A stretch of 64,000 nt of DNA, from assembly GCA_031316315.1 (NCBI GenBank), contig JADBEO010000002.1, positions 62,001 to 126,000 on the forward strand. The letters run 5' to 3'. The notes beneath the pieces are model-generated. The model was not told where the DNA came from and searched no databases. It was given only the letters and a program-made list of their open reading frames with translations. This DNA comes from Chelatococcus sambhunathii (GTDB taxonomy: Bacteria > Pseudomonadota > Alphaproteobacteria > Rhizobiales > Methylopilaceae). The translations under genes were made by a program, and so were the position numbers. Positions 1 to 64,000 of the stretch are shown here, in pieces (the first letter of the stretch is position 1; every line of letters begins with the position of its first letter).

Positions 1-1032
<1,032 letters not shown>

Positions 1033-1036
<4 letters not shown>

Positions 1037-1632
1037 GACTGATCCTGCTCGGGCCGCCCGGCGCCGGCAAAGGCACCCAGGCCGAGCGTCTGGTCCAGAA
1101 GCACGGCATCGTCCAGCTGTCTACGGGCGACATGCTGCGCGCGGCGGTGGCCGCGGGCACGCCGGTCGGCCTAGAGGCCAAGGACGTCATGGCGCGCGGC
1201 GAGCTCTGCCCGGACAGCCTCGTCGTCTCGATCGTGGCGGATCGCATTGAGCAGCCGGACGCCCATAACGGCTTCATCCTCGACGGGTTTCCGCGTACGC
1301 TTGCGCAGGCCGAAGCGCTGGACGCGATGCTGCACGAGCACAAGCTGGACCTCGACGCCGTCATCGAGCTCGTCGTCGACGAGACGATTCTGCTCGAGCG
1401 CGTGGAGGGCCGGGCGCGCGAAGCGGCCGCGGCGGGCAAACCGCTGCGGCCCGACGACGCGCCGGAGACGGTGAAGAAGCGGATCAACGACTTCAAGTCC
1501 GTAACGAGCCAACTGCGTCCGTTCTACCAAAGCAAGGGTCTGCACGCGTCGGTCGACGGCATGGCCTCGATCGACGACGTCGCCCGGCAGATCGACGCGA
1601 TCCTGGCGAAGGCTGAGACGGCCGCCGCCTGA
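1033..1632 (+). CDS. adk: Adenylate kinase
   Basis: Adenylate kinase interconverts ATP plus AMP and two ADP in the cytoplasm. The 199-residue protein has the P-loop GPPGAGKGT at residues 7-15, the AMP-binding region STGDMLR, and LDGFPRT near residue 83. The LID is the short form: the region after GRAREAAAAGKP lacks the inserted zinc-binding four-cysteine domain seen in long bacterial versions, and the length fits this. It follows secY with a 4-base overlap, the classical arrangement. It is the last gene before a 294-base gap in the ribosomal cluster. Confidence 0.98.
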
Positions 1633-1888
1633 GAGTTCCGGTCGTCATCGGATGGCGGAGTCGATGTTCCGCACGGCCTCTCGACGCGTTGACATGGGAA
1701 TGGCGGGCCAAGTCCGGGCCGACGACGCACTCAGGGGTTGACGTAGCGTCGTTAAGGCGCTACGCGCACCTCATCCCGAAAGCAGTCCGGTCGCGCTGTC
1801 GCTCGAGCGCCGCGTCCCGCGCTGCTTTTCGGCGCTTTCACTGAAAGGCGCGCAGGGGCCGGCCTCCACCGGACGCGCGCCTTCTTCC

Positions 1889-1905
1889 GCCGGCGCTTCG
1901 CCGGC
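1889..1905 (+). other. Hairpin in the rpsM leader
   Basis: A 6-bp stem (gccggc/gccggc) with a 5-nt loop sits just before the rpsM ribosome binding site (ggagga, about 1913-1918). It could affect rpsM translation or be an mRNA-processing site. The rest of the 294-base space between adk and rpsM holds no convincing gene. The role is inferred. Confidence 0.3.
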
Positions 1906-1926
1906 CCCAAATGGAGGAGCGTACCC

Positions 1927-2295
1927 ATGGCCCGCATCGCCGGCGTCAACATTCCGACGAACAAGCGCGTCGTCATCGCGCTGCAGTACATCCACGGCAT
2001 CGGGGCCAAGAAGGCGACCGAGATCTGCGAGAAGGTCTCGATCCCGGCCGAGCGTCGCGTCAACCAGCTGACCGACGCCGAAGTCATCCAGATCCGCGAG
2101 ACCATCGACCGCGACTATCTCGTCGAGGGCGACCTGCGCCGCGACGTCGCGATGAACATCAAGCGCCTGATGGATCTCGGCTGCTACCGGGGCCTGCGCC
2201 ATCGTCGCGGCCTGCCGGTGCGCGGCCAGCGCACCCATACCAACGCCCGCACCCGGAAGGGCAAGGCGAAGCCGATCGCCGGCAAGAAGAAGTGA
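1927..2295 (+). CDS. rpsM: 30S ribosomal protein S13
   Basis: S13 lies in the head of the 30S subunit and contacts P-site tRNA and the 50S subunit. The 122-residue product begins [14 protein letters not shown], has the helix-two-turn-helix motif IHGIGAKKA, and ends in the strongly basic tail [17 protein letters not shown], all typical of the family at its normal length. The start is the ATG preceded by ggagga at about 9 bases. It heads the rpsM-rpsK-rpoA-rplQ (alpha operon) block. The usual rpsD is absent from this block, as expected in alphaproteobacteria, where rpsD sits elsewhere. Confidence 0.98.
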
Positions 2296-2300
2296 TGTGA

Positions 2301-2318
2301 GGGCGGCCTGAGCCGCCC
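2301..2318 (+). terminator. GC hairpin after rpsM
   Basis: A perfect 7-bp stem (gggcggc/gccgccc) with a ctga loop begins 6 bases after the rpsM stop codon. No T-run follows, so it is more likely an attenuator or mRNA-end stabiliser than a strong intrinsic terminator. Confidence 0.4.
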
Positions 2319-2321
2319 GAT

Positions 2322-2421
2322 CGTCATCCCAGACGGCCGACAGGCCGATCCGGGATCGTCCTCGGGACAGAGGGCGCCTTAAATACGATCCCGGATCGCG
2401 ATCGGCGCGTCCGGGATGACG
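2322..2421. repeat. Nested inverted-repeat element between rpsM and rpsK
   Basis: The outer arms are cgtcatcccagacg (2322-2335) and cgtccgggatgacg (2408-2421), complementary with one mismatch. The inner arms are ccgatccgggatcgt (2345-2359) and acgatcccggatcg (2385-2398). The unit looks like an alphaproteobacterial dispersed palindromic element of the tccgggatgacg type. A shorter gatcccgg/ccgggatc palindrome of similar base sequence lies downstream of fdoI at 61576-61607. Insertion here splits an otherwise compact ribosomal operon with a 214-base spacer. Confidence 0.7.
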
Positions 2422-2509
2422 TGAGTTTCGAAGGATCCCGGACCTGTTCGGGAGACGCATATTTCCCGAGCGCCTGGAACAACGGGCGCGCCTGAAGGAT
2501 CGAGAGCAT

Positions 2510-2899
2510 ATGGCCAAGGAAGCCCAGCGCATTCGCCGTCGCGAGCGCAAGAACATCGCCTCCGGCGTCGCGCATGTGAACGCGACGTTCAACAACACCA
2601 TGATCACCATCACGGACGCGCAGGGCAACACGGTGTCCTGGTCGTCCGCCGGCGCGCAGGGCTTCAAGGGCTCGCGCAAGTCGACGCCCTACGCTGCGCA
2701 GGTCGCCGCCGAGGACGCCGCCAAGAAGGCCGCCGAACATGGCATGCGGACCCTCGAGGTCGAAGTCCGCGGCCCGGGTTCCGGCCGTGAGTCGGCGCTT
2801 CGCGCGCTTCAGGCTTCGGGCTTCATGGTCACCTCGATCCGCGACGTGACCCCGATCCCGCACAATGGTTGCCGGCCGCGCAAGCGGCGCCGCGTCTGA
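2510..2899 (+). CDS. rpsK: 30S ribosomal protein S11
   Basis: S11 is part of the 30S platform and helps form the mRNA exit site. The 129-residue protein opens [16 protein letters not shown] and contains the family motifs [35 protein letters not shown] and the C-terminal [13 protein letters not shown]. Length and sequence are normal for alphaproteobacteria. The ATG follows a purine-rich site (aaggatcgagag). It lies between rpsM and rpoA and is separated from rpsM by an inverted-repeat element. Confidence 0.98.
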
Positions 2900-3026
2900 C
2901 GCGACTTTTCAGCGATGCGTCCCGAGACGTCGGGGCGCATCTTCGTTTCCCGCCTCGCAGCGACCGGTCGCGCGAGGCGACCCGCAAGGCGAGGGCGGCC
3001 GGCGGGCGACCGAAGGATGCACAGAA

Positions 3027-4043
3027 GTGATCCAGAAGAATTGGCAAGACCTTATTAAGCCGAACAAGCTCGAGGTTTCGGCCTCCGGCGACGGCAAGCG
3101 CTCGGCGACCATGGTCGCCGCTCCGCTGGAGCGCGGCTTCGGCCTGACGCTCGGCAACGCGCTGCGCCGCATCCTGCTGTCCTCGCTCCAGGGCGCGGCG
3201 GTGACCTCCGTCCACATCGACGGCGTCCTGCACGAGTTCTCGTCGATCCCGGGCGTCCGCGAGGACGTCACCGACATCGTCCTGAACATCAAGGACATCG
3301 CCATCAAGATGCAGGGCGAAGGCCCGAAGCGGATGGTGCTGCGCAAGCAGGGCCCCGGCCAGGTGCTCGCGAGCGACATCCAGGTCGTCGGCGACGTCCA
3401 GGTTCTGAACCCTGACCTCGTGCTCTGCACCCTCGACGAGGGCGCCGAGATCCGCATGGAGTTCACGGTCGACACGGGCAAGGGCTATGTCTCCGCCGAC
3501 CGTAACCGGCCCGAGGACGCCCCGATCGGCCTGATCCCGGTCGACAGCCTCTATTCGCCCGTCAAGAAGGTTTCTTACCGCGTCGAGAGCACCCGCGAGG
3601 GCCAGGACCTCGACAAGGACAAGCTGACCCTGCAGGTCGAGACCAACGGCTCGATCACTCCCGAGGACGCCGTGGCCTACGCCGCGCGCATCCTGCAGGA
3701 CCAGCTCGAGGTGTTCGTCAACTTCGAGGAGCCGAAGAAGGAACAGGCTCCGTCCGCCATTCCGGAGCTCGCCTTCAACCCGGCGCTGCTCAAGAAGGTC
3801 GACGAGCTCGAACTGTCGGTGCGTTCGGCGAACTGCCTGAAGAACGACAACATCGTCTACATCGGCGACCTCATCCAGAAGACCGAAGCCGAGATGCTCC
3901 GCACCCCGAACTTCGGCCGCAAGTCGCTCAACGAAATCAAGGAAGTGCTGGCCCAGATGGGGCTGCATCTCGGGATGGAGGTCGGCGGCTGGCCGCCGGA
4001 CAACATCGACGAGCTCGCCAAGCGCTTCGAGGAACACTACTGA
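3027..4043 (+). CDS. rpoA: RNA polymerase alpha subunit
   Basis: The alpha subunit nucleates RNA polymerase assembly and contacts activators and UP elements. I place the start at the GTG at 3027, giving a 338-residue protein beginning (M)[16 protein letters not shown], the standard alphaproteobacterial N-terminus; a longer in-frame extension upstream has no family resemblance. The N-terminal dimerisation domain includes [20 protein letters not shown] (about residues 36-55). After a linker near residue 235, the C-terminal domain carries the helix-hairpin-helix DNA-binding region ([29 protein letters not shown]). A gaagga element precedes the GTG by about 10 bases. rplQ follows. Confidence 0.97.
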
Positions 4044-4098
4044 GGTCGCGAGGATCTGACGCCCTACGAGGCGAGGATCCTTCGAGGAGAAGACTAAA

Positions 4099-4512
4099 AT
4101 GTCCATGCACGCCCGCCGCGGCCGCCGCTTCAACCGTCTGCAGAGCCATCGCAAGGCGATGTTCGCCAACATGGCTCAGTCGCTGATCGAGCACGAGCAG
4201 ATCGTCACCACCCTGCCGAAGGCGAAGGACCTGCGTCCGATCGTCGAGAAGCTGGTGACGCTCGCTCGCCGCGACGATCTCGCCGCCCGCCGCCTCGCGC
4301 TCGCCGAGCTCCGCCACCTGCCGACGGTGCGCAAGCTCTTCGAGACGATCGCCCCGCGCTACAAGGAACGTCCGGGCGGCTATCTGCGCATCATCAAGGC
4401 CGGCTTCCGCCATGGCGACAACGCCCCCGTCGCGGTGATCGAGTTCGTCGACCGGGATGTCGACGCCAAGGGCAAGGTCGACCGCGAGCGCGCGGACGCT
4501 GAAGCCGCCTGA
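4099..4512 (+). CDS. rplQ: 50S ribosomal protein L17
   Basis: L17 is a 50S protein near the exit tunnel. The 137-residue product starts [21 protein letters not shown] and has the conserved internal stretches [15 protein letters not shown] and [14 protein letters not shown], with a short acidic and basic C-terminal extension typical of alphaproteobacteria. A strong cgaggaga ribosome binding site lies about 8 bases before the ATG. It closes the alpha operon; the next gene is on the opposite strand. Confidence 0.98.
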
Positions 4513-4589
4513 GCTTCACGCTTCAGATGAAGAACTGACGGGAAGCGGCCGGCGACGGCCGTTTTCTCGTTTCGGGCCGAAGGTCGGCC

Positions 4590-4775
4590 TCAGCGCCGAG
4601 ACCAAACGACCAGCGCCGCTCCGACCGCCGCGAGCCCTGCGCCGTACCAGGCCCACTCGGTCTGCGCGATCATGAAGCTCTCCCGCGGCCAGGCGATCCA
4701 GCCGAGGCCCTGGCCGATCCAGAGCCCGCCTATGGCGAGCGCGATCAGGCCGAGGATGAGGAGCAGCGTCTTCAT
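4590..4775 (-). CDS. Small two-helix membrane protein of unknown function
   Basis: The 61-residue product has two predicted membrane helices, one near residues 3-30 (LLLILGLIALAIGGLWIGQG) and one near 40-58 (WAWYGAGLAAVGAALVVW), joined by a short loop with Trp, Pro and Arg. The ATG at 4775 is preceded by ggag at 7 bases, which supports a real gene. I do not recognise a named family. It stands alone on the minus strand between rplQ and the protease gene, and convergently faces rplQ. Confidence 0.7.
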   Translation of the reverse strand: MKTLLLILGLIALAIGGLWIGQGLGWIAWPRESFMIAQTEWAWYGAGLAAVGAALVVWSRR

Positions 4776-4877
4776 GGTTCATCTCCATCGCCGCGAGGCG
4801 CGCCGTAGGCTGTTCCGTCGACGCCGCTTCCGCCTTATCTGAGATCCCGTCCGCCTGTCCGCAACGAAAGCGCCTGC

Positions 4878-6281
<1,404 letters not shown>

Positions 6282-6311
6282 GAGCGGCTCGCGAAGGCGC
6301 AACGTTCGCCG

Positions 6312-6453
6312 CCCCTTCTCCCCGCCGCGGGAGAAGGTAAGGATGAGGGTGCGTGGCGGCCCGGGCGCCGGTTGGACACGGCCGCCACGGAAGCGGCTTG
6401 GTCTGCCAGCGCCGAGGCCCTCACTCTTACCCTCTCCGCACGCGGGAGAGGGG
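6312..6453. repeat. Pair of hairpin repeats in inverted orientation before rarA
   Basis: The first unit is a perfect 9-bp stem ccttctccc (6314-6322) / gggagaagg (6329-6337), followed by taaggatgaggg. The second is ccctctcc (6430-6437) / ggagaggg (6445-6452), preceded by the complement of the same tail (ccctcactcttac). The two units are thus inverted copies of one dispersed element, a type common in alphaproteobacterial intergenic DNA. The space between degP-like and rarA is otherwise empty. Confidence 0.7.
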
Positions 6454-6479
6454 ATCGTCGAACGCCGAGCCCGATCCTG

Positions 6480-7784
6480 ATGACGAACCTCTTCGAAGCC
6501 GCCGGGATGCAAAGGTACGCGCCGCGGCCGCTCGCGGATCGGCTGAGGCCGACATCGCTGGGCGAGGTGATCGGCCAGGAGCACCTGCTCGGCCCGGACG
6601 GCGCGCTCGGCCGGCTGGTCGAGGCGGGCTCGCTCGGCAGCCTGATCTTCTGGGGGCCGCCCGGCACGGGCAAGACGACGGTCGGCCGCCTTCTCGCCGA
6701 CGCCACGGACCTCGCCTTCGAGCCGATCTCGGCGATCTTCACCGGCGTCGCCGACCTGAAGAAAGTGTTCGAGACCGCGCGCGCCCGCCGCATGACCGGA
6801 CGCGGCACACTGCTGTTCGTCGACGAGATCCATCGCTTCAACAAGGCGCAGCAGGACAGCTTTCTGCCCGTCATGGAGGACGGCACCGTCACGCTGGTCG
6901 GCGCGACGACGGAAAATCCCTCCTTCGCGCTGAACGCGGCGCTGCTGTCCCGCGCCCGCGTCCTCGTGTTCCGATCGCTCGACGAGAAGGCGATCGAAAA
7001 GCTGCTGGCGCGCGCGGAAGGCATCGAGGGCAGGGCGCTGCCGCTCGACGAGGAGGCCCGCGCCTCGCTCATCCGCATGGCGGACGGCGACGGCCGCGCA
7101 GCGCTGACTCTGTCCGAAGAGATCTGGCGCGCCGCCCGCAAGGGTGAGGTGTTCGACGCCGCGCGCGTTCAGGACGTCGTCCAGCGCCGCGCGCCGATCT
7201 ACGACAAGTCGGCCGACGGCCACTACAATCTGATCTCGGCGCTGCACAAGTCGGTGCGGGGCTCCGATCCCGACGCGGCGCTCTACTGGTTCGCGCGCAT
7301 GCTCGACGGCGGCGAGGATCCGCTGTTCCTCGCGCGCCGGCTGATCCGCATGGCCTCGGAGGACATCGGACTCGCCGATCCGCAGGCGCTGACGGTCGCG
7401 ATCGCGGCGCGCGACGCCTATGAGCAGCTCGGCACGCCCGAGGGCGAGCTCGCGCTGGCCGAATGCGTCGTGCATCTCGCCACGGCGCCGAAGTCGAACG
7501 CGGTCTACGTCGCCTACAAGTCCGCCCGAGCCGCCGCCAAGGAGCACGGCTCGCTGCTGCCGCCCAAGCACATCCTCAACGCGCCGACGAAACTCATGAA
7601 GTCGGAAGGCTACGGCGACGGCTACGCCTATGACCACGACGTCCCCGACGCCTTTTCCGGCCAAAACTACTTCCCCGAGGCGATGGGGCGGCGGCGCTTC
7701 TACGATCCGCCGGACCGCGGCTTCGAACGCGAGCTGAGGAAGCGCCTCGACTACTGGGCGAAGCTCCGGGCCGAGCGGGGGTGA
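6480..7784 (+). CDS. rarA: RarA (MgsA), replication-associated recombination ATPase
   Basis: RarA is a clamp-loader-like AAA+ ATPase acting at stalled replication forks. I start it at the ATG at 6480 (MTNLFEAAGMQRYAPRPLAD), giving 434 residues, the usual size; an upstream in-frame extension runs through a dispersed repeat and is unlikely to be coding. Walker A is GPPGTGKTT at residues 59-67 and Walker B is LLFVDEIHRFNK. The C-terminal half has YDKSADGHYNLISALHKSVRGSDPD-type MgsA sequence with ALYWFARMLDGGEDP and NAPTKLMK. No operon partner is obvious downstream except the small toxin-antitoxin pair. Confidence 0.96.
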   Translation: MTNLFEAAGMQRYAPRPLADRLRPTSLGEVIGQEHLLGPDGALGRLVEAGSLGSLIFWGPPGTGKTTVGRLLADATDLAFEPISAIFTGVADLKKVFETARARRMTGRGTLLFVDEIHRFNKAQQDSFLPVMEDGTVTLVGATTENPSFALNAALLSRARVLVFRSLDEKAIEKLLARAEGIEGRALPLDEEARASLIRMADGDGRAALTLSEEIWRAARKGEVFDAARVQDVVQRRAPIYDKSADGHYNLISALHKSVRGSDPDAALYWFARMLDGGEDPLFLARRLIRMASEDIGLADPQALTVAIAARDAYEQLGTPEGELALAECVVHLATAPKSNAVYVAYKSARAAAKEHGSLLPPKHILNAPTKLMKSEGYGDGYAYDHDVPDAFSGQNYFPEAMGRRRFYDPPDRGFERELRKRLDYWAKLRAERG

Positions 7785-7843
7785 GGGCGTAGCGTGGGGC
7801 GCAGGATCAAATAGACTGGGCGCGGCGGAAGGGAGCGGAGCAG

Positions 7844-8068
7844 ATGACGAAAGCGCTGGATGCGGTCCTGGAGCGGATCGGCCGACTGCCGGATCACCGA
7901 CAGGATGAAATCGCCAGCATGATCGAGCGCATCATCGATCTGGAGGACGGAGCCGCGCGGGGGCTTTCGTCCGATCACTGGCTTGAAATCGATCGCAGGC
8001 TCGCGGGCGACCGGAAGTTCGCCAAGGACGAGGACGTTGAAGCCTTCTTCCGCGCCGCGTCCGCGTGA
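7844..8068 (+). CDS. Small acidic protein, probable antitoxin of a ParE/RelE pair
   Basis: The 74-residue product (MTKALDAVLERIGRLPDHRQ at its start) is helical and rich in Asp and Glu, ending DVEAFFRAASA. It resembles small antitoxins that pair with ParE toxins, with a helical N-terminus and an acidic C-terminal segment that could wrap the toxin. I do not see a clear ribbon-helix-helix DNA-binding motif. A ggagcag site precedes the ATG. Its stop overlaps the GTG of the next gene by four bases, the typical coupling of antitoxin and toxin. The antitoxin role is inferred mainly from that neighbour. Confidence 0.75.
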   Translation: MTKALDAVLERIGRLPDHRQDEIASMIERIIDLEDGAARGLSSDHWLEIDRRLAGDRKFAKDEDVEAFFRAASA

Positions 8069-8361
8069 AGGTTCATCTTCGCGAAGAAGCACTCGACGAT
8101 CTCGCGGACATCCGCAGCTGGTACGCCGAACGAAATCGGTCGGTGGCGCGAGCGTTCATGGCGCGGGTGCAGGCGCGGCTTGGTCAGCTCGCGGACTTTC
8201 CTGAACTTGCCGCGACAGAGGCCGGCCGCCCGGAACGACAGCTGTTTGTCGCAGGCACGCCTCTGATCATCGTGTATCGCGTCGAAAGCATCGAGAACCT
8301 CATCGACGTCATTGCGATCGTCGATGCGCGCCGTCATCCCTCCATCCGGTCTCGCCCATGA
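8065..8361 (+). CDS. RelE/ParE-family toxin
   Basis: The 98-residue product starts at a GTG inside the antitoxin stop (gtga) and begins (M)KVHLREEALDDLADIRSWYAE, the standard ParE-type opening strand and helix. The middle has ARLGQLADFPELA followed by a strand-rich end with VAGTPLIIVYRVE and IDVIAIVDARRHP, matching the ParE core. Family members inhibit gyrase (ParE) or cleave mRNA (RelE); the sequence favours ParE. Its stop overlaps the crcB start (atga), so the toxin pair and the fluoride exporter may share a transcript. Confidence 0.85.
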   Translation: MKVHLREEALDDLADIRSWYAERNRSVARAFMARVQARLGQLADFPELAATEAGRPERQLFVAGTPLIIVYRVESIENLIDVIAIVDARRHPSIRSRP

Positions 8362-8735
8362 TCTCCATCCTTTTCGTCGCGCTCGGCGGAGCGCTCGGCT
8401 CGGTGGCGCGCTACGGCGTCAACGTCTGGACGATGCGCGCCTTCGGACCGGGCTTTCCCTGGGGCACGCTGACCGTGAACGTCGTCGGCGGCCTGGTCAT
8501 GGGGCTGCTGGCGGCGCTGTTCGCGCTGAGGGCGCAGGCGCCGATGGAGGCCAGGCTGTTCCTGATGACCGGCGTCCTTGGCGGGTTCACGACCTTCTCG
8601 GCCTTCTCGCTCGATGCGGTCGCGCTGTGGGAGCGCGGCGAGGTCGGCGTCGCCGCGGCCTATGTCGCGGCCTCCGTCGTTCTCTCGATCGGGGCGCTCG
8701 CAGCGGGCCTCGCGCTCGGGCGCGCTCTGGGCTAA
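8358..8735 (+). CDS. crcB: Fluoride-specific ion channel CrcB/FluC
   Basis: CrcB/Fluc forms a dimeric channel that exports fluoride and so protects enolase and pyrophosphatase. The 125-residue protein has four membrane helices and the family motifs GGALGSVARY (residues 9-18), GTLTVNVVGG and GGFTTFSAFS, with the pore-lining Phe and Ser/Thr residues in the last. Length is normal. The start codon lies within the stop of the preceding ParE-type toxin gene. No fluoride riboswitch is visible immediately upstream, consistent with this coupled position. Confidence 0.95.
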   Translation: MISILFVALGGALGSVARYGVNVWTMRAFGPGFPWGTLTVNVVGGLVMGLLAALFALRAQAPMEARLFLMTGVLGGFTTFSAFSLDAVALWERGEVGVAAAYVAASVVLSIGALAAGLALGRALG

Positions 8736-8781
8736 GCCAAGCGCACGCGGGCGTCTCCCGCCCGAGAGACAAGATACGTCA

Positions 8782-10071
8782 ATGGCTCAACGACCCACGC
8801 GCGGACCGCGCCCACCCGCCGGCAAGGGCCCGGCCGCCAGACGACCGGCCGGCAAAGGCCCCGCGGGCAAGCGTCCGGCCGGCGGCAAGCCCACGCGCGC
8901 CGCCTCGCACAACGCGGCCGACGCCACCTTCCGGACGCCGAAGGCATATGGCGCGAAGGCTGCAAAGCCCGTGCGTGTGACGGCTGTCGAAAAGAGCGTC
9001 GCGCTCGCCGAGAAGGCGCTGCCGGCCCTGCCGGGCAAGTCCGCCGGCGTTCAGATGATCCCGGTGCGCGAGGCCGAGGAAGGCCTGCGGCTCGACCGCT
9101 GGTTCAAGGAGCGGTTCCCGGCGCTCGCTTTCGGCCATCTGCAGAAGCTCTGCCGCACGGGCCAGATCCGGGTCGACGGCGCGCGCGCCAAGACTGCGAC
9201 GCGCCTTTCCGCCGGCATGACGGTGCGCGTGCCGCCGCTGAAGGACGAGAGCGGCGAGGCCGGCGAGGACGGGGAGGGCGCCCCCAAGGCGCCGGCCGTG
9301 AAGCGGCCGTCGGTCGAGGACCGCGACGCCAAGGATCTGCGGCAGATGACCATCCATGAGGACAAGGACGTCCTCGTATTGAACAAGCCCTTCGGCCTCG
9401 CCGTGCAGGGCGGCTCGGGCCAGACGCGCCATGTCGACGGCATGCTGGCGGCGCTGACCGACCGCAGCGGGCAGAAGCCGCGTCTCGTCCACCGCATCGA
9501 CAAGGATACGGCCGGGGTGCTGGTCGTGGCCAAGACCAGGCTCGCCGCCTCCGAGCTTGCCCGCGCCTTCCGCTCGCGCTTCGCCCGAAAAGTCTACTGG
9601 GCGCTGGTGCCGGGCGTCCCGCGCGTGCGCCAGGGCCGCATCTCGACCTATCTCGCCAAGGGCGAGGGGGAGGGGGCCGAAGGCGAGCGCATGATGGTCG
9701 CCGAGCATGGCGATGACGGCGCTTCGCATGCGCTGACCTACTACGCCGTCGTCGAGCAGGCGGCGCAGAAGCTGTCCTGGCTGTCGCTGAAGCCTGTCAC
9801 GGGCCGCACCCACCAGCTGCGCGCCCATGCGGCCCATATCGGCCATCCGATCGTCGGCGACCCGAAATATTTCAACGTCGAGAACTGGGAGCTGCCGGGC
9901 GGCATCCAGAACCGGCTGCACCTGCTCGCGCGGCGCCTGGTGCTGCCGCTGCCCTCGGGCGACGTGCTCGACGTCTCCGCGCCGCTGCCCCCGCATATGC
10001 AGCAGAGCTGGAACCTGCTCGGCTTCGACGTCGACCGCTACGACCCGATCGTCGAGGCGCCCGAAGCCTAG
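8782..10071 (+). CDS. RluA-family 23S rRNA pseudouridine synthase (RluC/RluD-like)
   Basis: This family converts specific uridines in 23S rRNA to pseudouridine. From the ATG at 8782 the protein has 429 residues. The first 90 or so are a low-complexity Ala, Pro, Lys, Gly and Arg tail (repeats such as AGKGPAARRPAGKGP), unlike the family core. An S4 RNA-binding domain follows (LRLDRWFKERFPALAFG). The catalytic domain has HRID with Asp240 as nucleophile, and GRTHQLRAHAAHIGHPIVGD. RluC is the closest guess because of the S4 domain and alphaproteobacterial context, but RluD cannot be excluded. A strong palindrome closes the gene. Confidence 0.92.
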   Translation: MAQRPTRGPRPPAGKGPAARRPAGKGPAGKRPAGGKPTRAASHNAADATFRTPKAYGAKAAKPVRVTAVEKSVALAEKALPALPGKSAGVQMIPVREAEEGLRLDRWFKERFPALAFGHLQKLCRTGQIRVDGARAKTATRLSAGMTVRVPPLKDESGEAGEDGEGAPKAPAVKRPSVEDRDAKDLRQMTIHEDKDVLVLNKPFGLAVQGGSGQTRHVDGMLAALTDRSGQKPRLVHRIDKDTAGVLVVAKTRLAASELARAFRSRFARKVYWALVPGVPRVRQGRISTYLAKGEGEGAEGERMMVAEHGDDGASHALTYYAVVEQAAQKLSWLSLKPVTGRTHQLRAHAAHIGHPIVGDPKYFNVENWELPGGIQNRLHLLARRLVLPLPSGDVLDVSAPLPPHMQQSWNLLGFDVDRYDPIVEAPEA

Positions 10072-10138
10072 AGCAAATCCGCTTTAACCGGGATCGGATG
10101 ATCCAGGTCAAACGGAAGAATTCCTCGGCTTTCTTATG

Positions 10139-10173
10139 CTGGAGCAAGTCCGCGGCAGACGGACTTGCTCCAG
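10139..10173. terminator. Bidirectional hairpin between convergent genes
   Basis: A perfect 14-bp stem (ctggagcaagtccg at 10139-10152, cggacttgctccag at 10160-10173) with a 7-nt loop lies between the stop of the pseudouridine synthase and the stop of the minus-strand DUF3616 gene. Position fits a shared terminator, although there is no long T-run and the sequence resembles dispersed alphaproteobacterial palindromes. Confidence 0.6.
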
Positions 10174-10177
10174 GCTC

Positions 10178-11476
10178 CTAAAGCGGCTCCGGCGCCTCGA
10201 ACACGTCGGCCAGGACGCCGCCGCCTTTGACGAGTCGTTTCCGCGCTGGTGTGTCATAGGCGACCACGAGCCGCTTCGCCTCGCCGGCGACGAGGCTCAG
10301 CAGCGTCGCCCCTTCCGCATGGTCGTCACCCTCGCCGAAGGGCAGGTCGAGGATGCGCTCGACGTCGGCGCGCGGCGCCACGGTCGAGGACTGCGCGCCG
10401 AGCGCGCCGCGCCAGCGATAGAGGCGAACGGGACCGTCGAGATCCATCGTCGGGCCGGCCAGCAGAATGAGATCGAGGCCGTCGACCAGCATGGAGCGGG
10501 TCCCGAGCCCGTCGAGATCGAGGAAGTGGCGGCGGATCAGGTCGCCGTCTCCAAAACGCTTCAGCTTCAGCCTGCCGTCCTTGCGCGCCTTGAACCGAAG
10601 TTCGAGCACGGTCGCCCAGCCGCGCAGCACCGGCCCGCGCAGACCAAGGAAGACGCGGTCCCCGACGACGGCCATGCCCTCCACGTCGAGCCCGTTGTCC
10701 TTGGAGGGGATGCGCATGAACGGTCCGAGGTGGGCGTCGCGGGCGAGACGTTTCGACAGAGTGCTGCCGTCCTTCGACATCTTCACCGCGCCGGCGCGCC
10801 GCTTTCGCTTGCCGCCATCGACGGCGGGCGCCTTGCGGGCGAGGGTCGGCGCGCCCGGCCGATCGCTCGCGACGAGCGGAATGCGGCCGAGCAGGAAGCG
10901 GTTCGCCTCCCGCTTGACCTGCGTCAACGTCGCCAGCGCCTGCTCGGGTGTATCGTCGGGTTTGGGCTTCTTGCGCTTCAGGCTGTGCGAGCCGACGACC
11001 CAGAGAAATCCGTCGGCGATGGCCAGACCCTCGACGTCGGCCTCTTCGGCCGTCCCATTCGGGAAGTCGAAGAAGGCGTGCAGGTCGAACCGGACATGCT
11101 CCTCGTAGGCGAGCACCCGTCCGGTCTCGTCGCGGCGCGCGGTGAGACGCTCGAGCGAAGCGCCTTCGTCGGCGCCGATCCACAGGCTTTCGCCGTCGCC
11201 GATCGCCGCGATGGCGGAGACGTCCTCGCGGATCATCTTCTCGGCGTCCGGATCTATGTCGTGGAACACGAGCGGGATCTGCGCGATGCGCTTCGCCTTG
11301 CGACGCTCCGAGACCGTCCGGGCCAGCCGCAGGAAATCTTCGTCGCTGACGCCGAGCCTGAAGGCCGCCTCTTTCGGATCGAGGCCTCCCTCGATCTCGC
11401 GAAGCGCCGCCGCGACGCGCCGCGGCGTCGCGCCGCCGGCGGCGTCCGGGAAGGTCTCGTCTGTCCGCCCGGTCAT
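10178..11476 (-). CDS. DUF3616 domain protein
   Basis: The protein (432 residues from the ATG at 11476) matches the DUF3616 family, which has no established function. After about 50 residues that look like a helical segment, it shows repeated strand-rich blocks of beta-propeller character: DVSAIAAIGDGESLWIGADE, DVEGLAIADGFLWVVGSHS, NGLDVEGMAVVGDRVFLGLRGP and LDLDGLGTRSMLVDGLDLIL. The repeated pattern of DVEG(L/M)A followed by a gated strand is the best evidence. An aggacc element precedes the chosen start; an in-frame ATG at 11494 is the alternative. There is no signal peptide, so it is probably cytoplasmic. It is convergent with the gene before it and divergent from the HAD gene. Confidence 0.85.
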   Translation of the reverse strand: MTGRTDETFPDAAGGATPRRVAAALREIEGGLDPKEAAFRLGVSDEDFLRLARTVSERRKAKRIAQIPLVFHDIDPDAEKMIREDVSAIAAIGDGESLWIGADEGASLERLTARRDETGRVLAYEEHVRFDLHAFFDFPNGTAEEADVEGLAIADGFLWVVGSHSLKRKKPKPDDTPEQALATLTQVKREANRFLLGRIPLVASDRPGAPTLARKAPAVDGGKRKRRAGAVKMSKDGSTLSKRLARDAHLGPFMRIPSKDNGLDVEGMAVVGDRVFLGLRGPVLRGWATVLELRFKARKDGRLKLKRFGDGDLIRRHFLDLDGLGTRSMLVDGLDLILLAGPTMDLDGPVRLYRWRGALGAQSSTVAPRADVERILDLPFGEGDDHAEGATLLSLVAGEAKRLVVAYDTPARKRLVKGGGVLADVFEAPEPL

Positions 11477-11573
11477 CGTGGTCCTCGAACTCATCGACGC
11501 TTCACATAGAAGCATGGAGCTCGATGGCCATCGCGGCTTGTGCGTCGCTGTGTCGGCCTGTACCTCTCCGCCA

Positions 11574-12263
11574 ATGGGCGCAGCTCGCAAGACTCTGGTC
11601 GTGTTCGACGTTGACGGCACGCTGCTCGACAGCGCGCACGCAATCGTCGCCGCCATGACGGAGGCCTATGTTTCGCACGGTCTAACGGCTCCCAGCCGGG
11701 CCGCCATCGTCGGCGTCGTCGGGCTTTCGGTCGGCGAGGCGGTCGCCGCCTTGTCGCACGAACAGCCGGATCACCCGCTCGGCTCGATCGGGACCGCCTT
11801 CAAGACGAGCTTCAGCCGGGGTCTCGCCGAGGCGCCGCACCAGTCCGGTCTCTATGACGGCGCGGCGGAGATCATCGCCTTGCTGGCCGCGCGCGAGGAC
11901 CTTCTGCTCGGTCTTGCGACGGGCAACTCACGCCGCGGCGTCGAACGCTTCATCGGCCAGTTCGGCCTCGAGGGCGTTTTCGCGACGACCCAGACGGCGG
12001 ACGACGCGCCATCCAAGCCGCACCCCGCCATGCTGCATCAGGCCGCCGTCGAAGCGGCCGTCGCGGCCGATGACGTTGTGATGATAGGCGACACCAGCTT
12101 CGACATGGCGATGGCCCGAAACGCCGGGGCGCGCGCCATCGGCGTGTCCTGGGGCTATCATGCGCCGGAGCAGCTGCTGGCGGCCGGCGCGGAGCGCGTG
12201 CTGTCCTCCTTCGCGGAGCTCGTCGAGGCACTCGGGCTGCCGGATCCGGCGGAGGCTGCATGA
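11574..12263 (+). CDS. HAD-superfamily phosphatase, phosphoglycolate-phosphatase-like
   Basis: The 229-residue protein begins MGAARKTLVVFDVDGTLLDS; DVDGT carries the nucleophile Asp and the general acid Asp of the HAD fold. Motif II Thr/Ser is in GLATGNSRRG, motif III Lys in KPHPAML, and motif IV is MIGDTSFDMAMARNAGA. A cap domain follows motif I. These are the features of Gph/PGP-type hydrolases, but substrate specificity cannot be read from sequence. Its stop overlaps the start of the ATP12 gene (atga), so the two are an operon. That pairing is common in alphaproteobacteria. Confidence 0.92.
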   Translation: MGAARKTLVVFDVDGTLLDSAHAIVAAMTEAYVSHGLTAPSRAAIVGVVGLSVGEAVAALSHEQPDHPLGSIGTAFKTSFSRGLAEAPHQSGLYDGAAEIIALLAAREDLLLGLATGNSRRGVERFIGQFGLEGVFATTQTADDAPSKPHPAMLHQAAVEAAVAADDVVMIGDTSFDMAMARNAGARAIGVSWGYHAPEQLLAAGAERVLSSFAELVEALGLPDPAEAA

Positions 12264-13006
12264 GCGGCGCCGGCGCGAAGGGGCTCGGCGAGCGGCCGGC
12301 GCTTCCGAAGCGCTTTTACGTCGCCGCCGAACCGGTCGAGACCCCGGACGGCTTCGTCGTCGCGCTCGACGGGCGGCATGCGCGAACGCCCGCCCGCGCG
12401 CCGCTGGCTTTGCCGACGCGTGGCCTTGCGGAGGCGGTCGTCGCGGAATGGAACGCCCAGGGCGAGACGATCGACCCGATGACGATGCCGCTCACGCGTC
12501 TCGCCAACGTCGCCATCGACGGCGTGCGGCTGGAGATGGAGGCGGTCGCGGCCGAGATCGTCAAATACGCCGGCAGCGACCTTCTGTGCTACCGCGCGAG
12601 TCATCCAGAGCGGCTGGTCCAGCGCCAGACCGCGCTCTGGGACCCCATTTTGGCCGCCGCGCGGGATGATCTGGGCGCGCGCTTCATGCTGGCGGAAGGC
12701 GTGATGTTCGTCGAGCAACCGCAGACCGCGCTGGAGGCGGTGGCGCACGCCGTACCGCGCGAGGATGTCTTCGCGCTGACCGGCGCAAACGTAATTACGA
12801 CCCTGACCGGCTCCGCGCTCATCGCGCTCGGCGTCGCCCGCGGCTGGCTGACGGTCGACGCCGCATGGGAGGCCGCGGATCTGGACGACGCCTGGAATGC
12901 GGAGCTCTGGGGTGCCGATACGGAGGCGGAGACGCGGCGGCGAGCGCGACGCGCCGAAATGACCGCTGCGGCGACGATGATGACGCTCGCCGGCCGTCCC
13001 GGCTGA
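12260..13006 (+). CDS. ATP12-family F1-ATPase assembly chaperone
   Basis: ATP12 proteins bind the alpha subunit of F1-ATPase before assembly; in bacteria they are largely restricted to alphaproteobacteria. The 248-residue protein has the family features: LPKRFYVAAEPVET, FVVALDGRHARTPARAPLALP, the AEWNAQGETIDPMTMPLTRL block and YRASHPERLVQRQ..LWDP, with NVITTLTGSALIALGVARGW and the acidic C-terminal ELWGADTEAE. It is translationally coupled to the upstream HAD gene. I know no standard bacterial symbol, so none is given. Confidence 0.93.
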   Translation: MSGAGAKGLGERPALPKRFYVAAEPVETPDGFVVALDGRHARTPARAPLALPTRGLAEAVVAEWNAQGETIDPMTMPLTRLANVAIDGVRLEMEAVAAEIVKYAGSDLLCYRASHPERLVQRQTALWDPILAAARDDLGARFMLAEGVMFVEQPQTALEAVAHAVPREDVFALTGANVITTLTGSALIALGVARGWLTVDAAWEAADLDDAWNAELWGADTEAETRRRARRAEMTAAATMMTLAGRPG

Positions 13007-13123
13007 ACGGCGCGCGAGGCTTCCGTCTTCGATCCGCAAAATTCCGCATCGACTACGTCGAATGACGTAGCGCGCTCACACGCAAACGGAGAGGATCATT
13101 TCCCGCACCGCTCGCTATGGCGC

Positions 13124-13369
13124 TTGCAGATGCACATCCGCTTGGTTCTGCCCACTCTGACCGTCGTCGCTTCGTCCGCCACCGAGGCGTTGTCGCTGCT
13201 CTCCTCCATGGACGACACGGTCGGTCTGAAGATCGCCTATGAGCCGAGCGGCGCCGTTCTTTCGCGCGAGGAACTCGAAAGCCTCGCCAGGACCGAGCGT
13301 CCTTCCGGCGTCGCAGGCCCGCTGGGCCAGATCGGGCGCCTGGTTCCGACGCGCCGCGACGCCGCTTAG
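13124..13369 (+). CDS. Small hypothetical protein
   Basis: An 81-residue reading frame (or 79 from the ATG at 13130, MHIRLVLPTLTVVASSA). The first part is moderately hydrophobic but not a clear signal peptide; the rest is mixed. Ribosome binding is weak: only a distant ggagagga is seen upstream. It lies in a 376-base gap between the ATP12 gene and the convergent Kelch lipoprotein gene. Codon choice resembles the neighbours, so a real gene is plausible but unproven. Confidence 0.45.
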   Translation: MQMHIRLVLPTLTVVASSATEALSLLSSMDDTVGLKIAYEPSGAVLSREELESLARTERPSGVAGPLGQIGRLVPTRRDAA

Positions 13370-13382
13370 GCCTGAGCGTCGG

Positions 13383-14804
13383 TCAGGGCGCGAGCGCGAG
13401 CGCGGGGAAGATCCGCGCGGCCTTCATCGAGCCGGCGGCCTTGAATTCGTTCTTCTTCGGATCGTAGATTTCGGCGGTGTTCAGCGGAGCGCCCTTGCCG
13501 CCGGTCGTGCGCGCCTTGCCGCCGGCGCCTCCCACAAGCAGCACCTTGCCATCCAGCGGGCCGGCCTCGATCAAGAGCGCGCCGTGGGTTACGCGGGAAT
13601 TGGCCATGGCGTCGGAGCAGCGCTTGCCGTTCTTGCCGCCGACGCAGGCGATCTCGCGTTTGGCGATGTCGTAGACTTCGGCCGAAGCGAGCACTCCGCC
13701 GAACACGCCGGTGATCTTCTTGCCCGCGAAGAATCCCTGGCCGTAGATGCCGCCCGCGATCAGGATCTTGCCGTTCGGCAGGGCCGTCGCCGTGTGCAGC
13801 ATGCGGTCGTCGGTCATCTGCGGCAGGCCGGTCGACGAAAAGCTGTTCGTCGCCGGGTCGTACAGCGTGACGACTGTCGATGCGGTCTCCAGCGCCCGGT
13901 CCGAGAAACGGAAGCCTTCGAAGCCGCCTGCGATCAGCACTTTGCCGTCGTCGTCGCAGGAGCAGCCCTCGATCAACGTCGCGCTGTGGCCCGCGAGCTT
14001 GATGGGTCCGTTCGGCGACTGCATGAAATTGGTCGTGAAGATCGTCTCGTTGGTCGTCGGATCGAAGACTTCGCCGCTGCCGTTGGTGTCGCCAAGTTCC
14101 GTCGAGACGCCGCCAGCGATGAGCACCCGCCCATCCGGAAGAAGCGTCGCGCTGTGCAGCGCGCGCGACTGCTTCAGGCCGCCGCCTTCCTTGAAGGTGC
14201 GGGTCGCCGGATCGAACAGCTCTGTCGTGAACTGCGGCTTGCCGCTCGAATCGAAGCCGCCGGCGATGAGAACCCTGCCGTCCTTCAGCAGCGTCTCGGT
14301 ATGGCCGAAGCGGGGGACGCTGAGCTTGGCCGGCAGCTTCGCGCTCTTCCCCTTGTCAGGGTCGAACGCTTCGGCGGTATCGAGAGCCTTGCCCTTGATG
14401 GTGAGGTCCGACTTCTTCCGAACGCCTTCGCCCGCCAGGCCGCCCGTCAGCAACGCCTGGCCGTCGAGCCGCCCTTCGTCGAGGACGACCGCCTCGCGCG
14501 CGATCCGGTTCGTGATGATCTTGCCCGAGCGGGCGAATGCGCGCTTGCTCGCATCGAAGAACTCGATGTCGCTGGCCTTCGCCGTCGCAAGACCTTTCAG
14601 GCCGCCGCCGAGGACAAGAACGTCGCCTTTGGCCGGGTCGCCGAGCGGAAGATCCGCCCCGGCTTCTGCGGTTTCGGCGAGCGCCGCCGAAGCGTCGGAC
14701 CGCTCGTCCTGGTCCGGGCTATCGCAGCCGGCGGCGAACAGCGCCAGCAAGGCGGCGGAAAGGAACGCTGCGCGGCGGCGCGTCCAGCGATCAAACGCAA
14801 TCAT
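13383..14804 (-). CDS. Kelch-repeat lipoprotein (beta-propeller)
   Basis: The 473-residue protein has an export signal with lipobox LFAAGC (Cys near residue 27), so it should be lipid-anchored in the envelope. After an Ala/Glu linker it contains tandem Kelch-type motifs with the form (RFGHTETLLKDGRVLIAGGF), (ALHSATLLPDGRVLIAGGV), (GHSATLI..DGKVLIAGGF) and (MLHTATALPNGKILIAGGI). Each block is followed by an (A/S)xE(V/L)FDP or YDP turn, as in galactose-oxidase-like propellers; five or six blades are visible. Function is unknown; such domains usually bind glycans or proteins. It is convergent with the small gene upstream and not linked to a transporter operon. Confidence 0.88.
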   Translation of the reverse strand: MIAFDRWTRRRAAFLSAALLALFAAGCDSPDQDERSDASAALAETAEAGADLPLGDPAKGDVLVLGGGLKGLATAKASDIEFFDASKRAFARSGKIITNRIAREAVVLDEGRLDGQALLTGGLAGEGVRKKSDLTIKGKALDTAEAFDPDKGKSAKLPAKLSVPRFGHTETLLKDGRVLIAGGFDSSGKPQFTTELFDPATRTFKEGGGLKQSRALHSATLLPDGRVLIAGGVSTELGDTNGSGEVFDPTTNETIFTTNFMQSPNGPIKLAGHSATLIEGCSCDDDGKVLIAGGFEGFRFSDRALETASTVVTLYDPATNSFSSTGLPQMTDDRMLHTATALPNGKILIAGGIYGQGFFAGKKITGVFGGVLASAEVYDIAKREIACVGGKNGKRCSDAMANSRVTHGALLIEAGPLDGKVLLVGGAGGKARTTGGKGAPLNTAEIYDPKKNEFKAAGSMKAARIFPALALAP

Positions 14805-14979
14805 AGAGCCCCCTCCGACCCAGATGGACGCTTGAACACTATTCTTGAAGCGGCGACGCTACGCCTGCGGCGCGCCCGTCGCTATCGATTTCGGGTACGC
14901 AATAAAGCGTATGCGGACGTTGCCTGGAGCGTGACGCTTGTCGCCCCCGGAGGCGCGGAAGCGTTGCGCCCGCGCTCGG

Positions 14980-15900
14980 TCAGTCCTCCATCCCCATCGC
15001 GCGGAACACTTCGGTGAGTTGCGGGCTCATGGGCAGGTTGATCTCTTCGCCGCTCGGGGTGCGCCGCTCGAACCAGCGATGATAGGCCTCGAACAGGTCG
15101 CGGTTCTTGGCCATCGCGGAAAAGGCCCGGCCCACGGCGCGCGCCATCTGCGGATCGTCCTTGCGGAACATCAGCCCATAAGGGTCGTACGACAGATAGC
15201 CGCCGACGACGATGAAGTCCTTCTCGCCGTGATGGCGGGCGATCAGTCCGTAAAGCAGCGCGTCGTCGGTCGCGAAGGCCTCCGCCTGGCCGCTCGCCGT
15301 CATCTGGTAGCTCTGCTCGTGGTCGGGCGCGGTCACGATGTTGAGGCCGAGCTTGTTCCGGTCATTGAGCGCGCGCAAGGCCGCCTCGTTGGTCGTGCCG
15401 GCCGTCGCCACGACGGTCTTGCCGGCGAGGTCGCGGTAGGAGCGGTAGCTGGAGCCCGCCTTCACCATCAGCTTGGTGCCGGCCACGAACATGATCGGCG
15501 AGAAGGCGACCTGCTTTTCGCGCTCCTTGTTGGCGGTGGTCGAACCGCACTCGATGTCGACCTTGCCGGCGACGAGGTCGGGGATGCGCGTTTCCGGGGT
15601 CACCTTGACGAAGGCGACGTTGACGGCCGGATCGTCGAGCTCCTTTCGGATCTCCTCCACGACGTGGAGGCAGAGGTCGATCGAGTATCCGACCGGCCGC
15701 TGGCCGACGAGGTAGGAGAAGGGGAACGACGCCTCGCGATAGCCGAGCGCGATGACGCCGGCGTCGTGGACCTTCTTCAGCGTGCCGGCGATGACGTTCG
15801 CGTCGCCCGGCTGAGTGGCCGGCTCCTGCGCCCGCGCCGCCCCCGCCATGACGGCGAGGGCGAGACCGGCGGCGAGCAGCGGCGAGGAGAGGCGGGCCAT
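14980..15900 (-). CDS. Periplasmic amino-acid binding protein (glutamate/aspartate type)
   Basis: A 306-residue substrate-binding protein with a signal peptide ending AGAARAQ. The body is the family 3 solute-binding fold: VIALGYREASFPFSYL, GQRPVGYSIDLCLHV, DIECGSTTANKERE, AFSPIMFVAGTKLMV and YDPYGLMFRKDDPQ. These features match GltI/BztA-type glutamate/aspartate/glutamine binding proteins. No ABC permease or ATPase lies nearby, so it is either an orphan or works with a permease elsewhere. It lies 16 bases downstream of dctA on the same strand, which suggests both serve dicarboxylate or acidic amino acid uptake. Confidence 0.9.
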   Translation of the reverse strand: MARLSSPLLAAGLALAVMAGAARAQEPATQPGDANVIAGTLKKVHDAGVIALGYREASFPFSYLVGQRPVGYSIDLCLHVVEEIRKELDDPAVNVAFVKVTPETRIPDLVAGKVDIECGSTTANKEREKQVAFSPIMFVAGTKLMVKAGSSYRSYRDLAGKTVVATAGTTNEAALRALNDRNKLGLNIVTAPDHEQSYQMTASGQAEAFATDDALLYGLIARHHGEKDFIVVGGYLSYDPYGLMFRKDDPQMARAVGRAFSAMAKNRDLFEAYHRWFERRTPSGEEINLPMSPQLTEVFRAMGMED

Positions 15901-15916
15901 CGCTCTCCGCCCTCGC

Positions 15917-17200
15917 TCAGGCGGCGACCGGAGCGGGAGTGCCGGCGGGCGCGGTCGAGGCGCTCTCCTGCTCGGTCTCGTAGAGCTCGCCTTCCCACTT
16001 GGCGACGGCGGCCGCCGCGATCGAGTTGCCGATCACGTTGGTGGCGCTGCGGCCCATGTCGAGGAACTGGTCGATGCCCATGATGAGCAGCAGGCCGGCC
16101 TCCGGGATGTTAAAGGTCGACAGCGTCGCCGCGATCACCACCAGCGAGGCGCGCGGCACGCCCGCCATGCCCTTCGAGGTCACCATCAGCAGAAGCAGCA
16201 TCGTCAGCTGCTGACCCATCGAGAGCTCGATGCCGTAGGCCTGCGCGATGAACAGCGTCGCGAAGGTGCAGTAGGCCATCGTGCCATCGAGGTTGAAGGA
16301 GTAGCCCATCGGCAGCACGAAGCTCGCGATGCGCTTCGAGACGCCGAACTTGCTGAGCTGGTCGAGGATCTTCGGATAGGCCGCCTCGGAGCTCGCGGTG
16401 GAGAAGGCCAGGAGGAAGGGCTCGCGCACCATGGCGATCAGCTTGGTGATCCGCGGGCCGAGCGCCAGGAAGCCGGCAAGGCCCAGCAGGCACCAGAGCA
16501 GGAACAGCGTCGCGTAGAACTCGAGGATGAACGCCCCGTAGGTCCACAGCACAGCAAGGCCCTGCGTGGTGATGGTGGCCGCAACCGCCGCGAACACCGC
16601 GATCGGCGCCGCCTTCATCACGTAGCCGGTGATCACCAGCATCATGTGAGCGACCTGATCGGCGAACTCGGCGAGCAGCTTTCCCTTCTCGCCGAGCGAG
16701 GCGATGGCGAGGCCGGCGAAGATCGAGAACACCACGATCTGCAGGATCTCGTTGGTGGCCATCGCCTCGACGATCGAGGCGGGCACCAGATGCGGGACGA
16801 ACTCCTTCAGGGTCAGCGAGGAGACCTTGAGGTTGGTCGACTGGCCGGCGTCGGGCAACGGCAAGTTCATGTTCGCGCCCGGCTGCAGAAGGTTGACCAT
16901 CAGCAGGCCGAGCAGCAGCGAGACGATCGAGGCCGTCAGGAACCAGCCCATGGTCTTGAGGCCGATGCGCCCGACAGAGGCGGTGTCGCCCATATGCGCG
17001 ATGCCGACGACGAGCGTCGAGAACACCAGCGGCGCGATCAGCATCTTGATCAGCCGCAGGAACACCGTGGTGATGAGGGAGATGTACCCGGCGACCGTCC
17101 CGGCCGTTTTCGCGTCGGGAAAGGCGAGGTGGCAGGCCTGACCGACCGCGATGCCGAGGATCATCGCGACGACGATGTAGATCGTGAACTTACGGCTCAT
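15917..17200 (-). CDS. Dicarboxylate/amino acid:cation symporter (DctA/GltP family)
   Basis: From the ATG at 17200 (MSRKFTIYIVVAMILGIAVG) the product has 427 residues; gaggag lies 8 bases upstream. It is a DAACS-family transporter of C4-dicarboxylates or acidic amino acids with about eight helices plus two re-entrant loops. Visible motifs include RLIKMLIAPLVFSTLVVGI, AFSTASSEAAYPKILDQL (the serine-rich HP1 loop), GYSFNLDGTMAYCTFATLFIAQAYGI (with the conserved DGT), and GMAGVPRASLVVIAATL. Sequence alone does not distinguish DctA from GltP. It is transcribed with the binding-protein gene that follows it. Confidence 0.94.
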   Translation of the reverse strand: MSRKFTIYIVVAMILGIAVGQACHLAFPDAKTAGTVAGYISLITTVFLRLIKMLIAPLVFSTLVVGIAHMGDTASVGRIGLKTMGWFLTASIVSLLLGLLMVNLLQPGANMNLPLPDAGQSTNLKVSSLTLKEFVPHLVPASIVEAMATNEILQIVVFSIFAGLAIASLGEKGKLLAEFADQVAHMMLVITGYVMKAAPIAVFAAVAATITTQGLAVLWTYGAFILEFYATLFLLWCLLGLAGFLALGPRITKLIAMVREPFLLAFSTASSEAAYPKILDQLSKFGVSKRIASFVLPMGYSFNLDGTMAYCTFATLFIAQAYGIELSMGQQLTMLLLLMVTSKGMAGVPRASLVVIAATLSTFNIPEAGLLLIMGIDQFLDMGRSATNVIGNSIAAAAVAKWEGELYETEQESASTAPAGTPAPVAA

Positions 17201-17444
17201 GGCCCGCTCCTCACATCCGCCAGTTTCACGCGTCCGTGAGGAAAGTTGAGGCCGCGGTAACGAATGTGTCAACAGGGTGACGAGAGGAAGGTTGGGTCGA
17301 ACCGACGCTCCGGAGGGTATGTCGACGCAGTTGCCGGCCGGGCACAGGCGAAACGCGCCCGCCGGAGCCTACGTAGTTTTACGCATGCAACCGACGGGCG
17401 AATCCGTCGTGATCGCGCGCTTACCCGTGGTCCGGAATTTTTCC

Positions 17445-18095
17445 ATGCGCATCAACGTCCTGAAGCTCCTCTGCGTCGCGCCGTTCGCTCTGGCGCTCTC
17501 CGCCTGCAACGCCACCGGCATGCTCGCCGCCAATGAACCCGCCCATATCAGCAAGGTGCAGGTGTCGCTCGCGCCTCAACTGACCGCCAGTTCGGCGCAC
17601 TTCGCCGAGAAGCTCCGCGCGCAGGCTACGCAGGACGCGGCGCGCTTCGGTCGCGCCGGCGCCGCGAAAGAACTGCGCATCGCAGTCCAGCGGCACAGCT
17701 ACAAGAACCCGGCTCTCTCGCTCCTGATCGGCGACGCAAACTACGCCGGGGCGCGCATCGCCGTGGTCGACGTCGCTTCCGGCAAAGTCCAGGGCGAAGC
17801 CGAAGCCTCCGCGTTCGACAACCTTGCGATCAACGGACTGATCGGCGCCGCGATGGCGGCGTCGCAGGACAAACAGAAGGTCGACCAGATTCTTGCGGAA
17901 AGACTGTCGCGGGACGCGCTGACCAAGGTCTACGGATCGTCGGTCGCGTCCGCGGCGTATGAGCGGCCGGCCGCGGCTCCCGAGCCGGAGAAGAAGCCGG
18001 ACGTCGCGCCCAAGGCTCCTGCGAAACAGACGCCGATGGCTGCGTCCAAGCCGAACCGGACCGCCGTGGCGCAGCCGGTCGCCGTCGTCCGCTAA
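17445..18095 (+). CDS. Putative lipoprotein of unknown function
   Basis: The 216-residue product has an N-terminal signal with lipobox LALSAC (residues 15-20 or so: MRINVLKLLCVAPFALALSA then Cys). The mature part is mixed alpha/beta, and the last 60 residues are rich in Ala, Pro and Lys (PEPEKKPDVAPKAPAKQ), a typical disordered tail. I do not recognise a family. The start is the ATG at 17445, because it gives an immediate signal sequence. It is divergent from the symporter gene, and the 244 bases between them should hold both promoters, though none is clear to me. Confidence 0.75.
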   Translation: MRINVLKLLCVAPFALALSACNATGMLAANEPAHISKVQVSLAPQLTASSAHFAEKLRAQATQDAARFGRAGAAKELRIAVQRHSYKNPALSLLIGDANYAGARIAVVDVASGKVQGEAEASAFDNLAINGLIGAAMAASQDKQKVDQILAERLSRDALTKVYGSSVASAAYERPAAAPEPEKKPDVAPKAPAKQTPMAASKPNRTAVAQPVAVVR

Positions 18096-18199
18096 GCAGC
18101 CGCGCCGCGACGTCGGCCCTTCGTCGACGTTGCGGCGCCGCAAGGGCCGCGATAGGGCTCTCGGCTCTGTGACGCCGTGAGCCGAGGGACCTGCCCGCA

Positions 18200-19726
<1,527 letters not shown>

Positions 19727-19805
19727 GGGGCCGGCGGCCGCCGCCTGACGAGCGGCTTGCCTGCGCGCAGGACGGAGGCGGCGTCGCGGCGTCTTGCACT
19801 GCGGT

Positions 19806-19822
19806 ATAAGGCGATGCCTTAT
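19806..19822. promoter_or_regulatory. Perfect palindrome upstream of the first glycosyltransferase
   Basis: ataaggc (19806-19812) and gccttat (19816-19822) form a perfect 7-bp inverted repeat with a 3-base centre, 33 bases before the glycosyltransferase start. Its symmetry and position suit an operator or a small hairpin. No known regulator consensus is matched. Confidence 0.35.
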
Positions 19823-19855
19823 CGCGGCATGGTCTACGTTCGCGCACCGTCCTGA

Positions 19856-21133
19856 ATGCTCGTCCTGATCGCCGCCTTCGGGTCTCATGGAGACGTGCTG
19901 CCGCTCGTGGCGATCGGCGCCGAGCTAAAGCGGCGCGGTCATCGCGTCGTCGTGGGCGCGATGGAGCCTTTTGGCCGGATCGTCGAGCGGGCGGGGCTTG
20001 AATTCGACCAGCTTGGAACCGAGGCGGAGTATCGCGAGGCGCTCGGACGCGCCGATCTGTGGCGCCCGATCCGGGGCTTCCGCCGTCTGTTCGACTTCGC
20101 CGAGCAGTCGATCCGTCCGGCCATGGACTTCGTGGCGCGCCATCGCGACCGCAAGGCGGGCACAATGGTGCTTGCTTCGACGCTCGCGATCGGGGCGCGG
20201 CTCGCCCGCGACGCGCTCGGCGTGCCGGTGATCACGGTGCATCTGTCGCCGATGCTGATCCAGAGCCGCTTCGAGCCGCCGAAGCTGCCCTTCGTGCCGG
20301 ACTGGCGCATCCGGCCGGAATGGGAATGGGAGTTCCAGCTCGGCGTCGACGAATGGTTCGTCGATCCCCTCATCACGCCGAAGCTCAACGCGCTGCGAGA
20401 AGAGCTCGGCCTGCCGCCGATCAGCCGGCTCAGGCATTGGTGGAACTCGCCTCGGCGGGTGCTGCTGATGTGGCCGGAATGGTTCGCGCCGCCGCAGGAA
20501 GACTGGCCGGCGCAGGCCGTTTGCGTCGGCTTTCCGAGGGTCGACGCGCTCGGCGGGGAGGGCGGGCCGCTCGGTCCTGCGCTCGAGGCTTTCCTGGCCA
20601 CGGGCGACCCGCCCGTGGCGGTCACCTTCGGCACCGCGATGCGTAGCGGCGCCTCGCTCTACCGGGCGGCGATCCGCGCGGCGCTAAAGGCGGGGCGACG
20701 GTGCCTTGTGCTGTCGCCCGTCGAAATCGACATGCCGCGCGGCTCGGAAGCACGCGTGTTTCGCGCCGGCTATGTTCCCTTCGGCGTGGTGCTGCCGCGC
20801 TGCGCCGCGCTGATCCATCACGGCGGCGTCGGGACCACCTCGCAGGCGTTCGCCGCAGGAACCCCGCAGCTGGTCGTGCCGCTCGCCTTCGACCAGTTCG
20901 ACAACGCGGCGCGCGTGGCGCGGCTCGGTTGCGGCCTCGTCGCCCAGCGTTTCGCGCTGAGCGCCGGACTCGCCGCGGGCAAGCTCAAGAGGTTGCTCGC
21001 CTCCCAAGAGATCGCGTCGGCTTGCGCGCAGATCGCCGGACGTTGTGACGAAGACCCGATCCTGCAGGCCTGCGACCTGATCGAGGTCGAGCAGGCGCGA
21101 CGCGAGAAGCGACGGGTTAGCCAACCGAGTTGA
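19856..21133 (+). CDS. GT1-like glycosyltransferase, copy 1
   Basis: A 425-residue GT-B fold glycosyltransferase. The N-terminal half begins MLVLIAAFGSHGDVLPLVAI, the nucleotide-sugar transferase opening with GSHGD. The C-terminal half has the UDP-glycosyltransferase region PRCAALIHHGGVGTTSQAFA, followed by AGTPQLVVPLAFDQFDNAAR. It has no membrane anchor or signal. The next gene is a clear paralogue with the same motifs. Acceptor and sugar are unknown; sterol, macrolide, lipid and hopanoid transferases share this fold. Situated inside the pcc locus. Confidence 0.88.
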   Translation: MLVLIAAFGSHGDVLPLVAIGAELKRRGHRVVVGAMEPFGRIVERAGLEFDQLGTEAEYREALGRADLWRPIRGFRRLFDFAEQSIRPAMDFVARHRDRKAGTMVLASTLAIGARLARDALGVPVITVHLSPMLIQSRFEPPKLPFVPDWRIRPEWEWEFQLGVDEWFVDPLITPKLNALREELGLPPISRLRHWWNSPRRVLLMWPEWFAPPQEDWPAQAVCVGFPRVDALGGEGGPLGPALEAFLATGDPPVAVTFGTAMRSGASLYRAAIRAALKAGRRCLVLSPVEIDMPRGSEARVFRAGYVPFGVVLPRCAALIHHGGVGTTSQAFAAGTPQLVVPLAFDQFDNAARVARLGCGLVAQRFALSAGLAAGKLKRLLASQEIASACAQIAGRCDEDPILQACDLIEVEQARREKRRVSQPS

Positions 21134-21255
21134 AGAATCGACTTTCGTAGCGGTCCAGCACTTGCGTTGCACGCGAATGACGTGGAAGGGTCGTCACGAA
21201 ATCTTCAATTCAGGACGTCGGTTGACGGCTAGCCCTCAACCGGCGCGCATGGTCG

Positions 21256-22581
21256 ATGCGTATTCTGGTCGTCTCGCTTGGCACCTACGGCGACGTCCTG
21301 CCGTTTATCGGTCTTGCGGCCGAGATGCGCCGGCGCGGACACGACGTCACTCTGGGCGGCGCGGAGCGTTTCCGGGCCGCCAGCGAGCGGGCGGGCGTGC
21401 CGTTCAGCACCGTCATGTCCGACACGCAATACGCCGAGGTGTTCGAGCATCCGTCGTTCTGGCGCCCGGTCGCCGGCGCGCTGCGGCTGTTCCGGGCGAT
21501 GCCGTCGTTCCTCGCCCCCGTCTACGACTTCATCGAGCGCGAGAACAAGTCGGGCGACACGCTTGTGGTCGCGTCGCATCTCGCCCTCGGCGCCCGCGTG
21601 GCCGAGGACGCGCTGGCGGTCCCGACGGCGTCCGTTCATCTGACCCCGATCATGCTCGTCAGCCGGCATGTCGGGCCCCGGACCCCGGTCGTCGGCGCGC
21701 CGCGCTGGCTGCCTGCGTGGCTGCAATGGAAGCTTCAGACCGGCGTCTACACCCACTTCATCGCGCCGCTGCTGCTGCCGGGCCTCAACGAGTTCCGGGC
21801 GTCGAAGGGTCTGCCGCCGCTTAAGAAGATCCGCAAATGGTGGCATCCGCGCCGCCGCATGCTGCTGATGTTCCCGGACTGGTTCGCCGCCGAACAGCCT
21901 GACTGGCCGCGGCAGGTCCGCCAGATCGATTTTCCACGCGCCGACCTGTTCGGCGCCGAACAGGCGGCGCTCGATCCGCGGCTGGAGGCGTTTCTGGCGG
22001 CAGGCGATCCGCCGGTCGCGGTCACCTTCGGCTCGGCGCGGCAGAGCACCGATAAGCTCTACCGCGCTGCGATCGAAGCCTCCCGTCGGCTCGGCCGCCG
22101 CTGCCTCGTCCTCTCCCAACAGGAGCTGCCGCCCTCCGCAGAGGGCGACGACCGCGTGTTCTTCTCGCGCTACGCCCCGCTCAGCGCGGTGCTGCCGCGC
22201 TGCGCGGCGCTGATCCATCACGGCGGCGTCGGGACGGTCGCGCTCGCCTTCGCGGCGGGGACGCCCCAGCTCGTCGTCCCGTTCGCCTTCGACCAGTTCG
22301 ACCACGCCGCGCGCGTCGCCCGCCTCGGCTGCGGGATCTGGATTCGCCGCTCGGGCTTTGTCGCCGGCCGTGTCGCCCGGACGCTTGGGCGGCTGCTCGC
22401 GAGCAAGGAGGTCGCCGAGAGTTGCCTACGCGTCGCGGACGTGTCCGCGCAAGGCGAGGACGCGATCGCGCGGGCCTGCGACGAGCTCGAGGCCGGCTTT
22501 GCGCGGCGGCGATCGGCGGGCTCGCGCCGGGGCGTCGTGGAGCCGATCGATGCTGCCGCGGCGATCCGCTCGCCCGCCTGA
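21256..22581 (+). CDS. GT1-like glycosyltransferase, copy 2
   Basis: The 441-residue protein starts MRILVVSLGTYGDVLPFIGL and carries the same donor-binding signature as the preceding gene (PRCAALIHHGGVGTVALAFA, then AGTPQLVVPFAFDQFDHAAR). The pair also shares GDPPVAVTFG near the middle and the DWF or EWF stretch after (L/M)MFP or WPEW. They are diverged tandem duplicates, so two sequential glycosylations or different acceptors are possible. The ATG at 21256 is 122 bases from the stop of copy 1; the gap shows no gene. No signal peptide is present. Confidence 0.88.
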   Translation: MRILVVSLGTYGDVLPFIGLAAEMRRRGHDVTLGGAERFRAASERAGVPFSTVMSDTQYAEVFEHPSFWRPVAGALRLFRAMPSFLAPVYDFIERENKSGDTLVVASHLALGARVAEDALAVPTASVHLTPIMLVSRHVGPRTPVVGAPRWLPAWLQWKLQTGVYTHFIAPLLLPGLNEFRASKGLPPLKKIRKWWHPRRRMLLMFPDWFAAEQPDWPRQVRQIDFPRADLFGAEQAALDPRLEAFLAAGDPPVAVTFGSARQSTDKLYRAAIEASRRLGRRCLVLSQQELPPSAEGDDRVFFSRYAPLSAVLPRCAALIHHGGVGTVALAFAAGTPQLVVPFAFDQFDHAARVARLGCGIWIRRSGFVAGRVARTLGRLLASKEVAESCLRVADVSAQGEDAIARACDELEAGFARRRSAGSRRGVVEPIDAAAAIRSPA

Positions 22582-22641
22582 GCCGAGACGCGGCGTCCGG
22601 GCGCTTGCCATGCCCGACCGCGATGTGAAAGACAGCCCGCC

Positions 22642-24000
22642 ATGCCTCATCACGACGGCGAGACGGGCCATGAATCGCCGCCCGACCAGGACGCCCGGAT
22701 CGGCGACGACGACGATCTCGCCCGTCGTCCGGCCCTCTCGGACGCTCCCGAACAGGAGGTGAGGCGGCGCCACGTCCTCTACATTCCCGGCTACGATCCG
22801 CGCGATCCGGGTCTCTACAGGCGCTTCGCCGCGTTCGAGCTTCGGCGCTTCGCCCGGCTCTGGGGCGCGAAGGTCGACGTCGACGACAAGCATGTCGAGG
22901 ATCCGGCGATCCCGAGCGTGCGATGGACGGCGCGCGCGACGGCGGGCGACGCCAAGGTCGAGGTCGGCTACGAAACGCTGCGCTGGGACGACATCGTCGC
23001 GCGCGACTTCTCGACCCCTCTGCCGCTCAAGCTTCTCGCGGGCTTCGTCACCCTGTTCGACGCGCTGTTCTCCGGCCTGCTGTTCCGCGTCGCGCGCGCC
23101 GCGCCCTGGTGCGCGATCGCCTGGCTGTTTCCGGTCGCCGTCATCCTGTTCTGGACGCTGCTTGGCGTCGGGCTCGGCTACGGCGTCTGGCGTGTCGCCG
23201 AGGCCTACGGCCAGGGCTTCGCCGGCGTCCTCGCATGGATCGCGCTCTTAGTCGGCACGCCTCTCGCCGCGCTCGCCGTGATGCGCAAGCGCGGCAGCTT
23301 CGTCGTGCATCTGATGGACGATGGCGGGGCGCAGCGCAGCTACGCCCGCCGGCTCGATCCGCTGACCGAGGCGCGGATCGACGCCTTCGCGAGCCGCATC
23401 CGCGCGATCAAGGCGGCGGCGCAGGTCCAGGAACTGCTGATCGTCGGCCATTCCAGCGGAAGCTTCATGGCGATCGACGCGGTCGCCCGCGCGCTGGAAG
23501 CCGAGCCGGAGCTCGGCAATGGCGACCGGCCGGCTATCGCGCTGCTGACGGTCGGCGCGAGCGAGCTGCTCGTCGGCATGCATCCCGCCGCCGGCTGGTT
23601 CCGCGAGCGGCTGAAGCGCGTCGCGATGGACCACGGCGTGTTCTGGGCGGAGGTCGTCGCGCCCTGGGACACGCTGAACTTCCCGCATCGCAGCCCGGTC
23701 GAGGAGCTCAAGCTCGACGTGCCGGCCGATTGTCCGAACCCGACCTTTCGCCGCGCCTTCCTCACCAAGATGCTGAAGGCCGAGTCGATCGCCAAGCTCC
23801 GGCGCGAGCGCAACATCTTCCGCGCCCACTTCCAGTTCATCATGGCGAACGAGGTGCGCGGGCCCTTCGACTACTTCTCGCTGGTGTGCAGCCCGTGGCG
23901 GACGAAGACGCAGTTCCGGCGCACCGCGAAGGGGGCCTACATGTCCCCTCATCTCGGCGCGCCGGTCTATCCCGCGCCAAAAGAGCCTGTGGCGGCCTGA
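22642..24000 (+). CDS. Membrane-associated serine-hydrolase-like protein
   Basis: The 452-residue protein opens with an acidic, disordered 40 residues, then VLYIPGYDPRDPGLYRRF (a YxPGYDPRDP alpha/beta-hydrolase-like entry). Two or more membrane helices follow (about residues 150-215, APWCAIAWLFPVAVILFW and GVLAWIALLVGTPLAALAV). The soluble part carries VGHSSGSFMAIDAVARAL, a nucleophile-elbow GxSxG motif with the Ser of GHSSGS, and a C-terminal block WDTLNFPHRSPVEEL. I recognise no named subfamily. The gene follows the glycosyltransferase pair with a 60-base gap, and may act on the same glycolipid or lipid substrate. Confidence 0.7.
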   Translation: MPHHDGETGHESPPDQDARIGDDDDLARRPALSDAPEQEVRRRHVLYIPGYDPRDPGLYRRFAAFELRRFARLWGAKVDVDDKHVEDPAIPSVRWTARATAGDAKVEVGYETLRWDDIVARDFSTPLPLKLLAGFVTLFDALFSGLLFRVARAAPWCAIAWLFPVAVILFWTLLGVGLGYGVWRVAEAYGQGFAGVLAWIALLVGTPLAALAVMRKRGSFVVHLMDDGGAQRSYARRLDPLTEARIDAFASRIRAIKAAAQVQELLIVGHSSGSFMAIDAVARALEAEPELGNGDRPAIALLTVGASELLVGMHPAAGWFRERLKRVAMDHGVFWAEVVAPWDTLNFPHRSPVEELKLDVPADCPNPTFRRAFLTKMLKAESIAKLRRERNIFRAHFQFIMANEVRGPFDYFSLVCSPWRTKTQFRRTAKGAYMSPHLGAPVYPAPKEPVAA

Positions 24001-24119
24001 CGCGTCCGACATTTGAACAGGTGGCGCGCCTGTTTCGGCTCGCCTAAACAACGCTCTCGTCTTCGAGCCCGCCCGTGTTCCCGGGGCCGCGGCCGGCGTC
24101 TCCGGGAGTCCTCGTCTCG

Positions 24120-26141
<2,022 letters not shown>

Positions 26142-26179
26142 GGCTTGCCCGCCCGGCGGCGCGGCCCATCTGACCGGCC

Positions 26180-26470
26180 ATGAGCGAAGCGATCGAACGC
26201 ATCTTGGTCACCGGCCGCGTGCAGGGCGTGTTCTACCGCAAATGGGCGCAGGCGACCGCGGCCGGCCTCGGCCTGCGCGGCTATGTCCGCAATATGTCCG
26301 ACGGCTCGGTCGAGGCGCTGCTGGCGGGTCCGCAGGAACGGCTGGACGGCTTCGCGGAGGCCTGCCGCGCCGGGCCTCCCGACGCGCGTGTCGAGCGCGT
26401 CGAGCGTGTTGCGGCCGAAGCCGCGGAGCTTCCGGCGGGGCAGGGCGTCGAGATCGCCGACGACGGCTGA
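26180..26470 (+). CDS. acyP: Acylphosphatase
   Basis: Acylphosphatase hydrolyses acyl phosphates such as acetyl phosphate and carbamoyl phosphate. The 96-residue protein has the phosphate-binding loop GRVQGVFYRKWAQ with catalytic Arg20, and GYVRNMSDGSVEALLAG with catalytic Asn38. Length is normal. It sits 38 bases after pccA on the same strand, and convergently faces lipB, two bases beyond its stop. The tight spacing to pccA suggests cotranscription. Confidence 0.95.
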   Translation: MSEAIERILVTGRVQGVFYRKWAQATAAGLGLRGYVRNMSDGSVEALLAGPQERLDGFAEACRAGPPDARVERVERVAAEAAELPAGQGVEIADDG

Positions 26471-26472
26471 CC

Positions 26473-27189
26473 TCAGCCGCGCGCCGTCGCTCCAAAAATC
26501 TCTTCGAACGTCTCGCGCATCGCCATGTCGACCTCTGCGGTCGAGACCACCCGGCCGAGATCCGCGAGGCTTGTCACGCCGTGGTCGCGGACGCCGCAGG
26601 GGATGATCCCGGCGTAGTGCGACAGGTCGGGCTCGACATTGAGGCTCACCCCGTGGAGCGTCACCCAGCGGCGCACGCGCACGCCGATCGCGGCGATCTT
26701 GTCTTCGGCGCCGCAGCCGCGGTCCGGGCGGCGCACCCAGACGCCCACCCGGTCCTCGCGGCGCTCGCCCGTCACGCCGAACCGGTCGAGGGTCGCGATC
26801 AGCCAGGCCTCGAGCGCGGCGACATAGGCGCGCAGGTCCGGCCTGCGGCGCTTCAGGTCGAGCATCAGATAGGCGATGCGCTGGCCGGGGCCATGATAGG
26901 TGTACTGGCCGCCGCGCCCGCTCGCGAAGACGGGCAGGGCGTTCGGCGCGACGAGATCCGAATCCTTCGCGCTGGTTCCGGCGGTGTAGAGCGGCGGATG
27001 CTCCAGCAGCCAGACGAGCTCGGGCGCCTCGCCGACGGCGATCGCGGCGGCGCGCGCCTCCATCTCGGCGACCGCCTCCTCATAGCCCACTGGCGCGTCG
27101 CTCACGCGCCACTCGACCTCGGCGCCGCCGGGGGTCGGAAACGTCGCCGAGGCGATGTCGTCGCGGGTCCGCGGCGCCAGTTGAACCAT
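26473..27189 (-). CDS. lipB: Octanoyl-[ACP]:protein N-octanoyltransferase
   Basis: LipB moves octanoate from acyl carrier protein to lipoate-dependent enzymes, the first step of lipoate assembly. The 238-residue protein has [30 protein letters not shown] (RGG and HGPGQ motifs), the catalytic pair Lys164 ([10 protein letters not shown]) and Cys198 ([15 protein letters not shown]), and the GVSLNV motif. Length and motifs are standard. It is on the minus strand between acyP and the orphan fliN-like gene, transcribed alone. Confidence 0.96.
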
Positions 27190-27264
27190 CGATTAACCAC
27201 GCCCGTGCTGAGGTTCGAGGGACGCTGCCCGCGAGCGAGGGCGGCCTGCCGGAGATGGTGTTTG

Positions 27265-27549
27265 GTGCGGCCGATCGACAAGGTCAATCTCGAGCTGTCC
27301 GTCGTGCTTGGTTCGACCACCATGCCGGTCCATCAGCTGCTGCGCATGGGCCGCGGCGCTGTGATCGAGCTCGACGTCCACGAGGCCGAGCTCGTGACGA
27401 TTCTCGTCAACGAACATCCGGTCGCGCTCGGCTCGGTCTTCGTCGACGGCGAGCGCATTGCGGTCGAGATCACCGAGATGCTCGCGCGCGAGGAGCCGAA
27501 GCGCACCGAGCGGCTCCCGGGCGAAGCGGGCGCGGAGGCCGCCGCCTGA
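27265..27549 (+). CDS. Orphan FliN/SpoA-domain protein
   Basis: The 94-residue product (from GTG at 27265; TTG at 27262 is an alternative) is almost entirely one FliN-type SpoA domain: VNLELSVVLGSTTMPVHQLL, MGRGAVIELDVHEAELVTIL, VNEHPVALGSVFVDGERIAV and the C-terminal EITEM region. A ggag lies 7 to 10 bases upstream. FliN forms the flagellar C-ring with FliM and FliG, but no flagellar gene is in this window. Such short stand-alone genes are known in rhizobial relatives. It could be a genuine motor component encoded away from the cluster or a type III secretion-like or unrelated adaptor. Confidence 0.8.
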   Translation: MRPIDKVNLELSVVLGSTTMPVHQLLRMGRGAVIELDVHEAELVTILVNEHPVALGSVFVDGERIAVEITEMLAREEPKRTERLPGEAGAEAAA

Positions 27550-27607
27550 GGAAAGCGCGTCCGGTCGCTTGTGGTCCGCAAACCGATTTGATATCAGCAC
27601 CGCCGCC

Positions 27608-27692
27608 GCGGTCGTGGCGGAACTGGTAGACGCGCAGCGTTGAGGTCGCTGTGGGGCAACCCGTGGAAGTTCGAGTCTTCTCGACCGCACCA
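27608..27692 (+). tRNA. tRNA-Leu (anticodon GAG)
   Basis: The 85-base gene folds with acceptor stem GCGGTCG/CGACCGC, D-loop with GG (aactggta), anticodon stem CAGCG/CGCTG with loop TTGAGGT (anticodon GAG at 27642-27644), a long class II variable arm (tggggcaacccgtgg), T-loop TTCGAGT, discriminator A and encoded CCA. The class II variable arm and A73 identify leucine. A terminator follows about 35 bases later. Confidence 0.97.
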
Positions 27693-27726
27693 AGCTGAAC
27701 TCGGCGGATCCTCAGCCGCCTGAAAA

Positions 27727-27760
27727 GACCCCCGGGAGCCCTGCTCTCCGGGGGTTTTTC
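27727..27760 (+). terminator. Intrinsic terminator of tRNA-Leu
   Basis: A strong GC hairpin (cccccgggag ... ctctccggggg) is followed directly by a T-run (tttttc), a classical rho-independent terminator 35 bases after the tRNA-Leu CCA end. Confidence 0.9.
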
Positions 27761-27863
27761 GTTGCGTTTCGCGCCCGATAATCGCCGGTTGCCGCGCTGC
27801 GCAAGACTGCCTAAACCGCGCTCAGCCTTCCCCCTTCAACTCGCGACGTATCGGGTGACGCGC

Positions 27864-29285
27864 ATGGCCGCCGACGACCAGATCCGCGACGCGGCGGAGG
27901 AGGAAGACGCCGAGATTCGCGACGAGGAGGGCCGGCTCGTCGCCGAGTTCGTCGACGACGTCGCTGAGGCGATCGGCGCGAACGACGCCGAGCGCGTCCG
28001 CGAGCTCGCGGCCGACCTGCACGAATCCGACCTCGGCGACCTGATCGAGACGCTCGAGCAGGACGACCGGCCGAAGCTCGTCGAGCTGCTCGGCAAGGAC
28101 TTCGACTTCACGGCGCTCACCGAGATCGACGAGACGGTCCGCGTTCAGCTGCTCGAGGAGCTGCCGCCGGAGACCGTCGCGGAGGGCGTGCGCGAGCTCG
28201 ATTCGGACGATGCGGTCTACATCCTTGAGGACCTCGACGAGGCCGGACGCGCCAGGATCCTCGAGCAGATCCCGGCGCCGGAGCGCATCGCGCTCACGCG
28301 AAGCCTGGACTACCCGGAAGATTCGGCCGGCCGCCGCATGCAGACGGAGTTCGTCGCGGCGCCGGAGTTCTGGACCGTCGGGCACACCATCGACTACATC
28401 GCCGACGCCCGCGAGCTGCCGGACACCTTCTACGAGGTGTTCGTGGTCGACCCGACCTACAAGCTTGTCGGGTCGGTGCCGCTCGACCGGCTGCTGCGCT
28501 CCCGGCGCAGCAAGCTGCTCTCCGAGATCCTCGAGGAGGATCCGCGCACCATCGAAGCGACAGAGGACCAGGAGTCCGCGGCCCGCACCTTCGAGCGCTA
28601 CAACCTCGTCTCCTGCGCGGTGGTCGACGAGAACGAGCGGCTGGTCGGCGTGCTCATGGTCGACGACATCGTCGACGTCATCGAGGAGGAGGCGGACGAG
28701 GACCTGCGCGCGCTGGGCGGCGTCACAAGCGACGAGGAGATCTCGGACCCGGTGATCTACACCGCGCGCAGCCGCATTCCCTGGCTGTTGGTCAATCTCG
28801 CCACGGCGTTCTTCTCGGCGAGCGTGATCGGCCTGTTCGAGGCGACCATCGAGCAGATGGTGGCGCTCGCCGTGCTCATGCCGATCGTCGCCTCGATGGG
28901 CGGCAACGCCGGCACGCAGACCATGACGGTCGCCGTGCGCGCGCTGGCGACGCAGGAGATCGGCGGCCACAACGCCCGCCGGCTCGTGCGACGCGAGACG
29001 CTGGTGGGTCTCGCCAACGGCGCGGCGCTCGCCATCGTCGTCGCGCTCATCGCGGGACTGTGGTTCAAGAACGCCCAGCTCGGGGTGATCATCGGCTGCG
29101 CGATGGTCGTGAACCTCGTCTGCGCCGGCCTTTTCGGGATCCTCATTCCCCTCGGGCTCGACAAGCTGAAGGCCGACCCGGCCGTCTCCTCCGGCGTGTT
29201 CCTGACGACGGTGACGGACACGGTCGGGTTCTTTGCTTTTCTGGGGCTCGCGACCTGGTGGTTCGGTCTAGGCGGACCAAGTTGA
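27864..29285 (+). CDS. mgtE: MgtE magnesium transporter
   Basis: MgtE is a Mg2+-gated magnesium channel of the inner membrane. I start it at the ATG at 27864 (MAADDQIRDAAEEED), giving 473 residues, the normal size. The N-terminal acidic superhelical domain (with ADLHESDLGDLIETL, LLEELPPETVAEGVREL) precedes two CBS domains (about 170-290; SYP-like SLDYPEDSAGRRMQTEF and ELVGVLMVDDIVDVI). A five-helix channel domain follows (RIPWLLVNLATAFFSASVI, PIVASMGGNAGTQTMTVAVR). GNAGTQ is the pore signature. It is monocistronic after tRNA-Leu. No Mg2+ riboswitch is seen in the 100 bases upstream. Confidence 0.95.
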   Translation: MAADDQIRDAAEEEDAEIRDEEGRLVAEFVDDVAEAIGANDAERVRELAADLHESDLGDLIETLEQDDRPKLVELLGKDFDFTALTEIDETVRVQLLEELPPETVAEGVRELDSDDAVYILEDLDEAGRARILEQIPAPERIALTRSLDYPEDSAGRRMQTEFVAAPEFWTVGHTIDYIADARELPDTFYEVFVVDPTYKLVGSVPLDRLLRSRRSKLLSEILEEDPRTIEATEDQESAARTFERYNLVSCAVVDENERLVGVLMVDDIVDVIEEEADEDLRALGGVTSDEEISDPVIYTARSRIPWLLVNLATAFFSASVIGLFEATIEQMVALAVLMPIVASMGGNAGTQTMTVAVRALATQEIGGHNARRLVRRETLVGLANGAALAIVVALIAGLWFKNAQLGVIIGCAMVVNLVCAGLFGILIPLGLDKLKADPAVSSGVFLTTVTDTVGFFAFLGLATWWFGLGGPS

Positions 29286-29387
29286 GGCGCCGGGGCCGCC
29301 GCGGTATGGTGACTGAGCCGTTAACGCATTGGCGACATTTCGAGCGGTAGTCTGCTCCGTGTCCAGAACGACACGGGAAGTGGAAAA

Positions 29388-29552
29388 ATGATCGACCCGA
29401 TGCTGGCGCGACTTGCGTGCTGCCTGGTTTTTGCAAGCCTCTTTGCAGGCCTTCTCGCGATCGCCACGCGCGATCCCGGAGCGCCCCGCGACATGGTTCG
29501 CGTCGCGGAAGTCCAGAAGTCCGTGGAGCAGGTTCTGCTCACACGCCCGTGA
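29388..29552 (+). CDS. Small single-helix membrane protein, hypothetical
   Basis: A 54-residue frame (MIDPMLARLACCLVFASLFA at its start) with one clear hydrophobic helix (residues 6-26) and a charged 28-residue tail. A purine-rich gggaagtggaaaa precedes the ATG. It fills most of the gap between mgtE and the lysozyme-like gene. No family is recognised; membrane topology and ribosome-binding site support it as a gene. Confidence 0.55.
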   Translation: MIDPMLARLACCLVFASLFAGLLAIATRDPGAPRDMVRVAEVQKSVEQVLLTRP

Positions 29553-29616
29553 CACGATTTCGCCGGGCGATCGGCCTATAAGCGGCCGGCCGCCAAGCTG
29601 GGAGTTGCCGGGGACC

Positions 29617-30432
29617 ATGTATTTCGGGGGATACAGCGGCTCGGCCGCCGTCGCCGCGACCGTGGTTTGCGCTCTGGCGCTCGGCGGTTGCTCGGCGACC
29701 GCCGGCGACGTCGAGCTCGAGCGCACCGCACTGACCACTTCCGTCGACCGCGGCGTCGGACTCTACGACCCGCTCTCCGGTCGGGTGACGACCCCGGACG
29801 ACCACGCCATCAAGGGCATCGACGTCTCGAAGTTTCAGAACACGGTCGACTGGGCGACGGTGCGCGCCTCGGGCGTGAGCTTCGCCTATATCAAGGCCAC
29901 CGAGGGCGGCGACCGGATCGATGACCGTTTCGCCGAGAACTGGGCGGCGGCCAAGGCCGCCGGCATGCCGCGCGGCGCCTACCATTTCTATTATTTCTGC
30001 CGAACGGGCGCGGAGCAGGCCGCGTGGTTCATTCGCAACGTGCCGGTCGACCCGCAGGCCCTTCCGGTCGTGCTCGATATGGAATGGAACCATCTTTCGC
30101 CGAGCTGCAAGAAGCGGCCGCCGGTCGAGGAGGTCCATCGCGAGATGCGCACCTTCCTCAGGATCATCGAAAAGCACTACGGCAAGCGGCCGGCGATTTA
30201 TACGAGCGTCGACTTCCATCGCGACCGTCTGGTCGGCGCTTTCCCGAACTATCATTTCTGGCTTCGAAGCGTCGCCGGCCATCCGACGCTGAAGTACGAT
30301 CCGTCCCGCAAGTTCTCGATCTGGCAGCATACCTCGACCGGCCGCACGGCCGGCGTGGGAGGCAACGTCGACCAGAACGTGTTCATGGGCGCGGCCGCCG
30401 ACTGGCAGCGCTTCGCCGCCACCGGGCTGTAG
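29617..30432 (+). CDS. GH25-family lysozyme-like lipoprotein
   Basis: Glycoside hydrolase family 25 muramidases cleave the MurNAc-GlcNAc bond of peptidoglycan. The 271-residue protein has a lipobox LALGGC near residue 25, so it is probably membrane-anchored. The core has KGIDVSKFQNTVDWATV (first Asp), FAYIKATEGG, GAYHFYYFC, PVVLDMEWNHLS (the second catalytic Asp/Glu pair region) and KRPAIYTSVDF, then QHTSTGRTAGVGGNVDQNVF near the end. The fold is recognisable, but one catalytic acid is in the DMEW motif, as in the family. It is monocistronic, and starts at the ATG at 29617 after a ggag 12 bases upstream. Confidence 0.9.
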   Translation: MYFGGYSGSAAVAATVVCALALGGCSATAGDVELERTALTTSVDRGVGLYDPLSGRVTTPDDHAIKGIDVSKFQNTVDWATVRASGVSFAYIKATEGGDRIDDRFAENWAAAKAAGMPRGAYHFYYFCRTGAEQAAWFIRNVPVDPQALPVVLDMEWNHLSPSCKKRPPVEEVHREMRTFLRIIEKHYGKRPAIYTSVDFHRDRLVGAFPNYHFWLRSVAGHPTLKYDPSRKFSIWQHTSTGRTAGVGGNVDQNVFMGAAADWQRFAATGL

Positions 30433-30545
30433 CCGCTGGCCGAGGCGGGCCGTCGCGCCCGTCTGGACGTTGGCCTTGCGGCGAACATGATCGCATGCTC
30501 CATGCCGCGCGAAGGCCCCTTTTCGGCCCGGATGGAGGACTGCCC

Positions 30546-30710
30546 GTGTCGGACGCTATCGAAGCTCGACTCGATGAAATGGCCCAGAAAATCGCGGCTC
30601 TCGAGGAAGAGGTCGCGACGCTGGGAAAGCGGATCAGGAAACTCCGCAAGCGCGTGATCACCGCCGAAAAGGGCGACGGCGCCAAGGCGGATGCGTCAGA
30701 CGACGACTGA
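30546..30710 (+). CDS. Small coiled-coil protein, hypothetical
   Basis: A GTG start at 30546 with a perfect ggagga 6 bases upstream opens a 54-residue frame. It is almost all alpha-helical, with heptad-like Leu, Ile and Glu (EARLDEMAQKIAALEEEVA, then TLGKRIRKLRKR) and an acidic end (DGAKADASDDD). It resembles short SlyX-like or other coiled-coil proteins, but I cannot assign a family. The strong ribosome binding site is the main support. Confidence 0.6.
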   Translation: MSDAIEARLDEMAQKIAALEEEVATLGKRIRKLRKRVITAEKGDGAKADASDDD

Positions 30711-30913
30711 GCGATTCCGGACGGAGACGGCCTCTCATTCGCGCGGCGTCGAACCACGCCGGACAGCGCCGGCGCGCTCCGTCGACGTCGCAACGAATGG
30801 CCGATAAAGCCCGCTCGCCAGCAGCGCGGGCGGGAAGGCGGAGCGAGCGCCGCGACGAATAGATCGCCGCCGCTGCCGGGGAACGTTTAGACTCCGGCCG
30901 CAGCGAGGCGACG

Positions 30914-31702
30914 ATGTTCTTCTATATGGCCAAGGCGCTCGGCTTTCTGTCCGCGCCGTCCAACGTCCTGGCGTTGGCCGGAGTCTTTGGCGCCGTCGCC
31001 TGGCTGTTCGGTCTGCGCGCCGGCGCAGGACTCATGGCGGCCTCCGCGATCGGCGTGGCGGTCGCTGGCCTGTCGCCGCTCGGCAACCTGTTGCTGATCC
31101 CGCTGGAGGAGCGGTTTCCGCGCGCAGCCGCGGATCCGGAGCCGGCCGGCGTCGTCGTGCTCGGCGGATCCTTCGACACGATCGTCGCCGGCTCGCGCAA
31201 GGAAATCGCGCTGACCGAGGCGGCCGAGCGCATGACGGAGATCGCGGAGCTCGCTCGCAAATGGCCGCGCGCCCGCATCGTCTTCACCGGAGGCTCAAAC
31301 GCCATCCTCTATGACGGCGCGACGGAGGCCGAGCTTGCGGCCCGCATGCTGGAGAGTTTCGGGGTCGCGCGCGACCGCATCACCCTGGAGAGCAAGTCGC
31401 GCAATACGGTCGAGAACGCCCGGCTGACGCGCGATCTCGTGGCGCCGAAGATCGGCGAACGATGGATGCTGGTGACGTCCGCCTATCACATGCCGCGCGC
31501 GATGGGATGCTTCCGCGGCCAGGGCTTCGACGTGGAGGCCTGGCCGGTCGATTATCGCACCCGCGGGGCGGACGACGCCTTGCGGCCGTTCTCATCGGTC
31601 TCCGCCGGACTGCGACGCACCGACATAGCCGTGCGAGAGTGGGTCGGGCTTGTGACCTACTGGGCTCTCGGCTATGTCGTCGATCCATTGCCACGCCCCT
31701 GA
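30914..31702 (+). CDS. YdcF-like (DUF218) membrane protein
   Basis: The 262-residue protein has two N-terminal membrane helices (residues 5-35 and 36-60, AVAWLFGLRAGAGLMAASAI) then a DUF218 domain. Visible features are GVVVLGGSFDTIVAG, ARIVFTGGSNAILYDGATEAE, ITLESKSRNTVENARL and MLVTSAYHMPRAMGCFRGQG, all typical of YdcF, ElyC and SanA. ElyC is linked to envelope biogenesis in E. coli; that role is not proven here. It starts at the ATG at 30914 and is followed 75 bases later by kup, so the two could share a transcript. Confidence 0.88.
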   Translation: MFFYMAKALGFLSAPSNVLALAGVFGAVAWLFGLRAGAGLMAASAIGVAVAGLSPLGNLLLIPLEERFPRAAADPEPAGVVVLGGSFDTIVAGSRKEIALTEAAERMTEIAELARKWPRARIVFTGGSNAILYDGATEAELAARMLESFGVARDRITLESKSRNTVENARLTRDLVAPKIGERWMLVTSAYHMPRAMGCFRGQGFDVEAWPVDYRTRGADDALRPFSSVSAGLRRTDIAVREWVGLVTYWALGYVVDPLPRP

Positions 31703-31777
31703 ACCGCCACAAATGACAGCGCGCCGGACATCCGCGCTCTCGGCATCCTCCATCGGCATCGTCGCTCAAGGCGCTTC

Positions 31778-33742
31778 ATGACCACAGGCATCGAGGAAGG
31801 TTCGGCGCCCGCCGGGCCGGAGGCCGAAAAGCCGCGCGGCGCCAGCGGCACGCATGGATCGGCCGCGACGCCGGTCGCGTCGGAGCAGGGCGGGAGGCAT
31901 GGCTTCTGGGCGCTCACGATCGGCAGCGTCGGCGTCGTCTACGGCGACATCGGGACGTCGCCCCTCTACGCGATGCGCGAGTCGCTCGCGCATCTCGGCC
32001 ATCAGCCGAGCCCGGAGGAGATCATCGGCGTCACCTCGCTGCTGATCTGGGCGCTGGTGATGGTGGTGACGCTGAAATACGTCGTCATCCTGCTGCGCGC
32101 CGACAACCATGGCGAGGGCGGCACGCTCTCGCTGATGGCGCTCGCTCAGGAGGCGCTGGGCCGCAAATCCTGGATCCTGGTTGCGATGGGCGTCGTCGGC
32201 GCCTCTTTGTTCTACGGCGACGCGGTGATCACCCCGGCCGTCTCGGTGCTCTCGGCGGCCGAAGGCCTGAAGGTCGCGAGCCCCGTCTTCGAGCCTTATG
32301 TGCTGCCGATCACGATCGCGATCATCATCGGGCTCTACGCGGCCCAGTCCTTCGGGACGGGCAAGGTGGCGATCCTGTTCGGCCCGATCATGCTGGTCTG
32401 GTTCGCCGTGCTCGCGGCGATGGGCTTCATGCACATCTTCGATGCGCCGCAGGTGATCGCCGCGCTGAACCCCTATCACGCGGTCTGGTTCCTGCTCGAG
32501 CACGGCTTTCTTGGCTTCGTCGTGCTCGGCGCGACCTTCCTCGCCGTCACCGGCGCCGAGGCGCTCTACGCCGACATGGGCCATTTCGGCCCGGGTCCCA
32601 TCCGCACCGCCTGGCTCGGCCTCGTGCTTCCCGCGCTCGCGATCAACTATCTCGGCCAGGCCGCGCTTGCGACCTCTCATCCGGAGGCGCTGGAGAATCT
32701 GTTCTTCGTGATGGCCCCCGAGCAACTCCGGCTGCCGCTCGTCCTGCTGTCCTGCTTGGCGACCGTCGTTGCGAGCCAGGCGAACATCTCCGGCGCTTAC
32801 TCGCTGACGCGCCAGGCCATGCAGCTCGGCCTGCTGCCGCATCTCGAGGTGCAGCACACCTCCGAGACCCAGCACGGCCAGATCTACATGCCGAAGGTCA
32901 ATTGGATCATGTTGGCCTGCGTGCTCTTCCTGGTGATCACCTTCCAGACGTCGAGCCGGCTGGCCGCCGCCTACGGACTGGCGGTGATCGGGACGATGAT
33001 CATGTCGTCCACCTTGGCCATCGTGGTCATCGCCAAGACCTGGAAGCTCGGCTGGCCGCTGGCGGTGCTGATCATGTCGCCGCTGATCGTGACCGACGCC
33101 GTGTTCCTCAGCGCCAACCTGCTGAAGATCAAGGACGGCGGCTACATCCCGCTGATGCTCGGCACGCTCGGCGTCGTGGTGATGTGGACCTGGATCCGCG
33201 GCGTCGCCTTTGTCGAGGGCCGCATCGAGCGGGAGGCGATCCCGCTGAAGGAGTTCGCCAAGTCGATGTCGACGAGCTCCGCGACCCGCGTGAAGGGCAC
33301 GGCGATGTATCTGACCTCGTCCCCCGACATCACGCCGCCGGCCCTGCTGCACAACCTCAAGCACAACAAGGTGCTGCACGAGCGCAACGTCATCCTCAAC
33401 GTCCACACGCTCAACCAGCCGACGATCTCGGACTCCGAACGCATCACCCTGAACCGCGTGTCAGAGGATTTCGCGACCCTGGAAATCCGCTACGGCTTCA
33501 TGGAGGATCCGAACCTCCCGCGCGCGCTGGCGCAGGCCAAGGAGAAGGGGCTGCCCTTCGACATGATGAAGACGTCGTTCTTCGTCGGCCGCCGCTCGTA
33601 TCGCGCCTCGGCCAGCGTCGGCATGCCGCTCTGGCAGGACCACCTGTTCATCGGGCTCGTCCGCCAGTCCTTCGACGTGACGGAGTACTTCCGGATTCCC
33701 GCCGGGCGCGTGGTCGAGCTCGGCAACCAGATGGTGGTGTAA
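31778..33742 (+). CDS. kup: Kup potassium transporter
   Basis: Kup/TrkD is a K+:H+ symporter of the inner membrane. The 654-residue protein has a 40-residue Ala/Gly/Glu-rich N-terminal tail, then 12 helices with the family motifs GVVYGDIGTSPLYAMRESL, ITPAVSVLSAAEGLKV, TGAEALYADMGHFG and NYLGQAALATSHPEA, and the cytoplasmic C-terminal domain near LHERNVILNV and RYGFMEDPNLPRAL. Length is normal. The 139 bases after it hold an inverted-repeat element and then the convergent DUF3253 gene. Confidence 0.96.
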   Translation: MTTGIEEGSAPAGPEAEKPRGASGTHGSAATPVASEQGGRHGFWALTIGSVGVVYGDIGTSPLYAMRESLAHLGHQPSPEEIIGVTSLLIWALVMVVTLKYVVILLRADNHGEGGTLSLMALAQEALGRKSWILVAMGVVGASLFYGDAVITPAVSVLSAAEGLKVASPVFEPYVLPITIAIIIGLYAAQSFGTGKVAILFGPIMLVWFAVLAAMGFMHIFDAPQVIAALNPYHAVWFLLEHGFLGFVVLGATFLAVTGAEALYADMGHFGPGPIRTAWLGLVLPALAINYLGQAALATSHPEALENLFFVMAPEQLRLPLVLLSCLATVVASQANISGAYSLTRQAMQLGLLPHLEVQHTSETQHGQIYMPKVNWIMLACVLFLVITFQTSSRLAAAYGLAVIGTMIMSSTLAIVVIAKTWKLGWPLAVLIMSPLIVTDAVFLSANLLKIKDGGYIPLMLGTLGVVVMWTWIRGVAFVEGRIEREAIPLKEFAKSMSTSSATRVKGTAMYLTSSPDITPPALLHNLKHNKVLHERNVILNVHTLNQPTISDSERITLNRVSEDFATLEIRYGFMEDPNLPRALAQAKEKGLPFDMMKTSFFVGRRSYRASASVGMPLWQDHLFIGLVRQSFDVTEYFRIPAGRVVELGNQMVV

Positions 33743-33760
33743 GGGGCAGCACGCCGTCCG

Positions 33761-33861
33761 GGCCTTGAGCCGGGACCCCGAACCGCAAGGCCTGCGGATC
33801 AAATCGCGCCGGCAGCGATCTCTGGTCGAACGCCGGCGCGTCTAGGCCTCGGCTCAAGGCC
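33761..33861. repeat. Nested inverted-repeat element between kup and the DUF3253 gene
   Basis: The outer arms ggccttgagcc (33761-33771) and ggctcaaggcc (33851-33861) are perfectly complementary. Inner arms cgcgccggc (33805-33813) and gccggcgcg (33832-33840) also pair. The outer arm followed by gggac resembles dispersed palindromes of other alphaproteobacteria. It lies between two convergent genes and may serve as a bidirectional terminator. Confidence 0.7.
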
Positions 33862-33881
33862 GGGACAAGAACGTACTCGCT

Positions 33882-34226
33882 CTATTCCGAAGACGATGCC
33901 GGCTCTTCGCCTTCGGCTTCGGCGGGGATGACGGCTTCGGCCTCCGGGGCGTCGTCCTGCGCGGTCTCCGCCGCCGGCGGCAGCCCGATCCGATAGACGC
34001 CTTTGAAACTCTCCGGATCGACCGGCTTACCCTTGCGGTAGATCGCGACGCCGCCGCGTTTGGCGAGCCGCACCGCGGCCGCCTTCACCGCCGGAAGCCG
34101 CGCGTTCCAGTTCTCCTCGCCCCGTTGCTCCGCCGCGGCCTTGGCCGCCTCGGTCGGGCAGATGGTCTTGCCGGCGCCGCGCTCCTTGGCGAGGCGCAGC
34201 ACCAGGTCTTCGATGGTCTCGCTCAT
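33882..34226 (-). CDS. DUF3253 domain protein
   Basis: From the ATG at 34226 the product has 114 residues and begins [20 protein letters not shown], a DUF3253 winged-helix-like domain ([57 protein letters not shown]). The last 35 residues are acidic and low complexity ([20 protein letters not shown]). The start overlaps the trmFO stop (atga), so it is translationally coupled to trmFO. Function is unknown; DUF3253 proteins are small and probably bind nucleic acid, which is inference. Confidence 0.85.
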
Positions 34227-35677
34227 TCGGCGGCCTGCGCCGCTGGGCTCGGCGAGCCGCCGAGCCATGAGGCGAGGGCGGCGCGCGCCCGGTCGGTCAG
34301 CATGCGCTTCTTCGCTTGCGCCTTCTGCGCGCCGCGGACGCGCGAGCCGTCAGGCGCGCGGATCGGTCCCTCGACCGGCGGGAACAGGCCGAAATTAACG
34401 TTCATCGGCTGGTAGCTTTTCGGTCCCTCGCCCTCGACGCCGATATGGCCGCCGGTGATGTGGCCGAGCAGCGCGCCGAGCGCCGTGGTCTGCGGCGGGA
34501 CGTCGAACGTCCGCCCGAGCCGTTCCGCCGCCGCGAAGCGCCCCGCCAGGATCCCGATCGCGGCGCTCTCGACATAGCCTTCGCAGCCGGTGATCTGGCC
34601 GGCGAATCGCAGCCGCGGCTCGGCCTTCAGCCTGAGGCGGCCGTCGAGCAGCTTGGGGGAGTTCAGATAGGTGTTGCGGTGAAGGCCGCCGAGCCGCGCG
34701 AACTCCGCCTTCTCGAGGCCTGGAATGGTGCGGAACAGCCGGACCTGCTCGGCGTGGCGCAACTTGGTCTGGAAACCGACCATGTTGAACAGCGTGCCGA
34801 GCGCGTTGTCCTGCCGGAGCTGAACGACCGCATAGGGCTTGATCTCGGGCTGGTGCGCGTTGGTGAGCCCGATCGGCTTCATCGGCCCATGGCGCAGCGT
34901 CTCCGGGCCGCGCTCGGCCATCACCTCGACCGGCAGGCAGCCGTCGAAATAGGGGGTGCTGGCCTCCCAGTCCTTGAACGAAACCTTGTCGCCCGCGACG
35001 AGCCCGGCGACGAAGGCCTCGTACTGCTCCTTCGTCATCGGACAATTGACGTAGTCGGCGCCGGTGCCGCCCGGCCCGACCTTGTCGTAGCGCGACTGGC
35101 GCCAGGCGACGGAGAAGTCGATCGTCTCGGCGTGGACGATCGGCGCGATGGCGTCGAAGAAGGCGAGCTCACCCTCGCCGGTGATCTCCTGAACCGCCTG
35201 GGCGAGCGCCGGGGAGGTGAGGGGGCCGGTGGCGACGATCACGCTGTCCCAGTCGGCCGGCGGGAGGCCCGCGACCTCCTCGCGCGCGATCGTCACCAGC
35301 GGGTGCGCCTCGAGCGCCGCCGTGACGGCTTGGCTGAAGCCGCCGCGATCCACCGCGAGCGCGCCGCCGGCCGGCACCTGGTTGGCGTCGGCGCAGCGCA
35401 TGACCAGCGAGCCGAGGGCCCGCATCTCCTGATGTAGCAAACCGACGGCGTTCTGCTCCGCGTCGTCGGAGCGGAAGGAGTTCGAGCAGACGAGTTCGGC
35501 GAGCCCGTCCGTGTGGTGCGCTTTGGTGCCGCGAACGGGGCGCATCTCGTGCAGCGTGACGGCAACGCCGGCCTCAGCGAGCGCCCATGCGGCTTCGCTG
35601 CCGGCGAGCCCGCCGCCGACGACGTGGACGGGAGAGAGAGCGACGTCTGCGTTATCCCGGTTCATGGGTGCACTCAT
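34223..35677 (-). CDS. trmFO: TrmFO, FADH2- and folate-dependent tRNA m5U54 methyltransferase
   Basis: TrmFO methylates U54 in the T-loop of tRNA using methylenetetrahydrofolate and FAD. The protein is 484 residues from the ATG at 35677 (an in-frame ATG at 35665 is the alternative). It shows the FAD-binding [21 protein letters not shown], the [21 protein letters not shown] block, CSNSFRSDD, the central Cys-containing [14 protein letters not shown] and [20 protein letters not shown]. Length fits. Upstream lies a lower-GC pocket; downstream is DUF3253, translationally coupled. Confidence 0.95.
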
Positions 35678-35725
35678 GGACCGAGCGATCGACAGTAACA
35701 ACCCTCTTTGGCCAATACCGCGAAG

Positions 35726-36282
35726 TCAGCCGCGGTACGCTGCGCCGAGCCCCTTGGTCAGTTTCGCGAAGACTTTGGCGGCAGCTTCCGATTTGGTGAT
35801 CTGGCCGTCCTTGTTGGCGTCGAGACCCTTGTTGACTTTGTATGTCGCTCCCGGGGCCTTGAACAGGACGTATGACGACGCTTTTCCGACGGCCGCCGGC
35901 CAGAGGATCGCCATGTATACGTCTGACAGCGTATGCAGCTTGTTTTTATATGGCTTGAAATACTTCTCGACGTAGTCGAGTTGATCCTCCGCCGTCATCG
36001 CTGCGAGCGCAGCTGTGGTCGTGCCGAGCGAAACAGCTGTTGCGGACATAAACTGAATTAGCCCGGTGGCGCTACTTACAGGATTTTTTTTCTAGGCGAA
36101 AAGGTTTCGCCTGTCTCGAACGCCATTGCGGCCATAAGAAAGCTGGGATCGCAGCCCAAGCCCGAGCAAAGCTTAACTACCTTAGCTTTGAACTTTGCAG
36201 AAACTTGCAAACCCCAGGCGATTGTGCCGTCGTCTTGATCTTCGTGAGCCACATCTTTCGGCTTGTCTACATATGCCGGCAT
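35726..36282 (-). pseudogene. Lysozyme-like gene with C-terminal EF-hand, split by a frameshift
   Basis: Two reading frames join across a run of eight A (coding strand, at about 36091-36098). The first (36282 down to 36076, 68 residues) has a lysozyme-like start with SFLMAAMAFETGETFSP, and stops two codons after the run. Shifting frame by -1 at the run restores NPVSSATGLIQFMSATAVSL, the next lysozyme-like block, then a C-terminal EF-hand loop LDANKDGQITKSEA near the end. Whole length would be about 185 residues. A gggggaacgct element precedes the first ATG. Either a one-base deletion (pseudogene), a programmed -1 shift, or a sequencing error explains it. Base composition here is lower in GC than neighbours. 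Confidence 0.7.
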
Positions 36283-36358
36283 AGCGTTCCCCCGCGCAGA
36301 TGAGCGTGAGAACGCATTATTTCAGGGTGCATAAAATATAAAATACAACTTAAGATAA

Positions 36359-36383
36359 GTGGCTCCGGCAAGTCCGGAGTCAC
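36359..36383 (-). terminator. Hairpin after the DUF1127 gene
   Basis: gtggctccgg (36359-36368) and ccggagtcac (36374-36383) form a 10-base stem with one mismatch and a 5-nt loop, 19 bases past the minus-strand DUF1127 stop. On that strand the sequence continues ttatctt, a weak T-rich end, so it is a likely intrinsic terminator. Confidence 0.6.
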
Positions 36384-36401
36384 TTTTCGATAAGGAACGC
36401 C

Positions 36402-36569
36402 TCAGGCCGCGACCTGAAGCGCCGCCCTGTGGGCGATGCGGGAGATGTCGCCGCGGGCGACGTTGATGTCGGCGAGCGTGCGGTCGTCGAGGCCGGCGAG
36501 CTCGGTGTAGGTCTCGCGGTAAATCCGCCAGGCGCGGTACTTCTTGAGGAGGAACGCCCAGAGCAGCAT
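36402..36569 (-). CDS. DUF1127 family small protein
   Basis: A 55-residue frame starting MLLWAFLLKKYRAWRIYRET and continuing with the DUF1127 core LAGLDDRTLADINVARGDI. Basic and aromatic residues at the N-terminus followed by L..L(S/D)DR.LAD(I/L) then (R/G).(D/S)I are diagnostic of this alphaproteobacterial family, some members of which bind RNA and affect phosphate and carbon regulation (known for other species; not shown here). It ends in HRAALQVAA. No strong ribosome-binding site is seen. A hairpin follows the stop. Confidence 0.8.
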   Translation of the reverse strand: MLLWAFLLKKYRAWRIYRETYTELAGLDDRTLADINVARGDISRIAHRAALQVAA

Positions 36570-36850
36570 AGTCGTAAGCTTTCAAGTCCGTGGGACGGCC
36601 TCTCGGCGGCGCGCCCATCGCGCCGGGGTTGTGGGGCCGTCGTGTTTCGATGCGGCTGATATAAGCCCGCCCCTACCCACCTGTTAGGACATGGGCAGCG
36701 GTGCTGCATTGCGCGGCAGGCATGCCAAAAGCAGTGTTTTGTTCATCTTCCGTGGCTGAGGCCGTTCCCAAGAAGATCAAGCGCTTGTGAGCTCTTGCGG
36801 GCTCTCACTTCGCTGCACATTAATTGGGCGCGATGCGTGGGAAGGCGCCG
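36570..36850. other. 281-base gap without a recognised gene
   Basis: Between the DUF1127 start and the C13 peptidase stop I see no convincing coding frame. The sequence is mixed, with short GC-rich stretches (ggtgggtaggggcgggcttat on the minus strand) and no strong palindrome. The DUF1127 promoter should lie here, but I cannot place it. Confidence 0.5.
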
Positions 36851-37599
36851 TCACCGCCCGGCCGCGGACAGCCGCTCGACCACCCCGCGCCCGCCCGCGA
36901 TCTGCGGCTCCGACGGCGTGAAGCCCTCCGCGCGCTCGCGGCGGGCGACGGCGTCCTTGGCCGTTGCAAAGGCGCGGCGCAGGTCAGCCTCCTTCCGCAA
37001 CGCGCCGTCAAAGAAGGCTTCGCCAAAATAGGTCCAGCGATTGCCGTCCTTGCAGCCGAAGGAGGGGCGGTCGGGCCGCGCGGCCATGACGACCAGCCGC
37101 CGTGTCGTCGCGACCGAGCGGAAGACGCCGGAATAGCAGGCTGAGACAACGACCACCGCGTTCCTCACGCCGGATGCCTCGAGCGCCCGGCGGAGCTCGT
37201 TCGGCGACAGAAGGTCGAACACCTTGCCGCCCCGTTCCAGACCGACGCCCCGCGGGGAGCCGTGGGACGTCAGCAACAGGAAAAGCACGTCCTCGTCGCG
37301 GTCCATGACGCGCGCCGTCTCCGCCAGCGCGCCGCGCAGCGACGTTCTGGTCGCGGCCGGCAGGCCGGAAGAGACCTCGTTGGACAAGAGAGTCGCGCGT
37401 TCCGGGGAGCCGTAGGCGGAGGCGACGACCTCGGCCGCGCCGCGCGCTTCGGACAGGAAGACGTCCTGCGAACCCCAGGCCGCGAAGCCGACGAAGTAGA
37501 CGTCGACGACGCCAGGCCGCTGCGGCGCCGGGCCGGCGATTGCGGGCGTCGCGCAGCTCAGTCCGATCGCGACGGCGATCCAGACGCGCCGGAGACGGC

Positions 37600-37603
<4 letters not shown>
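36851..37603 (-). CDS. C13-family (legumain/caspase-like) cysteine peptidase
   Basis: The 250-residue protein has a signal peptide (to about [10 protein letters not shown]), so it should be exported. The caspase/legumain-like fold shows the catalytic His in [14 protein letters not shown] (about residue 114) and the catalytic Cys in [14 protein letters not shown] (about residue 155), with a preceding [15 protein letters not shown] start. These match the peptidase C13 family. Its ATG overlaps the uvrA stop (atga), so it is translationally coupled behind uvrA. Substrate is unknown. Linkage to a DNA-damage operator through uvrA is inference. Confidence 0.85.
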
Positions 37604-40620
<3,017 letters not shown>

Positions 40621-40734
40621 GTCGCGTCTTCCCGCGGCGGGGAGGGCCGCCGGTCGTGGTTGTTCAATGTGCGAGGCCGTCCGTCAAACCGCGGGTCAGA
40701 CTCGCGCTTGCCGCGGTCCGAGCGCCGTGCTACG

Positions 40735-40749
40735 GAACATAAAAGGAAC
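40735..40749. promoter_or_regulatory. LexA (SOS) box between uvrA and ssb
   Basis: GAAC at 40735-40738 and GAAC at 40746-40749 are separated by exactly seven bases. GAAC-N7-GAAC (GTTC-N7-GTTC on the other strand) is the known LexA operator of alphaproteobacteria such as Rhizobium, Rhodobacter and Caulobacter. It sits between the divergent uvrA and ssb genes, both SOS members in many bacteria. The palindrome form of gammaproteobacteria is absent. Confidence 0.85.
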
Positions 40750-40869
40750 AAAGTGGCCTGTCGAGCTTAGGATATGGTCGATCGGCCTTCTGTGGACAAG
40801 GCGGCGTAAGCGCGCGACCGCCGGTCCGGACAGGGATAAGGTGCGCGTTTCGAGCCTCAGGAGAGCGCG

Positions 40870-41370
40870 ATGGCTGGCAGCGTCAACAAGGTCATCCTCA
40901 TCGGGAACCTCGGCAAGGACCCGGAGGTCCGCCGGCTGAACTCCGGCGAGCCGGTGGTCAATCTGCGCATCGCGACCTCGGAGACCTGGCGCGACAAGCA
41001 GACCGGCGAGCGCCGCGAGAAGACCGAGTGGCACCAAGTGGTGATCTTCAACGAGAACCTCGCCAAGGTCGCCGAGCAGTACCTGCGCAAGGGCTCGAAG
41101 GTCTATATCGAGGGCCAGCTCCAGACGCGGAAGTACACCGATCAGTCGGGCGTCGAGAAGTATTCCACCGAGATCGTGCTGCAGCGCTATCGCGGCGAGC
41201 TGACCATGCTCGAAGGCCGCGGCGGCGGCGGCGGGGACGACGCCTATGAGGGCGGCGGCGGCGACAGCTTCGGGCGCTCCTCGCCGACGGAACAGCGCCG
41301 CCAGCCGGCGATGGCCGGCGGAGGCGGCGGCCGCTTCAACGACGCGATGGACGACGACATCCCGTTCTGA
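40870..41370 (+). CDS. ssb: Single-stranded DNA-binding protein
   Basis: SSB coats single-stranded DNA during replication, recombination and repair. The 166-residue protein has the OB fold: [39 protein letters not shown] and [21 protein letters not shown] Gly-rich, disordered tail ends in DDDIPF, the partner-binding acidic tip. Length is normal. The ATG is preceded by aggagagcg. It is divergent from uvrA with a LexA box between. Confidence 0.97.
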
Positions 41371-41515
41371 GACTAATGAGCGTACGCCGCCGCCGCCGTC
41401 CCGCAGGCGTCTGTCGCTTCGATGCCGTCGCCCCGCAACGCCTCGCTGCTCCAGGAGGAAGGCGACGGCAGTCGGCAAGCCAGCGCTTCGGCCGGGTTCA
41501 ACGTCGGCGTATCTT

Positions 41516-42949
<1,434 letters not shown>

Positions 42950-43276
42950 GGGCGCCCCTCTCCGTTTCAGGAGTTTGGACGCGAGCTTTGGGCGCCAGCC
43001 TGACAGGGTAGTCGCGACGAACCCCGGCGATCAGACTAGCCGGGCGTCCGGACTCCCGCAATGCGCAGACGGCGGCTTTCGGCGGAAGGCGTCGTTTTCG
43101 ATTGTGCGGCCGCCCAAAGTTTCGCGGCGAATCCCGCATCTCTTCGCCGCGCCGAAATCATGCGCCTGGCGCCGCGCAATGGTCGGGCAGGTTGCTCATC
43201 CAGAGCGTAATCCCATATCTATGAAGCGCAAAGCGCCGACTGTCGGATATTTCGCGGCGGCGAGTTAGGAGATGTT
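42950..43276. other. 327-base gap between chrA and rpsU
   Basis: No convincing gene is seen. The segment holds the divergent promoter regions of chrA (minus) and rpsU (plus). The clearest element is the rpsU promoter listed separately. I see no palindrome resembling a ChrB operator. Confidence 0.5.
43192..43220 (+). promoter_or_regulatory. Candidate rpsU promoter
   Basis: ttgctc at 43192-43197 and atatct at 43215-43220 are separated by 17 bases, matching the spacing of a housekeeping sigma promoter. It lies 57 bases upstream of the rpsU start. Assignment is by pattern only. Confidence 0.45.
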
Positions 43277-43543
43277 TTGCAGGTACTTGTACGAGAGAAC
43301 AACGTCGATCAGGCGCTGAAAGTCCTCAAGAAGAAGATGCAGCGCGAAGGCGTCTTCCGCGAGATGAAGCTGCGGAAAGCCTATGAGAAGCCGTCCGAGA
43401 AGCGCGCGCGTTTGAAGGCGCAAGCCGTTCGCCGGGCGCGCAAGGCCGCGCGCAAGCAGGCGCAGCGCGAAGGGCTGCTGCCCGCTCCGAAGCGCAAGGA
43501 GCGCCCCGGCCCCGCCCGGCCGTCGGCGGCGCGGTCCGCCTGA
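43277..43543 (+). CDS. rpsU: 30S ribosomal protein S21
   Basis: S21 is a late-assembling 30S protein that helps mRNA binding. From the TTG at 43277 the product (88 residues) begins (M)[20 protein letters not shown], the standard alphaproteobacterial start. The middle is [20 protein letters not shown], and the tail is very basic and Ala/Pro-rich. An aggag lies 5 bases before the TTG. An out-of-frame ATG at 43272 makes the unusual start notable. It is monocistronic. Confidence 0.95.
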
Positions 43544-43710
43544 GGCGGCGGCGTGCGCGACAAGCCTGTGGGCGGTCAGCGCGGTCCTGCCGTAAGGCGC
43601 TGATTTAAGTAGCAAAATGCGCGCGCCGTCTAGGCGGCGTGAGGTTGGCTTTTCGGGCCGGAATCGTCTAGGTTCCGGCCCGAACGAAACGATCCGAAAG
43701 CCTCAAGAAC

Positions 43711-46431
43711 TTGGCCGATCCTACCGATCCGACGTCGGGCGAGCCGTCCGACGTCCGCCTCGTCTCGATCGCCGACGAGATGCGGCGGTCCTATCTCGAC
43801 TACGCGATGTCGGTCATCGTATCGCGCGCGCTCCCGGACGTGCGCGACGGCCTAAAGCCGGTGCATCGACGCATCCTGTTCTCGATGAACGAGAACGGCT
43901 ATTTTCCTGATCGGCCTTACAGAAAGTCGGCCCGCGTGGTCGGCGACGTGATCGGCAAGTACCACCCGCACGGCGACCAGTCGATCTACGACGCGCTGGT
44001 GCGCATGGCGCAGCCGTTTTCGATGCGGCTGATGCTGGCGGACGGGCAGGGCAACTTCGGCTCGGTCGACGGCGATCCGCCGGCGGCGATGCGGTACACC
44101 GAGATCCGGTTGGCGAAGCCCGCGATGTCGCTGCTTGCGAACATTGACGAAGACACGGTCGATTTCCAAGACAACTACGACGGTTCCGAGAGGGAGCCGA
44201 CGGTCCTTCCGGCGCAATTCCCAAACCTGCTCGTCAACGGCGCCGGCGGTATCGCCGTCGGCATGGCGACGAACATCCCGCCGCACAATCTCGGCGAGGT
44301 CATCGACGCCTGCGTGGCGCTGATCGAGAAGCCCGAGATGGAGCTCGACGAGCTCATCGAGATCGTGCCGGGGCCGGATTTCCCGACCGCGGGCCGCATT
44401 CTCGGCCGCTCGGGCATCCGCTCCGCCTATGCGACCGGTCGAGGCTCGGTTGTCATGCGCGCCAAGGTCGAGACGGAAGAGATCCGCAAGGACCGCGAAG
44501 CGCTGATCGTCACCGAAATCCCGTATCAGGTGAACAAGGCCAAGCTCGTCGAGCACATCGCCGACATGGTCCGCGAAAAGCGGATCGAGGGCATTTCGGA
44601 CCTGCGCGACGAGAGCGACCGCCAGGGCATGCGGATCGTCATCGAGCTGAAGCGCGAGGCGGTCGCCGACATCGTGCTGAACCAGCTGTTCCGCTTTTCG
44701 GCGCTTCAGACCAGCTTCGGCTGCAACATGGTTGCGCTGACCGGCGGCAAGCCGGAGCTGATGAACCTTCGCGACATGCTGGTGGCGTTCGTCGCCTTTC
44801 GCGAGGAGGTCGTCAGCCGGCGCACCAAGTTCCGGCTCAACAAGGCGCGCGATCGCGCTCACATCTTGGTCGGCCTCGCCATCGCCGTCGCCAATATCGA
44901 CGAGGTGATCCGGCTGATTCGCACCGCGCCGGACCCGGCGACCGCGCGCGACCGCCTGATGGAGCGCGACTGGCCGGCCCGCGACGTCGAGGCGCTGATC
45001 GCGCTGATCGACGATCCGCGCCACCGCATCAACGAGGACGGCACGTACAAGCTGTCGCTCGAGCAGGCGAGGGCGATCCTCGATCTGCGCCTGCAGCGCC
45101 TGACCGCCCTCGGCCGCGACGAGATCAAGGACGAGCTCGACAAGCTGGCCGCCGAGATCGCGGATTATCTTGAGATTCTCGGCTCCCGCGAGCGCATCCA
45201 GGCGATCGTGCGGCAGGAGCTGCTGGCCGCGAAAGAGCAGTTCGCGACGCCGCGCCGGACCGAGATCCTGGAGTCCGACGCGGACTTCGAGGACGAGGAC
45301 CTTATCCAGCGCGAGGACATGGTCGTCACCTTCACCCATGGCGGCTACATCAAGCGCGTGCCGCTCGCGACATACCGGGCGCAGAACCGCGGCGGCAAGG
45401 GGCGCTCGGGCATGGCGACGCGCGACGAGGACTTCGTCTCGCGCCTGTTCGTCGCGGACACCCATACGCCGGTGCTGTTCTTCTCCTCGCTCGGCCAGGT
45501 CTACAAGCTCAAGGTCTGGAAGCTGCCGCTGTCGGCGCCCCAGGCGCGCGGCAAGGCGCTGATCAACATGCTGCCGCTCGATCCGGGCGAGCGCATCACC
45601 ACGATCATGCCGCTGGCCGAGGACGAAGCCAGCTGGGCCGATTACGACGTGATGTTCTCGACGTCCGGAGGGACCGTGAGGCGCAACAAGCTGTCGGACT
45701 TCGTCAACGTGAACCGCTCCGGCAAGATCGCGATGAAGCTCGACGAGGGCGAGAGCATCGTCGACGTCCAGATCTGCAAGGAGGACGACGACGTCCTGCT
45801 GACGACGTATCGCGGCCAGTGCATCCGCTTCCGCGTGTCGGACGTGCGCGTCTTCAAGGGGCGCGACAGCCAGGGCGTGCGCGGCATCACGCTCGCGGAC
45901 GGCGACCGGGTCATCGCCCTGTCGATCCTGCGCCACTTCGAGGCGAGCCCCGACGAACGCGTCGCCTACCTGAAGCGGGCCAACGCGGTTCGCCGAGGGC
46001 AGGGCGAGAGCGTCGCGGAAGACGCTGCGGCAGACGTCGAATCCGAGGCGGAAGTCGGCTCCGACATCGAACTTGGCGCCGAGCGCTACGCGGCGATGAG
46101 CGAGGCCGAGCAGCTGATCCTGACGCTGTCCGAGAACGGCTATGGCAAGCGGTCCTCGTCCTTCGAGTACCGGGTCACCGGCCGTGGCGGCAAGGGCATC
46201 GTCGCGATGGTCACGAACGACAGAAACGGTCCGCTGGTGGCCTCCTTCGCGGTCGAGCACTCCGACCAGATCGTGCTCGTCACCAACGCCGGTCAGACCA
46301 TCCGCTGCCCTGTGGACAACATCCGCCTGGCGGGTAGGTCGACGCAGGGCGTCATCGTCTTCGACACGGCGGAAGGCGAGCGGGTCGTCTCGGTCGACTA
46401 CATCGGCGAGGTCGAGGAGACAGAGGAATGA
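43711..46431 (+). CDS. gyrA: DNA gyrase subunit A
   Basis: GyrA cuts and reseals DNA in the type II topoisomerase gyrase. The 906-residue protein starts at TTG 43711 with the usual lead [20 protein letters not shown]. It has [20 protein letters not shown], the catalytic Tyr region near [18 protein letters not shown], and the gyrase box QNRGGKG (about residue 560), which separates it from ParC. The C-terminal domain has repeated beta-pinwheel blades and ends in an acidic tail. The quinolone region is [13 protein letters not shown], with Gln where E. coli has Ser83. Downstream is a tRNA-like gene. Confidence 0.97.
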
Positions 46432-46542
46432 CGCCGTCCGGTCCGCGAGCCGCAGGGAAGGTTCGTGAGCGGCGGGTCCGTTAACCTTACTAACTCGGTA
46501 TTGTTGCAGTCCACCGGACCGGCGTGGCAGATTCTGGACGTC

Positions 46543-46617
46543 GGCCCGGTGGGGGAATGGCTACCCAGGGGATGGGAACATCCTCACATCCTGGTTCAAA
46601 TCCAGGCTGGGCCTCCA
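46543..46617 (+). tRNA. tRNA-like gene with an 8-nt anticodon loop (possible unusual or pseudo-tRNA)
   Basis: The 75-base sequence folds like a tRNA: acceptor GGCCCGG/CTGGGCC (six Watson-Crick and one G-U pair), D-arm with GGG/CCC and loop GAATGGCTA, T-stem CCTGG/CCAGG with loop TTCAAAT, discriminator T and an encoded CCA. The anticodon arm GGGGA/TCCTC has a loop of eight bases, TGGGAACA, or six if T573 and A580 pair; canonical tRNAs have seven with U33. T73, the D-loop and the overall shape resemble tRNA-Cys, but no GCA anticodon is present. It is followed by a strong terminator, so it is probably transcribed. It may be a decayed copy or a non-canonical RNA. Confidence 0.55.
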
Positions 46618-46621
46618 AGAT

Positions 46622-46661
46622 AAAAAAGCGGCGCTCCCGGATTTCGGGACGCCGCTTTTTT
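46622..46661 (+). terminator. Strong intrinsic terminator of the tRNA-like gene
   Basis: aaaaaagcggcg and cgccgctttttt form a 12-base stem with an inner tcccg/cggga pair, and the 3' side ends in six T. Such A-tract plus T-tract terminators work in both directions. It lies five bases after the CCA end of the tRNA-like gene, which marks the end of a real transcript. Confidence 0.9.
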
Positions 46662-46732
46662 CTTTGATCTTCAGTCGAACGATCAGTCGCCCGGCCGCGC
46701 CCCACGCGGCCGGGCGTCCTCGCGCGCCTCCG

Positions 46733-46960
46733 TCACGGAGAGGGGCGGGAATCCGTGACCGGTCGCCCTTTCGGAGCGAGGGGCCAACGCTCGAGGGAGC
46801 TTTGATCGAGGGAGGTCGCCTCGGCGAACCTTCCCGCGCCCACCGCCCCCCGGCTCGGCGACGCGGTCGCGATGATCGCCAGCGCGACCGCCGCATACAG
46901 GATCAGGATTGCGGCCACCGCGCCCCTCATTCCCCCCATGCGAGACTTCGCGTCTGTCAT
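46733..46960 (-). CDS. Small membrane protein, hypothetical
   Basis: A 75-residue frame starting MTDAKSRMGGMRGAVAAILI, with one hydrophobic helix (residues 12-32, GAVAAILILYAAVALAIIAT) and a soluble tail. A strong gggagga lies 4-5 bases upstream of the ATG, which supports it. No family is recognised. It faces the tRNA-like terminator and lies divergent from coaD. Confidence 0.6.
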   Translation of the reverse strand: MTDAKSRMGGMRGAVAAILILYAAVALAIIATASPSRGAVGAGRFAEATSLDQSSLERWPLAPKGRPVTDSRPSP

Positions 46961-47146
46961 CGCGTCCTCCCTTCGTGTTGGCGCGCATCCTAGATTGGAG
47001 GGCTGAACCTAATCTGGGCCCGGCGTTCATCCGTCGTTCACGGCCTTGCGGCCGGCTAGAGGGGCCGGTAGAGACGGCGCTTCGCTCCCGGCGCGGAGCG
47101 ATCCGCCGGCCGCCGTCCCTCGCGCGGCCCTGACCCGAGGGCGCCA

Positions 47147-47644
47147 ATGCCGCGCGTCGCTTTCTACCCGGGCTCGTTCGACCCCGTGACCAACGGACAT
47201 CTCGACGTGGCGGAGCGGGCCTGTCGCCTCGCCGACAAGCTCGTCGTGGCGATCGGCGCGCATCCCGGCAAGACCCCGCTGTTTTCCCTAGAGGAGCGCC
47301 GCGAGATGCTCGACGAGACGCTCGCGCTGGTCGCGCGGAGGGCCCGCGTCGATTTCGAAGCCACCACCTTCGACGGCCTCGTCGTCGACGCGGCCCGCGC
47401 CGCCGGCTCGTCGGTCCTCGTCCGCGGCGTGCGCGACGGCGCCGATTTCGACTATGAGATGCAGATGGCCGGGATGAACGCGGAACTCGCCCCGGGGGTG
47501 ACGACCGTACTGCTGCCGCCGTCCGCCGCAGTCCGCTCGATCAGCGCCACATTTGTCCGTCAAATCGCTGCCATGGGCGGAGACGTCTCCGCCTTCGCGC
47601 CTCCGCCGGTCGTCGAGCGCTTGAACCGGCGGTTTGCCAGATGA
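47147..47644 (+). CDS. coaD: Phosphopantetheine adenylyltransferase
   Basis: CoaD adenylylates 4'-phosphopantetheine, the penultimate step of coenzyme A synthesis. The 165-residue protein begins MPRVAFYPGSFDPVTNGHLD, with the T/HxGH nucleotidyltransferase motif in TNGH. It also has LVRGVRDGADFDYEMQMAGMN and the late PPSAAVRSISATFVRQIAA. Length is normal. The cyclophilin pair follows 55 bases later on the same strand, as in many alphaproteobacteria. Confidence 0.96.
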   Translation: MPRVAFYPGSFDPVTNGHLDVAERACRLADKLVVAIGAHPGKTPLFSLEERREMLDETLALVARRARVDFEATTFDGLVVDAARAAGSSVLVRGVRDGADFDYEMQMAGMNAELAPGVTTVLLPPSAAVRSISATFVRQIAAMGGDVSAFAPPPVVERLNRRFAR

Positions 47645-47699
47645 CACTCGCCGGATAACCGGCTCAATCGCTGCCCGTCACACGCTCCAGAGGACCTTC

Positions 47700-48233
47700 A
47701 TGAAGTTGCTGCTTGCTCTGCTCGTCGCCGTTGGCCTGATGTCCGGGCCGGCGGCCGCGGCGCCGTCCGGTCCGGTCGTGGTGCTCGACACGACGAAGGG
47801 ACCGGTGAAGATCCGCCTCAGGCCGGATCTCGCGCCGAAGCATATCGAGCGGATCAAGACGCTCGTGTCGGAGAAGTTCTATGACGGGGTGCCGTTCCAC
47901 CGCGTCATCGCGGGCTTCATGGCGCAGACCGGCGATCCGACCGGAACAGGCTCTGGCGGCTCCAAATACCCGGACCTGCCCGCCGAGTTCTCGCGCGAGA
48001 GCTTCAAGCGCGGCACGGTCGGCATGGCGCGCACCGCTGATCCGAACAGCGCCAACAGCCAGTTCTTCATCTGCTTCGCGGCTGCGCCCTGGCTCGACGG
48101 CCAGTACACCGTGATCGGCGAAGTGACGGCCGGAATGGAGGTCGTCGACCAGCTGAAGAAGGGCGCCGAAGGGTCGGGGACCGTCTCACAGCCGGACAAG
48201 ATCAAGACCGTGAGGCTCGAAGGCGCGAACTGA
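47700..48233 (+). CDS. Exported peptidyl-prolyl cis-trans isomerase (cyclophilin)
   Basis: Cyclophilins catalyse proline isomerisation. From the ATG at 47700 the protein has 177 residues with a signal peptide ending GPAAAAP, so it acts in the periplasm. The core has VPFHRVIAGFMAQTGDPTGT, TVGMARTADPNSANSQFFIC and PWLDGQYTVIGEV, with the active-site HR..F, QTGD and WLDGQ motifs. An aggacc lies 6 bases before the ATG. It is followed directly by a cytoplasmic paralogue. Confidence 0.93.
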   Translation: MKLLLALLVAVGLMSGPAAAAPSGPVVVLDTTKGPVKIRLRPDLAPKHIERIKTLVSEKFYDGVPFHRVIAGFMAQTGDPTGTGSGGSKYPDLPAEFSRESFKRGTVGMARTADPNSANSQFFICFAAAPWLDGQYTVIGEVTAGMEVVDQLKKGAEGSGTVSQPDKIKTVRLEGAN

Positions 48234-48268
48234 GCGCCCGCCTCGTCCCAGTTTCCAAGGAGATTTCA

Positions 48269-48730
48269 ATGAGCGATCCCGAAAACACCCTTTTGATCGA
48301 GACCACCAAGGGGAAGGTGGTCGTCGAGATGCGTCCCGACCTCGCGCCTGGCCATGTCGCCCGCATCAAGGAACTCGCCCGAGAGGGCTTCTACGACGGC
48401 ATCGTCTTCCACCGCGTGATCGACGGCTTCATGGCGCAGACCGGCTGCCCCAACGGCACCGGCACCGGCGGCTCGGGCAAGAAGCTGAAGGCGGAGTTCT
48501 CCAAGGAGAAGCACGTGCGCGGCACCGTCTCGGCGGCCCGCGCCATGGATCCGAACTCGGCCGACAGCCAGTTCTTCATCGTGTTCGAGGATGCGCCCTG
48601 GCTCGACGGCCAGTACTCGGTGTGGGGCAAGGTCACCGAGGGGATGGAGAACGTCGACCAGATCAAGCGCGGCGAGCCCGTGCGCGATCCGGACAAGATC
48701 ATCTCCATGAAGGTCGCGGCGGACGCCTGA
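48269..48730 (+). CDS. Cytoplasmic peptidyl-prolyl cis-trans isomerase (cyclophilin)
   Basis: The 153-residue paralogue lacks a signal peptide and so is cytoplasmic. The core has IVFHRVIDGFMAQTGCPNGT, TVSAARAMDPNSADSQFFIV and PWLDGQYSVWGKV. All usual active-site motifs of PpiB are present. It sits 35 bases after the exported copy, and the pair probably arose by duplication. An aaggag element lies 9 bases upstream. A strong terminator follows. Confidence 0.94.
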   Translation: MSDPENTLLIETTKGKVVVEMRPDLAPGHVARIKELAREGFYDGIVFHRVIDGFMAQTGCPNGTGTGGSGKKLKAEFSKEKHVRGTVSAARAMDPNSADSQFFIVFEDAPWLDGQYSVWGKVTEGMENVDQIKRGEPVRDPDKIISMKVAADA

Positions 48731-48760
48731 TGTCGCCTCGACGCCTACCGTTCGTCGACG

Positions 48761-48794
48761 AATGCCCGGGCCACGGTCCGGGCATTCGGTTTTT
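48761..48794 (+). terminator. Intrinsic terminator after the cyclophilin pair
   Basis: aatgcccgg (48761-48769) and ccgggcatt (48778-48786) form a perfect 9-base stem, followed by cggttttt. This is a classical intrinsic terminator 31 bases after the cytoplasmic cyclophilin stop. Confidence 0.9.
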
Positions 48795-48800
48795 GGTTCG

Positions 48801-49253
48801 ATGCCTGACAAGCTGATCTTCGTTCTCATGGCCTTCGGGGCCGGGCTCGGCCTCGCGATCCAGGGCGCGATCAATTCCGGGCTCGCGCGCGGGCTCGGCT
48901 CGCCGATCTTCGCCGCGACCGTCTCGTTCTGGGTCGGCGGCGCGACGCTGACGGCGATCTCGCTCGCGAGCGGCGGGTTCTTCGCCGGTCTCGCTCAGGG
49001 GCGCAGCCTCGGCCTCGGCTGGTGGATCGCGGGCGGCCTGCTCGGCGCGCTGTTCGTGTCGACGATGACGATCGCGATCCCGCGCATCGGGGTCGCGGCC
49101 GTCACCGCCTTCATGATCGCGGGCCAACTGCTGTCGGCGACGATCCTGGACCATTTCGGACTGTTCGGCCTGCCCGTGCAACCGATCAGCCTGCTGCGCG
49201 TCGTCGGCGTGATGCTTCTGATTTCGGGCGCGCTGCTGGTGCGCTTCTTCTGA
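48801..49253 (+). CDS. DMT-family (DUF606/YdcZ-like) membrane protein
   Basis: From the ATG at 48801 ([20 protein letters not shown]) the protein has 150 residues and about five membrane helices, the size of half-length YdcZ/DUF606 proteins of the drug/metabolite transporter superfamily. Visible features are [37 protein letters not shown] and [20 protein letters not shown], ending in [14 protein letters not shown]. Its substrate is unknown. It starts 7 bases after a terminator and 13 bases before queA, so it may be in the queA transcript. Confidence 0.88.
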
Positions 49254-49266
49254 CCGGACCTGCTCC

Positions 49267-50355
49267 TTGGACGTCTCGCTGTTCGATTTCGACCTTCCGG
49301 AGGAGCTGATCGCGCTGAGGCCCGTCAGCCCGCGCGACAGCGCGCGCCTGCTCGTCGTGCGCCCGGGCTCGGAACGCGAACTCGAGGACCGCACCGTCGC
49401 GGACCTCCCCGAACTGCTCGCGTCTGGAGACGCTCTTGTCGTCAACGCGACGCGCGTCATCCCCGCGCGCCTCTTCGGCCGCCGGAGACGGGGCGAGGCG
49501 GTCGCGCGGATCGAATGCCTGCTGCATCGGCGGCTCGACGGCGCCCGCTGGCGCGTCTTCGCCCGACCCGCCAAGAAGCTCGCGGCGGGAGACCGCGTCA
49601 GCTTCGGCGACGCGCGGGAAGGTCAGGCCTGCCTGCTCGGACGGCTCGACGCAACGGTGGCGGAGCGCGGGGCGGAGGGCGAGGTGACGCTCGCCTTCGA
49701 TCTGTCGGGTCCGGATCTCGACGCGGCGATCGCCGCAGCCGGCGACATCCCCCTGCCGCCCTACATCGCGGGACGCAGGGCGGCCGACGACGCGGACGAG
49801 CGGGACTACCAAACCATGTTCGCACGGGAGCCAGGAGCGGTCGCCGCGCCGACCGCAGGCCTGCATTTCACGCCTGCGCTGTCGCAGGCGCTCGCCGCCC
49901 GCGGCGTCGCGCGCCATGAAACGGTGCTTCATGTCGGCGCCGGCACCTTCCTTCCAGTGAAAGCGGAGGACACGGACGACCACCGCATGCACGCCGAATT
50001 CGGCGTTCTCGACGCCGAAACGGCCGAAGCGCTGAACGAGACCAAGGCCGCTGGCGGGCGCGTCGTCGCGGTGGGAACGACATCAGCCCGGTTGCTCGAG
50101 AGCGCCGTAGCGACGAGCGGGCTCATCGCGGCGTTTTCGGGCGAGACCGACATCTTCATCACTCCGGGCTTTCGGTTCAGGGCCATCGACGCGCTGATGA
50201 CCAATTTCCATCTGCCGCGGTCGACGCTGATGATGCTGATCTCGGCCTTCGCCGGCCTCGACGTGGTGAAGCGCGCCTACGCCCATGCGGTGGAGCAGCG
50301 GTACCGCTTCTACTCCTATGGCGACGCCTGCCTGTTCCTGCCGGAGCGGCGATGA
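49267..50355 (+). CDS. queA: S-adenosylmethionine:tRNA ribosyltransferase-isomerase
   Basis: QueA converts preQ1 in tRNA to epoxyqueuosine using SAM as ribosyl donor. The 362-residue protein, starting at TTG 49267 ([20 protein letters not shown]), has [37 protein letters not shown], the Asp/Glu-containing [21 protein letters not shown] and [19 protein letters not shown]. These match the family at normal length. The next gene is tgt, the preceding pathway step, with a dispersed repeat between. An upstream ATG is absent, so TTG is the best choice. Confidence 0.94.
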
Positions 50356-50372
50356 GCGCGGGACAGGCCAAG

Positions 50373-50490
50373 TGCGTTTTTCGAGACGGCCCTCTCGGGC
50401 CTCCTCAGCATGAGGATCGTCGAGGATGCCAGGCGCAAGCCGCCCTCATGCTGAGGAGCGGCGCGCCAGCGCCGCGTCTCGAAGCACGCA
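50373..50490. repeat. Nested inverted-repeat element between queA and tgt
   Basis: Inner arms ctcctcagcatgag (50402-50415) and ctcatgctgaggag (50446-50459) are perfectly complementary over 14 bases. Outer arms ttcgagacg (50380-50388) and cgtctcgaa (50475-50483) also pair, and tgcgt/acgca at the very ends extend the symmetry. Elements with the ctcatgctgaggag core are widely dispersed in alphaproteobacterial genomes. It ends about 26 bases before the tgt start. Confidence 0.8.
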
Positions 50491-50515
50491 GTTGGCTCAT
50501 GCAGGCTGATCCTTC

Positions 50516-51634
50516 GTGAGCAAGATTCCATTCAACATCTCCGCGGCCGACGGCGCCGCGCGCACGGGTGAGATCGTCTTCCCCCGCGGAGAGATTCGCA
50601 CGCCCGCCTTCATGCCGGTCGGCACCGCGGCGACGGTCAAGGCGCTCACCGTCGACCAGGTCCGCCAGACCGGCGCGGACGTGGTGCTCGGCAACGTCTA
50701 TCACCTGATGCTCCGGCCGGGCGCGGAGCGGGTGGCGGCGCTCGGGGGCTTGCATCACTTCATGCGCTGGCAGCGGCCGATTCTGACCGATTCCGGCGGC
50801 TTCCAGGTCATGTCGCTGGCGGCGCTCAGGAAGCTCGACAATGACGGCGTCACCTTCCAGTCGCACATCGATGGCTCGACCCACCGGCTGACGCCCGAGC
50901 GCTCCGTCGAGATCCAGCGGCTCCTCGGCGCCGACGTCACAATGCAGCTCGACGAATGCGTCCGGCTGCCGGCGTCGCGCGACGAGGTCGAGCGCGCCAT
51001 GCGGCTGTCGCTCGACTGGGCGGAGCGCTCCAAGGCCGCGTTCGGCGACCAGGAGGGCAGGGCGCTGTTCGGCATCGTCCAGGGCGGCGATGTCGCCGAT
51101 CTTCGGCGCGGTTCCGCGCGCGGCCTCGTCGACATTGGCTTCGACGGCTACGCGGTCGGCGGTCTGGCCGTCGGCGAGCCGCAGGACGTGATGCTCGCCA
51201 TGCTCGAGGAGACCGTCCCGGAGCTTCCGGCCGATCGCCCGCGTTATCTCATGGGCGTCGGGACGCCGGACGACATCCTGAAGTCCGTCTCGCGCGGGAT
51301 CGACATGTTCGACTGCGTGATGCCGACGCGCGCCGGTCGGCACGGCCAGGCCTTCACCCGTTTCGGCAAGATCAACCTCAAGAACGCCCGTTTCGCCGAC
51401 GATCCGCGCCCGCTCGACGAGGAGAGCGACTGTCCTGCGGCGCGCGATTATTCGCGCGCCTATCTGCACCACCTCGTGAAGTGCGGAGAAATTCTCGGCA
51501 TGACGCTTTTGAGCTGGAACAACATCTCCTACTACCAGCGGCTCATGGGCGGGGCGCGAGCGGCGATCGCGGAGCGCCGCTTCGCCGCCTACGCCGCGGC
51601 CTGCGTCGAGGGTTGGGCGAAGGGACTGGACTGA
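50516..51634 (+). CDS. tgt: Queuine tRNA-ribosyltransferase
   Basis: TGT exchanges guanine 34 of tRNA for preQ1 in queuosine synthesis. The 372-residue protein starts at GTG 50516. It has the active-site Asp in [13 protein letters not shown], the substrate motif [20 protein letters not shown] and [15 protein letters not shown]. Near the C-terminus it has [19 protein letters not shown], where typical bacterial TGT has the zinc motif CxCxxC: two of the three zinc cysteines are missing (Ser and Ala). I believe the same variant occurs in other rhizobial TGTs, from memory only. It acts in the same pathway as the upstream queA. Confidence 0.93.
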
Positions 51635-51793
51635 AGAGGCCCTTCGGGCTCGTCGATTTGCGCGCGGCCGCGCGCGACGCGCAACCGAAACGAAACAGCC
51701 CGTGTTGCATCGTGAGAGAAACGACGCGATGAGCTATGGCCGGCCCCGGCCATGACGAAGCTGGCGCGGCGCGACGGAGTTGAGTGAAGGCGC

Positions 51794-53545
51794 ATGGCGC
51801 AGGCGCAGGCCAAAAAGGACGGACCCGGAGCAGAAATCCTCCGAACGGTTCGGCGCGAGCTGAACTCGGCGATCAGCCTGCTCGCCGTGTTCTCGATCGC
51901 GATCAACCTGCTGCTGCTGGTTCCGTCCCTCTACATGATGCAGGTCTACGACCGGGTGCTGCGGTCCGGCGTGGTCGAGACGCTGATCTATGTGACGCTG
52001 ATCGCGGCCGCCGCGATCGCCGTCTACGCCTGGCTCGAGGCGCTGCGCCTCCGAGCGCTCGCCCGCATTGGCGAATGGATCGAGGACACGCTGTTTGAGC
52101 CGGTCTTCGCAGCCGCCATGTCGGCCGAGCGCGGCATGATCAAGCTCGGCGCGCAGGAAGGCGCGCCGTTCAACGACCTGCGCGCCGTGCGCGGCTTCCT
52201 GTCAGGACCGACGCTGCCCTCGCTCTGCGACGTGCCGTGGATGCCCGTTTTCCTGCTCGGTTGCACGCTGATCCATCCGGATCTCGGGCTGCTCGGCCTT
52301 GTCTTCGCGGTGCTGATCGTCGGGCTTGCGCTGATCAACGACAGGGTGACCAAGCCCGCGACGGAGCGGGTGGCGCAGGGCCATGCGGAAGCGCAGCGCG
52401 TGCTGGCGGAGGCTGCCCGCAACGTCGATACGGTCGCGGCCATGGGCATGAGCCGGCGGCTCGCCGCCCGTGCGAGCCAGGCGAACGCCGTTTCGACCGC
52501 GCTGCTCGCCGAAGCGACGGACCGCGGCACGGTGATGATCGGCTCGGGCAAGTTCCTGCGCGTCGTCGCCCAGATCTGCACGCTCGCGCTCGGCGCCTAT
52601 CTCGTGCTCGGCGGCCACATCACTCCGGGCGGCATGATCGCGAGCTCAATCCTGCTGTCGCGCGCGCTTGCGCCGCTCGACCAGTCGATCGCAGCCTGGC
52701 GCGGCCTGCAGCAGTGCCGCTCCGCCTGGGGACGGATCAAGGACCTGCTCAACGCGTCGAGCCGCACGATCGAGGATCCGATCGCCCTGCCGGCGCCGGA
52801 AGGTCGGGTCGTGATCGAGAAAGTGACGATCCTGACGCCGTCCAACGACAAGGCGATCCTCGCCAACGTGTCGCTCAAGATCGATGCGGGCAACAGTCTG
52901 GCGTTCATCGGCCCGTCCGGGTCCGGCAAGTCGACGCTCTGCCGGGCGATCGTCGGCAGTCGCACGCCGACGCGGGGCGTCGTCCGGCTTGACGGCGGCG
53001 ACGTCATGCTGTGGCGCGACGACCAGCGCCGCAAATACATCGGCTATCTCGCGCAGGGCACGGAGCTGTTTTCGGGGCGGGTGCGCGACGTCATCGCCCG
53101 GTTTGACGAGCCGGATGACGCGGCGGTCGTGGAGGCCGCCAAGCTCGCCGGCTGCCACGAGCTCATCCTGTCGCTGCCCGAGGGCTATGACACAATGCTG
53201 GCCAATGGCGGCGCCATCCTCTCCGGAGGCCAGCGCCAAAGGGTGGCGCTCGCTCGCGCGGTCTATGGCGAGACGCGGCTTGTCGTGCTCGACGAGCCGA
53301 ACGCCAGCCTCGACGGCGACGGCGAGCGCGCGCTTGTGAACTGCCTCACGGCGCTGAAACAGCGCAAGGTGACGGTGCTGATGGTGACCCACAAGCCGGC
53401 GCTGGCGCATCTCGCGGATCGCGTCGCGGTGATGCAGAACGGTCAGATCACCAAGCTCGGCCCTCCGACGGAGGTCCTGCGCGAGCTGGTCGCTCCTGTG
53501 AAGGGCGGCGGCGACGTGCGCGCCGTTCCGAGCGCGCCGCGATGA
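51794..53545 (+). CDS. Type I secretion ABC transporter, PrtD-like
   Basis: The 583-residue protein is an ABC permease-ATPase of the type I secretion system. After a short Ala/Lys-rich start, the transmembrane domain spans about 25-300 (LLAVFSIAINLLLLVPSLYM, YDRVLRSGVVETLIY). The ATPase has Walker A FIGPSGSGKSTLCRAIVG (about 371-388), signature ILSGGQRQRVALARAV and Walker B RLVVLDEPNASLDGDG. No N-terminal peptidase domain is present, fitting PrtD/HlyB types that do not cleave. The adaptor gene overlaps its stop by four bases. No outer-membrane TolC gene is in the window. Confidence 0.92.
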   Translation: MAQAQAKKDGPGAEILRTVRRELNSAISLLAVFSIAINLLLLVPSLYMMQVYDRVLRSGVVETLIYVTLIAAAAIAVYAWLEALRLRALARIGEWIEDTLFEPVFAAAMSAERGMIKLGAQEGAPFNDLRAVRGFLSGPTLPSLCDVPWMPVFLLGCTLIHPDLGLLGLVFAVLIVGLALINDRVTKPATERVAQGHAEAQRVLAEAARNVDTVAAMGMSRRLAARASQANAVSTALLAEATDRGTVMIGSGKFLRVVAQICTLALGAYLVLGGHITPGGMIASSILLSRALAPLDQSIAAWRGLQQCRSAWGRIKDLLNASSRTIEDPIALPAPEGRVVIEKVTILTPSNDKAILANVSLKIDAGNSLAFIGPSGSGKSTLCRAIVGSRTPTRGVVRLDGGDVMLWRDDQRRKYIGYLAQGTELFSGRVRDVIARFDEPDDAAVVEAAKLAGCHELILSLPEGYDTMLANGGAILSGGQRQRVALARAVYGETRLVVLDEPNASLDGDGERALVNCLTALKQRKVTVLMVTHKPALAHLADRVAVMQNGQITKLGPPTEVLRELVAPVKGGGDVRAVPSAPR

Positions 53546-54894
53546 ACGGGCGCGAGACCACGCCCGCTCCGGCGCCGCTCGACGTCGCGCGCCGGCCGAT
53601 CGGGCTCGCGTCGCGGCTTCGCGGCGTGGCGATCACCGGCGCGATCGTGATCTTCGGCTTCATGGGCGGCTTCACTGTCTGGGCGTCGACCGCGCCGCTA
53701 TCGGCCGGAGCCGTCGTCAAGGGCGCCATCGGGCCGGAGGCGAGCCGCAAATCGGTGCAGCATCTTGAAGGCGGCATCGTCCGCGAGATCCTGGCGCGCG
53801 ACGGCGATCTCGTGAAGAAGGGGCAGCCGCTCGTCACGCTCGAGCGCGCGCAGGCGCTCGCGGCGGTCGGGCAGAGCCGCGACACGCTTTCGCGCCGGCT
53901 CGCGGAGGCCGCGCGCCTTGAAGCCCAGATCAGTGGCGCCTCGCAGATTGATTTCGCCGAGGCGCTCGCTGTGGCGGAGGACGATCCGGGTTTTGCGGGC
54001 TTCATGAAAGAGCAGCAGGACCTGTTCGAGACCAGCGTGCGCGACGTCAAGGAGAAGGAGAGCCTTCTGCGCGCCCAGATCGCCAAGCTCGGCGAGCAGG
54101 CTTCGGGCGGCCGCGCGCGCATCGCGGGCTCGAAGGATCAGCTGAAGCTGATCGAGATCCAGATCGCCGACGCCGAACAGCTCATGGAGAAGGGTTTGGC
54201 CCGCAAGCCGCTGCTGCTCGACCTCCAGCGCCGCAAGTCCGAGCTCGAGACCGAGATGGCCGCGCTGCAGTCCGACATCAAGCGCGCCGAGATCGAGCAG
54301 GTCGAAAAGTCGATCACGCTCGACAACACCCGCACCGCCTTCCTGAACCAGTCGTCGGCGGATCTCGCCAAGGCGCGCTCGGAAGCGGCCGGGTTGCGGG
54401 CTAAGCTCAACGCCAGCGCCGACATCCTGGTGCGCACCCAGGTTCTCGCTCCCGATACGGGTTATGTCCTGAACAGCCAGGTCAAGACCGTGGGCGGCGT
54501 CGTCAAGCCCGGTGAGATGATCATGCAGATCGTGCCGACCGAGGGCGATCTCATCATCGAAGGCAAGGTCGCGCCGCAGGAGATCCGGAACATCGAGACC
54601 GGCCAGGCCGCGCGGGTCTCCTTCACCGCGTTCCCGATGCGCGACATGCCGCTGCTGCCCGGCAAGGTCATCATGGTTGGCGCCGACGCGTTGCTCGACG
54701 ACAAGACCCAGCAGACCTATTACGTCGCCAAGGTCGCCGTCGACCGATCAGCCTTCGCCGCCTACGCCCGGGCCGAGGAAATGAAGCCGGGCTCGCCGGT
54801 AGAGGCTTATGTCGAAGCCAAGAAACGGGTGGCGATGGAGTATTTCCTCGAGCCCGTCATCCACTCCTTCCGCAGGAGTTTCCGGGAGCAGTGA
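53542..54894 (+). CDS. Type I secretion membrane fusion protein, PrtE/HlyD-like
   Basis: The 450-residue adaptor starts in the stop of the ABC gene (atga). It has a cytoplasmic N-terminus, one membrane helix (about residues 27-50, GVAITGAIVIFGFMGGFTVW), then a periplasmic part with the HlyD-family lipoyl half-motif GGIVREILARDGDLVKKGQP, long coiled coils (about 95-290), and the second half-motif ILVRTQVLAPDTGYVLNSQV. The last part is the beta-barrel MIMQIVPTEGDLIIEGKVAP. These identify the PrtE/HlyD partner. It bridges the ABC protein to an outer-membrane channel. The secreted substrate is not obvious. Confidence 0.93.
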   Translation: MNGRETTPAPAPLDVARRPIGLASRLRGVAITGAIVIFGFMGGFTVWASTAPLSAGAVVKGAIGPEASRKSVQHLEGGIVREILARDGDLVKKGQPLVTLERAQALAAVGQSRDTLSRRLAEAARLEAQISGASQIDFAEALAVAEDDPGFAGFMKEQQDLFETSVRDVKEKESLLRAQIAKLGEQASGGRARIAGSKDQLKLIEIQIADAEQLMEKGLARKPLLLDLQRRKSELETEMAALQSDIKRAEIEQVEKSITLDNTRTAFLNQSSADLAKARSEAAGLRAKLNASADILVRTQVLAPDTGYVLNSQVKTVGGVVKPGEMIMQIVPTEGDLIIEGKVAPQEIRNIETGQAARVSFTAFPMRDMPLLPGKVIMVGADALLDDKTQQTYYVAKVAVDRSAFAAYARAEEMKPGSPVEAYVEAKKRVAMEYFLEPVIHSFRRSFREQ

Positions 54895-54985
54895 GCCTAT
54901 GCGCCCGGGCGCGACGGAACCTGTCTGCGCCGGCCGGGTTTGACTCCCGAGCCCATGCGAACAGCCCCGCGCGAAAGGAGATCGA

Positions 54986-55225
54986 ATGACCTATGGCGAC
55001 ACGGGGTCGGTAGTCGAAGGCGCGATCGGACTCGCCCGGCTCGGGCCCAATGTGCCTCAGCCCGAGATTCCAAATCCCGACCAGCCCGTCTATCCGCCCG
55101 CTCCGCCGGACGAGGCGCCGGTGCAGGACCCGGACATCGTGCCGAATCCGGATCCGGACCTCGATCCGTCCATCGACGAGCCGGTTCCTCCCGAGGAGCC
55201 GGTCATCGATCCTCCCCCCAGATAG
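54986..55225 (+). CDS. Pro/Asp-rich small protein beside the type I secretion genes
   Basis: A 79-residue frame with a strong aaggag site 6 bases before its ATG (MTYGDTGSVVEGAIGLARLG at the start). The rest is Pro, Asp and Glu rich with repeats such as PNPDQPVYPPAP and DPDIVPNPDPDLDPS, and it has no helix or signal peptide. It begins 91 bases after the adaptor stop on the same strand. It may be a cargo, a chaperone or an accessory of the secretion system, but lacks the usual C-terminal RTX-type repeats, so the role is unknown. Confidence 0.65.
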   Translation: MTYGDTGSVVEGAIGLARLGPNVPQPEIPNPDQPVYPPAPPDEAPVQDPDIVPNPDPDLDPSIDEPVPPEEPVIDPPPR

Positions 55226-55267
55226 AAGCCGCGGCGGACCGTGAGGTCCGCCGCGCATCCGCCTGCG

Positions 55268-55813
55268 TCATTCGGTCGAGATCGCCGTCTCGATCGTCAG
55301 GCTGGAGTCGTCGAGCCGGAACGTGGTCGACCCGCTCGTCGTCGCCCACTGCACCTTGATCTTGTACTTGCCCTTGGCGAGCACGATGGAGCGGTCGACG
55401 GAGGCGCTCGTCCAGAAGCCGTCGCCCCCGGATTCGACGGAGTCGAAGGCGAAGTCCGAGCCGGAGTTCGGCCGCAGCTCTTCCTCGACGCCGTTGCGTT
55501 CGGCGACGATTCGGACGGAGCACCAGTTGCCGGGTGTCCCGCCGCTGCACTGGGATTCGGCGCTGAACCGGACCGTGACGAGCGTATTGTCCTGCTTGAT
55601 CTTGAGATTGGTCGTCCCGCCGGGCACGTCCTGGAAGGTCGTGCTGCTGGTCGACGCCGCGTCGGGATTTCGCAGGATCTTGATCGACTGGATCGGTCCG
55701 CCCTGAACGTCCGTGACCACCGCGCCGGCGACGGCGGGAACGCAGATTGTGGCGAGGGCCACGAGCATTCCCTTCAGAGCCATCGGCGTGCGGCTGTTCG
55801 AATGCGTACGCAT
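55268..55813 (-). CDS. Secreted protein of unknown function
   Basis: The 181-residue product (or 171 from the ATG MALKGMLVALATICVPAVAG) has a signal peptide ending near AVAGAV. The mature part is strand-rich with Ser, Thr and Gly (NLKIKQDNTLVTVRFSAE, KGKYKIKVQWATTSGSTTF), suggesting a beta-sandwich. Two cysteines (QCSGGTPGNWC) could form a disulfide. I recognise no family. It is convergent with the Pro/Asp-rich gene; about 42 bases separate the stops. A link to the secretion genes is possible but not shown. Confidence 0.75.
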   Translation of the reverse strand: MRTHSNSRTPMALKGMLVALATICVPAVAGAVVTDVQGGPIQSIKILRNPDAASTSSTTFQDVPGGTTNLKIKQDNTLVTVRFSAESQCSGGTPGNWCSVRIVAERNGVEEELRPNSGSDFAFDSVESGGDGFWTSASVDRSIVLAKGKYKIKVQWATTSGSTTFRLDDSSLTIETAISTE

Positions 55814-56172
55814 GGATGCCTATCCCCTTGTTCTTGTGTGTTGACGCTCTCTTCGCGATACCCGTGGGGCTCCCGACGCCAGTGCGCCTGATCGGCGGCG
55901 CGGAACAATACTTCGGCGCCTCCCGCCCCCCTTTCACGACGAGCGAGACCCTGATCGGAGTGTGAGCGGCAGATGGAGCGGATCAATACGTGAAAATACT
56001 TAGAGATCGTCTTCGGACGGCTCAGTTACCGGCGATCTCGGACACGAATAAATGGTCGGCAATTCAGTTAGATTTTTCAGGCCGCTCGTTACGTCGCGCA
56101 GACGGGTTCCGCGCAGCGTGATCGGACGACGCCGAACCGATGGCGGACAGGAAGGGCGCCGCGCAGGCGGCG
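55814..56172. other. 359-base gap between the secreted protein gene and tRNA-Lys
   Basis: I see no convincing coding frame. A short hairpin (cgccgc/gcggcg) directly follows the tRNA-Lys CCA end on the minus strand and may be its terminator, though no T-run is present. The rest is a mixed, slightly AT-richer spacer that should hold the promoter of the secreted protein gene. Confidence 0.5.
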
Positions 56173-56248
56173 TGGTGAGCGCGCTGGGACTCGAACCCAG
56201 GACCTACAGATTAAAAGTCCGTTGCTCTACCAGCTGAGCTACGCGCTC
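56173..56248 (-). tRNA. tRNA-Lys (anticodon TTT)
   Basis: The 76-base gene on the minus strand has acceptor GAGCGCG/CGCGCTC, D-arm AGCTCAGCTGGTAGAGC-like with GG, anticodon stem ACGGA/TCTGT with loop CTTTTAA (anticodon TTT at 56213-56215), T-loop TTCGAGT, discriminator A and encoded CCA. Anticodon and A73 identify lysine. Confidence 0.97.
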
Positions 56249-56316
56249 GACCGCGGCGCGGAGGGCGCGGCGCGGGCGGACCCTAGTGGCAGGCGCGCCG
56301 CGGTTCAAGCCGCACG

Positions 56317-56577
56317 TCACGCATCCTCGCGGCGAGAGACGGCGAAGGGGTCACGCCTGCCTTTGCGGATGACGAATCGGACGCCCGACCGCTCCGTCGG
56401 CTGAGTGGCCACCAGTTCGTCGCCGGATTCGCGCAGCAGGTTCGGAATGTCGACGGCGGCGAGAGGATCGTCGCTTGTCACCTCGATGCTCTCGCCCGCT
56501 TCGAGCGCGCCGAGGGCTTTGCGCGTCTTCAGCACGGGCAAGGGGCAGCGCAGTCCGCGGAGGTCGAGCGATTTCAT
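56317..56577 (-). CDS. TusA/SirA-family sulfur carrier-like protein
   Basis: The 86-residue protein begins MKSLDLRGLRCPLPVLKTRK, with the family CPxP motif and reactive Cys11. The rest folds as the TusA-type two-layer sandwich (AGESIEVTSDDPLAAVDIPN, RFVIRKGRRDPFAV). TusA carries persulfide sulfur to 2-thiouridine synthesis and, in E. coli, influences molybdenum-cofactor enzymes. It is divergent from fdoG, sharing a promoter region, so a role in supplying sulfur to the formate dehydrogenase cofactor is plausible inference. TusA or YedF-like are the alternatives. Confidence 0.88.
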   Translation of the reverse strand: MKSLDLRGLRCPLPVLKTRKALGALEAGESIEVTSDDPLAAVDIPNLLRESGDELVATQPTERSGVRFVIRKGRRDPFAVSRREDA

Positions 56578-56725
56578 GCCGATGTCGAAGGGATAAAGAC
56601 CCGGGCGGCGCGAGCATGCGCCGCGCTCATGCAGCGGCCGTACACAGCTTCGCGAGCCCATAGTCCGGCCCGGCTAAGTTCCCCGGACCAAACAATTTTT
56701 GCGGTGCGGGATGACCTGGAACAAT

Positions 56726-56755
56726 TTGACATTCGTAATCGGCCGATCGTAATTT
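56726..56755 (+). promoter_or_regulatory. Candidate fdoG promoter with overlapping palindrome
   Basis: ttgaca at 56726-56731 and taattt at 56750-56755 are 18 bases apart, a good housekeeping-type promoter upstream of fdoG. Between them lies the 10-base palindrome atcggccgat (56738-56747), flanked by two direct repeats of tcgtaat (56733-56739, 56747-56753), a typical operator layout. The regulator is unknown. The mRNA leader would be long, about 80 bases. Confidence 0.5.
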
Positions 56756-56839
56756 TCGTTCAATCGAAAGCTGGCGATGCGCCGGCGGGTGACGTGGGAT
56801 CGCGAGGTCTCACGATGGGAAAGGGAGGATGCTTCCCAG

Positions 56840-59800
56840 ATGATCGGCGACATTTCGCGGCGGCAGTTCTTGCGAACTGCGAGCGCGGGCATCGCCGGGA
56901 CGACGCTCGGAGCGATGGGCTTCGGCGGCGCTGAACAGGCTCTGGCCCAGACGGTGCGGCCCTTCAAGCTCGCGAAGACGACGGAGACCCGGAACACCTG
57001 CCCGTATTGTTCGGTGGCCTGCGGCATTCTGATGTATGGCGTCGGCGACGGTTCGGAGAACAACGAGCCGTCGATCATGCACATCGAGGGAGACCCGGAC
57101 CATCCGGTGAACCGCGGCACGCTCTGCCCGAAGGGCGCGGCGCTGCTCGACTTCGTGCATTCGGAGACGCGCCTCAAGTACCCGATGCACCGCAAGCCCG
57201 GCTCCGACAAGTTCGAGCGCGTGACGTGGGACTTCGCCCTCGACCGCATCGCGCGCCTGATGAAGGACGACCGCGACAAGAACTTCGTCGCGCAGAACAA
57301 GGAAGGGGTGACGGTCAACCGCTGGACGACGACGGGCTTCCTCGCCGCCTCCGCGACGACCAACGAAACGGCGACGCTGACCTGGAAGGTCGTGCGCTCG
57401 ACCGGCATGGTGGTGTTCGACAACCAGGCTCGCGTTTGACACGGACCGACGGTGGCCAGTCTGGCCCCAACATTCGGTCGCGGCGCGATGACCAACTCCT
57501 GGGGCGACATCGCCTCGACCGACCTCGTCGTCGTCATGGGCGGCAACGCGGCTGAGGCGCATCCCTGCGGCTTCAAATGGGTCGTCAAGGCCAAGGAGAA
57601 CCGCGGCGCCAAACTCATCGTGGTCGACCCGCGCTACACCCGCACGGCCTCGGTCGCTGATTACTACTGCCCGATCCGGCCCGGCACCGACATCGCCTTC
57701 CTCGGCGGCGTGATCAACTACCTCTTGTCGAACGACAAGATCCAGCACGAGTACGTCAAGGCCTACACCAACGTCGGCTTCCTCGTGAAACCGGAGTTCG
57801 GTTTCAAGGACGGCCTGTTCGTCGGCTACGATGAGGCCAAGCGCGGCTACGATATGTCCAACTGGGAGTACCAGATGGGCGACGACGGCTTCGCGAAGGT
57901 TGACGACACGCTGCAGGATCCGAACTGCGTCTTCCAGCTGATGAAGAAGCACTTCGCGATCTACACGCCGGAGCTGGTCGAGAAGATCTGCGGCTCGCCA
58001 AAGGACAAGTTCCTGAAGGTCGCCGAAATGATCTCGACGTGCTCGACGCCGACGAAGACCATGACGTCGATGTACGCGCTCGGCTGGACCCAGCACTCGA
58101 AGGGCTCGCAGAACATCCGCTGCATGGCGATGATCCAGCTGCTGCTGGGCAACATCGGCGTGCGCGGCGGCGGCATGAACGCGCTGCGCGGGCACTCCAA
58201 CATCCAGGGGCTCACCGACCTCGGCCTGATGTCCAACCTGATCCCCGGCTATCTCACGATGCCGACGGAGAAGGAGCCGGACTTCAACGCCTACATGTCG
58301 ACCCGCGGCTTCAAGCCGTTGCGGCCGAACCAGATGAGCTATTGGCAGAACTACAAGAAGTTCTTCGTCTCGTTCACCAAATCCATGTGGGGCGCGGCGG
58401 CGACGGCGGAGAACAACTGGAACTACGACTGGCTTCCGAAGCTCGACGTTACCTACGACATCCTGCGCGCCTTCGACCTCATGGCGCAGGGCAAGATGAC
58501 CGGCTACTTCTGCCAGGGCTTCAACCCGCTGATGACCTTCCCCAACAGGGGCAAGCTCACGGAGGGCCTGTCGAAGCTCAAGTTCCTCGTCACGATGGAC
58601 CCGCTCGACACGGAGACGTCGCGCTTCTGGCAGAACCACGGCGAGTTCAACGACGTGAAGACGTCGGAGATCCAGACCGAGGTGTTCCAGCTGCCGACGA
58701 GCTGCTTCGCGGAAGACGAGGGCTCCCTCGTCAATTCCGGGCGCTGGCTGCAGTGGCACTATCCGGGGCAGAAGCCGCCGGGCGAGGCCAAGCTCGACAC
58801 CTGGATCATGGCCCAGATCTGGCTCCGGCTGAAGAAGCTCTACGAGGCTGAGGGCGGCGCCTTCCCCGACCCGATCATCAAGCTGAACTGGCCCTACGCC
58901 AATCCCGAGGACCCGACCCCTCAGGAACTTGCCAAGGAGATGAACGGCTCGGCCCTTTCGGACGTGTTCGATCCGAAGGACGCGACCAAGGTCATCGTCC
59001 AGAAGGGCAAGCAGCTCGACGGCTTCGCGCAGATGCGCGACGACGGCTCTACGCAGGGCTTCTGCTGGATCTACGCCGGCTGCTGGACCGAGGCGGGCAA
59101 CAACATGGCCCGCCGTGACAAGAGCGATCCGGAGGACGCCGGCCTTGCGCCCAAATGGGCGTGGTCGTGGCCGGCCAACCGCCGCATCCTCTACAACCGC
59201 GCCTCGTCGGACCCGTCGGGCAAGCCGTGGGACGACACCCGCAAACTTGTCTGGTGGAACGGCGAGAAGTGGGGCGGCCTCGACGTGCCGGACTACAGCC
59301 CGACCTTCAAGCCGCAGGACGCGATCGGCCCCTTCATCATGAACCCGGAGGGCGTCGCGCGGTTCTTCTCCCGCAAGATGATGCGGGACGGGCCGTTCCC
59401 GACGCACTACGAGCCGTTCGAGTCCCCGGTCGCCAACGCGGTCGCGCCGAAGATCCGCGGCAATCCCGCCGCGCGCATCTTCAAGGGCGACTTCGCGGCG
59501 CTCGGCTCCAGCGACAAGTATCCCTATGTCGGGACGAGCTACCGCCTGACCGAGCACTTCCACCAGTGGACCAAGCACGTCTGGGTCAACGCGGCGCTGC
59601 AGCCGGAATTCTTCGTCGAGATTTCGGAAGAGCTCGCGAAGGAGAAGGGCATCGCCAAGGGCGGCTGGGTGCGCGTCTGGTCCAACCGGGGCTCGATCAA
59701 GGCCAAGGCGGTGGTCACCAAGCGCATCAAGCCGCTGATGGTCGACGGCAAGGCGACCCACGTCGTCGGCATTCCGCAGCACTGGGGATTCATGGGCGCG

Positions 59801-59923
59801 GCCAAGAAGGGCATGAACCCGAACTCGCTCACCCCCTTCGTGGGCGACGCGAACATCGAGACGCCGGAATACAAGGCGTTCCTGGTCAACATCGAGGCGA
59901 TCGCCTCGGGACCTGTGGCGTAA
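56840..59923 (+). CDS. fdoG: Selenocysteine-containing formate dehydrogenase major (alpha) subunit, with in-frame TGA
   Basis: FdoG oxidises formate to CO2 at a bis-MGD molybdenum (or tungsten) site. The coding frame runs 1027 residues through a TGA at 57437-57439, read as selenocysteine (residue 200). The Tat signal is DISRRQFLRTASAG (twin arginine), sending the folded protein to the periplasm. A 4Fe-4S site is NTCPYCSVACG and the later CPKG. The Sec-flanking sequence FDNQARV-(Sec)-HGPTVASLAPTFGRG is that of FdnG/FdoG of E. coli, where Sec is at the matching place. Total length resembles E. coli FdnG (1015). Start chosen at 56840 for the Tat motif. fdoH follows 15 bases later. Confidence 0.95.
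57437..57480 (+). promoter_or_regulatory. Selenocysteine TGA and SECIS element in fdoG
   Basis: The TGA (57437-57439) is followed by a hairpin at 57444-57479: lower stem gaccga/tcggtc (57444-57449 with 57474-57479). An upper part GG-T-GGCC-AGTCT-GGCC-CC (57451-57468) has a bulged T (57453) and a 5-base loop containing GT (57459-57460). The bulged U and the loop GU are the SelB-binding features of bacterial SECIS elements (known for E. coli fdhF and fdnG). The hairpin overlaps the coding codons, as required. Confidence 0.85.
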
Positions 59924-59938
59924 GGGAGGGCTCGAGAC

Positions 59939-60880
59939 ATGGCGAACCAGTCCCTGAACCTTCAGCGCCGCTCGGCCTCGACCGACACGCCTCCCGTCAC
60001 CGGGGGGCAGGCGATCGAGGTCGCCAAGCTGATCGACGTCTCGAAGTGCATCGGCTGCAAGGCGTGCCAGTCGGCGTGCCTGGAGTGGAACAACCTCCGC
60101 GAGGAGGTGGGGGTCAATACGGGCGTCTACGACAACCCGCACGACCTCACGCCCAATTCCTGGACGCTGATGCGCTTCGCCGAGTGGGACAACCCGGACA
60201 ACGGCAATCTGGAGTGGCTGATCCGCAAGGACGGCTGCATGCACTGCGCCGATCCGGGCTGTCTGAAGGCGTGTCCGGCGCCGGGCGCGATCGTGCAGTA
60301 CACCAACGGCATCGTGGATTTCGTCCACGAGAACTGCATCGGCTGCGGCTACTGCATCAAGGGATGCCCGTTCAACATCCCGCGCGTCTCCAAGGTCGAC
60401 CACAAGGCGTACAAATGTTCGCTCTGTTCCGACCGGGTGGCGGTCGGGCAGGGGCCGGCCTGCGCCAAGGCCTGCCCGACGACGGCGATCATGTTCGGCA
60501 CCAAGGAGGCCATGAAGGCTCAGGCCGAGAAGCGCATCGCGGACCTGAAGTCCCGCGGCTTCTCGAACGCGGGCCTCTACGACCCCGAGGGCGTGGGCGG
60601 CACGCATGTGATGTACGTGCTGCACCACAACGACAAGCCGCACATCTACGCCGGCCTGCCGGACAAGCCGCGGATCAGCCCGCTGGTCGCGGCCTGGAAG
60701 GGGACCGGCAAGGCGTTCGCGCTCGGCGCGCTGGCGCTGGCCGCGATCGGCGCTTTCGTACACCACACGATCGTCGGTCCGAACAAGGTGAGCGAGCACG
60801 ACGAGGAGAACGCGGCCGAACTGGTCGAGGAGGGCAAGAGCGGCGCTGCGCCTTCGTCTCCTGAAACGAGGCCCGTCTGA
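59939..60880 (+). CDS. fdoH: Formate dehydrogenase iron-sulfur (beta) subunit
   Basis: FdoH carries electrons from FdoG to the cytochrome subunit through four 4Fe-4S clusters. The 313-residue protein has four cysteine groups: [48 protein letters not shown] and CSLCSDRVA with [15 protein letters not shown]-terminal membrane anchor follows ([20 protein letters not shown]). The tail is acidic. It has no own signal and is exported with FdoG by Tat. Its stop overlaps the fdoI start by one base. Confidence 0.95.
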
Positions 60881-61554
60881 TGGCGATCGACATCGAGCAC
60901 CTGCCGCCAAGAGTCCGCACGCGGACGTTCATCGACCGCTATTCGGCCTTCGCGCGGGTCAATCACTGGATCACCGCGATCACCTTCAGCCTGCTCGCGC
61001 TGAGTGGTCTCGCGCTGTTCCATCCGAGCCTCTACTTCCTCACCGGCCTGTTTGGCGGCGGAGCCGTCACCCGGGCCGTCCATCCGTGGCTCGGCGTCAT
61101 CCTGCTGATCAGCTTCGCCGGCATGTTCCTTCAATTCTGGCGGTACAACCTCTGGAACAGGGACGACACCCAGTGGATGTCCCAGATCGGCGACGTCGTG
61201 AAGGGCGACGAGGAAAAGCTGCCCGAACTCGACAAGTACAACGCCGGCCAGAAAGGCGTGTTCTGGGGCCAGGCCCTGATGATCCTGGTGCTGTTCTGCA
61301 CCGGGCTTGTGATCTGGGACCAGTATTTCGGCGGCTACGTCTCGATCGAGACCAATCGGCTGGCGGCCCTGATCCACGCAGTGATGGCCTTCTTCGCGAT
61401 CATGCTGATCATCGTCCATGTCTACGCCGGCATCTGGGTGCGAGGCTCGGTCGCCAGCATGACGCGCGGCAGGGTCACAGGCGGGTGGGCCTGGCGGCAT
61501 CACCGCAAGTGGCTGCGCCGCGAGGCGGGGACCAAGCACGCCCATCGGGAGTAG
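60880..61554 (+). CDS. fdoI: Formate dehydrogenase cytochrome b (gamma) subunit
   Basis: FdoI is the membrane anchor and passes electrons to the quinone pool. The 224-residue protein has four helices with haem-binding His in FARVNHWITAITFSLLALSG, TRAVHPWLGVILLISFAGMF, LAALIHAVMAFFAIMLIIVH and HVYAGIWVRGSVASMTRGRV. These match FdnI/FdoI at normal length. It begins within the fdoH stop, so the three subunits are made together. A hairpin (gatcccgg/ccgggatc, 61576-61607) follows the stop. Confidence 0.94.
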   Translation: MAIDIEHLPPRVRTRTFIDRYSAFARVNHWITAITFSLLALSGLALFHPSLYFLTGLFGGGAVTRAVHPWLGVILLISFAGMFLQFWRYNLWNRDDTQWMSQIGDVVKGDEEKLPELDKYNAGQKGVFWGQALMILVLFCTGLVIWDQYFGGYVSIETNRLAALIHAVMAFFAIMLIIVHVYAGIWVRGSVASMTRGRVTGGWAWRHHRKWLRREAGTKHAHRE

Positions 61555-61575
61555 GCCCCGGCGTATCGACGATTG

Positions 61576-61607
61576 GATCCCGGACGGTCGAGAGGCCGCC
61601 CGGGATC
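61576..61607. terminator. Palindrome after fdoI
   Basis: gatcccgg (61576-61583) and ccgggatc (61600-61607) are perfectly complementary with a 16-base loop. It lies 21 bases after the fdoI stop and 88 before fdhE. It has the same arm sequence as part of the dispersed element near rpsM, so it may be a small copy. Whether it stops transcription or only stabilises the 3' end of the fdo mRNA is unknown. Confidence 0.5.
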
Positions 61608-61694
61608 GTCGTTTCAAGGGGTTGGAAGCACGGGCGAAGACCCGTTATCGATGCCTCGGTCGCGTGAGGCGCGTCGAGAGTTTCGGAGTTCATC

Positions 61695-62663
61695 ATGGCC
61701 GGGCCGGCCGACAACCTTCCCCAGCCGGACGCGATCGGCGGCGTTCCGGACGCGCCCTTCGCGGTCGCGCCGAACCCCGAGTCTGTCTTCGCCGCCCGCG
61801 CCGCGCGGTTCAGGGCGCTCGCGCCCGGCCACGCGCTTCAAGACTATCTGACGTTCCTGGGCGATCTCTCGCAGGCCCAGAATGACATCCAGCACAGCCT
61901 GCCCGAGCCGAAACTGCCGGCCACGGAGGCGCTGGAGCGATCCTACGAATTCGGCATGCCGCCGCTGGACCGCGGCCGCTTCGAGACCGACGAAGCGGCG
62001 CTCGCGGCGCTGTCGCGGCTCCTCGACCATGCGGTCGCCATCACCATGCCTCAGCCGGCGGCGGAGGCGCGCGATCGCCTGGCGCATGACGAGGCCCGGC
62101 GGCTGCGGATCCTGCGCGAAGCGCTCGAAAGCGCGTCAGCGATCGAAACGCTTGCGGATCATGTGTTCGCGTCGGCGGCGCTTCAGGTCCATTTTGCACG
62201 CCTCGCGGCGCGGATCGACGCCAGCCGTCTGAAATCCGTCGGGGTGGGCGCCTGCCCATGCTGCGGCGGCCCGCCCGTCGCGAGCCTCGTCGTCGGCTGG
62301 GAGCATGCGCATGGCGTGCGCTACGTCGTCTGCGCGCTCTGCGGGACATATTGGAACCATGTGCGCGTCAAGTGCGTCGCCTGCGACAGCACGGAGGGCG
62401 TCGCCTACCGCTCGCTGGCCGTCGAGAGCGACGCGGCGGAGTCGGATCCGTCGGCGGGCGGCAAGAAGGATCGGTCAGAGGTCGACGTCGTGCGCGCGGA
62501 GACCTGCGACAGATGCAGATGCTATGTGAAGATCATGCAGCAACACCTTGTCCCGGAAATCGATCCAGTCGCAGACGATGTCGCGACGCTTGGGCTCGAT
62601 CTGAAGGTGCGGGAGGCAGGATGGGCGCGTGCGGCTTTCAATCCCTATCTGCTGGGATATTGA
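61695..62663 (+). CDS. fdhE: FdhE, formate dehydrogenase assembly factor
   Basis: FdhE is a cytoplasmic rubredoxin-like protein needed for active respiratory formate dehydrogenase. The 322-residue protein has a helical N-terminal region (LSQAQNDIQHSLPEPKLP) and then four paired cysteine motifs that bind metal: CPCCGGPP, CALCGTYW, CVACDST and CDRCRCY, in the FdhE order. The usual C-terminal end ARAAFNPYLLGY is present. It follows fdoI and precedes selA, as in other fdoGHI-fdhE clusters. The ATG follows the repeat-containing space. Confidence 0.93.
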   Translation: MAGPADNLPQPDAIGGVPDAPFAVAPNPESVFAARAARFRALAPGHALQDYLTFLGDLSQAQNDIQHSLPEPKLPATEALERSYEFGMPPLDRGRFETDEAALAALSRLLDHAVAITMPQPAAEARDRLAHDEARRLRILREALESASAIETLADHVFASAALQVHFARLAARIDASRLKSVGVGACPCCGGPPVASLVVGWEHAHGVRYVVCALCGTYWNHVRVKCVACDSTEGVAYRSLAVESDAAESDPSAGGKKDRSEVDVVRAETCDRCRCYVKIMQQHLVPEIDPVADDVATLGLDLKVREAGWARAAFNPYLLGY

Positions 62664-62711
62664 TGGACGATGCGCCGGCGCGACCCGGCCGGTGGACATC
62701 GAAACCGCGTG

Positions 62712-64000
62712 ATGGATCAGTCGTCGGGCATTGAGACTCCGGATCGGGCGCCGCTGCCCTCGGTCGACAAGGTGCTTGCGACCGACGCTGCGCGGGTCGC
62801 CGCCGAGCGGTTCGGCCGGCCGGCGACGGTGGCGAGCGTTCGCGCGGCTCTGGCGGAAGTCCGTCCGGCCTGGCGCGCGGGCGCAGCGGTCGACGTCTCG
62901 CCGGGCAGGCTGGCGGCCGCCGCGGCCGCGCGGCTCGAAAACGAGGACGTCCCGAGTCAGCGCCGCGTGATCAATCTGACCGGCACGGTGCTGCACACCA
63001 ATCTGGGGCGCGCGTTGATCGCGGAGGAGGCGATTGCGGCCGTGGTCGCGGCCATGCGGCATCCGACGTCTCTGGAATTCAGGCTCTCCGACGGCCAGCG
63101 AGGCGAGCGGGACGATCATGTCCGCGGACTTCTCCGTGAACTCACCGGCGCGGAGGACGCGGTCGCGGTCAACAATAACGCCGCCGCAGTGCTGCTGACC
63201 CTCAACTCGCTGTCGGAGGGGCGCGAGACCATCGTGTCGCGCGGCGAGCTGATCGAGATCGGCGGCGCCTTCCGCATGCCCGCGATCATGAAGCGCGCCG
63301 GAGCGCGCCTCGTCGAAGTCGGCACGACCAACCGCACCCACCTCTCGGACTACGCCGAGGCGATCGGACCGGACACCGCGCTTCTCATGAAGGTGCATCC
63401 TTCGAACTACCGGATCGAGGGGTTCGTGAAGGAGGTCCGGGCCGCGGAACTTTCGCCGCTCGCGCGCGAACGTGGCCTTCCTCTGGTCGACGACCTCGGC
63501 TCCGGCGTGCTGGTCGACCTCTCCACATACGGCCTCGAGCGCGAGCGCACCGTGCAGGACGCCGTCGCCGATGGCGCCGATCTCGTCACCTTTTCCGGAG
63601 ACAAGCTGCTCGGCGGTCCTCAGGCGGGTCTTGTCGTCGGACGATCCGATCTCGTGCGGCGCCTCGCGAAGAATCATCTGAAACGCGCGCTGCGGCTCGA
63701 CAAGCTCCGGCTCGCCGCCCTCGAGGCGACCCTCAAGCTCTATCGCGACCCGGACCGGCTCGCCGAACGCCTGCCGACCTTGGCGCTGCTCGCCCGTCCG
63801 GCTGAGGCGCTCAAGGCGCTTGCAGCCCGACTGAGACCGGCCGTCGCCGCCGCTGTTGGAGCCGGCTACGAGGTCGCGGTTATCGATCTCGCAAGTCAGA
63901 TCGGCTCTGGGGCGCTGCCGCTCGCCCAGATACCGAGCGGAGGATTCGCGATCTCGGCGCCGGGCGGGAGCGGCGGCGCGACGGTGCGCTTGGCGGCGGC
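62712..64000 (+). CDS. selA: SelA, selenocysteine synthase (3' end outside the window)
   Basis: SelA converts seryl-tRNA(Sec) to selenocysteyl-tRNA(Sec) with selenophosphate, supplying Sec for fdoG. The visible 429 residues start (ATG 62712; GTG 62709 and ATG 62670 also in frame) near [20 protein letters not shown]. They contain [54 protein letters not shown] and the PLP-binding [13 protein letters not shown] with Lys298. The gene runs off the window; a family length near 470 means roughly 40 residues are missing. selB, usual next, is presumably beyond the edge. Confidence 0.95.

What the first reader, a model, noticed from the sequence alone, without database searches (positions are those of the whole stretch)
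46543..46661. tRNA-like RNA with an 8-nt anticodon loop and its own terminator, after gyrA
A 75-base sequence keeps a 7-bp acceptor stem, D-arm, T-arm, discriminator T and an encoded CCA, and is followed by an A-tract/T-tract terminator. The anticodon loop TGGGAACA has eight (or six) bases and no clear U33, unlike any standard elongator. The overall shape is nearest tRNA-Cys, with no GCA anticodon. It could be a decaying tRNA, a frameshift-decoding tRNA, or a tRNA-like regulatory or decoy RNA. Intact acceptor and T-arm argue against simple decay.
Basis: partly seen in the sequence, partly recalled or inferred. Interest (0 to 1): 0.72.

Follow-up and report, generated by a model that had tools for sequence, protein, structure and literature searches.

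The report
tRNA-Cys relative with no anticodon
A small RNA gene that still looks like a cysteine tRNA, but whose codon-reading loop has been replaced by a tight hairpin cap, is present in every searched genome of one bacterial genus and has odd-looped relatives in other families of the same order, which suggests that it does a job outside codon reading.

Summary
The 75-nt tRNA-like gene (46543-46617) is real. It lies between gyrA and coaD, with a conserved -35-like TTG upstream and a terminator hairpin downstream. It is present in 13 of 13 genomes searched in its genus (titles: Methylopila, Hansschlegelia, Chenggangzhangella). Mean identity is 88%, against 39-48% for its flanks. It descends from tRNA-Cys, whose ordinary GCA copy is elsewhere in the genome. 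The odd loop is best read as a 7-bp helix, with compensating changes, capped by a GGAA (GNRA) tetraloop; no anticodon is left. Acceptor pairing, U73 and CCA are kept. Homologues with shortened, mostly 6-nt, loops, often on lengthened stems, occur in other Hyphomicrobiales families; in one large family the pattern hit 116 of 248 genomes (at least one hit is chance). Most of those keep GCA in the loop; the window's genus has lost it. The same pattern found none of this kind in 285 genomes of other alphaproteobacterial orders. Each of 38 genomes tested has one CysRS. Decay and frameshift decoding fit poorly. The best reading is a non-decoding tRNA-Cys paralogue kept for an extra-ribosomal role, perhaps as cysteine acceptor. 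Transcription, charging and role are inferred.

The parts
46504..46506 (+). -35-like TTG, 39 nt upstream of the tRNA-like 5' end
   Evidence: TTG at -36 to -39 in 13 of 13 genus members; best TTG window in 200 mononucleotide shuffles reached at most 6. The sigma-70 consensus scan found no site.
46543..46617 (+). tRNA-like gene, 75 nt, tRNA-Cys paralogue
   Evidence: ARAGORN; present in 13 of 13 genus genomes
46543..46549 (+). acceptor stem 5' strand GGCCCGG, pairs with 46607-46613
   Evidence: 7 pairs kept in 12 of 12 distinct rows
46552..46566 (+). D-arm: 3-bp stem GGG/CCC, loop GAATGGCTA with G18 G19
46568..46585 (+). rebuilt anticodon arm: 7-bp stem GGGGATG/CATCCTC
   Evidence: 5 of 7 pairs show changes on both sides, 98.8% of cells paired; fold
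46575..46578 (+). GGAA tetraloop in place of the anticodon; hexamer GGGAAC at 46574-46579
   Evidence: GGGAAC identical in 13 of 13 genus members
46590..46606 (+). T-arm CCTGG TTCAAAT CCAGG
46607..46613 (+). acceptor stem 3' strand CTGGGCC
46614..46617 (+). discriminator T73 and encoded CCA
   Evidence: invariant in 14 of 14 rows
46623..46666 (+). intrinsic-terminator hairpin and T-tail
   Evidence: comparable hairpin in 10 of 13 genus members
43711..46431 (+). gyrA, upstream neighbour
   Evidence: NCBIfam NF004043 and TIGR01063 over cut-off
47147..47644 (+). coaD, downstream neighbour
   Evidence: NCBIfam TIGR01510 over cut-off

Best explanation
It is a paralogue of tRNA-Cys that has given up codon reading. 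Its anticodon arm became a 7-bp hairpin capped by a GGAA tetraloop, while the parts seen by tRNA maturation enzymes and by the acceptor-end contacts of CysRS (U73, G2-C71, C3-G70, CCA, D/T elbow) stayed fixed in this genus. Shown: similarity to tRNA-Cys, conservation, compensatory changes, absence of an anticodon in the whole genus. Inferred: it is transcribed from its own promoter, trimmed and folded as a tRNA, and used outside codon-anticodon reading. The most likely use is as a cysteine-accepting RNA served by the single CysRS, for a non-ribosomal acceptor or as a bound regulator of CysRS. The charging step is the weakest link, because the GCA anticodon, a major CysRS determinant, is gone in this genus.
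For: Present in 13 of 13 genus genomes at 88% mean identity (minimum 79%) against 39-48% for flanking blocks. Anticodon-arm helix: 5 of 7 pairs with both-side changes, 98.8% of cells paired; whole structure 6 double-change pairs against 2.3 in shuffles, 0 of 500 reaching it. GGGAAC invariant in 13 of 13 while its stem varies. TTG at -36 to -39 in 13 of 13; terminator in 10 of 13. Ordinary tRNA-Cys(GCA) elsewhere in the genome. Homologues with aberrant anticodon arms in f1 g3, f35, f29, f14, f52 and f6. One CysRS over cut-off in 38 of 38 genomes. PMC9976931 (passages read) lists U73, G2-C71, C3-G70 and GCA as bacterial Cys determinants and says U73 alone confers cysteine identity on minihelices.
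Against: No transcript or charging data. The window's genus lacks GCA. Of the 39 paralogues compared, pair 2-71 is A-U in 6 and G-U in 2 rather than G-C. Two families that use aminoacyl-tRNA outside the ribosome, PF14028 and PF16715, gave 0 of 29 genomes each, though the 14 control genomes were silent too. No partner gene shared by the families was found. Positions 15:48 do not form the usual pair in the four f29 rows and in one of four g3 rows. No sigma-70 consensus promoter. A terminator-like hairpin beside only 3 of 21 relatives outside the genus.
Confidence: 0.5

Rival explanations
1. Uncharged regulatory or decoy RNA: the tRNA fold is a stable scaffold that binds a tRNA enzyme (CysRS, RNase P, TruB, CCA enzyme) or pairs through the GGGAAC loop with a target.
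For: Loop invariant in 13 of 13 while its stem varies; GCA lost, which should weaken charging; PMC3399842 (abstract and passages read) describes Bacillus cereus tRNA-Other as poorly charged, not on polysomes and probably part of a regulatory RNA.
Against: Acceptor pairing, U73 and CCA are constant in the genus, more than a pure scaffold needs; loops differ between families, so no shared target sequence.
Confidence: 0.27
2. Still a working elongator tRNA-Cys with an unusual arm; the odd loop is tolerated.
For: GCA lies in or next to the loop in 95 of 102 family-f35 sequences examined, often preceded by T; 3 of those 102 have the canonical arm.
Against: The window's genus has no GCA and no U33 in 13 of 13; G754, G774, G792 and G805 of f35 show no GCA in the loop; an ordinary tRNA-Cys exists.
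Confidence: 0.1
3. Decaying duplicate of tRNA-Cys.
For: The anticodon and, in f35 and others, one of the two D-loop Gs have been lost; distribution is patchy.
Against: 88% against about 40-48% flank identity, compensatory stem changes, intact acceptor, T-arm and CCA in the genus, promoter-like spacing in 13 of 13.
Confidence: 0.07
4. Frameshift-decoding tRNA with a four-base GGAA anticodon.
For: ARAGORN labels 12 of 13 genus copies ggaa and the other Pro(ggg).
Against: Position 33 is G, the loop closes to a tetraloop by covarying pairs, and relatives mostly have 6-nt loops of other sequence.
Confidence: 0.03

Closest known systems
tRNA-Cys(GCA), the ordinary elongator
   Same: D-arm start, U73, G2-C71, C3-G70, CCA, T-arm layout
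   Different: no GCA, no U33, 7-bp stem with tetraloop in place of 5 bp and seven bases
selC* tRNA-Cys (PMC7609411, passages and section 6 read)
   Same: tRNA-Cys derivative with U73, changed architecture and a longer anticodon stem; the four g3 relatives are drawn by ARAGORN with an eighth acceptor pair
   Different: 7/5 acceptor/T-stem and four-base variable region in the window, no UCA or GCA, no second CysRS over cut-off in 38 of 38 genomes
Bacillus cereus tRNA-Other pseudo-tRNA (PMC3399842, abstract and passages read)
   Same: tRNA-like RNA outside the codon set, suggested extra-translational role
   Different: tRNA-Other has a Trp anticodon and flanks a pathogenicity island; this one has no anticodon and sits between housekeeping genes
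Staphylococcus tRNA-Gly(UCC) of pentaglycine bridge synthesis (passage in PMC8007984)
   Same: a tRNA paralogue diverted from translation
   Different: that tRNA keeps its anticodon and deviates in the D and T loops; its pathway is known
tmRNA tRNA-like domain (recalled)
   Same: acceptor/T half without an anticodon loop
   Different: no mRNA-like part; C3-G70 and U73 instead of the alanine G3-U70 (recalled for tmRNA)

Membership tests
elongator tRNA-Cys | seven-base loop with U33 and GCA | tested here: not met
   GGGAAC hexamer in 13 of 13; GGAA tetraloop on 7-8 bp in 10 of 10 representative rows
elongator tRNA-Cys | U73, G2-C71, C3-G70 | tested here: met
   14 of 14 rows of the first alignment
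elongator tRNA-Cys | charging with cysteine | not testable with these tools
   needs an aminoacylation assay
selC* tRNA-Cys | 8/4 acceptor/T-stem with A51a bulge and long variable arm | tested here: not met
   7/5 and a four-base variable region in the window
selC* tRNA-Cys | partner genes selB* and cysS* (reported for some delta-proteobacteria) | tested here: inconclusive
   one CysRS over cut-off in 38 of 38 genomes; selB* not searched
frameshift tRNA | eight-base loop with U33 and a four-base anticodon | tested here: not met
   G33; loop closes by covarying pairs
tRNA pseudogene | relaxed constraint, broken stems | tested here: not met
mascRNA-menRNA (RF01684) | score over the gathering threshold | tested here: not met
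   22.1 bits against 42.5
Rfam tRNA RF00005 | reported by the covariance model | tested here: inconclusive
   not reported, but one search also missed an ordinary tRNA-Leu

The most novel reading that the evidence does not exclude
A family of tRNA-Cys-derived RNAs across several families of Hyphomicrobiales that is dedicated to a cysteine-dependent reaction outside the ribosome: freed from codon reading, its anticodon arm drifted into short loops on longer stems and finally, in the Methylopila group, into a GNRA tetraloop, while the CysRS acceptor determinants stayed under selection.
Probability: 0.28. Interest if true: 0.85.

Novelty: new variant of a known kind. Interest (0 to 1): 0.62.

Why it matters
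Non-decoding tRNAs kept for other jobs are known from few bacteria (recalled, and see PMC8007984 and PMC3399842 passages). Here a set of related genes in one order shows intermediates: an ordinary loop, a short loop that keeps GCA, and no anticodon at all. That makes it testable whether CysRS can do without its anticodon contact and what pathway uses the RNA. Such genes are easily labelled as tRNA of undetermined type or as a second tRNA-Cys, as ARAGORN does here.

Tried and rejected
Phage origin: the viral-contig scan gave 37 stretches; 32 are ordinary tRNA-Leu, 3 ordinary tRNA-Cys and 2 gave no tRNA.

A dedicated second CysRS: one over cut-off in each of 38 genomes (8 of the 13 genus genomes among them); weaker hits are 25-43 bits.

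PEARL-type (PF14028) and cyclodipeptide synthase (PF16715) partners: 0 of 29 each, but the 14 control genomes were silent too, so this is weak.

A shared neighbour: carB and greA near the RNA in 4 of 4 g3 loci, carB in 8 of 8 f35 loci held; lepA 0.1 and 1.2 kb away in the two f29 g66 loci and 3-6 kb away in three f23 loci; gyrA with coaD in 10 of 13 genus loci; single links between the exceptional genus member G008 (L068) and f29 g66 or f35, and between f23 and f29 g31; no single partner.

Counting relatives with the covariance model: it rings in 356 of 397 genomes of the order, mostly through ordinary tRNA-Cys where sequences were read, and its match list is cut, so no count was taken from it.

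Wider class: 285 genomes outside the order gave two pattern matches, neither of this kind (G646 is an odd tRNA; G530 was judged from its matched letters only). Only the pattern, not the model, was searched there.

Literature: ten searches. Of the papers listed, none describes this family as far as title and start of abstract show; one search listed 15 of 53, none. Most subscription papers are not held. PMC3927601 (passages and section 8) notes a divergent trnC-GCA between two Bradyrhizobium japonicum strains; whether it is this gene could not be told. PMC9897764 was read in passages.

The tree rests on about 80 columns and is only suggestive.

Full report
What is there. The window holds a 75-nt tRNA-like gene at 46543-46617 between gyrA (ends 46431) and coaD (starts 47147). 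The cloverleaf has a 7-bp acceptor stem, 3-bp D-stem with G18 G19, 5-bp T-stem with TTCAAAT, T73 and encoded CCA. A terminator hairpin follows at 46623-46660 (not listed by the tool scan). Thirty-nine bases upstream is a TTG; 13 of 13 genus members have TTG at -36 to -39, against at most 6 in 200 mononucleotide shuffles, although the sigma-70 consensus scan finds nothing.

Conservation. A DNA search of 41 genomes found it at high similarity in 13 of 13 genomes of the genus, own genome included, and weakly (E 6.6e-5) in one of four g3 genomes. Record titles name Methylopila, Hansschlegelia and Chenggangzhangella. The RNA averages 88% pairwise identity (minimum 79%), whereas the 75-base flanking blocks average 39-48%. 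gyrA and coaD both lie beside it in 10 of the 13; two have gyrA without coaD in the stretch held and one has coaD without gyrA.

The loop. The hexamer GGGAAC is identical in 13 of 13 while the stem around it changes by compensation: of 7 pairs in the arm none is invariant and 5 show changes on both sides; 98.8% of cells pair (12 distinct rows, one of them g3). In 10 of 10 representative genus rows contiguous pairing reaches 7-8 bp with the tetraloop GGAA, which is also the minimum-energy fold. GGAA is of the GNRA type (recalled). So the '8-nt loop' is better read as a capped hairpin that presents no anticodon.

Origin. The next best hit of the first covariance model in the own genome is an ordinary tRNA-Cys(GCA) of 74 nt. 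The two share layout, G1-C72, G2-C71, C3-G70, C4-G69 and U73. In a comparison set of 39 paralogues and 21 ordinary tRNA-Cys, C3-G70 is kept in 59 of 60; pair 2-71 is G-C in 52, A-U in 6 and G-U in 2; U73 is 60 of 60, but the paralogues had been chosen by a filter that required it. At the candidate loci printed without that filter every Cys-like tRNA ended in TCCA; at one locus (L233) ARAGORN found no tRNA. Positions 15:48 are A-U in 10 of 10 genus rows and 8 of 8 f35 rows and G-C in 3 of 4 g3 rows; the fourth g3 row is G-U and the four f29 rows break the pattern.

Relatives. A strict pattern matched 18 of 397 genomes of the order. A looser one matched 66 of 397; read one by one, 36 are of this kind and 30 are other tRNAs or chance: 17 of 18 in family f1 (13 of 13 in g1, 4 of 4 in g3, 0 of 1 in g2), 16 of 18 in f35, 2 of 11 in f29 (both g66 genomes) and 1 of 3 in f52. 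The second model, run on 34 chosen genomes, added odd-loop copies in four f29 g31 genomes, one f14 and one f6 genome, and second tRNA-Cys genes with a seven-base loop in f23, f24, f11, f36, f6 and f2. Loops in these relatives are mostly 6 nt on stems of 5-7 bp; the f52 form has 5 nt, or 7 nt without U33. In f35 the pattern matched 116 of 248 genomes and 22 of 47 genera; at least one of these is a chance match (G734). Among 102 of the 129 stretches the longest helix leaves a loop of 6 nt in 52, 7 in 16, 4 in 15, 5 in 9, 8 in 7 and 9 in 3; GCA lies in or next to the loop in 95; the canonical five-pair, seven-base, U33-GCA arm occurs in 3. The pattern excludes the ordinary length by design, so these are not unbiased rates. 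G754, G774, G792 and G805 show no GCA in the loop. Among 285 genomes of other orders the pattern found none of this kind.

Neighbourhood. The four g3 copies follow carB-greA; the eight f35 copies examined lie between a methyltransferase gene and carB; the two f29 g66 copies lie 0.1 and 1.2 kb from lepA. No partner gene is common to the families.

Mechanism. Shown: similarity to tRNA-Cys, conservation, covariation, loss of the anticodon. Inferred: transcription, maturation, lack of decoding. The constant part in the genus is the acceptor/T half with U73 and CCA; PMC9976931 (passages) lists U73, G2-C71, C3-G70 together with GCA as Cys determinants in bacteria and says U73 alone suffices on minihelices. 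Each of 38 genomes has one CysRS over cut-off, so if the RNA is charged, the ordinary enzyme is the candidate. I therefore favour an extra-ribosomal RNA, as cysteine acceptor or CysRS-bound RNA, with a scaffold or decoy role as main rival. No downstream user was identified; PF14028 and PF16715 gave 0 of 29 genomes each, with silent controls.

Place among known things. It would work outside the codon set like tRNA-Other of Bacillus cereus (PMC3399842, abstract and passages) or the Staphylococcus tRNA-Gly (passage in PMC8007984), but its features match neither. It shares U73, tRNA-Cys descent and a longer anticodon stem with selC* tRNA-Cys (PMC7609411, passages and section 6) but fails that family's 8/4 structure. 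I rate it a new variant of a known kind.

Noticed in passing
window 57434-57492 +: Rfam SECIS_3 (RF01989) match, 83.6 bits over the 63-bit cut-off: the organism probably uses selenocysteine near this point.
   Followed up: no
L229-L232 (family f24, four genomes): Second tRNA-Cys with a seven-base loop CGGCAAA: GCA kept but G instead of U at position 33.
   Followed up: partly
L228, L234, L236-L238, L241 (families f6, f11, f23): Second tRNA-Cys-like copies whose D-loop lacks the usual GG.
   Followed up: partly
G740, G795, G856, G864, G871 (family f35, genus g138): Two (three in G795) Cys-like copies without the canonical loop per genome.
   Followed up: no
L197 (G646, another order): Cys-like tRNA with loop CUCGCAA that ARAGORN calls tRNA-Ala(cgc).
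   Followed up: no
L068 4631-5254 and L189 4409-5038, L190 11579-12004: Similar genes (they look like a cobalamin-pathway gene, recalled) lie within some kilobases of the RNA in genus member G008 and in f29 g66.
   Followed up: no
window 49267-51631 +: queA and tgt (queuosine genes) lie downstream of coaD.
   Followed up: no
own genome G000:C39:15715-15807: 93-nt weak tRNA match (26.3 bits, below cut-off), possibly the selenocysteine tRNA.
   Followed up: no
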